Assembly (NCBI GenBank): GCA_014192425.1
Contig: BJHK01000027.1
Span: 1-40,117, forward strand
Length of the DNA stretch: 40,117 nucleotides
Origin: Planctomycetia bacterium
GTDB taxonomy: Bacteria > Planctomycetota > Planctomycetia > Pirellulales > UBA1268
Reading direction: 5' to 3'
Shown here: positions 1 to 40,117 of the stretch, in pieces
Layout: every line of letters begins with the position of its first letter
Position numbering within the stretch: the stretch's first letter is position 1
Made by a program: the position numbers and the translations under genes
The notes under the pieces: generated by a model
What the model was told of the DNA's origin: nothing
Seen by the model: only the letters and a program-made list of their open reading frames with translations
Databases searched by the model: none

Positions 1-86
1 CCTTGCTTCAGGATCGCCTCGATCACGCGACGGCGAAGGTCTTCTTGGGCCTCGGACGACAGCGAGCGAGCGTCTTTGTGTGCCAT
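1..86 (-). CDS. IS630-like transposase, N-terminus only (runs off window)
   Basis: Only the first 28 codons are present and the gene continues off the left edge. The reading starts MAHKDARSLSSEAQEDL and continues RRRVIEAILKQG. This resembles the leader and first helix of the helix-turn-helix domain of IS630/Tc1-type transposases, where an SxEAQ..LRRR..I stretch precedes the HTH. The ATG at 84-86 lies about 7 bases from a near-consensus promoter, so the mRNA may be almost leaderless. The catalytic DDE domain and the inverted repeats are outside or not identifiable. The family is inferred from this short segment alone; another HTH protein is possible. Confidence 0.55.
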   Translation of the reverse strand, partial: MAHKDARSLSSEAQEDLRRRVIEAILKQ

Positions 87-92
87 GCACCG

Positions 93-121
93 ACTATAGC
101 GAGGTAAAGCGTATAAGTCAA
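93..121 (-). promoter_or_regulatory. Sigma70-type promoter of the transposase gene
   Basis: On the minus strand, TTGACT (116-121) and TATAGT (93-98) are separated by exactly 17 bases. Each hexamer is one mismatch from consensus. The start codon begins at 86, about where transcription would start, so the transcript would be leaderless or nearly so. It is the best-looking promoter in the window. Confidence 0.75.
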
Positions 122-183
122 GTATTTAACGCCCGGAGTAGTAACAGCCGGATCTACATGGTCACCGCCACGAAGGGGCTCGT

Positions 184-2949
184 GTGCCTGAAGAGCAAGT
201 GACGACACGATCGGCGGTCGGCGGTCGCTGGGTCTATCCGTTCGGACCTGGGCTTTCAGAGTCCGGCGACCAGCCCGGCAGGGAGCAGCTCGGCGGCAAG
301 GGGGCCGGGCTGGCGGAGATGAGCCGCGCCGGCCTCCCCGTGCCGCCGGGGTTCACGATCACCACCGACTGCTGCCGGGCGTTCTTTGCGGCCGGCGAGC
401 GCTGGCCGGAAGGACTCGAGGAGGAGGTCCGGGCGGCGCTCGCGGCTCTGGAGCAGACGGTCGGCCGCCCGTTCGGCCGCGGCGCGACGCCGCTGCTCGT
501 CTCCGTGCGGTCGGGGGCGGCGGTATCGATGCCCGGCATGATGGACACGCTGCTCAACTGCGGTCTCCATCCCGGCCTCGCCGACACGCTCGGCGCCGCC
601 GCGGGGTTCTGGCCCGTCTACACGCAGTTCATCCTCATGTTCGCCCGCACGGTGGCGGGCATTCCGGCCTCCGCCTTCGGCACGGACGGCGCGGCGGAGG
701 CGGCCGATCGCCGGTCGGTGGAGGCCTGCCTGCGGACCTATCGCGAGCAGACCGGCCACGACTTCCCCACCGAGCCGTGGCCGCTGCTCCGTGAGTGCAT
801 CAGCGCCGTGTTCCGCTCCTGGGGGAGCGACCGGGCCGTCACCTACCGGCGCCGCAACGACATCCGCGGCCTGCTCGGCACCGCCGTCAACGTCCAGGCG
901 ATGTTCCCCTCGGAGATCTCCGGCATCCTCTTCACCCAGGACCCGAACAACCTGCCCGCCGAGCGGATGGTGGTGGAGTCGTCCTACGGCCTCGGCGAGG
1001 CGGTCGTGTCCGGCGACGTGACTCCCGACCGGTTCCTCGTGCCGCGATCCGACTACGCGGCCTTCCAGACCGTTCTCGGCGACAAGAGCCACCAGGTCGC
1101 CGCGCTGGGGAGCGCCGGCCGTGGGGCCGCCGACGCGGCCAGCCTGACGCCCGAACAGGTGGCGGACGTCTGCCGCTTGGGGCTGCGGATCGAGGACTAC
1201 TTCGGCCAGCCGATGGACATCGAGTGGGGCTGGGCCGACGGCCGCTTCGCCCTCCTCCAGAGCCGGCCGATCCGCGGCCTCGACGTGGCCCGCGATGTGG
1301 AGCCGGCCCGGCTCGCGGAGATCGAGCGGCTGCGCGGGCTCGCCGGCAGCGGCCGGCGCATGTGGGTGGCGCACAATCTCGGCGAGACGCTCCGGGCACC
1401 GACGCCCCTCTCCTGGGACATCGTCCGCCGGTTCATGAGCGGCGCCGGCGGGTTCGGCCGCTTCTACCAGGATCTCGGCTACCGCCCCGCGCCGCAGGTC
1501 TGCACGGAGGGATTCCTGGAGCTGGTCGGGCCACGGATCTACGCCGACCCGGACCGGGTGGCGCAGCTCTTCTGGGGCGAGAGCCCGCTGGGCTACGACC
1601 GCGACGCCCTCGCCAAGGACACCGCGATCCTCGACCAGGCACCGACCTTCTTCGACCCCGATCGGGCCGACGGGACGTTCTTCCTGCGCGTCCCGGCGAT
1701 CGTGGCCACGATGCTCCGCGCCTCGCGGCGCTCGAAGCAGCTGCGCGGCACGGTCCGCGAATCGTTCGAGCGCCAGGCGCTGCCGCCGTACCTCGACTAC
1801 GTGCGAGCGAAGCGCGGTCAGGACCTGACGCGGCTCGACACGCCGCAGGTCCTGGCCGAGCTCCACGACCGCTGCCGGCGGGTAATCGACGACTTCGGCA
1901 AGGAATCGCTCAAGCCGGGCTTCTTCGGCGCCCTGGCGTTCACCGAGCTGCGCGGCCTGCTCATGCAGCTCATGGGCTCCGCCGAGGGCAGCCGGGTGGC
2001 CTGCGAGCTGGCGATGGGCCTGGAGGGGGACACGACGGTCACGCAGAACGAGCTGCTCGAGCGGGTGGCCCACGGCGCGGCGGGCATCGGGGAGTTTCTC
2101 GAGGCCTACGGGCATCGGGCGGTGGGGGAAATGGAACTGGCCGAGCCCCGCTACCGCGAGCGTCCCGATCAGCTCGACAACGCGCTCGAGGCGATGCGGA
2201 GCGGCCGGTCGGCATCCGCCATCCACGAGGAGCACGTCCGGCGCCGGGCCGTCATGGAGGCGGAGCTGCCGGCGGTCCTGGCCCGCTGGGGCGGGGCGTC
2301 GTTTCGCGAGCAGGTCGAGGCGGCCGTCCGCGAGACGCACCGACTCCTCGCCTACCGCGAATCGGGCAAGCACTACCTGATGATGGGCTACGAACTGATC
2401 CGCCTGGCGATCCTCGCGCTCGCCGACCGCTGGGACCTCGGCCGCGACGTGTTCTTCCTGCGCCTCGACGAGCTGGCGCGGTTCGAACGGGACCGCGAGA
2501 CGCTCGTGGCGGAGGTGGCGGCCCGCCGCGTCCGCTGGCAGGCGCTGCAGCGGCTCGACATGCCCGACGTCATCGATTCGCACGACCTGGCGCGGCTCGG
2601 GCTGCCGCGCGAATACGAGGCGGCCGCGGAACTCCGCGGCGAGGCCGTATCGGCCGGCATCACCACCGGCAGCGCCCGCATCGTCTTCGATCCGCGCGAG
2701 AAGCGCGACCTGGGCAGCGACGCGATCATCGTCTGCCCGTCGACGGACCCCGCCTGGACGTCGCTGTTCGTCAATGCCCGGGGCCTGATCGTGGAGAAGG
2801 GGGGCGTGCTCTCGCACGGCGCGATCGTGGCCCGCGACTTCGGCATCCCGGCCGTGGTCTGCAGCGGGGCGACCGATCGGATCCGCGAGGGGAGCCGGCT
2901 CCGGCTCGACGGCAATCGGGGCGTCATCCATCTGTTGGACGAGGCCTGA
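184..2949 (+). CDS. PEP synthase / rifampicin phosphotransferase-like phosphotransferase
   Basis: A 921-residue ATP-dependent dikinase-type enzyme. The N-terminus carries the PPDK-type signature (LGGKGAGLAEMSRAGLPVPP, then TITTDCC) and the ATP-grasp motif SVRSGAAVSMPGMMDT near residues 107-122; LLQSRPIRGL closes the nucleotide domain near residue 360. A helical middle region of about 450 residues follows. The C-terminal swivelling domain has STDPAWTSLFV and GGVLSHGAIVARDFGIP, whose His (about residue 878) should carry the phosphoryl group. No PEP/pyruvate TIM barrel follows this domain. The order ATP-grasp, large middle domain, His domain is that of rifampicin phosphotransferase, not PPDK. 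The acceptor is unknown. The start is GTG at 184, with AAGGGG at 173-178; a second GTG at 199 is an alternative. The next gene begins 3 bases after the stop. Confidence 0.8.
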   Translation: MPEEQVTTRSAVGGRWVYPFGPGLSESGDQPGREQLGGKGAGLAEMSRAGLPVPPGFTITTDCCRAFFAAGERWPEGLEEEVRAALAALEQTVGRPFGRGATPLLVSVRSGAAVSMPGMMDTLLNCGLHPGLADTLGAAAGFWPVYTQFILMFARTVAGIPASAFGTDGAAEAADRRSVEACLRTYREQTGHDFPTEPWPLLRECISAVFRSWGSDRAVTYRRRNDIRGLLGTAVNVQAMFPSEISGILFTQDPNNLPAERMVVESSYGLGEAVVSGDVTPDRFLVPRSDYAAFQTVLGDKSHQVAALGSAGRGAADAASLTPEQVADVCRLGLRIEDYFGQPMDIEWGWADGRFALLQSRPIRGLDVARDVEPARLAEIERLRGLAGSGRRMWVAHNLGETLRAPTPLSWDIVRRFMSGAGGFGRFYQDLGYRPAPQVCTEGFLELVGPRIYADPDRVAQLFWGESPLGYDRDALAKDTAILDQAPTFFDPDRADGTFFLRVPAIVATMLRASRRSKQLRGTVRESFERQALPPYLDYVRAKRGQDLTRLDTPQVLAELHDRCRRVIDDFGKESLKPGFFGALAFTELRGLLMQLMGSAEGSRVACELAMGLEGDTTVTQNELLERVAHGAAGIGEFLEAYGHRAVGEMELAEPRYRERPDQLDNALEAMRSGRSASAIHEEHVRRRAVMEAELPAVLARWGGASFREQVEAAVRETHRLLAYRESGKHYLMMGYELIRLAILALADRWDLGRDVFFLRLDELARFERDRETLVAEVAARRVRWQALQRLDMPDVIDSHDLARLGLPREYEAAAELRGEAVSAGITTGSARIVFDPREKRDLGSDAIIVCPSTDPAWTSLFVNARGLIVEKGGVLSHGAIVARDFGIPAVVCSGATDRIREGSRLRLDGNRGVIHLLDEA

Positions 2950-2952
2950 ACG

Positions 2953-3801
2953 ATGCTCGAGTCGATCAACGACCTGCTGCTGGCGATCGGCGATCCGCTG
3001 CTCAACTGGCTGCTCCGGCTGCCGCGGGACGTCGCAATCCTGATCGTGGCCGTCGGCACCGGCGCCATCATCACCGGCTCGCGGCTGTTCACGACCGACC
3101 AGGACCTGCTTTGGCGCTGCGGGCAGGACAAGCGCCGGCTCGGCGAACTGGTGCGGGAGGCGAAGCGGGGGCGTGACAAGGAGGCGGTCAAGCGGCACCG
3201 GCTCACGAAGACGCTCGTCGACCTGAAGGCCATGCGGCAGGAGTTCTGGCCGCTCGTCGCCGCCCTCGTTCCGATCGCCATCCTCGGCTCGTGGTGCTTT
3301 CAGCGGCTCGCGTTCCTGCCGCCGCGGGCCGGCGATGCGCTGACGCTCGAGGCCCACGTGCCCGTGTCGGCCATCGGGTCGCTGGCGCACGTCGTGCCGC
3401 AGCCGGGCGTCGAGGAGGTGTCCGGCGCGGAGCGGCCGCAGTGGATCGCCACGGTCGGGGAGTTCGACGATCCGGCCTTCCCCGCCGCGATCGACGGCGG
3501 CGTGGCCCGCTGGCGGCTCCGGGCCGCGGCCCGCCCCGAGCCCTATCGGCTCACGATCCGCCACAGGGACTGCAGCGTGGAGAAGCGGCTCCTCGTCGGC
3601 CAGCCGACCTACGCGGCGGAGCTCGAGATCTATCCGCCCGGCAGCCCGATCGAGTACGCCCGCATCGCCATGCAGCCGGCGAAGTTTCTCGGGCTCGTGC
3701 CCGGGATCGAGCGGTTCGGCGTGCCGCCGTGGCTGGTCGCCTATTTTCTGATCGCCATCCCGTCGGTCAGCCTGCTCAAGCGACTGACGGGCATCCGCTG
3801 A
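2953..3801 (+). CDS. DUF106 / EMC3-TMCO1 (Oxa1 superfamily)-like membrane protein
   Basis: 282 residues with hydrophobic segments near residues 27-45 (VAILIVAVGTGAIITGS), 98-115 (PLVAALVPIAILGSW) and near the C-terminus (PWLVAYFLIAIPSVSLL). Between the first two is a charged helical hairpin rich in K/R/E (DKRRLGELVREAKRGRDKEA), then LKAMRQEFWPL. A membrane helix, a cytoplasmic coiled coil, an MR..fwPL motif and another helix is the DUF106/EMC3/TMCO1 arrangement, a family related to the YidC/Oxa1 insertases. About 130 mostly polar residues (roughly 125-255) are inserted before the last helix and probably lie outside the membrane. A role in membrane protein insertion is inferred from this architecture only. 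The gene is 3 bases downstream of the phosphotransferase gene and probably co-transcribed. Confidence 0.5.
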   Translation: MLESINDLLLAIGDPLLNWLLRLPRDVAILIVAVGTGAIITGSRLFTTDQDLLWRCGQDKRRLGELVREAKRGRDKEAVKRHRLTKTLVDLKAMRQEFWPLVAALVPIAILGSWCFQRLAFLPPRAGDALTLEAHVPVSAIGSLAHVVPQPGVEEVSGAERPQWIATVGEFDDPAFPAAIDGGVARWRLRAAARPEPYRLTIRHRDCSVEKRLLVGQPTYAAELEIYPPGSPIEYARIAMQPAKFLGLVPGIERFGVPPWLVAYFLIAIPSVSLLKRLTGIR

Positions 3802-3840
3802 CACGACGCTCACGACGCCGCGGCGGGACGGGTTTTTGGT

Positions 3841-3846
3841 TACAAT
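3841..3846 (+). promoter_or_regulatory. Possible -10 element for the kinase-hemL-DedA run
   Basis: TACAAT ends 7 bases before the kinase ATG at 3854. No convincing -35 lies 16-18 bases upstream, so the call is weak. If real, transcription would start at or next to the ATG. Confidence 0.3.
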
Positions 3847-3853
3847 CGTCACC

Positions 3854-5719
3854 ATGCACCCGGCCCGCCTCGGTCCCTACGAGATCCATTCCCGGCTCGG
3901 CCAGGGCGGCATGGGGGAGGTGTTCGCGGCCACGGACACCGCCACGGGCCAACGGGTCGCGGTGAAGACGCTCGCCTCCCACCTCGGGGGCAATCCGGCG
4001 TTGCGGCAGCGGTTCGTCTCCGAGATCAACGCCCTCCAGACGCTGCGGCACCCGGGAATCGTGGAGCTCCTCGCCTTCGGCGAGGACGATGGGCGGCCGT
4101 TCTTCGCGATGGAACTCGTCGTCGGCAGGAGTCTGGAGCAGACGCTGCGGGATGGCCGCCGCTACTCGTGGCGCGAGACCGTGGCCATCGCCCTGGAGGT
4201 CGCGCGGGCGCTGAAGTTCGCCCACGATCATGGCGTCGTCCACCGCGACCTGAAGCCGGCCAACCTGCTGCTGCTCGACACGCCGCGCGACGGCGTCTCG
4301 GTCAAGCTCGCCGACTTCGGCATCGCCCGGCTGTTCGGCGACACCGGGCAGACGAGCGCGGGTACCGTCGTGGGCACGGCCGAATACATGGCTCCCGAGC
4401 AGGCGACCGGGGCGCCGGTCGATCACCGCGCGGATCTGTATGCCACGGGCCTGGTGATGTTCGCGATGCTCGCCGGTCGGCCGCCGTTCACGGACGCCAA
4501 TGCCGCCACGATCCTCGCCCGGCAGCGGAGCGAGCCGGCACCCCGGGTGTCGGCGCGGGTGGGGGGAGTTCCTGCGGCGCTCGACGACCTGATCGACAGG
4601 CTGCTCGCCAAGAATCCGGCACACCGACCGGCCAACGCACTGCTCCTGCAGCGGATCCTCACGGCCATCGATGTCCTGCACGGCGCTGCCGAGCCCAACC
4701 CGCCCACGGCCGCCCCTGCGGCCCTGGCCCTCCTCGGCCCGACGCTCGACATGCCGGCCGTGGCCCCCGCGGACGCGCCGCTGCTGACCGCCGTGGGGCA
4801 GACCCGGACCGGGCTCGCGACACCCGCGCAGCAGCCGACGCGCGAGGACGCGCGGTCGGAGAACGGTCCGGAAGCCGCGACGCCCGGCCGGACGCGGTTC
4901 ACGACCGTGGCCGAACTCGACGCCCGGCTCGCCGCCGCCGCCGTTCGGGACGCGACGATCACGCGGCAGCGCCAGGCGTCGGGGGTGCTCGCCGCCACAG
5001 CCGTTCTCGGCCTCGCCCTGCTGCTGGCGGCGCGGCCGCCGTCGGCGGCCGACCTCGACCGTCGCATTCGGGCCATCGAGGCCGACGAGACCGCCGACCT
5101 GCGCGACGCCTGGCCGCTGATCGACGAGTTCCTCGACCGCTATCCGGACGACCCGCGGGCCGGCCGGATCGCCGGCCTCGGTCACCGGCTCGACGTCGAT
5201 GCCCTCGAGCGGCGGGCCCGGCGCCGGCCGCCACCGGGCCGGGTGCTCGAGGCAGTGGAACGCGACTATCGGGCCGCGATGGAACGTGCCGCCGAGAGCC
5301 CGGCGGCGTGCCTGGCGGCGCTGGAGGCGATCAGCGCCGTGCGCGGCCCCGCCGGCAATCCGCACGCGTCGCCGGGCGAAGCCGAGGAGTCGCTGTGGCT
5401 GGCGCTGATCCGCCGGCAGATCGAGCGGTTCACGCCGCTGGCCGAACGCGAGCGGGCGGAGGATGCCGCCCGGGCGAAGGCCACGCTGGCCGAGGCCGCC
5501 GGTCTCACCCGGCAGGCGGCGGCCGAGACCGACGGCGGCCGTCGTGCCGACCTCCGCGCCCGCCGCCGCGGCCTGCTCACGGGCATCGTCGAAGTGTTTG
5601 CCGGCCGGCCGCATGCCGAGGACAGCGTCGCCGAGGCCCGGCGGTTGCTGGCCGCCGGAGAGCCCGCCGAGTCCGCCGCCCTGACGCCCCCCATCCCCCC
5701 CGGACCAGACCAGCCATGA
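3854..5719 (+). CDS. Membrane-anchored Hanks-type Ser/Thr protein kinase
   Basis: 621 residues counted from the ATG at 3854. The kinase domain is complete over roughly residues 7-275: glycine loop LGQGGMGEV, the ATP-binding lysine in RVAVKTL, catalytic loop HRDLKPANLLL, DFG in LADFGIARLFG and GTAEYMAPEQA in the activation segment. A Pro/Ala-rich juxtamembrane linker follows, then one membrane helix at about 373-392 (ASGVLAATAVLGLALLLAA). The last 225 residues are Arg/Glu-rich and helical with no recognised ligand domain. The family is the PknB/Stk type common in planctomycetes; substrates are unknown. A TTG at 3836 would add six residues but includes the putative -10, so the ATG is preferred. 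The stop overlaps the hemL start (ATGA). Confidence 0.92.
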   Translation: MHPARLGPYEIHSRLGQGGMGEVFAATDTATGQRVAVKTLASHLGGNPALRQRFVSEINALQTLRHPGIVELLAFGEDDGRPFFAMELVVGRSLEQTLRDGRRYSWRETVAIALEVARALKFAHDHGVVHRDLKPANLLLLDTPRDGVSVKLADFGIARLFGDTGQTSAGTVVGTAEYMAPEQATGAPVDHRADLYATGLVMFAMLAGRPPFTDANAATILARQRSEPAPRVSARVGGVPAALDDLIDRLLAKNPAHRPANALLLQRILTAIDVLHGAAEPNPPTAAPAALALLGPTLDMPAVAPADAPLLTAVGQTRTGLATPAQQPTREDARSENGPEAATPGRTRFTTVAELDARLAAAAVRDATITRQRQASGVLAATAVLGLALLLAARPPSAADLDRRIRAIEADETADLRDAWPLIDEFLDRYPDDPRAGRIAGLGHRLDVDALERRARRRPPPGRVLEAVERDYRAAMERAAESPAACLAALEAISAVRGPAGNPHASPGEAEESLWLALIRRQIERFTPLAERERAEDAARAKATLAEAAGLTRQAAAETDGGRRADLRARRRGLLTGIVEVFAGRPHAEDSVAEARRLLAAGEPAESAALTPPIPPGPDQP

Positions 5720-7044
5720 CGGATGTCTCTCCCGCGGCCCACTCGCGCCGGCGCAGCCACGAGGCCTTTGCCCGGGCGCGTAGCCTCATCCCCGGCGGCG
5801 TCAACTCGCCGGCCCGCGCGTTCGGCGGCGTCGGCGGCGAGCCGATCTTCTTCGCCTCCGCGACGGGCCAGCGGCTCACCGACATCGACGGCAACACCTA
5901 CCTCGACTACATCGGCTCGTGGGGGCCGATGATCCTCGGCCACCGGCATCCGCGGGTCGTGGCGGCGATCGAGCGCACGCTCGCCAGCGGCACGAGCTAC
6001 GGCGCCCCGACCGAGGGGGAGAGCCGGCTCGCCGAGCTGATCATCGACATGGTGCCGTCGATCGAGAAGGTCCGGCTCGTGAGTTCGGGCACCGAGGCGG
6101 CGATGACGGCCGTGCGGCTGGCCCGCGGGTTCACGGGGCGGGAGCGGATCGTGAAGTTCGCCGGCAACTACCACGGCCACGCCGACAGCCTGCTCGTGGC
6201 CGCCGGGTCGTCGGCCGCCACGCTCGGCGCCCCCGACTCCCCCGGCGTGACCCGGGGCACGGCCCGCGACACGATCGTGCTCGAATACAACGACCCCCAA
6301 GGGCTCGAGGACGTGTTCGCGGCGCAGGGCGGCGAGATCGCGGCCCTGCTCATGGAGCCGGTCGTCGGCAACATGGGGCTCGTCGTGCCGACGGCGGAGT
6401 TCCTGGCGGTCGCCCGCCGGCTCACCGAGCGGCACGGGACCCTGCTCGTGTTCGACGAGGTGATGACCGGGTTTCGGCTCGCCGCCGGCGGCGCCCAGGA
6501 GATCCTCGGCGTCACGCCCGACCTGACGACGCTCGGCAAGATCGTGGGCGGGGGATTGCCGCTGGCCGCCTACGGCGGCCGCTCCGACGTCATGGACCAC
6601 GTCCTCCCGGTGGGCAAGGTGTTTCAGGCGGGCACGCTCGCGGGCAATCCGCTGGCGGTCGCGGCCGGCACGGCGACGCTGGAAGAACTCCGCGACAATC
6701 CGCCGTATGCCCATCTGGAGCGGCTCGGCAGCCGGCTCGAGGCGGGGTTCCGCGCGGCGGCGGCGGATGCCGGCATCACGGCCTGGACCGCGCGGGTGGG
6801 GAGCATGATGACGACGTTCTTTCAGTCCGGCCCGGAGGCCGTCCCGGTGACCGGCTGGAAGACCGCGTCGCAGAGCGACACCCGCCGGTACGCGGCCTTC
6901 TTCTGGGGCATGATCGATCGCGGCGTGTATCTTCCCTGCAGCCAGTACGAGGCCCTGTTCTTCTCCGCGATGCACACCCCGGACGACATCGAGGCCACGG
7001 TCGCCGCCGCCCGGGCGACGCTCGCCGCGATCGCCGCCACCTGA
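5716..7044 (+). CDS. hemL: Glutamate-1-semialdehyde 2,1-aminomutase
   Basis: 442 residues, the usual length. This PLP enzyme isomerises glutamate-1-semialdehyde to 5-aminolevulinate, the precursor of haem and other tetrapyrroles. Family hallmarks are LIPGGVNSPARAF at the N-terminus, SSGTEAAMTAVRLARG, KFAGNYHGHADSLLVAAGS, LVFDEVMTGFR (Asp contacts the PLP pyridine nitrogen) and TLGKIVGGGLPLAAYGG with the Schiff-base lysine. FQAGTLAGNPLA and the C-terminal LPCSQYEALFFSAMHT are also typical. The ATG overlaps the kinase stop by four bases, so the two genes are probably translationally coupled. That coupling is unusual but need not mean the kinase regulates haem synthesis. Confidence 0.97.
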   Translation: MTDVSPAAHSRRRSHEAFARARSLIPGGVNSPARAFGGVGGEPIFFASATGQRLTDIDGNTYLDYIGSWGPMILGHRHPRVVAAIERTLASGTSYGAPTEGESRLAELIIDMVPSIEKVRLVSSGTEAAMTAVRLARGFTGRERIVKFAGNYHGHADSLLVAAGSSAATLGAPDSPGVTRGTARDTIVLEYNDPQGLEDVFAAQGGEIAALLMEPVVGNMGLVVPTAEFLAVARRLTERHGTLLVFDEVMTGFRLAAGGAQEILGVTPDLTTLGKIVGGGLPLAAYGGRSDVMDHVLPVGKVFQAGTLAGNPLAVAAGTATLEELRDNPPYAHLERLGSRLEAGFRAAAADAGITAWTARVGSMMTTFFQSGPEAVPVTGWKTASQSDTRRYAAFFWGMIDRGVYLPCSQYEALFFSAMHTPDDIEATVAAARATLAAIAAT

Positions 7045-7057
7045 GAGACCCACCGTC

Positions 7058-7711
7058 ATGGACGCCCTGAAATCGTTTCTCGACCTGTTCCTGCACGTCA
7101 ACGAGCATCTCGAACGGCTCGTCACCGCCTGGGGCCCGTGGACCTACGTCCTCCTGTTCGCGATCATCTTCTGCGAGACGGGCCTCGTGGTGACGCCCTT
7201 CCTGCCGGGCGACTCGCTCCTGTTCGCGGCGGGCACGATGGCCGCCCTCTATCCGGAGCACCTCGGTCTGCCGACGCTGCTCGTGATCCTGATCGTGGCC
7301 GCGATCCTCGGTGACACGGTCAACTACGCGATCGGCCGCTGGATCGGCCCCCGGGCGTTCACGATCAACCGCTGGTTTCTCAAGCACGAGCACCTGGAGC
7401 GGACGCAGGCCTTTTATGCCCGGCACGGCGGGAAGACGATCGTCCTCGCCCGCTTCGTGCCGATCGTGCGCACGTTCGCCCCGTTCGTGGCGGGCGTGGG
7501 AAAGATGCACTACCCGACGTTTCTGTTCTACAACGTCGTCGGCGGCGTGGCCTGGGTGGCGATCTGCGCCCTGGCGGGCTACTTCTTCGGGACGATCCCC
7601 GCGGTCCGCAAGAACTTCGAACTCGTCGTCGTCGGCATCGTGATCGTGTCGGTGCTGCCGCTGGCCTGGGAGTGGTGGGCCGCCCGGCGCCGCCACAGGC
7701 ACGGGGGCTGA
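7058..7711 (+). CDS. DedA-family membrane protein (SNARE-associated/VTT domain)
   Basis: 217 residues with about five hydrophobic segments. DedA landmarks are the amphipathic re-entrant stretch ETGLVVTPFLPGDSLLFAAG (residues about 45-64), GDTVNYAIGRWIG, and the basic motif RFVPIVRTFAPFVAGVGKM with its conserved Arg and Pro. VTT/DedA proteins act in the cytoplasmic membrane as proton-dependent lipid carriers or flippases, undecaprenyl phosphate recycling being one established role. Which lipid this one handles cannot be read from sequence. It starts 13 bases after hemL and is probably in the same transcript. Confidence 0.92.
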   Translation: MDALKSFLDLFLHVNEHLERLVTAWGPWTYVLLFAIIFCETGLVVTPFLPGDSLLFAAGTMAALYPEHLGLPTLLVILIVAAILGDTVNYAIGRWIGPRAFTINRWFLKHEHLERTQAFYARHGGKTIVLARFVPIVRTFAPFVAGVGKMHYPTFLFYNVVGGVAWVAICALAGYFFGTIPAVRKNFELVVVGIVIVSVLPLAWEWWAARRRHRHGG

Positions 7712-7736
7712 ACACGGCGGTGCGGGCCCCGAGACA

Positions 7737-7810
7737 TGTCGAATCCACTCGACATCGCCTGTAGTGTCGACTAAACTCGACACCGTCCTTAGTGTCGACT
7801 ACACTCGACA
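7737..7810. repeat. Three phased 18-bp dyad repeats overlapping an ATPase gene start
   Basis: Three copies of the inverted repeat TGTCGA-N6-TCGACA lie at 7737-7754, 7765-7782 and 7793-7810. Successive copies start exactly 28 bases apart. Spacers are ATCCAC, CTAAAC and CTACAC, and both 6-base arms are perfect in all three. The last copy ends two bases before the ATPase ATG at 7813 and no Shine-Dalgarno sequence is visible, so a protein bound here would cover the translation start. It looks like a multi-site operator or iteron cluster. Confidence 0.8.
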
Positions 7811-7812
7811 AA

Positions 7813-8997
7813 ATGAATGCGGAGACATTTCTGACGATCGCGGCGGACTGGAGCCACTGGGACGCAGCCCCTCCGCGGTCCGTCCCCAGGTCCGTCCGGC
7901 TGCCGGTCGAACTGCGGCCGGACGTGGCACTCGTCATCCAGGGGGTGCGCCGCGGCGGCAAATCGACGCTGCTCCGGCAGCTGCTCGACCATTACGGCCT
8001 CGACCGCTCGCGGTGCCTGTTCGTGAACTTCGAGGATCCCAGGCTCGCGCCGGCACTCGACCATGTCACGCTGCAGCTGATGGTCGACGCCTTCGAGGCT
8101 GATCGCGGCCCCGGCTGCGCCTACTTTCTCGACGAGATCCAGTGGGTCGATGGCTGGCAGCGGTGGCTGCGGTCGCAGCTCGACCGGCCGCGCGGCAGGC
8201 GGTTCGTCGTCACCGGTTCCAATGCCCATCTGCTCTCGGGTGAACTCGCCTCCTCGCTCACCGGCCGGCACCATACGGTGGAGCTTTTTCCCTTCGACTT
8301 CGCGGAGTTTCGCCGCGCACGGCCACGGGCCACGCTCAGTGACTACCTGGAATGCGGCGGTTTTCCGGCGCCGGCCACGTCGCGCGACCGTGACCTCCTG
8401 CTCCGTGGATATTTTCAGGACATCGTCGACCGTGACATGCGGGACAGGGTGGCGGCCCGGTCAACCCGGCCGCTTCGGCAGTTGGTGCAGATGCTGTACG
8501 AGTCGGCCGGGGCCGAGATGAGCGTGCGGCGGGCGGCGGCGAGCCTGGGCATCTCGGTCGACACAACGAGCCTGTACATCGAGGCTGCGGAGACCGCTTA
8601 CCTTGCATTCGGCTGCCCGTTCTTCGCCTGGTCGGCCCGAAAGCGGGCGGCGCGGAATCGCAAGTTCTATCCCGTGGACACTGGGCTGCGCCGGATCGCG
8701 GTCGCGGCGACGGGGCAGGACCGGGGCAAGCAGCTCGAATGTGCCACGTACCTCTTGCTGCGGCGGCGGTTCGGTGAGGTGAGTTACTGGCGGGGTGCCG
8801 GCGAGGTCGATTTCGTGATCAATGCCGGTCGCGGACCGACCCCGGTGCAGGTGAGCTGGGATCAGCCGACGGAACGTGCCCGCCGGGCGGTGGACGAGTT
8901 TCACGAAGCCCATCCCACGGCCCGGGAACCGGTGTTCGTGACCGCCCGGTCGTTCGCGGCCGGCGTGCCCGATCTTCCGGGCCGTGAAGCCGGCTGA
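7813..8997 (+). CDS. AAA (AAA_14) ATPase with C-terminal DUF4143
   Basis: 394 residues from the ATG at 7813. Walker A is VIQGVRRGGKSTLLRQL (about residues 41-57), Walker B CAYFLDEIQWVDGW (about 102-115), and sensor-1 RRFVVTGSNAHLLSGELA. The sequence after SLTGRHHTVELFPFDFAEF matches the usual passage from AAA_14 to DUF4143. A winged-helix-like part (MSVRRAAASLGISVDTTSLY) precedes a nuclease-fold-like end with GAGEVDFVINAGRGPTPVQV, recalling the xEVDF...E/QVK core of restriction-like folds, but with Q where K or E is typical. Many such proteins are stand-alone accessory genes of unknown function. An upstream GTG at 7792 lies inside the repeats and is rejected. It converges tail-to-tail with the next gene without a gap. 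Confidence 0.85.
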   Translation: MNAETFLTIAADWSHWDAAPPRSVPRSVRLPVELRPDVALVIQGVRRGGKSTLLRQLLDHYGLDRSRCLFVNFEDPRLAPALDHVTLQLMVDAFEADRGPGCAYFLDEIQWVDGWQRWLRSQLDRPRGRRFVVTGSNAHLLSGELASSLTGRHHTVELFPFDFAEFRRARPRATLSDYLECGGFPAPATSRDRDLLLRGYFQDIVDRDMRDRVAARSTRPLRQLVQMLYESAGAEMSVRRAAASLGISVDTTSLYIEAAETAYLAFGCPFFAWSARKRAARNRKFYPVDTGLRRIAVAATGQDRGKQLECATYLLLRRRFGEVSYWRGAGEVDFVINAGRGPTPVQVSWDQPTERARRAVDEFHEAHPTAREPVFVTARSFAAGVPDLPGREAG

Positions 8998-9708
8998 TCA
9001 GCGCAGGTGAAAGTCGATCACCACCGGCAGGTGGTCGCTGGCGGTCTTGGCGAGGCTCGTGCGCACGACCCGGGCGTGGCGGACGTCGATCGGGCCGCGG
9101 ACGAAGGCCTTGTCGAGGGCGCCGACCGCGAGCCAGGCGGGAAACGTGCGGAACCGGCCGCGCGGGCTGGTCACCTGCCTGAACCCGTTCGCGGCGAGCG
9201 CCGCCGGGGCGAGCGAGTCGCGCCAGTCGTTGAAGTCGCCGACGATCAGCGTCGGGTGGCGGTCGGCGGAGCGGAAAAGCATGTGGCCGAGGAGCCGGCC
9301 CACCTGCCAGTGCCGCTCGCGCTCGGCGAGGCCGAGGTGGGTGTGGACGAGGTGCAGCGGCCCTTCCGGCGAGTCGACGACGAGAAGCTGGGCGCCACGC
9401 GGCTTCCGCGATCCCTGGCGGAGCGAGAGTCGGTGGCGGCCCGCGACCGGCCAGCGCGAGAGGACGAGGTTTCCATAACTGCCGTCGCCGACGGCGACAT
9501 TCGACTGGAACACCGCATGGCAACGCAGCACCCGGGCGAGGAGCCGGGGCTGGTCGTCGAAGCGGCTGCGCCGGACGAGCCGGTCCACCTCCTGGAGGCA
9601 GATGATGTCGGGGTTTTCGGTCTCGATGCAGTCGATGATCCGGGCGAGGGAGTACCGCCGGTCGCGGCCCCCGATCCCCTTGTGGATGTTCCAGCTCAGG
9701 AGCCGCAT
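8998..9708 (-). CDS. Endonuclease/exonuclease/phosphatase (EEP) family hydrolase
   Basis: 236 residues with the full EEP fold: RLLSWNIHKGIGG at the N-terminus (metal-site Asn), ICLQEVDRL (catalytic Glu), HTHLGLAERER, the IVGDFNDWRDS Asp/Asn pair and the C-terminal SDHLPVVIDF (catalytic Asp-His). These enzymes cleave phosphodiester bonds in DNA, phospholipids or inositol phosphates with Mg2+; the substrate here is not deducible. No signal peptide is seen, so it is probably cytoplasmic. It starts 3 bases after the stop of the upstream Fe-S protein gene and is likely in the same transcript. Its stop abuts the convergent ATPase stop. Confidence 0.9.
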   Translation of the reverse strand: MRLLSWNIHKGIGGRDRRYSLARIIDCIETENPDIICLQEVDRLVRRSRFDDQPRLLARVLRCHAVFQSNVAVGDGSYGNLVLSRWPVAGRHRLSLRQGSRKPRGAQLLVVDSPEGPLHLVHTHLGLAERERHWQVGRLLGHMLFRSADRHPTLIVGDFNDWRDSLAPAALAANGFRQVTSPRGRFRTFPAWLAVGALDKAFVRGPIDVRHARVVRTSLAKTASDHLPVVIDFHLR

Positions 9709-9711
9709 CGG

Positions 9712-10164
9712 TCAGCCGCCCGCGGCGCCGCGGCGCCGCATGTAGCAGGCCTGGACCCGGGCCACGCACGACCGGCCGTCGGCGCTTGTGCTGGCACAGG
9801 CCGCATCCGGGGCCGCGGCCCGGGCGACAATCGTCCGGACCCGCGTCGGCACGCCCTCGGCGAGGTCGCGGTCGACGTCGTCCACGGTCAGGCCGTGGCA
9901 GGCGCAGAGCGGCGCAGCCGGATCCTTGGGCCAGAACAGCCCGTGGGCATCGCTGACCGGGATCGACCGTTCGAGGAGGTCGAAGTAGGCGACGTCGCAG
10001 GATGGCGTGCCGCAGAAGTAAGCCGGCTCGCCGAGCGCGTCGCCGCGGCCGGGGCGGACGTGGGCGGCGAGCGTCACCGTGCCGACGGCGCTGCCGGCAT
10101 GGCCGCAGGCCGGGCAGAGCGGGGGCGTGTCGCCGTCGGGCTCGCGGCAGAAGGCCTTGTTCAT
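9712..10164 (-). CDS. Putative iron-sulfur cluster-binding metallochaperone (CopZ N-domain-like)
   Basis: 150 residues starting MNKAFCREPDGD. An N-terminal zinc-ribbon-like CPACGHAG is followed by YFCGTPSCDVAYFD and LCACHGLTVDDVDRDL. Cysteine spacing (CxxC, CxxxxxC, CxC) and the order of motifs match the CopZ N-terminal module of Archaeoglobus, which binds zinc and a 2Fe-2S cluster, and proteins annotated as Fe-S metallochaperones. The tail has three more cysteines (CASTSADGRSC, QACYMRRR) arranged like a BFD-type 2Fe-2S domain. It may act in copper or iron handling, but no transporter or heavy-metal gene is nearby. An upstream extension would start MADAPRCQ; the MNKAF start is preferred. Confidence 0.6.
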   Translation of the reverse strand: MNKAFCREPDGDTPPLCPACGHAGSAVGTVTLAAHVRPGRGDALGEPAYFCGTPSCDVAYFDLLERSIPVSDAHGLFWPKDPAAPLCACHGLTVDDVDRDLAEGVPTRVRTIVARAAAPDAACASTSADGRSCVARVQACYMRRRGAAGG

Positions 10165-10287
10165 GTGGGCAATTCTACCGCGTTGGCAGCGCGGGGCGTC
10201 GGCCAAATCGCCGCCGGCGTCTCTGCCATCTCAAGAGCGTGCTCTGGCACGACGCAGGCGTCGGTGGGCTGCCGTCGAGCCCGCCGC

Positions 10288-11508
10288 TCACTTCCAGCGA
10301 TAGGCCGAAAGCCCCTCGAGGTCGCGGACGTAGACCTCGTCTCCCTCGACCGCCAGGTGGGCCCAGCTCTCGGCCGTCGCCACCTTCGCCGTGCCGACGA
10401 GGTCGTATTGCTCGGGCGTCGCCCGGATCAGTCGCAGGTCGCCGGTCTCGTCGAGGGCTAGGATCCGGTCCCCCTGCGCGACCAGGCTCCAGTAGCGGCC
10501 AAAGGGCTTCGTCACCCACGCCTCCTTGCCGGTGGCGAGGTCGAGACAGGCGAACCGCTGGTTCCGCAGGTGCACGTAGGCGTGGCCGCCGATCACGATC
10601 GGCGACGACATATAGCCCTGAATCTTGTTCCGCCACACCTGCTCCACCGGCTTCTCGGCCCGGGCCGGATCGACGGCAAACAGCCACGAGCCACCGCCGT
10701 AGCTCGTCGTGAACACCTTGCCGTCGTGCACGATCGGCGTGACGATGTTCATGCCCCGAAAGGCCTCGACCTTCGTCTTCCAGAGCACCGTGCCCGCCTC
10801 GGGATCGATGCCGGCGAGGTCGTCGCGGGTCTGGACGAGAATCTGCGGCGCGCCGCCGAGTTCGACCGGATAGGGAGACGAAAACGCGCTGCCCATCATG
10901 CCGCCGCCGTCGTCGAGCACACGCCACACGACCTTGCCCGTTCTCTTGTCGAGCTTCACGAAGCCCGCGCCGGCCTGGACGAAGACGTGGTCGCCGCGGA
11001 CCAGCGGGCTCGACACGAACCCGAACGAGGGCAGGGGGCTCTTCAGGTCCTGCATGAAGTCGAGCCGCCAGATTTCCCGGCCGGTGGCGACGTCGAGGCA
11101 GACGAGCACGTCACGCATCCCGGCGACGTAGACGCGGTCGCCGTCCACACAGGGAGTGGAGCGGATCCAGGAGCCGTTGGAGGCGGCGAAGAACGGCACC
11201 TTGAGGGAGCCCTCCCACGACGCCTGCCAGAGTTCCCGCCCGCTGACGCGGTCGAGCGCCCGCACGTGCTCCGTCTTCTTGTCACGGGTCTCGGTGACGA
11301 TCACGGCCCGGCCGGCGATCACCGGTCCGGAGTAGCTCGGGCCGAGGTCGAGCCGCCAGCGTTTTTCCAGCCGCGACTCGTCGAGGCCGTCGGGCCAGCG
11401 CCGGTCCGCGGCCACGAAGCCGTCCCGGTTCGGCCCGCGCCACTGCCCCCACGGCGTCTCGGCGTGGGCCGTCGCCGCGACCAGCATGACCACGGCGAAC
11501 GTCCGCAT
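10288..11508 (-). CDS. Secreted PQQ-like beta-propeller (outer-membrane assembly BamB-like) protein
   Basis: 406 residues. The signal peptide is MRTFAVVMLVAATAHA, then the planctomycete-typical WGQWRGPNRDGF. Repeated blades carry the PQQ-like pattern: LDRVSGRELWQASWEG, LDVATGREIWRLDF, LDKRTGKVVWRVLDD, IDPEAGTVLWKTKVEA and LDLATGKEAWVTKPFG, each with the closing A/TG...W. An eight-bladed propeller in the periplasm is expected. There are no PQQ-dehydrogenase catalytic residues, so it is probably a scaffold or binding protein. GGAGGA sits just upstream of the ATG at 11508. Open frame continues upstream through the hairpin repeat, but the signal peptide and ribosome binding site fix the start here. 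Confidence 0.88.
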   Translation of the reverse strand: MRTFAVVMLVAATAHAETPWGQWRGPNRDGFVAADRRWPDGLDESRLEKRWRLDLGPSYSGPVIAGRAVIVTETRDKKTEHVRALDRVSGRELWQASWEGSLKVPFFAASNGSWIRSTPCVDGDRVYVAGMRDVLVCLDVATGREIWRLDFMQDLKSPLPSFGFVSSPLVRGDHVFVQAGAGFVKLDKRTGKVVWRVLDDGGGMMGSAFSSPYPVELGGAPQILVQTRDDLAGIDPEAGTVLWKTKVEAFRGMNIVTPIVHDGKVFTTSYGGGSWLFAVDPARAEKPVEQVWRNKIQGYMSSPIVIGGHAYVHLRNQRFACLDLATGKEAWVTKPFGRYWSLVAQGDRILALDETGDLRLIRATPEQYDLVGTAKVATAESWAHLAVEGDEVYVRDLEGLSAYRWK

Positions 11509-11522
11509 CACGCGTCCTCCAA

Positions 11523-11589
11523 AAAAGGTGCCAGCCACCAAATCTGGGTAACTTAGCAGATTGCCCAGATTTGGTGGCTGGCACCTTTT
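11523..11589. repeat. REP-like perfect 26-bp inverted repeat between divergent genes
   Basis: Left arm 11523-11548 and right arm 11564-11589 are exact reverse complements (26 of 26) around a 15-base loop ending TAGCAGATTG. Each arm holds GGTGCCAGCCACC, itself a small GGTG/CACC dyad, so the element is a nested palindrome flanked by A4/T4. It takes up most of the 93 bases between the start codons at 11508 (minus) and 11602 (plus). The second such element is at 18412-18478, and single arms are at 31429, 31557 and 32298. Confidence 0.9.
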
Positions 11590-11601
11590 GCGGATCGCAC
11601 C

Positions 11602-14600
11602 ATGCTCGACTTCGACACCGGCCACCGGCTCCTCGCAGAACTCCGGCTTCCGATCGATCGCTCCGCCGAATTCGCGGCCCGCGCCGCCACGCTGCCCGCT
11701 CCGCTCGCCGCCATCGCGGGCCGGTTCATCGCCGCGCGGGCGGCCGGCACGGCCGCCGACGAGTGGGCCGGCGTCGCCGCCGACCTCGCGGGCTGCGACG
11801 AACGCCAGCTCGTCGATATCTTTTCGGTGCTCCTGCCTGGTCTCGCCGCCGCCGCGGTGCGGACCTGGCGGTCGATCGGCGCCGGTTTCATCTCGGATTT
11901 CCGGTCGCCGCTCCCCTGCCGCGCCCGCGATCCGGGGGTAAACCTCGGCAAGCAGATGGACTGGCTGCGGGCGACGCAGCGGGTGTTTCTGGACTATCCC
12001 GCCGGGATCACGACCGCCGAGGGACTCGCCGTCTGGGCCCCGTACTTCGTCGAGCCGCTGATCCGCAGGATCTTCGAGACGCTCGTGCTTATCGAGGGGG
12101 CAGAAGCGACGGAGCACGTGGGGCGACTCCTTGCCGGCGTGATCGACGAGGGGGACGACGCCGGCCACAACGTTCTCGACACGCTGCGGCTCACGCTCGA
12201 CGATCGCCATCCCGCCAGCATGTTCGCCGGCCACGTGCCGCGGGCCTTGTGGCGGAGCGGCAATGCCGAGGCGCACGCCGCGCTCCTCGAATGCCTAGCC
12301 TCGGGGCAGGGCCGTGATCATCACCGGCTCATCGTGCGCGGAGCCGCCGAGGCGGGCCTCGACCACGTGCAAAGCGTGCTCCGCTGCCTGCTCGCCCACC
12401 GGGATGCCCTGTCGCCGGCGGTGAGAACCGAAATCCTCGGCTGGTTCGGGCTGCCCGCCGCCGATAGCCCGGCGGACGCAATCGCCGGCTTCGTCGAGCA
12501 GATCCTCGAGGCCATCGACGCCCGGTCGCTGGGCCTGCCGTGCCCCACCGACTCGCCAGGCCTGTTGTTCCACGCCTGGGCTGCGCTGGCCGAGGACGTG
12601 CACGCGGGGGGGCCGATCCTCGCGCAGGTCCTCGCCGGCGAAGACATTGACGCCAGGGTCGGCGCGGTCCTGCTCGCCGGCCGTGTTTCCCATCCCGCGG
12701 CCCTGCCGGTTCTCGACACGGCACTGTCCGATCCAGATCTGCGTGTCGCCCTAATCGCCGTCAGCCCCCTGGAAGAGGCCAAACGGCAAGCCGCACCTGC
12801 GGACCGGCCGAACCGGCTGCGGCGGCTCATCGACCTTGCCCGGCGGGTGATCGACGCAGAGCCCGGCCTTGAAGCCCTGAGCGGTGCCCACCCGGGCACG
12901 TTCCTCGTCCGCATCCAGGCCGCCATGAGGAATGCCTGGGCCGATGAGCCGGTGACGGTGCTCGGCGACATGATCGACAGGCCAGAGTTCTACCAGTACC
13001 TGTACCTTCCCGCCGATTACTGTCCCCCGGACACCGCTGCAATCGAGCCGCTGATCGATCGGGCCCGGCCGCTCCCGCGGGGGCAGTCGTTGGCCGACAC
13101 CCGCCCCCACTGCTTCCTCGCCCGGGCCGTGATGACGCCCGCCCAATGGTACCGCTGGCTGGCACCGCAGGCCGAATCACAGGCGGGCATCGGGTGGCAG
13201 CAGCGTCGACTCGTTCGGAACCTCGACACCGAAGGCATGACCTCGGTCTGTGAACGCCTCTGCTCAGATCCCCGACCGCGGGTCCGCCGCGCCGGCCTGA
13301 AGATCGTTCTCGAGGCCCTCGAAACTGCCGGCGGCGGCCGGTGCCTGAACCTGGCGCGGTCAATTGTCCGCGACACGGCCCGCAGCCCGCGGCAGTCCGT
13401 CGAGTCGGACGACGAGTCCGTCCTGCTGGCGGCGATCGAGGCCGACCTCGCCAGGCGGGACGGCGTCGAGATCCCCTCGCTGCCCGGCGCCGTCGGCGCC
13501 GCGTTTCCCGATCTCGTGGCCACGCCGCGGTGGACGCCCCGGCCGCGGCCGATCCGCCGATTCACGCCCCGCTGCGCGGCCCTGTTCGCCGCCCTCGACA
13601 CCGTCGTCGGCGACTTCTTCGCGGAGCATGGGGACGTGCTCCGCGACCTGGCAACGCGGATTCCCGGCGACCATCGCCCGGCCGAAAGTCGCGCCCAGTC
13701 GCTCGACCGACTTCCGTGGTTCCGACCGCACCTCGCCCCGTGGCTCGATCGGCTGCATCTGCGGGCGGTCGAGTGGTGGTCTGGGAACGGACCGCAGGCG
13801 GAGCAGGGGGACGGCCTCGACCTCGTCCGCCTCGGCACGCTCCGGCGCGGCGTGTTCGTTGACGATTTCAAGCGGACACATCTCGAGTCCATCGGGATCG
13901 ACTTTGGCCCGCTCGTCGCGCTGCAGGTGCCGCAGGGGCTGTTCGGTCGGCTGGAGCCCACCGGCGGCTCCGAGCCGGAAGTGGTCGCGGAGTTCGCCGC
14001 CATCGGCGCGGCGAACCACGCGCGGACGGTGTGCATGCTGTTCGAGCATGTTCTCGCGCTCCGTGGCACGTGGCAGGACTACGACTGGATGCTGGATGTC
14101 GCCGAAACGATGTGCGCCGCCGTGTCCGCGGAGCTGCTTATGTACATGGACCGCAGTCTCTCCGTCGTGTACGGGCAGGTCGTCCCGGTCGAGGCCTGGC
14201 TGCGTTCCCCCGCCGCCCTGCATGCGGAACGGGAGCCTGTCGAGATCGTCCGCAGGCTGTTCGTCATCCGGCGGCACACCGGCTCCTGGCGCTGGCACGA
14301 CGGGACAGATGACGGGTTTTACCTGCGCAGCCATGCCGGCGGCGGCGCGACGCTCGCCGACATGCTGCGGGCCGTGCTGGACAAACCCCCGAGCACCTGG
14401 GAGTCCCCGCGGCTTCCGCGGGAGTTTGTCGAGCAGAGCCGGACGATGTCGCCCCAGCGGGCGGAGGACTTCATCGCTTTGCGCGACCGGCTGGCGGCGT
14501 GCCTCGTCGCTGCCGAGACCACCCGCGCCAACGACACGCCGACCGACTGGACGACGCTGGCCGCCACGGTGGGCCATCTCGAGGGCTTCGAGCACTGGCT

Positions 14601-16275
14601 GCGGGCGGTGGAGGGGAGTGCCGCCATCGGGCTCGCGCGGCTCGCGGGCGACCGCACGTCCCGGCGCCAAACGATCTCCAGGCTGGTGAAGTCGATTCAT
14701 CCCCAGCCAACGCTCGATCAAGATGCGGCGGTCGCCGGCATCGCCGACCTGCTGGCACGGCGGCGGGTGACGCAGGCCCATCTTCTCCAGGCGGCGTTCC
14801 TCGCCCCGCAGTGGCTCGGGATCGTCGGCCGGGCGATCGGCTGGCCCGAGCTGCCGCGGCTCTACGAATGGCTCACCGAACTCGAGCGGGTCGCCACGGC
14901 CTGGAATGACGAGGATGACGCCCCATCCGCAGACGACGATGCCGACCCGCCGGCGGCGAACGAACCCGCCGCCGGGCCGGCAGCGACCGCCGCCTCCCCG
15001 ACCGTGGAACGCTGGTACGAACGGGTGCCCGACGGCCTCGACGACCGGCAGATCACACGCCTGCTCGGTGCCGCCCGCGTGATCATGGCCCCAAAACTCC
15101 TCGAGCAGGTGCGGACCTGCATCAACATCCTCCATCAACGGGTCGATCGTGGTCAGCTCGTCGCGAGGGCCCTCGCGGCCGAGATGCCGATCGACCCGAT
15201 GCCGTTGGCGTTCGTGCCGCTCACGCCCGGGGCGGGACGGTTGCCCGACCTGATCGAGCGGCGGCAGGCCCTCGCCCACCTCCGGCAGGTCGCCGGGACG
15301 GTGCGGCGCAAGCGAGACGCGATCGAGACGGTCGATCGCGCGTTGAGCCTGCTCGCTCGCAGGGCGGGCCTCGGCACAGCGGAGCGACTCGACTGGCTGC
15401 TCGCGGCCGCGGCCGGCTACGAGAGGCCGGACGTGGTGACCGCGGAGGAGTGCGAGGCGCGGATCGTAATCGATCGATGGGGCAGGCCGGCCTGCCTGTT
15501 CACGAAGCGGGGCAAGGGCGTGAAGACCGCGGCCGCACCGCTCAAGAAGCACCCCGGATTCAAATCGTTCCAACAGCGGTTCAAAGCCGTGCAGGCCTTC
15601 TTCGATCTCACCTGCAGCATGGCGACGGAGGCCATGCTGCGGTGCTGGTGGCACGCGGCCGACGAGTGGGCGTGGCTCGGGCGGCATCCGCTCGTGCAGG
15701 GTGTGCTCTCGGCCCTGCTCGTGACCGACGGCGGACGGGTCGGCCTGCTCACGGCTGACGGCCGCGGACTGACCGGCGTCGACGGTCGGTTCGCGCCGCT
15801 CAATGCGTCCGCTCCGCTCCGCATCGTACACCCGGTGGAACTTGCGATCTCCGGCGACCTGCCGGCGTGGATCGCCCGCCTGCAAGCCGAGGGAATCGGG
15901 CAGCCGTTCGAGCAGGTGGAACGTCGGGTGCATCTGGCCGCGGATCATCCCGGCATCGACGAGGCCGGGGAGTTTCGGCCGCTTCCGCAGGCCGTCTGCG
16001 ATGACCAACGGCTCGCTGCCGCCCTGTATGCCGCGGGCTGGCGGGGCATTTTCGAGCCGGGAGTGAGGTGGCGACGGTTCCCCTCCTTCAGTATCGAGGC
16101 CCGCGTGGCTCTCGAGGCCGGCCTCGACGGCGCGACCCGGGTGACGACGCTCTCGTTCACGACCCGGGCGTCGCGGCCGCTTTCGATGGGTGCCGTGCCG
16201 CCGATCGTGTTTTCGGAGGCGGTTCGCGATCTGGAACGGGCCGCGGAGGCGGCGCAGGTCGGCGGGCCATCCTGA
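11602..16275 (+). CDS. Giant DUF4132-domain protein (DUF5724/DUF4132-type, HEAT-like)
   Basis: 1557 residues and cytoplasmic, with no signal peptide or membrane helix. The first 650 residues are Ala/Leu/Arg-rich short helices with HEAT-like periodicity (e.g. PRVRRAGLKIVLEAL). An acidic linker (EDDAPSADDDADPPAANEP, about residues 1109-1127) separates the large N-terminal part from the C-terminus. The C-terminus looks like DUF4132: PLKKHPGFKSFQQRFKAVQ, then RCWWHAADEWAWLGRHPL, VQGVLSALLVTDG, RIVHPVELA and a final RPLSMGAVPPIVFSEAVRDL. In WGR/MolR-type DUF4132 proteins of other bacteria the function is unknown. The WGR domain is not seen here. It begins 12 bases after the hairpin repeat and converges with dcp. 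Confidence 0.65.
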   Translation: MLDFDTGHRLLAELRLPIDRSAEFAARAATLPAPLAAIAGRFIAARAAGTAADEWAGVAADLAGCDERQLVDIFSVLLPGLAAAAVRTWRSIGAGFISDFRSPLPCRARDPGVNLGKQMDWLRATQRVFLDYPAGITTAEGLAVWAPYFVEPLIRRIFETLVLIEGAEATEHVGRLLAGVIDEGDDAGHNVLDTLRLTLDDRHPASMFAGHVPRALWRSGNAEAHAALLECLASGQGRDHHRLIVRGAAEAGLDHVQSVLRCLLAHRDALSPAVRTEILGWFGLPAADSPADAIAGFVEQILEAIDARSLGLPCPTDSPGLLFHAWAALAEDVHAGGPILAQVLAGEDIDARVGAVLLAGRVSHPAALPVLDTALSDPDLRVALIAVSPLEEAKRQAAPADRPNRLRRLIDLARRVIDAEPGLEALSGAHPGTFLVRIQAAMRNAWADEPVTVLGDMIDRPEFYQYLYLPADYCPPDTAAIEPLIDRARPLPRGQSLADTRPHCFLARAVMTPAQWYRWLAPQAESQAGIGWQQRRLVRNLDTEGMTSVCERLCSDPRPRVRRAGLKIVLEALETAGGGRCLNLARSIVRDTARSPRQSVESDDESVLLAAIEADLARRDGVEIPSLPGAVGAAFPDLVATPRWTPRPRPIRRFTPRCAALFAALDTVVGDFFAEHGDVLRDLATRIPGDHRPAESRAQSLDRLPWFRPHLAPWLDRLHLRAVEWWSGNGPQAEQGDGLDLVRLGTLRRGVFVDDFKRTHLESIGIDFGPLVALQVPQGLFGRLEPTGGSEPEVVAEFAAIGAANHARTVCMLFEHVLALRGTWQDYDWMLDVAETMCAAVSAELLMYMDRSLSVVYGQVVPVEAWLRSPAALHAEREPVEIVRRLFVIRRHTGSWRWHDGTDDGFYLRSHAGGGATLADMLRAVLDKPPSTWESPRLPREFVEQSRTMSPQRAEDFIALRDRLAACLVAAETTRANDTPTDWTTLAATVGHLEGFEHWLRAVEGSAAIGLARLAGDRTSRRQTISRLVKSIHPQPTLDQDAAVAGIADLLARRRVTQAHLLQAAFLAPQWLGIVGRAIGWPELPRLYEWLTELERVATAWNDEDDAPSADDDADPPAANEPAAGPAATAASPTVERWYERVPDGLDDRQITRLLGAARVIMAPKLLEQVRTCINILHQRVDRGQLVARALAAEMPIDPMPLAFVPLTPGAGRLPDLIERRQALAHLRQVAGTVRRKRDAIETVDRALSLLARRAGLGTAERLDWLLAAAAGYERPDVVTAEECEARIVIDRWGRPACLFTKRGKGVKTAAAPLKKHPGFKSFQQRFKAVQAFFDLTCSMATEAMLRCWWHAADEWAWLGRHPLVQGVLSALLVTDGGRVGLLTADGRGLTGVDGRFAPLNASAPLRIVHPVELAISGDLPAWIARLQAEGIGQPFEQVERRVHLAADHPGIDEAGEFRPLPQAVCDDQRLAAALYAAGWRGIFEPGVRWRRFPSFSIEARVALEAGLDGATRVTTLSFTTRASRPLSMGAVPPIVFSEAVRDLERAAEAAQVGGPS

Positions 16276-16291
16276 AAGCGGGCCGGGCGGG

Positions 16292-18361
16292 TCAGGCGAA
16301 GCCGCGTTGCCGGAGGAGGGCGTCGATCCGCGGGTCGCGGCCGCGGAACAAGCGGTAGCCGACGGCGGGATCGACCGTGTTGCCCGCCGCCAGCACGTGC
16401 CGCTGGAAGCGGCCGGCGACGCCTGCGTCCCAGGCGCCGCCCGGGGATTCTTGAAAGGCCTCCCAGGCGTCGGCGGCCAGCGTGTCGGCCCACAAGTAGC
16501 TGTAGTAGCCGGCCGCGTAGCCGTCGTCGGCGAAGACGTGGTTGAAGTGCGGGATCCGGTGCCGCATCACGATCTCCGCCGGCATGCCCAGGGCGGCGAG
16601 CGTCTCCCGCTCGAAGGCCCGCGGATCGATGGCGACGTCCCCCGCGAGGTGCAGCCGCATGTCGACGATGGCGCTGGCCAGATACTCGACCGTCTGGAAC
16701 CCCGCGTTGCACGTCTCCGCGCGGCGCAGCCGGGCGACGAGGTCGGGAGCGATCGGCCGGCCGGTGCGGACGTGGAGGGCAAACCGCTCCAGCACCTCCG
16801 GTGTCGCCAGCCAGTGCTCGAGCACCTGCGACGGCAGCTCGACAAAGTCGCGGGCCACGTTCGTGCCCGACAGTGACGGAAACTCGACGGCCGACAGCAG
16901 GCCGTGGAGCGCATGGCCGAACTCGTGAAACAGCGTCCGCGCGTCGTCCCAGCTCACGAGCACCGGCTCCCCCGGCGCCGGCCGGGCGAAGTTGCAGGTG
17001 TTGGAGACGAGCGCTTGAGCGCCGCCGTCGAGCCCGTGCTGCGGCCGAAAACTCCCCATCCAGGCCCCCGACCGTTTGCCTGTCCGGGCGAACGGGTCGA
17101 AGTACCAGAGGCCGACCGTGCCGCCGTCGCGCCGCAGCACCCGCCAGACGCGGACGTCGGGGTGATGGACGGGAACCGATCCGTCCGTCACCGGCTCGAA
17201 GACGAGGCCGAAGAGCCGCTCCGCCGTGAAGAACATGCCCTCGCGCAGGTTGTCGAGTTGCAGGTGCGGCAGCACCTCCGCCTGATCGAGGTCGTAGGTC
17301 GCCAGCCGCACCTTCTCGGCGTAGTGCCGGTAGTCCCAGGCCGCGATCCTGATGCCTGCGGCTTCTTGATCGGCGACAGCCTGCAGCGCCGCAACCTCGT
17401 CGCGCACGCGGGCCACGGCCGGTTTCCACACCGCCTCCATGAGCGCCACGGCCCGCTCCGGCGTGCCGGCCATCGAGTGCTCCAGCCGCCAGTGGGCGTG
17501 GGTGGGGTAGCCGAGCAGCCGGGCCCGGCGGGCACGGAGGATAAGAATCCGCGCCGCGACGGCGTTGTTGTCGGTCGCGCCGCCGCCGTCACCGCGGCCC
17601 ACGAACATCCGCCATACCCGCTCGCGCAGGTCGCGGCGCGAGGCATGCACGAGGAACGGCTCGACGGCGGACCGGGTGTTGGCGATCACCCAGCCCGGCA
17701 ATCCAGCGGCCAAAGCCGCCTGCCGGGCCGCATCGCGGAGCGGCTCGGGCAGCCCCTGCAAGTCCTCGGCCGCCGTGAGGTGGATCGTCCGCTCGGCCTC
17801 GTCGCGGAGCACGTTCTGGGAAAAGGTCGTGTGCAGGGCGGCGAGCTCGGCGTTGACCGCGGCGAGTTCATGCTTGGCAGTCGCGTCGAGCCGGGCGCCG
17901 GCCCGCACGAGGTCGGTGTGCTGCAGCCAGGCGAGCCGCTGCGCTTCGGGCCCGAGGCCGGCCTGGTCGCGGCCGGCGAACACGGCGGCGATCCTGTTAC
18001 AGAGCCGCTCGTCCTGCACGATCCGGTCGGCGTGGGCGGCCAGCCGCGGTGCGACCTGCCGCTCGACCTCCTGCACCGCATCGTCGCTGAGGCCGGCGGT
18101 GTAGGTCTCGTAGACGGCGAGGGCGCGCTCGAGCGACCGCCCGGACAACTCGTAGGGAACGTTGGTGTTGGTGAACGTGGCCGGCTCGTCCTTCAATCCG
18201 ATCCGTTCGAGCGCGGCGATCTGTTCCGCCATGCCCGCCGCGATCGCCGGCTCGAGGTCGGCGGCTGCCACGCCGGCCAACGGCGGCACGCCGCCACACG
18301 GCCCGGTCCACGGGCGGGCGAGCGTCGGGAGCGTCGAATCGGAATCTGCGGTTACGGTCAT
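16292..18361 (-). CDS. dcp: M3-family peptidyl-dipeptidase
   Basis: 689 residues, about the size of E. coli Dcp (roughly 680). It is a zinc metallopeptidase removing C-terminal dipeptides from peptides. The active site is TLFHEFGHALHGLLS (HExxH near residue 478) with the third ligand Glu in GFQTVEYLASAIVDM. Dcp-specific blocks are VHHPDVRVWRV, GAWMGSFRPQ, VSNTCNFARPAPGEP, LSGTNVARDFVELPSQ and DDGYAAGYYSYLWAD. No signal peptide, so it is cytoplasmic. The chosen ATG at 18361 has GAGG 8-11 bases upstream. A second in-frame ATG (18394) and a longer open frame through the hairpin repeat are rejected. It runs convergent with the DUF4132 gene and divergent from the cls gene. Confidence 0.93.
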   Translation of the reverse strand: MTVTADSDSTLPTLARPWTGPCGGVPPLAGVAAADLEPAIAAGMAEQIAALERIGLKDEPATFTNTNVPYELSGRSLERALAVYETYTAGLSDDAVQEVERQVAPRLAAHADRIVQDERLCNRIAAVFAGRDQAGLGPEAQRLAWLQHTDLVRAGARLDATAKHELAAVNAELAALHTTFSQNVLRDEAERTIHLTAAEDLQGLPEPLRDAARQAALAAGLPGWVIANTRSAVEPFLVHASRRDLRERVWRMFVGRGDGGGATDNNAVAARILILRARRARLLGYPTHAHWRLEHSMAGTPERAVALMEAVWKPAVARVRDEVAALQAVADQEAAGIRIAAWDYRHYAEKVRLATYDLDQAEVLPHLQLDNLREGMFFTAERLFGLVFEPVTDGSVPVHHPDVRVWRVLRRDGGTVGLWYFDPFARTGKRSGAWMGSFRPQHGLDGGAQALVSNTCNFARPAPGEPVLVSWDDARTLFHEFGHALHGLLSAVEFPSLSGTNVARDFVELPSQVLEHWLATPEVLERFALHVRTGRPIAPDLVARLRRAETCNAGFQTVEYLASAIVDMRLHLAGDVAIDPRAFERETLAALGMPAEIVMRHRIPHFNHVFADDGYAAGYYSYLWADTLAADAWEAFQESPGGAWDAGVAGRFQRHVLAAGNTVDPAVGYRLFRGRDPRIDALLRQRGFA

Positions 18362-18411
18362 CTGAGGAACCTCGATCCGCAGGCCATCCTGCATCCAAGA
18401 AAAAAGAAGAA

Positions 18412-18478
18412 AAAAGGTGCCAGCCACACAATCTGGAGACCCTAGCAGATTGCCCAATTTTGGTGGCTGGCACCTTTT
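18412..18478. repeat. REP-like inverted repeat between divergent dcp and cls
   Basis: Left arm 18412-18436 and right arm 18453-18478 pair imperfectly: the left arm has CCACACAATCTGG where the right arm implies CCACCAAAATTGGG. The loop ends in the same TAGCAGATTG as the copy at 11523-11589, so both are descendants of one two-armed unit. As there, it lies between two divergently transcribed genes, 50 bases upstream of the dcp start and 66 upstream of the cls start. Confidence 0.88.
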
Positions 18479-18543
18479 GTCTCGCCGCACCGAACGCGGA
18501 TCAGCACGCCGGTCGTGCGCGGCCCCGAGGTATGATCGGGTGC

Positions 18544-20019
18544 ATGGACGACTTCCTCGCCGCGGCCTGGAAATGGTGGATCGCCCTCTGGCCGCACCTG
18601 CTGGCGACCGGCATCCTCTGCATCAACGTGGCCGCCTCGATCCACGCCATCCTCCTCAAGCGCGATACGCGCAGCACGATCGGCTGGGTGGGCCTGATCT
18701 GGGCATCGCCGGTGTTCGGGGCGGTCGCCTACGCGCTGCTGGGCGTCAACCGGATCCGCTCCCGGGCGACGCGGCTCCGGGCCGGCCAGACGCGAATCGT
18801 CCACGAACTCCGCGCGGCCCTGCCCGATTCCGACCGGCTCCGGACGGCGCTCGGGCCCGACGCGGCGCCGCTCCGGTCGCTGGCCACGCTCGTGGAGACC
18901 GTCAGCGAACGGCCGCTGGTGGACGGCAACGCCATCGAGCCCCTGCGCGGCGGCGACGAGGCCTACCCGCTGATGCTCGCCGCCATCGACGGGGCGACGC
19001 GCAGCGTGGGCATCTGCTCCTACATCTTCGACAACGACCCGACCGGCCGGCTGTTCGTCGATTCCCTGGCCCGGGCGGTGGACCGCGGCGTCGCCGTCCG
19101 CGTTCTCGTCGACGGCATCGGCTCGACCTACACGATTCCCTCGATCGTCGGCCTGCTCGACGGCAAGGGGGTGCGGGTCGAGCGGTTCCTGCCCACGAGC
19201 GTGCCGTTTTACTTTCCCTATGCCAACCTGCGCAACCACCGCAAGATCATGGTCGTGGACGGGGCGGTCGGGTTCACCGGTGGCCTCAACATCCGCGACG
19301 GCTGCTGGCTCGAGCACCAGCCGCGGCACCCGGTCCGCGACACCCACTTCCGCCTCCGCGGCCCGATCGTCGCCCAACTGCTCGAGGTCTTCGTCGAGGA
19401 CTGGGAGTTCGCCGCCGAGGAGCCGCTCGCCGGCCCGGCCTGGGAGCCGGACCTGTCCCCTGCCGGCACGACGCTCGCCCGCGGCATCCGCTACGGACCC
19501 GACGACCCGGAGCTCGGCCGCATCAAGCTCGTGATCGTGGGGGCCCTGGCCGCGGCGCGGAAGTCGGTGCGGATCATGACCCCGTACTTCCTCCCCGACG
19601 ACGCCGTCTGCCAGGCGCTCGACGTGGCCGCCCTGCGCGGCGTGCAGGTGGACATCGTCCTGCCGGCGGAGAACAACCTGCTGCTCGTCGGCTGGGCCTC
19701 GACCGCGCTCCTCTGGCAGGTGCTGGGAAAGGGCTGCAATGTCTGGATGTCGCCGCCGCCCTTCGAGCACACGAAGCTCATGACGGTCGACGGCGAGTGG
19801 GCGATGTTCGGCAGCGGCAACTGGGACGACCGGAGCATGCGGCTGAACTTCGAGTTCAACGTCGAGACCTACGACCGCGACCTCGTCGGCCGGCTCGACC
19901 GGGAGATCGCCGCGGTCATCGCCCGTTCGCGGCGCAAGACGCTGGCCGAGGTCGATGCCCGAAGCCTGCCGGTCAGGCTGCGCGACGGCATCGCCCGGCT
20001 CTTCTCACCCTACCTGTGA
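18544..20019 (+). CDS. cls: Cardiolipin synthase (ClsA-type phospholipase D superfamily)
   Basis: 491 residues, close to E. coli ClsA (486). It joins two phosphatidylglycerols, or a related pair, into cardiolipin at the cytoplasmic membrane. Two N-terminal membrane helices (about residues 14-30 and 42-61) are followed by two HKD motifs: NHRKIMVVDG with GGLN near residue 231, and EHTKLMTVDGEWAMFGSGN near 408. The motif LLKRDTRSTIGWVGLI after helix 1 and IMTPYFLPDDA before the second HKD are typical of bacterial Cls. An open frame extends upstream into the repeat (MVAGTF...); the ATG at 18544 is preferred because the membrane helix starts right after it. Confidence 0.93.
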   Translation: MDDFLAAAWKWWIALWPHLLATGILCINVAASIHAILLKRDTRSTIGWVGLIWASPVFGAVAYALLGVNRIRSRATRLRAGQTRIVHELRAALPDSDRLRTALGPDAAPLRSLATLVETVSERPLVDGNAIEPLRGGDEAYPLMLAAIDGATRSVGICSYIFDNDPTGRLFVDSLARAVDRGVAVRVLVDGIGSTYTIPSIVGLLDGKGVRVERFLPTSVPFYFPYANLRNHRKIMVVDGAVGFTGGLNIRDGCWLEHQPRHPVRDTHFRLRGPIVAQLLEVFVEDWEFAAEEPLAGPAWEPDLSPAGTTLARGIRYGPDDPELGRIKLVIVGALAAARKSVRIMTPYFLPDDAVCQALDVAALRGVQVDIVLPAENNLLLVGWASTALLWQVLGKGCNVWMSPPPFEHTKLMTVDGEWAMFGSGNWDDRSMRLNFEFNVETYDRDLVGRLDREIAAVIARSRRKTLAEVDARSLPVRLRDGIARLFSPYL

Positions 20020-20086
20020 CGGCGCCGGCGTGACCAATAACCGCCGCCCGTTGCCAGCCCCAACGGGGTGCCGTACAGTCTCGGAC

Positions 20087-20782
20087 ATGACCGCCACAGC
20101 CAGTCCCCCGAGCGTCGCCGACTCGATCGAGCAACTCCGGGCCATCGGCCGGGAATTCCATTCCCGCTCGTGGTCGCTCGGCACCAGCAGCAATTACAGC
20201 GTCGTCGTCTCGCGGGATCCGCTCCGGCTCCTCATCACCGCCAGCGGCAAGGACAAGTCGGCCCTCGGCCGCGACGATTTCGTCACCGTCGACGCCACGG
20301 GAACGGTCGTTGACGGCTCGACCCGCCGGTCGTCGGCCGAGACGCTGCTCCACTGCCTGATCGCCGAGCTGCTCCCCGGCGTCGGCGCCGTCCTCCACAC
20401 GCACTCCGTCTGGTCGACGCTCCTCTCCGGCACCGACCTCGCCCGCGGCAGCCTGCGGATCGAGGGCTATGAAATGCTCAAGGGGCTGGAGGGGATCGGC
20501 ACGCACGACACCGCCGAGGAGGTGCCGATCTTCGCCAACGCCCAGGACATGACCGAACTCTCCGGCCGGATCCGGGCGGCGTTCTCGCAGTCCGACTGGA
20601 CGCGGCCCGGCCGGCCACCGGGGCACGGGTTCCTGCTCTCCCGGCACGGGCTCTACACCTGGGGCCGCGACCTCGCCGAGGCCCGCCGCCACGTGGAGAT
20701 CTTCGAGTTTCTCTTCGAGTGCGTGGCCCGCAGCCGTTTGCTCGGCCCGGGTGCTGTCTCCGCCACAGCCGAACACCGCTAG
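20087..20782 (+). CDS. mtnB: Methylthioribulose-1-phosphate dehydratase
   Basis: 231 residues of the class II aldolase/adducin fold. It dehydrates 5-methylthioribulose-1-phosphate to the diketo intermediate in the methionine salvage pathway. Visible motifs are TSSNYSVVVSRDPLRLLIT, SGKDKSALGRDDF, SAETLLHCLIAELLP, the zinc ligands in VLHTHSVWSTLLSG, YEMLKGLEGIGTH and the third zinc His in FLLSRHGLYTWGRDL. The ATG at 20087 follows a TACAGT -10-like hexamer at 20074-20079. It is the first gene of a tight cluster with mtnD, mtnC and a FIST gene. Confidence 0.93.
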   Translation: MTATASPPSVADSIEQLRAIGREFHSRSWSLGTSSNYSVVVSRDPLRLLITASGKDKSALGRDDFVTVDATGTVVDGSTRRSSAETLLHCLIAELLPGVGAVLHTHSVWSTLLSGTDLARGSLRIEGYEMLKGLEGIGTHDTAEEVPIFANAQDMTELSGRIRAAFSQSDWTRPGRPPGHGFLLSRHGLYTWGRDLAEARRHVEIFEFLFECVARSRLLGPGAVSATAEHR

Positions 20783-20818
20783 CACGACCGACACGCTCCC
20801 CAATCCCACGAGGCACCG

Positions 20819-21388
20819 ATGGCGATCGTCACCGTCCCCGACCAGGACCGCCGCATCACCGCGCCCGCCGAGATCGCGGCCTTCCTCCGCGACCACGGCA
20901 TCCACTACGAGCGCTGGCCGCTCGAGGACCGGGTCGATCCGGCCGCCCCCGCCGAGGCGATCCTCGCCGCCTACGCCCCGGAGATCGACGAGCTCAAGCG
21001 GCGCGGCGGCTTCGTCACGGCCGACGTCATCGACGTCCGCCCCGAGACGCCGAACCTCGACGTCATGCTGGCGAAGTTCGCCAAGGAGCACACCCACACC
21101 GAGGACGAGGTCCGGTTCATCCTCCAGGGCAGGGGAGTGTTTCACATCAACCCCGGCGACCGGCCGGTGTTCGCCATCGAGGTCTGGGCCGGCGACCTGA
21201 TCAGCGTGCCGCTCGGCACCCGGCACTGGTTCGATCTCTGCGGCGACCGGCGGATCCGCGCCATCCGGCTGTTCCAGGATATGACTGGCTGGACGCCGCA
21301 TTACCTCGACGACGGCGTCCACGGCCGCTACGAGCCGCTCTGCCTCGGCCCCGCCTGGGTCGCCGGGTCCGCGGAGACGGCCTCGTGA
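20819..21388 (+). CDS. mtnD: Acireductone dioxygenase
   Basis: 189 residues of the cupin family. It oxidises acireductone to formate and the 2-keto acid precursor of methionine (Fe2+ form) or takes the CO-producing off-pathway route (Ni2+ form); the metal cannot be read from sequence. Metal ligands are in [13 protein letters not shown] (two His and a Glu) and GTRHWFDL (third His). The N-terminal [21 protein letters not shown] is typical. It starts 36 bases after mtnB and its stop overlaps the GTG of mtnC (GTGA), indicating coupled translation. Confidence 0.96.
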
Positions 21389-22098
21389 TCGTCTTCGACG
21401 GCCGCGGCATCCTCCTCGACGTCGAGGGCACGACCTCGTCGATCGCCTTCGTCTACGACGTGCTCTTCGCGCATGCGAAGGATCGCGTCGGTGAGTTTCT
21501 CGCCGCGCACAAAGACGACCCCGCCGTCCGTGCCGCCGCCGCCGGCATCGCGGCGACCGCCGGGCTGCCGACCGCCGACCTGGACGACGCTGCGGGGCGT
21601 GCCGCCGTGGCCCTGGCCGCAATCGATCTGATGAACCGCGACGTCAAGGACACGTCGCTCAAGGCGCTGCAGGGAATGATCTGGCGGAGCGGCTTCGAGT
21701 CGGGCGCGATCGTGGCCCACGTCTTCGAAGACGTGCCGCCGGCGCTCGCCGCCTGGGCCGATGCGGGCCTCGACGTGCGCATCTATTCGTCGGGCTCGAA
21801 CGAGGCCCAGCGGCTGTTCTTCGGCCACACCCTGGCCGGCGACCTGACGCCGCACCTGCGCGGGCATTACGACACGACCACGGGGCCGAAGCGCGAGCCG
21901 GAGAGTTACACGGCGATCGCCGCCGCCATGGGGCTCGAGCCGCGGCAGATTCTGTTCGTCAGCGACGTCGGGGCCGAGCTCGACGCGGCCCGCCGAGCGG
22001 GCATGGCCACGGCCCTCGCCATCCGCCCCGGCAATCGCGATCCGGGGGGCGTGTTCGACCACGACCCGATCCACTCGTTCGCCGAGATCGTCACATGA
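21385..22098 (+). CDS. mtnC: Enolase-phosphatase E1
   Basis: 237 residues of the HAD superfamily. It enolises and dephosphorylates 2,3-diketo-5-methylthiopentyl-1-phosphate to acireductone, the substrate of MtnD. The family-defining start [20 protein letters not shown] contains the DxEGT nucleophile motif; [20 protein letters not shown] gives HAD motif II and [13 protein letters not shown] with [19 protein letters not shown] gives motifs III and IV. The start is GTG at 21385, overlapping the mtnD stop by four bases. An ORF caller may extend it far upstream through the mtnD region; that extension is rejected. The stop overlaps the next ATG. Confidence 0.95.
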
Positions 22099-23291
22099 CG
22101 GTGGCCGGATCGGCGACGGTGCAGTGTGCGGCGGGGGCCTCCGCGCTCCCCGACCTCGAGGCGGCCCTGCGGGCCGCGATCGCCGAGGCCCGGGCCGGGC
22201 TTTCCGGCGACAGCGGCATCGACCTGGCGATCGTGTTCGTCTCGGCGGCCTACGGGCCCGGCATCCGGCCGGTCATGGACGGCCTGGCGGACCTGCTCCC
22301 CGCCCGCGCCCTGCTCGGCACGACCGCCGAGGGCGTCCTCGCCAACGCCGTCGAGCACGAGCGCGGCCCGGCCGTGGCCGTGTGGCTGGCTCGGCTGCCG
22401 GGGGCCACGATCCTGCCGTTCGCGCTCGAGTACGGCCAGACCCAGGACGGCGGGACGTTTCTCGGCTGGCCGCGCGGGCTCGAGGAGGGCTGGCCGGAGG
22501 GGGCCGCCGTGCTCCTGCTCGCCGACCCGTTTTCATTTCCCGTCGATGCGCTCATCGCGCGGCTCGAGGAGGACCGGCCCGGCGTGCCGATCCTCGGCGG
22601 CATGGCCAGCGGCGGCGACGCCCCCGGCAGCAACACGCTCGTCGTCGGCTCGACTTCCTACGACTCCGGCGCCGTCGCTGTGGTCATCGGCGGCGGGGTG
22701 CGGATCCGCCCCGTCGTCTCGCAGGGCTGTCGGCCGATCGGCCGGCCGCTGGTCATCACCCGGGCCGAGGCCAACGTCATCGTCGAGCTCGGCGGCCGGC
22801 CGGCGCTCGAACGGCTGCGCGAGATCTACGGCGACCTGCCCGAGGCCGACCGCCAGCTCGTCCGCTCGTCGCTCCATGTCGGCCGGGCGGCGAGCGAATA
22901 TCGCGACGCCTTCCGGCAGGGGGATTTCCTCGTGCGCAACGTCGTCGGCGCCGACCCGGAGTCGGGCGTGATCGCCGTCGGCGACCTGATGCGGACCGGG
23001 CAGACGATCCAGTTTCACGTCCGCGACGCGGCCAGCGCCGACGAGGACCTGCGCCGGCTGCTGTGCGACACCCGCGGCGGCGCTGCTCCCGCCGGGGCGA
23101 TCGTGTTCACGTGCAACGGCCGGGGCACGCGGCTGTTCGACGAGCCGAATCACGACGCCCGCTGTGTCCGCGACTGCCTCGGTCCGATCCCGGTGGCCGG
23201 GTTCTTCGCCCAGGGGGAGATCGGGCCGATCGGCCGGCGGACGTTCCTCCACGGCTTCACGGCGAGCATCGCCGTCTTCGAGCCGGCCTGA
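22095..23291 (+). CDS. FIST N- and C-terminal domain sensory protein
   Basis: 398 residues. The N-terminal FIST domain shows DLAIVFVSAAYG, LLGTTAEGVLAN and VLLLADPFSFPVDALIARL. The C-terminal domain shows VRPVVSQGCRPIGRPLVITR in its usual position, then FLVRNVVGADPESGVIAVGD, GAIVFTCNGRGTRLFDEPNHD and FAQGEIGPIGRRTFLHGFTA. FIST domains are predicted small-ligand (amino-acid-like) binding modules in signal transduction. This one has no attached kinase, cyclase or methyl-accepting domain. It overlaps mtnC by four bases, so the operon suggests, but does not prove, a link to methionine salvage metabolites. Confidence 0.88.
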   Translation: MTVAGSATVQCAAGASALPDLEAALRAAIAEARAGLSGDSGIDLAIVFVSAAYGPGIRPVMDGLADLLPARALLGTTAEGVLANAVEHERGPAVAVWLARLPGATILPFALEYGQTQDGGTFLGWPRGLEEGWPEGAAVLLLADPFSFPVDALIARLEEDRPGVPILGGMASGGDAPGSNTLVVGSTSYDSGAVAVVIGGGVRIRPVVSQGCRPIGRPLVITRAEANVIVELGGRPALERLREIYGDLPEADRQLVRSSLHVGRAASEYRDAFRQGDFLVRNVVGADPESGVIAVGDLMRTGQTIQFHVRDAASADEDLRRLLCDTRGGAAPAGAIVFTCNGRGTRLFDEPNHDARCVRDCLGPIPVAGFFAQGEIGPIGRRTFLHGFTASIAVFEPA

Positions 23292-23347
23292 CGGCCGTTT
23301 TCGACCGCGACGATCCGGCTGGTCCCGACGGGCTTTCCGGCGGCCTA

Positions 23348-23388
23348 TCCGGCTCGGCCGGACGATGTTTCCGGCTCGGCCGGACGAT
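23348..23388. repeat. Two tandem 19-bp dyads upstream of a lipoprotein gene
   Basis: TCCGGCTCGGCCGGACGAT occurs at 23348-23366 and again, identical, at 23370-23388. Each copy holds a perfect TCCGGC-TCG-GCCGGA dyad. A TTGACC with a weak TACCGT-like -10 follows at 23390 onward. The pair could be an operator or the two hairpins of a terminator for the mtn/FIST operon; no T-run follows, which argues against a terminator. Confidence 0.55.
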
Positions 23389-23455
23389 CTTGACCGCGGC
23401 CGACTACCGGCCCTACCGTCCCGGCCTTCCTTGGCGGGCCGGAGCCCATGTCGTG

Positions 23456-23770
23456 ATGCGTTGCCAAGCCCTCCTCCTGTTTCTGCTCGCCGCGCTGGGC
23501 TGCGCCCACACCCGCGAGCCCTATTCGTATCTGCCGCCGCTGGCGCCCCCGGTCTACCCGCAGCCGCAGGATCCCGCGCGGCCCGCGGTCCAGCCCGCTC
23601 CGCCGCCTGTCAGCAGCGCGCCGGTCGCGATGCTCCCAGGATCCATTCCCGGCCCCGTGCCCGGTGGTGTCGTCGCGGCCGGCGGCGATCCCTGCTGCCA
23701 GCCGACGGCGTGCGAGGGCGTGCAGCCGGTCGTCTACGAGGCCGACGCCGCGGTCCCCTGCTGTCCGTGA
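23456..23770 (+). CDS. Small Pro-rich lipoprotein of unknown function
   Basis: 104 residues. The N-terminus MRCQALLLFLLAALGCAHT is a short lipoprotein signal with Cys16 in an ALGC lipobox. The mature protein is Pro/Ala/Val-rich with no fold recognised (YLPPLAPPVYPQPQDPARP) and ends in two Cys pairs (DPCCQPTAC and AVPCCP). Such proline-rich, cysteine-ended small lipoproteins are frequent in planctomycetes, but no function is known. Start codon: ATG at 23456, with an immediately preceding in-frame GTG as an alternative. The gene is alone between two dyads and a toxin-antitoxin operon. Confidence 0.6.
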   Translation: MRCQALLLFLLAALGCAHTREPYSYLPPLAPPVYPQPQDPARPAVQPAPPPVSSAPVAMLPGSIPGPVPGGVVAAGGDPCCQPTACEGVQPVVYEADAAVPCCP

Positions 23771-23864
23771 GGCGGGGCCTCACCGATGCGGTAATGGCAG
23801 CGGGTTCCTCTTGACGCGTGACGCTCCTCCCGAGCCTCACGAGTCGCTCATCAGCCGGCAGACC

Positions 23865-23896
23865 GTTGCGGAAGTCCCATTGAGCGGGCTATCCTT
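23865..23896 (+). repeat. 32-bp element, copy 1 (upstream of FitAB-like pair)
   Basis: Starts GTTGCGGAAGT and ends CTATCCTT. The second copy at 24699-24730 agrees at 28 of 32 bases. Weaker similarity extends upstream (AGCCTCAC at 23833 and at 24655). Both copies end 46-48 bases upstream of a start codon, so a shared promoter or regulator site is possible. Confidence 0.6.
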
Positions 23897-23907
23897 GAGT
23901 TGAGAAA

Positions 23908-23931
23908 TTCCATTCCCGCACCATAATGGAA
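23908..23931. promoter_or_regulatory. Putative toxin-antitoxin operator (inverted repeat)
   Basis: TTCCATT (23908-23914) and AATGGAA (23925-23931) form a perfect 7-bp inverted repeat with a 10-base spacer, 14 bases before the antitoxin ATG. RHH antitoxins such as FitA usually autorepress by binding such dyads. Confidence 0.55.
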
Positions 23932-23944
23932 CCACTAAGCAATC

Positions 23945-24214
23945 ATGTCGTCCATCACCCTCAAAGACGTTCCGGAAGAACTCCTCACGCGGCTGCGGAA
24001 AGCTGCGGCCCGTGACCGCCGCAGCCTCAATCAGGAGGCTCTCATCCTGATCGAAGGCGGACTTGCCGCCCACGAGACGGCAGAGGAACGGGCCCAGCGG
24101 CAACTCACTGCCTGGCGGTCACTCGCCGGCTCCTGGGCGAGCAACGAGGCATTCGAGGACGAGGTCGCAGCGTTGTACGCCGCCCGCACGGCAGGTCGGG
24201 AAGTCAGCCTGTGA
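23945..24214 (+). CDS. FitA-like ribbon-helix-helix antitoxin
   Basis: 89 residues. The first 40 are an Arc/FitA-type ribbon-helix-helix: beta strand SSITLKDVPEELLTRLRKAA, then DRRSLNQEALILIEGGLAA. The rest (ERAQRQLTAWRSLAGSWASN) should wrap the toxin. The strand pairs two antitoxins to bind the operator; the C-terminal part blocks the PIN active site. The ATG follows the dyad at 23908-23931, and the stop overlaps the toxin GTG (GTGA), the classic antitoxin-first coupling. Confidence 0.88.
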   Translation: MSSITLKDVPEELLTRLRKAAARDRRSLNQEALILIEGGLAAHETAEERAQRQLTAWRSLAGSWASNEAFEDEVAALYAARTAGREVSL

Positions 24215-24606
24215 AGGTGCTCGACTCCGACACCTGCATCGGCATTCTCCGTGGGCGAACGGAGGTTCTGGCCCGGCGGGCGGCGGAGCAAGACGAAGTC
24301 GTCACCACCTGGATCACGGCCTCGGAGTTGTTTTACGGTGCCGCGAAGTCGGTGCAGCCAGAGGCGAACGCGGCCCTCGTTGTTCAGTTCTTGAATACGC
24401 TGCCGGTCCTGATACCGGATCTCGCGAGCGCCCGGCTCTTCGGCGAAGTCAAGGCACGGCTGGCGTCCGATGGTCGGATCGTCGCGGATGCTGACCTGTT
24501 CATCGCGGCGATCGCCTTGAGCCATGGGGCAACACTTATGACGATGAACCGAAGGCACTACGAGCGAATCCAGGGACTCGCGATCGAAAACTGGCTGCGG
24601 GCATGA
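24211..24606 (+). CDS. PIN-domain toxin (VapC/FitB-like ribonuclease)
   Basis: 131 residues, single PIN domain. The acidic metal site is complete: Asp5 and Asp7 in KVLDSDTCIG, Glu39 in TASELFYG, and Asp93/Asp95 in VADADLFIAAIAL. VapC-type toxins are Mg2+-dependent ribonucleases that cut tRNA or rRNA when freed from the antitoxin. LMTMNRRHYERIQGLAIENW is the standard VapC C-terminus. GTG start overlapping the antitoxin stop by four bases. Confidence 0.9.
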   Translation: MKVLDSDTCIGILRGRTEVLARRAAEQDEVVTTWITASELFYGAAKSVQPEANAALVVQFLNTLPVLIPDLASARLFGEVKARLASDGRIVADADLFIAAIALSHGATLMTMNRRHYERIQGLAIENWLRA

Positions 24607-24698
24607 CGCCCGACTGCCGCCGCACCGACGACCAGTGCCGGAAAACGCGGCACCAGCCTCACCAGCTCCTCATCGGCTCGGAAATGCCTGTGGACATG

Positions 24699-24730
24699 GT
24701 TGCGGAAGTGCCAATGACCGGACTATCCTT
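24699..24730 (+). repeat. 32-bp element, copy 2 (upstream of nucleotidyltransferase gene)
   Basis: 28 of 32 bases match copy 1 at 23865-23896. It is followed by a short direct repeat, TGCGGAGGGCAGG, at 24732-24744 and 24750-24762, then the ATG at 24776. Confidence 0.6.
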
Positions 24731-24775
24731 CTGCGGAGGGCAGGCCTCTTGCGGAGGGCAGGTAGACTCGCACGC

Positions 24776-25420
24776 ATGAACAGCGATCCTCCTGGTTCCC
24801 CCAACGATCCCTGGGCGTTGATGCCGGGGCCGAGCGTGGTCACGTTCGGCTTCGACGTCCTCGACCGGGTCGAGCAGGCGGCGGCCATGGTCAAGGAACG
24901 GCTCAAGCGATCGGTCGCCGCGCTGGAGGCGGCCGGCATCCCCCATGCCGTGGTCGGCGGCCATGCCGTGGCGGCCTGGGTGGCGCGGATCGATCCGGCG
25001 GCCGTCCGCACGACCGTCGACGTCGACCTGCTCATCGACCGGGCCGACCTGCCGCGGGCGATCGTGGCCCTCGAACAGGTCGGGTTCATCCATTCATTCA
25101 CGTTCGGGATCAACATCTTCGTCGATGGCCCGAGCGGCAAGGCCCGCGAGGCGGTGCACATTCTCTTCGCCGGCGAGCCGGTGAAGCCCGTCGATCCGCT
25201 GCCGGCGCCCGATCTCTCGGCCGCCCAGACGCTCGACGGCTACCGGATCGTCGATCTCGACCGGCTGATCGTCATGAAGCTGACGGCGTTTCGCGACAAG
25301 GACAAGACCCATCTCCGCGACATGATCGACGTCGGCCTGATCGACGCCGGCACGGTCGCCCGTCTGCCGGTTGAGTTGCGACCGCGGCTCGAGGAACTGC
25401 TCGCCACCCCGGGCGGCTGA
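24776..25420 (+). CDS. Nucleotidyltransferase-fold protein (MNT/DUF6036-like)
   Basis: 214 residues. After a coiled helix (DRVEQAAAMVKERLKRSV) comes HAVVGGHAVAAWV then VRTTVDVDLLIDRADL. A GG motif followed by DxD is the nucleotidyltransferase-fold catalytic pattern of the MNT and AbiEii families. LIVMKLTAFRDKDKTHLRDMIDVGLID near the end resembles the C-terminus of the same families, where a K..A...RxKD motif is conserved. Proteins of this kind are often one half of a toxin-antitoxin or a stand-alone AMPylase, but no partner HEPN or AbiEi gene is adjacent. Function not assigned. Confidence 0.7.
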   Translation: MNSDPPGSPNDPWALMPGPSVVTFGFDVLDRVEQAAAMVKERLKRSVAALEAAGIPHAVVGGHAVAAWVARIDPAAVRTTVDVDLLIDRADLPRAIVALEQVGFIHSFTFGINIFVDGPSGKAREAVHILFAGEPVKPVDPLPAPDLSAAQTLDGYRIVDLDRLIVMKLTAFRDKDKTHLRDMIDVGLIDAGTVARLPVELRPRLEELLATPGG

Positions 25421-25469
25421 CTCCCGGCCGGTGCTGACCGGTGGGCAACGGGTCGCGCCGTGGCGGCAG

Positions 25470-25499
25470 TTCGCGTTTTTCGGCCGCCGTTCCTACACT
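25470..25499 (+). promoter_or_regulatory. Possible promoter of glgE
   Basis: TTCGCG (25470-25475) and TACACT (25494-25499) are 18 bases apart. The match is moderate. If it is the promoter, glgE must start downstream of about 25505, which supports the GTG at 25559 over an upstream ATG at 25460. Confidence 0.35.
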
Positions 25500-25558
25500 G
25501 TGGCCGCGTCGCCGGCCTGCCGCCGACGCCGCCCCCAGCCTCGCCGCGAGCCCGCCCC

Positions 25559-27559
<2,001 letters not shown>

Positions 27560-27566
27560 CCTGCCG

Positions 27567-28976
27567 ATGCGGGAGCCCAGCGAGCCGCCGAGTGCCGCGC
27601 CCGCCACGATTGCCACGGTCGCTGCCTGGCTGCCGCAGGCCCGCTGGTTCGCCGGCAAGCACGCGGACGGGGCCCGCGCGATTTCAATCCACGACGAGCT
27701 GGCCACGCCCGCAGGAAAGGTCCTGCTCGTCGATGTGGCAGTCGGGGCCGGTGAGCCGGAGCGGTATGTCGTGCCCGTGGATGCCGCCGGCGCCGATGCC
27801 GCCGCGTCCCGCGCCTTCGCCACCTGGCTTGTCCGCGTCGTGCGCGGCGGCCTGCGGGTCGAGGCGGGCCGCGGCGCGATCGTCGGCCGGCTCGCGGAAA
27901 CGCCCGGCGGGGCGACCGGCACGCCGGCGATCACGGCGGTCCACCTGCTCGGCGTCGACGCCTCGAATACGTCGCTGCTCGTGGACCTGGGGGAGGCCGG
28001 CCCCGGCCTCGTCAGCCTCGTGTTCAAGCTGCTGCGGCGCTGTCGGCCGGGGATCCAGCCGGAGGTGGAGGTCGGCGAGTTTCTCGCGCTGCACACGCCC
28101 TGGTCCGGCGCCGCCCGGCTGCGCGGCTGGCTCGAATACGTGCCGGACGACGCTGCCGAGGCGCCGACGGTGCTGGCGACGATCCACGACGCGGTTCCCG
28201 CAAGCGTCTCCGCCTGGGACCGGCTGGGGCCGCTCGTCGCCGGGGGCGGCCTGCATGGACCCGACCGCGACCGCCTGCTCGTGATCGTCGCCCGGCTCGG
28301 CCTGGCGACGGCCGAGATGCACGCCGCGCTCGCGTCACGCCCGGACATCCCCGCCTTCGCGCCAGAGCCGGCGACGCCTCGCCACTGGCAGGCGGAGGCC
28401 GCGGGCATGGTCGCCCGGCTGGCCGCGGTCGCCCGGCTGGCCCGCGAGCAGGCCGATCGCCATCCCGAGCCGCTCCGCGGCCGGCTGCTTCGGTTCGCCG
28501 CGCGGGAGGGGGCGTTCGCCAGCCGCCTGAAAGGCCTCGCCGCATGCCCGGCAGACCTGTGCCTGATCCGGATCCACGGCGACTACCACCTCGGCCAGGT
28601 GCTCCTCGATGCCGCCGACGCGCCGGCCATCATCGACTTCGAGGGGGAGCCGGGGCGGCCGCTCGCCGACCGGCGGGCCAAAGTCGCCGCCTGCCGGGAC
28701 GTGGCCGGGATGTGCCGTTCGTTCGACTACCTGCTGCGGCACGCGGCGCTGCATGGCGGCGGGCCGTGGCAGGCCTCCGACCTCCGGCTGCTGGAGACGA
28801 CGTTTCTCGCAGCCTACGCCGCCCATGCGGCCGGCGGCTGCTGGTGGCCTGCCCGGGATGCCGACGGCCTGCTGGAGGTGTTCACGCTCGACAAGGCGAT
28901 CTACGAGCTGGCCTACGAAATGAACCATCGGCCCGACTGGATCGACGTGCCGCTGGCTGCGCTCGACGCCGCCTGA
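27567..28976 (+). CDS. mak: Maltokinase (Mak/Pep2)
   Basis: 469 residues of the aminoglycoside-phosphotransferase-like kinase fold. It phosphorylates maltose at C1 with ATP to give the GlgE substrate. The N-terminus LPQARWFAGKHADGARAIS has the typical R(W/F)(F/Y)xGK. The kinase core shows CLIRIHGDYHLGQVLL (catalytic Asp), AIIDFEGEPGRPLADRR (DFE, metal binding) and RDVAGMCRSFDYL; the C-terminus KAIYELAYEMNHRPDWIDVPL is typical. Unlike actinobacterial TreS-Pep2 fusions, it is free-standing and no treS or glgB is in the window. It is adjacent to glgE and the two are probably co-transcribed. Confidence 0.93.
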   Translation: MREPSEPPSAAPATIATVAAWLPQARWFAGKHADGARAISIHDELATPAGKVLLVDVAVGAGEPERYVVPVDAAGADAAASRAFATWLVRVVRGGLRVEAGRGAIVGRLAETPGGATGTPAITAVHLLGVDASNTSLLVDLGEAGPGLVSLVFKLLRRCRPGIQPEVEVGEFLALHTPWSGAARLRGWLEYVPDDAAEAPTVLATIHDAVPASVSAWDRLGPLVAGGGLHGPDRDRLLVIVARLGLATAEMHAALASRPDIPAFAPEPATPRHWQAEAAGMVARLAAVARLAREQADRHPEPLRGRLLRFAAREGAFASRLKGLAACPADLCLIRIHGDYHLGQVLLDAADAPAIIDFEGEPGRPLADRRAKVAACRDVAGMCRSFDYLLRHAALHGGGPWQASDLRLLETTFLAAYAAHAAGGCWWPARDADGLLEVFTLDKAIYELAYEMNHRPDWIDVPLAALDAA

Positions 28977-29053
28977 GAGCGTTCAGGCGGGGGCCGCCGC
29001 CGCGGTGACGCACCCCGGCCCCCACCACGCACGCCACAACCTGGTCACGGCAA

Positions 29054-29086
29054 CAAAAAAAGCCGCGTCCCGGAGGACGCGGCTTT
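29054..29086 (-). terminator. Rho-independent terminator of the PEP-CTERM gene
   Basis: Stem AAAGCCGCGTCC (29059-29070) pairs perfectly with 29075-29086 around a CGGA loop. On the minus strand it is followed by a T7 run (29060 down to 29054). It lies 29 bases beyond the PEP-CTERM stop and probably also halts readthrough from maltokinase on the other strand, though with few T on that side. Confidence 0.9.
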
Positions 29087-29114
29087 CTCTGTTTGAAACC
29101 GTCGAAGCGGTCAA

Positions 29115-29861
29115 TCAGTTGACCGACTTCGCTGCCCGAAGGCGGCGGCGAATGACGGCGGCAAGACCGGTTCCGATGATGCCGAGGCCGGCGAGCGTCG
29201 ACGGCTCGGGAACGGCCCGCACCTGGATGGCCGAGTAGTAGCCGGCCGGAGCGACCGTTGAAACGTTGAAATTCTGGAAGGATGCATCGGCCGTGAACGT
29301 CCCCCTGATCCATTGACCGACACCACCATCGGCATTGGTCGTGTTCACGTCGAGCGTAATCCCGTCAACAGTCTGCGTTGCACCAATAGCGGGACGCGAA
29401 TCGTTGGCCCAGAACTGGATCGAGTACTCCTGGCCGTTAGTGAGACCCGAAACAGTGACCGTGGAAGAACCTGGACCAAAGCTATAAATGCTATCGCTGA
29501 GCAAGTTTTGATATTCCGTAGGGAGTCCACTGAATGGAGCAGCCGACGAACCGAATGCATTAAGAATCGCGAAGCCAGTATCCGGCTGGAGCAGGGTGAA
29601 ATTTCCGCTCGTGACACCGGCCGTACCAGACGGGACGGGTGACCATGCGGCAAACGTCACGCCATTCACGGTGACATTGGTGCTTCCAAAACTGGACGCA
29701 GCGAAGAGCGTGCCTTCGGTATTCACGTCAGTCGTGCCAGAAATCGTCGTGGCGGACCCCCACGTGATGCCCGCCGCGTCGGCCGATCGCATCGCGATGC
29801 CACCGAGCACTGAAGCGGACACGAGGGACGCAACCGTTGCCAATCTGAGAAAGTTTTTCAT
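29115..29861 (-). CDS. PEP-CTERM sorting-signal exported protein
   Basis: 248 residues. A signal peptide (MKNFLRLATVASLVSASVLG, cleavage probably after SADA) precedes an Asn/Thr/Ser/Gly-rich extracellular body with no recognised enzymatic domain (e.g. GLTNGQEYSIQFWANDSRPA). The C-terminus has the tripartite exosortase signal: VPEPSTL, the helix GLGIIGTGLAAVI and the basic RRRLRAAK tail. Exosortase removes the tail and the protein is anchored or released at the cell surface. No exosortase gene is in the window. Visibly less G+C-rich than its neighbours. Confidence 0.92.
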   Translation of the reverse strand: MKNFLRLATVASLVSASVLGGIAMRSADAAGITWGSATTISGTTDVNTEGTLFAASSFGSTNVTVNGVTFAAWSPVPSGTAGVTSGNFTLLQPDTGFAILNAFGSSAAPFSGLPTEYQNLLSDSIYSFGPGSSTVTVSGLTNGQEYSIQFWANDSRPAIGATQTVDGITLDVNTTNADGGVGQWIRGTFTADASFQNFNVSTVAPAGYYSAIQVRAVPEPSTLAGLGIIGTGLAAVIRRRLRAAKSVN

Positions 29862-29879
29862 CGTTAAGTTCCTGAGGGA

Positions 29880-29908
29880 ATTGAGTCCGAAAGTTTTCTG
29901 AAGATCAA
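29880..29908 (-). promoter_or_regulatory. Promoter of the PEP-CTERM gene
   Basis: Minus-strand TTGATC (29903-29908) and CTCAAT (29880-29885) are exactly 17 bases apart. A CAGGAA Shine-Dalgarno-like site lies 8 bases before the ATG at 29861. Confidence 0.45.
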
Positions 29909-30251
29909 AGTTGTGCTGTGCAGAGGCGGGACCAGCGCTTGTGCGATTTCAAGGATGCGAATCACGCCAAAACACACCGGAATATTCTTCAAAAGCCAAG
30001 TCCTTGGTTGGCCACATATTGAAAGTCTTGCAATCCAACCTCCCCCATGAGGATGGAGTGGAACCCCCGAGCCGGGAAAACCCTGTTTTGCCTCATCCTT
30101 GGCCGAGGCCGAAGCCGGACAGGCGTCGTTGACCCCCTCCCCTCAGGGGCCGTCTCTCCGATCGCTTGCGGCCTGCCGATTCCCCTGGAAACCACCCTTC
30201 CCACCGGCCCCCGGCCCGCGGAAGACTGCTGAAAAAGCGAGTAAAACACGA
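29909..30251. other. Intergenic region without recognised gene
   Basis: About 340 bases between the PEP-CTERM promoter and the putative WYL terminator. Short open frames here have no ribosome binding site and no recognisable product. The first half is noticeably AT-richer than the rest of the window. A short CCCCT/AGGGG dyad lies near 30130. I see no RNA gene. Confidence 0.5.
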
Positions 30252-30266
30252 CAGTCCAGCGGACTG
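30243..30266 (-). terminator. Possible terminator of the WYL gene
   Basis: CAGTCC-AGC-GGACTG (30252-30266) is a perfect 6-bp stem. On the minus strand it is followed after three bases by T4, about 40 bases past the WYL stop. The short stem makes this a weak call. Confidence 0.4.
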
Positions 30267-30304
30267 CGGGCGTCCGAACCGGCCTGTCGCGGGCACCGGC
30301 CCGG

Positions 30305-31405
30305 TCAGCCGCTGACGCTGCGAGCCCCGACCGACCGCAGGCCGCGGCCGGTGTAGCGGGCGGCGATCCGCCCCGCCTCCGCGGCGATCTGCTCGCGGAC
30401 GTCGGCCGGCTCCAGGACCTCCGCGTGGCTGCCGAGCGCGAGGAGCTGGGGGATCATCTCGGCGTCCCAGGCCCGCTCGATCTCCAGCACCACGCCCCCG
30501 TCGGCCTGCCTGCGCACGCGCTGCCGCGGATGAAACGGCTTCTCACAGGCCCAGCGGGCCCGCTCGGCGTCGATCCGCACCCGGTAGCGCCGCCCCGGCT
30601 CATCCGCGCGATAGATCGTGATGCTGTCGGCGAGCAGGGCCTCGATCGACTCCGGCCGCCGCGCGAAGCGGCGGCTCGACTGCCGGGCCTCGACCACCCG
30701 GTCGAGCTTGTAGAACCGGACCGCGTCGTCGGCCCGCGTGCGCCGTGCCGCCGTCGCATCGGCCACGCGCCGCGCGGCTATGTAGATGCTCCCCTCGTAG
30801 AGCACGAGCGCCTCCGGCCGGATCACGATCCGCTTCGGCCGGGCGTCGGCGAGCCCCTGGTAGCGGATCGTGAGCTCGACGGCGTTGCGGATCGCCGTGT
30901 TCACCGCGCTGAGCATCCGGGCGCCATACTTGGGGGCGGCTGGCTTGGGATGGACGACCAGCCCCTCCTTGTGGGACTCGGCATAGGCCAACAGCTCGGG
31001 CGTAGCCACCCGCTCCAGCTTGCCGAGCAACTGGCCGATCCCGCGCCAATAAAACGTCCCCGCCAGCGGGGCGAGGAACTCGCGGGCGGCGGCCAGCGAC
31101 AGCAATTCGGGCAGCGACACCGCCGGCATCGCCAGTTCGTGCATGCCGCGGCCCGGCTCGATCGCAAAAGCCTTGCGCTCGGTGCCGCGGTCCGTCCGCT
31201 TCCGCGACTCCTTGACCGCGTAGCCAAAGCGACCGAGGAACTCGACATCGCGGCCAATGTTCTTCTCCGACATCTCGTCGATCACGCCCCGGTCGCGGAG
31301 CCTGTCCTTGAGCTCGGCGGCCGTCAGCGGCTGCCGGGCCTCGAAGAGGATGTCGATGAGGTGAAACACCCGAAGCAGTTGCTCGTGACGGCTCAGTGCA
31401 TCCAT
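30305..31405 (-). CDS. WYL-domain transcriptional regulator
   Basis: 366 residues starting MDALSRHEQLLRVFHLIDIL. An N-terminal winged helix (PLTAAELKDRLRDRG, then KNIGRDVEFLGRFGY) precedes a WYL-type ligand domain (TIRYQGLADARPKRIVIRPE, then EALVLYEGSIYIAAR), where SIYIAA replaces the eponymous W-Y-L triad, and a C-terminal WCX extension (RAWDAEMIPQLLALGSHAEV). WYL regulators often control defence or stress loci by sensing nucleotides or other ligands. The nearest accessory genes are the VapBC and AbiE-like loci downstream in the + direction, but no divergent partner is obvious. The open frame extends upstream into the repeat arm as MVAGTF; the MDALS start is preferred. Confidence 0.85.
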   Translation of the reverse strand: MDALSRHEQLLRVFHLIDILFEARQPLTAAELKDRLRDRGVIDEMSEKNIGRDVEFLGRFGYAVKESRKRTDRGTERKAFAIEPGRGMHELAMPAVSLPELLSLAAAREFLAPLAGTFYWRGIGQLLGKLERVATPELLAYAESHKEGLVVHPKPAAPKYGARMLSAVNTAIRNAVELTIRYQGLADARPKRIVIRPEALVLYEGSIYIAARRVADATAARRTRADDAVRFYKLDRVVEARQSSRRFARRPESIEALLADSITIYRADEPGRRYRVRIDAERARWACEKPFHPRQRVRRQADGGVVLEIERAWDAEMIPQLLALGSHAEVLEPADVREQIAAEAGRIAARYTGRGLRSVGARSVSG

Positions 31406-31428
31406 GGCTGACGGGCTCGCAGGGTTGG

Positions 31429-31454
31429 AAAAGGTGCCAGCCACCAAATCTGGG
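31429..31454 (-). repeat. Single REP-like arm upstream of the WYL gene
   Basis: A full 26-base arm, identical to the left arm at 11523-11548. No complementary arm follows. In gene orientation the T4 end faces the WYL start 23 bases away. Confidence 0.9.
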
Positions 31455-31556
31455 CAAAATGCGGCACCGCCGGGTTTTGTCAGTGTTTGTGAGAGGCAAC
31501 TCTACCGGCACATTTTCCGCGGGCTACCAATTGATTGCAATGTCGCCGAGGGAAGG

Positions 31557-31582
31557 AAAAGGTGCCAGCCACCAAATCTGGG
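31557..31582 (-). repeat. Single REP-like arm downstream of vapC
   Basis: 26-base arm, identical to that at 31429-31454 and in the same orientation. It lies between the WYL gene and the vapC stop, 77 bases beyond the stop. Flank similarity to the preceding copy continues for a few bases (TGGGCAA.ATGC). Confidence 0.9.
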
Positions 31583-31659
31583 CAACATGCCGGAGTGCGG
31601 GCTTTGCGCGGGAGCCTACCCGGGTGCGGGCGGCGAGGAGCGCGCGGAGCTGCGATGTC

Positions 31660-32025
31660 TCATCCCTTGCCGAAAGCCACTCCGAGTCGACTGGCGATTC
31701 GCCGCAGGCGGGCGTCGCGGGTCCACAACTCGTGGGACTGGGTGACGGCCGCCCAGAGGATGTGCGCGTCGATGAGCCCGATTCCTCCGCCGTCGAGCCG
31801 CCGCTCCTCGATGAACATGAGAATCTCATCGTGCTCGGCCTGCCCCGTCCGCGGCAGGGCATGAAGGAGTTCGAGGATCACGCGCCGGCGAGCGAGACGC
31901 CCGCAGGCGAGTTCACCGATCACGAATGGATGACACACGACCTCTCCCGCCTCCAGGAGGGTCGCAAGCTGGCGGTCGCCACGCCGCAAGTGGTCGATCC
32001 AAATCGATGTATCGACGAGGATCAT
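31660..32025 (-). CDS. vapC: VapC-type PIN-domain ribonuclease toxin
   Basis: 121 residues. PIN active-site acids are present: Asp5 in ILVDTSIWIDHL, Glu38 in VIGELACG, Asp86 in IGLIDAHIL and Asp104 in LWTRDARLRRIA. This DTSIWIDHLR / GLIDAHIL / WTRDARL set is characteristic of one common VapC subgroup. The toxin should cleave RNA when released from VapB. It lies 12 bases after the vapB gene in the same operon. It is a different lineage from the FitB-like toxin at 24.2 kb. Confidence 0.93.
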   Translation of the reverse strand: MILVDTSIWIDHLRRGDRQLATLLEAGEVVCHPFVIGELACGRLARRRVILELLHALPRTGQAEHDEILMFIEERRLDGGGIGLIDAHILWAAVTQSHELWTRDARLRRIASRLGVAFGKG

Positions 32026-32037
32026 CGAGGCCGCCGC

Positions 32038-32229
32038 TCAACCAGGCCTGCGACGGGGAAGCGCCTTGGCCCTGCGATCGGAGCCCCCGAGAGCGGCGAG
32101 CTTTTTAGCGGCTTCCCGCGCGATCAGTGCCTCGAGGCCGAGGCGGACGAGCTCGGTCTTCTTGCTGACGCCGGTGAGACGGGCGGCGGTCGACAGCGAT
32201 TTCTCGTCGATGTTCAAGGTTGTCCGCAT
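32038..32229 (-). CDS. vapB: VapB-type antitoxin
   Basis: 63 residues: MRTTLNIDEKSLSTAARLTG, then KKTELVRLGLEALIAREAAKK and a basic tail. The RTTLNID strand and the K(K/R)xELVRxGLEALI helix are the VapB (type II, MetJ/Arc-like) pattern. The first gene of the operon; toxin follows after 12 bases. The upstream extension into the REP-like arm (MAAGTFSQSP) is rejected because the strand needed for DNA binding begins at MRTTL. Confidence 0.9.
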   Translation of the reverse strand: MRTTLNIDEKSLSTAARLTGVSKKTELVRLGLEALIAREAAKKLAALGGSDRRAKALPRRRPG

Positions 32230-32235
32230 GCATCG

Positions 32236-32264
32236 ATTTTCTTCGAATCGTATGCATTCGTCAA
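32236..32264 (-). promoter_or_regulatory. Promoter of vapBC
   Basis: Minus-strand TTGACG (32259-32264) and GAAAAT (32236-32241) are 17 bases apart, ending 7 bases before the vapB ATG. A near-leaderless transcript is implied. Confidence 0.6.
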
Positions 32265-32297
32265 GTCGGATTCGGACGCCTGATCCGGGCGACTGGG

Positions 32298-32323
32298 AAA
32301 AGGTGCCAGCCGCCAAATCTGGG
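32298..32323 (-). repeat. Single REP-like arm upstream of vapB
   Basis: 26-base arm with one difference (CCGCC for CCACC in the plus-strand reading). It has the same orientation as the arms at 31429 and 31557. It lies 69 bases upstream of the vapB start, beyond the -35. Confidence 0.88.
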
Positions 32324-32421
32324 ACGTTTCCAGCAGTAGTGTCCGCCTATCCCCACTTTTTATGTCACGTTTTTTTGCAAGAAAACTTGACGCAGGGGCG
32401 TTGTTGGCCGAAACTAGGTGC

Positions 32422-33207
32422 ATGAGCACTCGTGCCGCCACAGCCGGAATCCGTCAGCGATCAATCGCGGGCCGCATTCGGGCACGGATCGAGAGAGGGG
32501 GCGAGCGCGTGTGGCGAGTTACTGATTTTCAGAGTGCCGACCGGGCATGGACCGCGCAGGCAATCGCCCAGGCCCTGTCGCGACTTTCCCGGCAGGGAGA
32601 AGTGCGGCGGCTAGGCAAAGGCCTTTACTATCGTGGTCGAGAGACGGCATTCGGCCCCAGCCTGCCAAGCCCGGCGATGGTGCAGAGTCTGCCGATTGCT
32701 GGTCGGAAGATTTTTCCGTCGGGTCACGCCGCGGCCAGCATGCTTGGGCTCACGACGCAGCAACCATCCCGCCCCGAAATCGCCACTACCGGCTTGAGCC
32801 TTCCCCGGCTCATCGTGGGCAAGCAAACCGTCATCCGTACCCGGCGACCGGAGTCGTGGCGGTCGCTCGATGCCGAGGATGCCGTGGTCTTGGAGGTTTT
32901 GCGGCAGCGAGGCACAAGCAGCGAGCTTTCGGCCGATGAAACCGTCAAACGCCTCTTAGTGGTCGTCAACAAACCAGGGCGGTTCGTCAGGCTGTGCCGT
33001 GTGGCGGCGTCCGAGCCGCCGAGGGTGCGCGCTATGCTGGGTGCGATAGGGCAGCAGTTGAGGCGGTCGCCGCGTGCACTCACGCGGCTGCGGAGTACCC
33101 TGAACCAGTTGTCGAAATTTGATTTCGGAAAGTTGGCCGCCCTGAAGCATGCAGCTGAATGGCAGGCTCGACTGGAGAGGGCGCGTGCGTCTGTTTCAGC
33201 ATCCTGA
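32422..33207 (+). CDS. AbiEi/DUF6088-like antitoxin
   Basis: 261 residues. The N-terminus resembles the winged helix of DUF6088/AbiEi antitoxins: SIAGRIRARIERGGERVWRV, QAIAQALSRLSRQGEVRRLG, then KGLYYRGRET. The middle IAGRKIFPSGHAAASMLGLT and LIVGKQTVIRTRRPESWRSL fits the usual DUF6088 body. In AbiE systems the antitoxin is a DNA-binding repressor that antagonises the nucleotidyltransferase toxin. ATG at 32422 is preferred over 32362 because TTGACG at 32387 and a downstream GAAACT suggest a promoter between them. The stop overlaps the downstream gene start, as expected for an AbiE pair. Confidence 0.8.
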   Translation: MSTRAATAGIRQRSIAGRIRARIERGGERVWRVTDFQSADRAWTAQAIAQALSRLSRQGEVRRLGKGLYYRGRETAFGPSLPSPAMVQSLPIAGRKIFPSGHAAASMLGLTTQQPSRPEIATTGLSLPRLIVGKQTVIRTRRPESWRSLDAEDAVVLEVLRQRGTSSELSADETVKRLLVVVNKPGRFVRLCRVAASEPPRVRAMLGAIGQQLRRSPRALTRLRSTLNQLSKFDFGKLAALKHAAEWQARLERARASVSAS

Positions 33208-33844
33208 TTTCGGTCAGGCGATCCTCCGGGCGGCGGAGCATTTCGCAGCCCGCAAGCTGCGGCCCACAGTCATCGAGAAGGATTATTACGTCACCGAAGC
33301 CCTCAGGATCATTGCCGAACGCGAGGGGGACCAGGCGATGGCGCCGACGGAGCGGCGGCAGATCGCTTCCTTCGTCGGTGAATTTCTTCGTGAGACAGAC
33401 ACGACCCTTGGATGCGATGACGAACAGCCTTTCGAGATGCTCCTGCTTCACTTTCGTCGCACCTTCGTTGAAAAGCTGTTCGCCATTCACGCCAAGGTCG
33501 AAATCCTGAAGCAGACGGGTGAGCCGCTTGGCTCTTATGCCCGCCACTACTACGACCTCTACTGTCTGGCGGAGAGGCCGGAGGTTCTGGCGATGCTCAA
33601 GTCAGACGAGTACGCGGTGATAAAGGCCGACTACGCACGAATCAGCGAGGCGTTCTACGCCCGTGACTTCATTCCGCCGACGGGGATGAACTTTCAATCG
33701 AGCGATGCGCTGTTTCCCGACCAGGCACTCGAGCAAGTACTTGCTCGAAATTACAAGGAGCAATCCAGCCTGCTGTGCTACGGGGATGCCCCGGGTTGGC
33801 AAGACATCAAAGGTCGCCTGTCCCAATTGCGGCCACTGTTGTGA
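33185..33844 (+). pseudogene. AbiEii-like nucleotidyltransferase toxin lacking its catalytic core
   Basis: About 219 residues from the GTG at 33185, which has GGAGAGG upstream and gives the family-like start LFQHPDFGQAILRAAEHFAA. An ATG at 33149 is an alternative. VIEKDYYVTEALRIIAERE matches the AbiEii start (KDYWVTE). The next expected part, with GGTSLSK and EDID that form the nucleotidyltransferase active site, is absent. The sequence jumps to FVGEFLRETDTTLGCDDEQP, then FEMLLLHFRRTFVEKLFAIH, and continues normally to YARHYYDLYCL and QALEQVLARNYKEQ. The frame stays open, so this is an internal in-frame deletion of roughly 100 residues, not a frameshift. Catalytic activity should be lost. Confidence 0.75.
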
Positions 33845-33875
33845 GTGCCGTTGGGTAAATCATCCCTCGGTAGGG

Positions 33876-33911
33876 GAGAAGAGGTCGCGGGTTCAAGTCC
33901 TGTCGGGGAGA
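33876..33911 (+). other. tRNA 3'-end fragment (possible attachment site remnant)
   Basis: T arm GCGGG-TTCAAGT-CCTGT (33887-33903) is followed by a seven-base acceptor strand CGGGGAG and a discriminator A. No 5' acceptor strand (CTCCCCG) or anticodon arm is visible in the preceding 100 bases, so it is not a complete tRNA. The reverse strand encodes SPTGLEPATSS, a stretch typical of false proteins called on tRNA antisense strands. A 3' tRNA piece beside accessory genes is what integrases leave behind. Confidence 0.55.
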
Positions 33912-33992
33912 CTGGATGGACCAATGGTGCCGGTCGCCACGCCTGGCCGATGCCCGTGGAGCGAACCGTCAGCACCGTGGCGCCGCACCGGC

Positions 33993-35795
33993 CTACGCGC
34001 CCCCCAGCTCCTCGCTCACGGCCAGCCAGCGTTCCTCGGCCGCCGCCAGATCCGCGGCCGCCTTCACGGCCGCCTCGTGGAGCCGGACCGCCGCCGCCGG
34101 GTCGGTCTCCGCGAGCAGGGCCGCGTCGAGGCGGCGCTTCTCGGCGTCGAGCGAGGCGACCTTCCTTTCGAGGCTGGAAAGTTCCTTGCGCAGCTCGCGG
34201 TCGTTCCGCGGCTTCGCCTCGCGCTGCCCCGGTCCCGCGCCGCGCGAGCCGCGGTCGGGGCTCCGTTCGGCGCCGCGGTCTGCGCCCCGGCCAGCCGCGA
34301 CGTCGACGGCGTCGGCCTCCCGGCCGAGGGCGGCGAGGTAGTCGGCATAGCCGCCGCCATGATGGCGGACGCGGCCGTCGCCGACCTCGATGACGTCGGT
34401 GGCCACCGCCTGCACGAACGACCGATCGTGGCTCGTGAAGATCACCGTGCCGGAATAGTCGACGAGCGCCGCGGCCAGGGCGTCGACGGTCTCGACGTCG
34501 AGATGGTTGCCCGGCTCGTCGAGGATCAGGACGTTTGCCGAGCCGAGGAGCAGGCCGGCCAGGCAGAGCCGGGCCCGCTCGCCGCCGGAGAGGACGGCGA
34601 TCCGCTTCTCCACCGCGCGGCCGCGAAACAGCATCGCCCCGGCGAGGTCGAGGATCCGCTGGCCCGGCGTGCCGATCGCCGCGCCGCGTTCGAGGTAGCC
34701 GAGCACCGTCTCATCGGCCGGCAGGCTCGTGTAGACGTGCTGGGCGTAGACCCCGAGCGTGCAGCCGTGCCCCCAGCGCACCTCCCCGGCGAGGGGCTCG
34801 AGCGAGGCGACGAGTGTCCGCAGGAAGGTCGTCTTGCCCTGGCCGTTGTCGCCGACGATCGCCGCCCGCGCGCCGTGCACCACCTCGACGTCGATCTCCG
34901 CGGCCACCACCCGGTCGCCGTGGCCGATCGACAGCCCGCGGCAGCGGACCGCCGGCCCGCGCCGCGGGGAGACGGCGGGGCAGCGGATCGCCGCCGTCGG
35001 CTCCGCTGAGGCGACCTCCTCCAGTTCCAGCCGCTCCAGCTGCCGGCTCTTCGACCGGGCCCGGGAGGCGGTCGAGGCCCGGGCCTTGTTGCGGGCGATG
35101 AAGTCCTCCAGTTGCCGGCGCCGGGCGAGCACCGTGGCGTTGGTCCGTTCGGCATGCAGCCGGCGTTCGCGGTCGTAAGTCAGAAACGCCTCGACCTTGC
35201 CGGGATAGACGGTGAGCTGGCCGGCCGACAGGTCGAGCGTCCGGTCGCAGGTGGCCATGAGAAACGCCCGGTCGTGGGACACGATCAGGCAGGCCTCGTC
35301 GAACGACCGCAGGAAATGCTCGAGGAGGATCTGCGTCCGCAGGTCGAGGAAGTTGGTCGGCTCGTCGAGGAGGAGGAGATTGGGCTCGTGGAGCAGGAGC
35401 GCCGCCAGCTTGACCCGCGTCTGCCAGCCGCCGGACAGCGCCGCCACGGGGCCGGCGAGCGCGGCACTCTTGATCTCGAACCGGCCCGCCACCTCGCCGC
35501 ACTTCCAGGCCGGCCGGCCGCTGTCGCGCTCGAGAAAGTCGATCACGGTCTCGCCGGGGAGAAACGGATCGTGCTGCCGGAGGTGGCCGAGCCGGAGCCG
35601 CGGATGGCGCACGATCTCGCCGGAATCGAGCTCCTCCTCGCCGAGGATCAGCCGCAGGAGCGTGCTTTTGCCCGCCCCGTTGCGGCCGATGAAGCCGATT
35701 TTGCCGTCGTCGGTGAGCGTGGCCGAGGCCCCGTCGAGGAGCACCTGATCGCCATACCGCTTGCAGGCGTTTTGGATCTCCACGAGGACGGCCAT
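33993..35795 (-). CDS. ABC-F family ATPase (Uup-like)
   Basis: 600 residues with two ABC domains and no membrane segments. First domain: Walker A GFIGRNGAGKSTLLRL, signature LSGGWQTRVKLA, Walker B LLLLDEPTNFLDL. The linker has LEDFIARNKARASTASRARS. Second domain: AIVGDNGQGKTTFLRTL, LSGGERARLCLAG, and LILDEPGNHLDVETVD in which Gly replaces the usual Thr. A charged C-terminal coiled coil (ELRKELSSLERKVASLDAEK) resembles Uup, which binds DNA or ribosomes. ABC-F proteins act on stalled ribosomes or give antibiotic tolerance. A -10-like TATATT (35828-35833, minus strand) precedes it. A perfect CCCCCGA/TCGGGGG hairpin lies at 35866-35882. Confidence 0.92.
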   Translation of the reverse strand: MAVLVEIQNACKRYGDQVLLDGASATLTDDGKIGFIGRNGAGKSTLLRLILGEEELDSGEIVRHPRLRLGHLRQHDPFLPGETVIDFLERDSGRPAWKCGEVAGRFEIKSAALAGPVAALSGGWQTRVKLAALLLHEPNLLLLDEPTNFLDLRTQILLEHFLRSFDEACLIVSHDRAFLMATCDRTLDLSAGQLTVYPGKVEAFLTYDRERRLHAERTNATVLARRRQLEDFIARNKARASTASRARSKSRQLERLELEEVASAEPTAAIRCPAVSPRRGPAVRCRGLSIGHGDRVVAAEIDVEVVHGARAAIVGDNGQGKTTFLRTLVASLEPLAGEVRWGHGCTLGVYAQHVYTSLPADETVLGYLERGAAIGTPGQRILDLAGAMLFRGRAVEKRIAVLSGGERARLCLAGLLLGSANVLILDEPGNHLDVETVDALAAALVDYSGTVIFTSHDRSFVQAVATDVIEVGDGRVRHHGGGYADYLAALGREADAVDVAAGRGADRGAERSPDRGSRGAGPGQREAKPRNDRELRKELSSLERKVASLDAEKRRLDAALLAETDPAAAVRLHEAAVKAAADLAAAEERWLAVSEELGGA

Positions 35796-35865
35796 GACCG
35801 GTTTCCGCAGGGGGCAAGGGGGGCACGAATATAGCGGACGGCAGCGGGAATAATCCGCCCCAAAA

Positions 35866-35882
35866 CCCCCGAACATCGGGGG
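35866..35882. terminator. Short hairpin upstream of the ABC-F gene
   Basis: CCCCCGA-ACA-TCGGGGG is a perfect 7-bp stem; on the minus strand it is followed by TTTT. It lies upstream of the putative ABC-F promoter and could insulate it or be a remnant terminator of a lost gene. Confidence 0.4.
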
Positions 35883-35947
35883 AGCGAGGCCCGTACTGAA
35901 CTCAGGTGCGCGGGCACGCGGTCCTCCGGCAGAAAGGGGGCAATGCG

Positions 35948-36082
35948 ATGGTCGCTGCAAACAAGGCCCTTCTTCGGCTGGTTCGGCGGCTGGCGATCCG
36001 CGACGAACTTCGCGCCATGCGGCACCGGGCCGGCCTCGTGCCGGCCCCGGTCGCCCGGCCCGCCCGGCGGCCCGCCGGCTGA
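35948..36082 (+). CDS. Possible small basic protein (44 aa), unrecognised
   Basis: ATG to TGA of 45 codons, translating MVAANKALLRLVRRLAIRDE then LRAMRHRAGLVPAPVARPAR and RPAG. An AAAGGGGG Shine-Dalgarno-like site ends 8 bases before the ATG. The first 28 residues would form a basic amphipathic helix; the rest is Pro/Arg-rich. No promoter is obvious. No family is recognised. It occupies the otherwise empty 460-base gap between the ABC-F and BlaI-type genes and might be a chance frame in G+C-rich DNA. Confidence 0.35.
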   Translation: MVAANKALLRLVRRLAIRDELRAMRHRAGLVPAPVARPARRPAG

Positions 36083-36176
36083 CGACGGCGGCGGCCTCTC
36101 TCTGCGCGGACCTCACCGCACCCCGGCCGCCAGGCGGCCGCCCCAACTCTCAGCCACGCCGTGCCAAGGATTGGGG

Positions 36177-36217
36177 TTGACGTACGGAAGTCGCCGTACT
36201 ACTATGCTTTCCGTACG
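36177..36217 (+). promoter_or_regulatory. Promoter/operator of the BlaI-M56 cassette
   Basis: TTGACG (36177-36182), 17-base spacer, TACTAT (36200-36205). The spacer is itself a dyad: GTACGG (36182-36187) and CCGTAC (36194-36199) are inverted. CGTACGGAA (36181-36189) is also inverted against TTCCGTACG (36209-36217). The sites overlap the promoter, the expected place for BlaI-type repression. Confidence 0.75.
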
Positions 36218-36258
36218 ACAAACCCTCAGCATCGTGTCCGCGGCCCCCGGAGTTCTCC

Positions 36259-36645
36259 ATGTCTGCCCCGTTTCAGCCGACCGATGCCGAGCTCGCGGTG
36301 CTCCGCGTGCTCTGGGAGCGTGAGCCCTGCACGGTCCGCGAAATCCACGACGCCTTCGCGGCCGACGGCCGGCAGGTGGCCTACACCACCGTCCTGAAGA
36401 CGCTTCAGATCATGACCGACAAAAAGCTCGTCCGCCGCGACGACCGGGCCCGGGCCCATCTCTATCGGGCGTCCACGCCGCGGCCGAAGGCCCAGAAGGC
36501 GCTCGTGGACGACCTCGTCGAGCGGGCCTTTGGTGGCGCGGCCGCGGAGCTCGTCCTCCATGCGCTCGCCGGCCGCAAGGCCACGCCCGCGGAGCTCGGC
36601 GAGATCCGCCGGCTGCTCGACCGCATGGAATCGCAATCCCCCTGA
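36259..36645 (+). CDS. BlaI/MecI/CopY-family transcriptional repressor
   Basis: 128 residues. The winged-helix N-terminus PTDAELAVLRVLWEREPCTV then REIHDAF and VAYTTVLKTLQIMTDKKLVR is the family signature, and DRARAHLYRASTPRPKAQKA is the dimerisation region's start. RAFGGAAAELVLHALAGRKA follows; the dimer helices contain the usual site of cleavage by the signalling protease. The repressor should bind the dyads at 36181-36217 and be inactivated when the membrane protease gene 78 bases downstream is activated. In planctomycetes this pair is common with unrelated sensor domains, so a beta-lactam role is not implied. Confidence 0.93.
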   Translation: MSAPFQPTDAELAVLRVLWEREPCTVREIHDAFAADGRQVAYTTVLKTLQIMTDKKLVRRDDRARAHLYRASTPRPKAQKALVDDLVERAFGGAAAELVLHALAGRKATPAELGEIRRLLDRMESQSP

Positions 36646-36723
36646 CCAGGTCGCATCCGGTTTCCCCCGTTCTCACCCGCGCCTGCCGCCCGCCTCCCAC
36701 CAACCAAGAAGGGCCTCGCCATC

Positions 36724-39648
36724 ATGCCCCCATTCGCCGCATGGCTCACCGATCGGCTCCCCGATCTCCTCGCCTCGCCGCTGGCCGCCCGGCTCGGCTG
36801 GACCTGCCTGCACTCGCTCTGGCAAGGCCTCGCGATCGCGGCCCTGCTCGCCATCGCCCTGCGACTCATCCCGCGCCGCTCGTCGGCCGCGACGAACGCC
36901 CGCTATCTGCTCGCCACCGCGGCCCTCGTCGCGCTGCCGGTTGCCGCCGCAGCCACGTTCGCGGTCGTCGACCCGGGCGTGAATCCTGCCGCCGCAGAGG
37001 CAACAAGCGACGCCGCCTCTGCGACTGCCTCGCGATCCGCCGGTGATGGTGCCGCAGACCCCGCATCCGCCGCACACGCCCCGACGATCGTCCTGCCGCC
37101 TCACCTCGCGACTGCCGCCGCGCGGCCCGCGGCACGCGAGTCGTTTGCCACCGTGACCACCGCCGCCTCCGCCGCGCTCGACCATCTCCGCCCCTGGCTG
37201 CCGGCGATCGCCGGCGTCTGGCTCGCCGGCGCCCTTCTCGCCGCCGGCCGCATGACGATCGGCTACTGGCTCACCCGCCGGATGGTGGCCCGCGGGGAGC
37301 CGCTCGCCGACGGGCGGTTTCAAGCGAGCGTGGAACGCTGGCGGCGGTCGATTGGCATCGACGCGGCCGTCCGCGTCCTCGCCTCCGCGGCGGTCGAGGC
37401 GCCCATCGTCGTCGGCTGGCTCAAGCCCGTGATCCTCTGGCCCGCCGCTGCCTTACTCGGCCTTCCCGCCCACGAGCTCGACGCGCTGGTCGTCCACGAA
37501 CTGGCCCACGTCCGCCGTCAGGACGCCCTCATGAACCTCCTCCAGGCCTGCATCGACGTCCTCTTCTTCCACCATCCCGCCGCCTGGTGGATCTCTGGCA
37601 CAGTCCGCGCCGAGCGGGAGCACTGCGCCGACGACCTGGCCGTCCGCGTCCTCGAAGCCGGCCACGCCGGCTCACGGCTCTCCTACGCCAAGGCGCTCCT
37701 TGCGCTCGAGGAACGCCGCCAGGCCCACGCCCTGGCACTGGCCGCCAACGGCGGCAGCCTGCTCGACCGCATCCGCCGGCTGGCCGGCGTCGAGGAGCAG
37801 CCCGCCTCCCTCGTCCGCCCGCTGGCCGCGGCGGCGATGGCGAGCCTGCTTCTGGCCGTGCTCATCACGGCAGCCGCACCGATTCGCGAAGCCCGGGCCG
37901 ACGAGTTGCCGAAGGACACGAACCAGATCGAGAGCCTCACGGTCGAGCAGGCGAAGAAGCTCGTGGAGGAGTTTCCGGGGGTGACGGTGGAGTTCCCGAC
38001 GAAGGGTTTACCCTACAAGCTCGAAAAATGTTTGCCGTTGAACGGCATCACAAAGCTCACGCCAGACGTGGCGCAGGCGTTGGCCGAATACAACCAACCC
38101 CATTACGTCATGAAGACGCTGTTCCTCAACGGTCTCACCTCGCTTGAAGCTCCTGCCGCCAAGGCACTTGCAGGGTTCACGGGCCACTTGCTGTCTCTCG
38201 ACGGTCTGGCCAGGCTCGACGCTGCTACCGCCAGAGCGCTCGCCGATTTGAAAGGCTGGCAGCTATCCCTCTCCGGCCTCGCCACTTTGGACGTTGATGC
38301 CACCAAGGCGATCGCGAAGTTCAAGGGCCACCGGCTGGACCTCAATGGCCTGACCGCACTCGACGCTGCCACTGCCCAAGCGATCAAGGGGTTTAAGGGC
38401 TCCCTGAACCTCAACGGCCTGACCACGCTCGACGCTGCCACTGCCCAGGCGCTCGCAGAGTTCGAGAGCCAAGGGCTAGGCCTCTCTGGCCTGCCCGCGC
38501 TGGACGCTGATGCCGCCAAGGCGGTCGCGAAGTTCAAGGGCCAAGGGCTGTATCTCGCCGGCCTGACGACACTCGATGCCGACACGGCCAGGGCGCTCGC
38601 GGAGTTCAAAGGCAACCGGCTGGGTCTTTCGGGTCTGACCACGCTCAACGCCGACGCTGCCAAAGCGCTCGCAGCGTTCAACGGCTACCAACTTGACCTC
38701 CACGGCCTCGCCACGCTCGACGTCGCCACCGCGAAGGCGCTTACGGAGTTCAAGGGCCGAGATCTGTCCCTCTCCGGCCTGACCACGCTCGATACCGACA
38801 CGGCCAAGGCACTCGCGGCGTTCAAGGGCGAATTGGAACTTGGTGGCCTGGTCACGCTCGACGCTGCCACAGCCACGGCGATTGGAGCGTTCAAAGCCAC
38901 GCGTCTGCAACTCTCCGACCTGACCTCGCTCGATGCCGGCACGGCCAAGGCGCTCGCGGAGTTCACCGGCAAATTGACACTCGGCGACCTGGTCACGCTC
39001 GACGTAGCCACAGCCACGGCGATTGGAGCGTTCAAAGCCAAACACCTGCAACTCTCCGGCCTGACCACGCTCGACGCCGCCACCGCGAAGGCACTCGTGG
39101 AGTACAAGGGCCGTTTACATCTCGGCGGACTGGTCGTGCTCGACGCTGCCACAGCCCAGGTGCTCGCGGTGTCCGATGCATGGGATGGTCTACTTCAGCA
39201 ACTGACCACGCTCGAACCCGCTACCGCCCGGGCGCTCGCAGATTTCAAGGGCCAAGGGCTGTATCTCGCCGGCCTGACGACACTCGATGCCGACACGGCC
39301 AGGGCGCTCGCGGAGTTCAAAGGCAACCGGCTGGGTCTTTCGGGTCTGACCGCGCTCGACGCTGCTACCGCCCGGGGGCTCGCGGGGTTCAAGGGCACCA
39401 GGCTGAACCTCTCCGGCCTGACATCGCTCGAAGCCGATGCCGCCCGGTCGCTGGCAGGATTCAAGAGCGAATTGGACCTGGGTGGCCTGGTCGCGCTCGA
39501 CGCCGACACCGCCCAGGCGCTCGCAGAGTTCGACGGAGTCGCGCTGCAACTCAACAAACTGATCAAGGTCGACGCAGAGAGCGAGAAGGTGTTGAAAGCG
39601 AACCGGAAAATCGAGTTTGTATCCATTTCTGTAAGCCCGCTCGGGTAG
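36724..39648 (+). CDS. M56 (BlaR1-type) metalloprotease fused to LRR-like tandem repeats
   Basis: 974 residues. N-terminal membrane helices (about 33-47, 58-74 and 160-175) surround the gluzincin active site HELAHVRRQD (His258, Glu259, His262) with the third ligand in EREHCADDLAV. A fourth membrane helix (about 371-390) leads outside the cell membrane. From about residue 465 to 955 there are about 21 copies of a 23-24 residue unit of the form LxLxGLTTLDA(A/D)TA then KALAEFKG, resembling the planctomycete/verrucomicrobial LRR-like repeats. They replace the penicillin-binding sensor of BlaR1. The ligand is unknown. Signal-induced cleavage of the upstream BlaI-type repressor is expected from the family. 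Confidence 0.9.
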   Translation: MPPFAAWLTDRLPDLLASPLAARLGWTCLHSLWQGLAIAALLAIALRLIPRRSSAATNARYLLATAALVALPVAAAATFAVVDPGVNPAAAEATSDAASATASRSAGDGAADPASAAHAPTIVLPPHLATAAARPAARESFATVTTAASAALDHLRPWLPAIAGVWLAGALLAAGRMTIGYWLTRRMVARGEPLADGRFQASVERWRRSIGIDAAVRVLASAAVEAPIVVGWLKPVILWPAAALLGLPAHELDALVVHELAHVRRQDALMNLLQACIDVLFFHHPAAWWISGTVRAEREHCADDLAVRVLEAGHAGSRLSYAKALLALEERRQAHALALAANGGSLLDRIRRLAGVEEQPASLVRPLAAAAMASLLLAVLITAAAPIREARADELPKDTNQIESLTVEQAKKLVEEFPGVTVEFPTKGLPYKLEKCLPLNGITKLTPDVAQALAEYNQPHYVMKTLFLNGLTSLEAPAAKALAGFTGHLLSLDGLARLDAATARALADLKGWQLSLSGLATLDVDATKAIAKFKGHRLDLNGLTALDAATAQAIKGFKGSLNLNGLTTLDAATAQALAEFESQGLGLSGLPALDADAAKAVAKFKGQGLYLAGLTTLDADTARALAEFKGNRLGLSGLTTLNADAAKALAAFNGYQLDLHGLATLDVATAKALTEFKGRDLSLSGLTTLDTDTAKALAAFKGELELGGLVTLDAATATAIGAFKATRLQLSDLTSLDAGTAKALAEFTGKLTLGDLVTLDVATATAIGAFKAKHLQLSGLTTLDAATAKALVEYKGRLHLGGLVVLDAATAQVLAVSDAWDGLLQQLTTLEPATARALADFKGQGLYLAGLTTLDADTARALAEFKGNRLGLSGLTALDAATARGLAGFKGTRLNLSGLTSLEADAARSLAGFKSELDLGGLVALDADTAQALAEFDGVALQLNKLIKVDAESEKVLKANRKIEFVSISVSPLG
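38533..38640 (+). repeat. 108-bp exact internal direct repeat, copy 1
   Basis: Identical to 39244-39351, 711 bases (237 codons) downstream in the same frame. It encodes one and a half repeat units (GLYLAGLTTLDADTARALAE and FKGNRLGLSGLT). Confidence 0.95.
39244..39351 (+). repeat. 108-bp exact internal direct repeat, copy 2
   Basis: Second copy of the 38533-38640 segment. Both flanks differ within a few bases, showing a sharply bounded recent duplication or gene conversion. Confidence 0.95.
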
Positions 39649-39664
39649 CCCGATGAGCTCCTGA

Positions 39665-39886
39665 CCGTCGCAATCGCTGAGATTCTCGACACGTGAAAGG
39701 CCCGGCTCTTGCTCCCGGGGCTTCAAACTCTCTCCCAAGACCCTCTCCGCCCTGATCGAGAAGGAAGACGTCGACATCCCCTTGATCGAAACGCTGGAAC
39801 TGATCCCCGAGCCCGACGGCAGCCCGACCGACGACTTCGTGATCCCCGAGGGTTTTCAAGAGCGGCAGCAACGGCAACGCCAGTAG
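39665..39886 (+). pseudogene. Orphan C-terminal coding fragment from an M56-type paralogue (inferred)
   Basis: A frame is open from 39665 to the TAG at 39884-39886 with no ATG, GTG or TTG start. Its second half reads like true protein: FKLSPKTLSALIEKEDVDIP, then LIETLELIPEPDGSPTDDFV and IPEGFQERQQRQRQ. It starts 16 bases after the stop of the M56-LRR gene and ends 75 bases before the next M56 gene. The simplest reading is the 3' end of a neighbouring or ancestral gene of the array, left behind by a deletion or recombination. The parent is unproved. Confidence 0.55.
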
Positions 39887-39961
39887 GCAATCCCTCCGGC
39901 GCAACCCGGATTCCCGTCGATCCATAAGCACGCACAACCCACAGAAAAAGGCCTCGCCATC

Positions 39962-40117
39962 ATGCCCGCGCTCGCCGCATGTCTCACCGATCGGCTCCCC
40001 GACCTCCTCGCCTCGCCGCTGGCCGCCCGGCTCGGCTGGACCTGCCTGCACTCGCTCTGGCAAGGCCTCGCGATCGCGGCCTTGCTCGCCATCGCCCTGC
40101 GACTCGTCCCGCGCCGC
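39962..40117 (+). CDS. Second M56 (BlaR1-type) metalloprotease, 5' part only
   Basis: The first 52 codons to the window edge: MPALAACLTDRLPDLLASPL and so on. 48 of 52 residues match the start of the gene at 36724 (changes at positions 3, 4, 7 and 49), and the DNA is almost identical from about 36743 onward. The ribosome-binding region (GGCCTCGCCATC before the ATG) is shared too. So the M56 gene is tandemly duplicated. Whether it also has LRR-like repeats cannot be seen. Confidence 0.9.
   Translation, partial: MPALAACLTDRLPDLLASPLAARLGWTCLHSLWQGLAIAALLAIALRLVPRR

Follow-up and report, generated by a model that had tools for sequence, protein, structure and literature searches.

A BlaI-type repressor gene and tandem M56 protease genes with LRR-like sensor parts in a planctomycete genome

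M56 receptors of the BlaR1 type are familiar mainly as sensors of antibiotics. To our knowledge, planctomycetes harbour many BlaI-M56 pairs that carry other C-terminal domains and have no known ligand. One such pair lies at the right end of a 40,117-nucleotide stretch from a Planctomycetia bacterium (the window), which is the entire contig C27 of draft genome G000 (3.98 Mb in 70 contigs, 95.9 % complete). Its protease is followed by a long array of short repeats, and a second copy of the receptor gene begins directly downstream. The question is what kind of receptor system this is, and what an array of such sensors might serve for.

The repressor and receptor genes of the window

The features of the locus are collected in Table 1. 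The original prediction, made from the window alone, described a dyad-bearing promoter in front of a BlaI-type gene, and both were recovered. The encoded repressor scores above the gathering cut-off of PF03965. The arms of the dyad (36181-36189 and 36209-36217, 9 bp each) are perfect and span both elements of a sigma-70-like promoter; an arm of 9 bp was reached by 1 % of shuffles of the same 129 bases. In a by-eye alignment, the Asn-Phe bond that is cleaved in S. aureus BlaI is absent from the window BlaI. The neighbouring gene on the minus strand (window 33993-36146) resembles, as judged by eye, an ABC-F type ATPase with two ATP-binding modules.

Table 1 Features of the locus at the right end of the window
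Feature	Position	Strand	Remarks
Promoter TTGACG-17 nt-TACTAT with overlapping 9-bp inverted repeat CGTACGGAA/TTCCGTACG	36177..36217	+	putative BlaI operator
BlaI/MecI/CopY-type repressor gene	36259..36645	+	128 aa; PF03965 91.2 bits, cut-off 22.6
M56-LRR receptor-like protein W1	36724..39648	+	974 aa
W1, membrane and M56 protease part	36724..37902	+	four predicted TM segments; HELAH and EREHCADD; A-R-A/DE end
W1, LRR array	38014..39621	+	D-type units, 23-24 aa period; predicted extracytoplasmic solenoid
Decayed remnant of the conserved C-terminal tail	39649..39885	+	in-frame stop, then frameshift to KLSPKTLSALIEKEDVDIPLIETLELIPEPDGSPTDDFVIPEGFQ
Start of the next M56-LRR gene	39962..40117	+	cut by contig end; 92 % identity over 52 aa

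It had been proposed to scan the genome for the dyad in order to find the regulon. At up to 3 mismatches the 22-nt operator core has two sites in the genome, each located before one of two near-identical BlaI genes. The arms of the second copy read ACGGAG/CTCCGT versus ACGGAA/TTCCGT in the window, a single compensated change that keeps the dyad. The 33-nt dyad, searched at 1 mismatch, gave one extra site, on contig C14, which lies within a reading frame. On these grounds a wider BlaI regulon was rejected. As far as these patterns reach (22-nt core to 3 mismatches and 33-nt dyad to 1 mismatch), the regulon found so far appears to consist of the receptor operons themselves, together with the BlaI gene controlling them.

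The gene downstream of BlaI encodes the receptor-like protein W1, for which an M56 protease with an intact HELAH motif and about 21 repeats of 23-24 residues had been foreseen. Indeed, W1 belongs to the M56 family (PF05569, 99.4 bits versus a gathering cut-off of 31), both zinc motifs are intact, and 20 repeat units were counted with a strict pattern; TRF reported 14.3 copies of 72 nt and 8 copies of 141 nt. The repeats were said to stand in place of a penicillin-binding sensor, and profile searches with Pfam and NCBIfam detected no transpeptidase or penicillin-binding domain in W1. The NCBIfam BlaR1 model NF000326 matches residues 162-422 only, with 74.8 bits versus a cut-off of 400. Since the penicillin-binding sensor was looked for and is absent, W1 is no member of the BlaR1/MecR1 beta-lactam sensors. 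W1 differs from its paralogues in its decayed C-terminal tail: the stop codon at 39646-39648 is followed by a remnant, recognisable by comparison with the intact tails of the paralogues, which contains a second stop and a frameshift. The near-identical M56 start reported behind it was found as described (Table 1).

BlaR1 of S. aureus has an N-out/C-out topology with the zinc domain open to the cytosol and the sensor outside; it cleaves BlaI directly, and signal peptidase releases its sensor as well (PMC9834060). The four hydrophobic segments of W1 match BlaR1 in their order, judged from charges and segments. Furthermore, standalone LRR proteins of the same genome start with a signal peptide whose end coincides with ADELPxDTNxIxSLT, the very sequence that follows TM4 in the fusions. 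Because the signal peptides of these relatives end at the fusion junction, and because BlaR1 is N-out/C-out, the W1 repeats are predicted, on good indirect evidence, to lie outside the membrane and not in the cytoplasm, in agreement with the original prediction. The A-R-A/DE sequence after TM4 could be a signal peptidase site.

Modelling of the repeats as a solenoid had also been proposed. In AlphaFold (AF2) models of W1 and of its paralogue C35_2 the repeat region has a pLDDT of ~90, and in each of the 20 scored W1 units positions 0-2 form a strand and positions 11-17 a helix. The closest solved fold is the GALA-LRR of RipG4 (9j7j; Z 24.7, rmsd 4.5, 342 residues), with further matches to FBXL2, ribonuclease inhibitor and TLR ectodomains. 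With units of 23-24 residues and a strand around the LxL core, the repeats are confidently predicted to form an LRR solenoid. These matches indicate fold class and not ancestry, as solenoids are generally alike. No Pfam LRR model matched at E values up to 1 for W1 or 0.1 for the paralogues, which is compatible with a divergent LRR, and the Pfam, NCBIfam and PDB sequence libraries yielded no match to the repeats beyond chance. The protease half of a paralogue could be superposed on BlaR1 (8exs; residues 26-362, Z 15.1, rmsd 5.3, 236 residues), this half of the models being of low to medium confidence because the alignment was shallow.

Receptor genes in the genome and in related bacteria

Tandem duplication of the receptor gene had been deduced from the second M56 start, with the advice to extend to the right and count copies. 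A PF05569 search of the genome gave eight M56 domains, distributed over C27 (one), contig C35 (four) and contig C42 (three). When partial genes at contig ends are counted (the gene at 39962 in the window and the C-terminal half of an M56 domain at the start of C35), these three contigs harbour at least 10 M56-LRR genes, which vary mainly in their repeats. Contig C18 breaks off within a gene that has matching repeats and a matching tail, and possibly represents a further end of the array. All of C27, C35 and C42 end inside array genes, which leaves the copy number and the order of the units uncertain. The genome contains three BlaI genes, two of which are near-identical (C27; C35:10847-11233), while the third (C35:3976-4443) is different and is located upstream of a divergent M56-LRR gene. 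Consecutive M56-LRR genes on C35 and C42 are separated by gaps of ~30-85 bp, and a polycistronic transcript is therefore likely. Between the BlaI-M56-LRR groups of C35 (L009:7034-10633) lie genes that resemble, by eye, DUF1549/DUF1553-type and DUF1501-type genes. A like order is found in the related genome G016 (L076): BlaI, M56-LRR, DUF1549/DUF1553-type and DUF1501-type genes, followed by a standalone LRR gene.

The protease part of the array proteins is nearly constant. Six other main-type M56 domains share 94-96 % identity with that of the window, and among the seven near-identical domains pS is ~0.09 in every pair and pN/pS is 0.34, with HELAH and EREHCADD intact in all; these domains are under purifying selection. 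A C-terminal tail, PDSVAIAKALATRKGPLSLPNLKK...IPEPDGSPTEDFVIPEGF, is common to the array proteins. The region between M56 and tail varies in length, unit type and sequence, giving proteins of 804 to 1243 aa. It was also asked whether fusions and standalone LRR genes had recently swapped sensor cassettes; blastn at >=92 % identity gave 48-nt blocks only, so that no such exchange is visible and the idea was rejected.

Co-occurrence with BlaI in relatives, on which the original prediction depended, is strong. Outside G000, 63 of 66 M56 matches are accompanied by BlaI, and one of the three without BlaI on the stretch seen lies at a contig end. Across 18 genomes all 66 counted BlaI genes (one weak partial match was left out) are located directly upstream of a same-strand M56 gene; several M56 genes per BlaI are clear in G000 only. 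In the search of relatives for BlaI-adjacent M56 proteins with these repeats, M56-LRR fusions were seen in 3 of 72 family genomes (G000, G016 and G030), and none of the others has an M56 close to these. Among 296 genomes of the order, searched at E 1e-12, the LRR family itself, which consists mainly of standalone secreted proteins, is present in 61 of the 66 that belong to this family, in 14 that belong to one other family (f15), and nowhere else. Those relatives of the M56 domain that carry a name come from uncultured bacteria, such as Planctomycetaceae bacterium UBA4655. A literature search on M56 or BlaR1 with LRR, planctomycetes or Pirellulales gave nothing relevant, which, the coverage being partial, is a weak sign of novelty.

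Several related genes were recorded alongside. The BlaI-adjacent M56-LRR gene of G016 (L076:3350-5714) has a frame that is apparently broken within the repeats, representing a pseudogene, a phase-variable frame or an assembly error. Like LRR repeats are fused to the planctomycete domains PSCyt1, PSD4, PSCyt3 and PSD2 in another protein (L074:2044-5907), and the LRR module is therefore common to different kinds of proteins. A short LRR protein (L072:5057-5917) with a signal peptide, a C-terminal hydrophobic helix and a basic tail looks like a membrane-anchored version without protease. Further BlaI-adjacent M56 proteins of planctomycetes (L084:3439-6846 and L085:2952-5942) have different C-terminal domains, among them WD40-like repeats and MacB-like and carboxypeptidase-regulatory-like domains.

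Selection on the exposed face of the repeat units

The original prediction compared the tandem sensors with a variable surface-recognition repertoire. In the analysis of DIVERSIFYING selection two unit types were distinguished, S (LxLxGLTTLSDEAAKALAQHKG) and D (LxLxGLTTLDAATAKALAEFKG). The S-type set comprised 67 units, from the M56 fusions and from two partial genes located where C42 and C18 end. Pooled pS of this set is 0.094, versus 0.536 expected when the same residues are drawn with local codon usage. The low pS is therefore not due to codon bias, and reflects a recent common origin or homogenisation. Positions 0, 2 and 4 were used for pN/pS, as LRR geometry marks them as strand-exposed; a Fisher test on distinct codon types was set aside, as the column groups differ in codon degeneracy and its six columns were chosen post hoc. 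At the exposed positions pN is 0.545 and pN/pS 4.7 (bootstrap 3.8-5.8, a rough guide since the units are related), versus 0.15 in the hydrophobic core and 0.91 at the remaining positions, and the scaffold codons are nearly fixed. The single array C42_d shows the same picture, with 5.4 at positions 0, 2 and 4, 0 in the core and 0.82 elsewhere. These data point to diversifying selection on the exposed positions of the S-type arrays.

Changes at positions 2 and 4 are almost confined to the first two codon bases. The position 0 codon, which precedes the first leucine (for example in L010:4724-8455), has a pN of 0.70 and a pS of 0.61 and is nearly randomised in all three bases next to almost fixed neighbours. 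Repeated turnover of this codon may account for its high pS; selection alone is no obvious explanation for the silent part of the variation.

The selection signal comes from the young arrays. Units that are alike save for hypervariable sites were demonstrated for the S-type arrays only. The D-type arrays (W1, C35_3 and two type-1 copies) are saturated, with pS ~0.5, and carry no readable sign of recent selection; the W1 array is thus of the older type and itself lacks a recent diversification signal. Arrays of other genomes have pN/pS values of 0.55-2.3 at positions 2 and 4, and so far the strong nonsynonymous excess is special to the S-type arrays of G000. The notion of a variable repertoire accordingly finds its footing in the S-type paralogues, but not in the window's own array.

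A proposed mechanism, its alternatives and known systems

On balance it seems probable that the locus encodes one-step signalling of the BlaI/BlaR1 type, with extracytoplasmic LRR solenoids in place of the penicillin sensor and with tandem amplification of the receptor gene. A receptor of this kind would span the membrane with four TM helices, its M56 zinc protease exposed to the cytoplasm and its LRR sensor to the exterior. If it worked as BlaR1 does, binding of a ligand (probably a protein or surface glycan) to any one LRR would activate its protease; this would cleave BlaI and thereby open the receptor operon's promoter. Many sensors combined with a near-constant protease would amount to OR logic, many receptors reporting to one kind of repressor. 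Sensor diversity would arise from gene duplication, from gain and loss of repeat units and from diversifying selection on the exposed strand face. A BlaR1-like working of the receptors is the best supported of these functional readings, and the steps from ligand to output likewise follow BlaR1 by analogy. It is suggested more tentatively, with somewhat less than even confidence, that the array forms a genome-encoded, fast-diversifying repertoire of LRR surface receptors which, through regulated proteolysis, would inform a single kind of repressor that phage, neighbours or other surfaces have been recognised.

Other explanations were weighed against these data. The proteins might be receptors without an outside target, whose LRR face would recognise secreted LRR proteins or envelope parts of the cell itself, as a housekeeping or envelope-stress sensor with units that co-evolve with their partners. 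Secreted standalone LRR proteins that share the N-terminal junction and the C-terminal tail are indeed numerous in this genome and its family; however, the silent sites of standalone S-type units are saturated, which places them outside the recent expansion of the fusion arrays, and the selection signal is strongest in the fusions, so that this kind of sensing is rated as unlikely. Less likely still, the LRR part would be mainly an adhesin or envelope structure fused to M56 by chance, its copies reflecting gene dosage or neutral amplification by recombination without any repertoire. Such a history would suit an LRR family that is mainly standalone, the ease with which tandem repeats are amplified, and the decayed tail of W1, which suggests degradation of some copies. 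It would not yield the contrast between exposed positions and core, and the M56 domains have remained under purifying selection with intact motifs.

Two further possibilities are given very little weight. Variation of the exposed codons by targeted mutagenesis (retroelement-like or at a recombination hot spot) instead of selection would fit the high silent variation and randomised look of position 0, but hardly the restriction of changes at positions 2 and 4 to the first two codon bases. A diversity-generating retroelement was specifically rejected: no match to a reverse transcriptase (PF00078) was found in the 95.9 % complete genome, there is no adenine bias, and positions 7 and 8, whose codons start with adenine, do not vary. 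Equally improbable is that the tandem array is partly an artefact of assembling similar repeats in a draft genome. All three contigs ending inside array genes might raise that suspicion; yet the copies have distinct silent differences, arrays and junctions, a single unit (69-72 bp) fits within a read of common length, and two different BlaI flanks are present.

The preferred reading, BlaI/BlaR1-type signalling with LRR sensors, would if confirmed provide a bacterial case of the design of constant signalling and variable recognition that is known from immune receptors. Its simple readout, one BlaI and one promoter, would make ligand discovery in a laboratory host practical. Should the repertoire reading also be true, the logic of the system would be comparable to that of animal and plant innate immune receptors.

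Compared with BlaR1/MecR1 and BlaI/MecI of Staphylococcus and Bacillus licheniformis, the system shares a BlaI-type repressor gene adjoining an M56 protease gene, the predicted topology, the HExxH motif, the fold match to 8exs and a dyad over the promoter. It differs in its predicted LRR solenoid sensor, in having several tandem receptors per repressor, in a regulon in which no resistance gene was found, and in a score far below the NCBIfam BlaR1 cut-off. The other C-terminal domains seen in BlaI-adjacent planctomycete M56 proteins suggest wide swapping of sensors. RipG4, the closest solved fold, likewise has a strand and a helix per unit of ~24 residues, but it is an effector of another phylum, and the present repeats match no Pfam LRR model. 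WD40 repeats of the fungal NLRs HET-D/HET-E combine high internal conservation with few hypervariable exposed sites under diversifying selection (PMC12222747). The S-type arrays resemble them in having alike units with hypervariable exposed positions under apparent diversifying selection in a putative recognition domain, while the present proteins are bacterial and predicted to be extracytoplasmic, with LRR instead of WD40 repeats and a metalloprotease instead of an NTPase. TLRs, plant NLRs and lamprey VLRs likewise have an LRR solenoid, and strand-face positions are most variable here, as they reportedly are in highly variable plant NLRs; only the fold class is shared, and signalling here would run via repressor proteolysis. 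LRR receptors usually touch their ligands at the positions that change fastest in the young S-type arrays. The system is a variant of the BlaI/BlaR1 kind: repressor and protease are as known, and what is new is the sensor fold, the tandem multiplication and the diversified predicted binding face in the young arrays.
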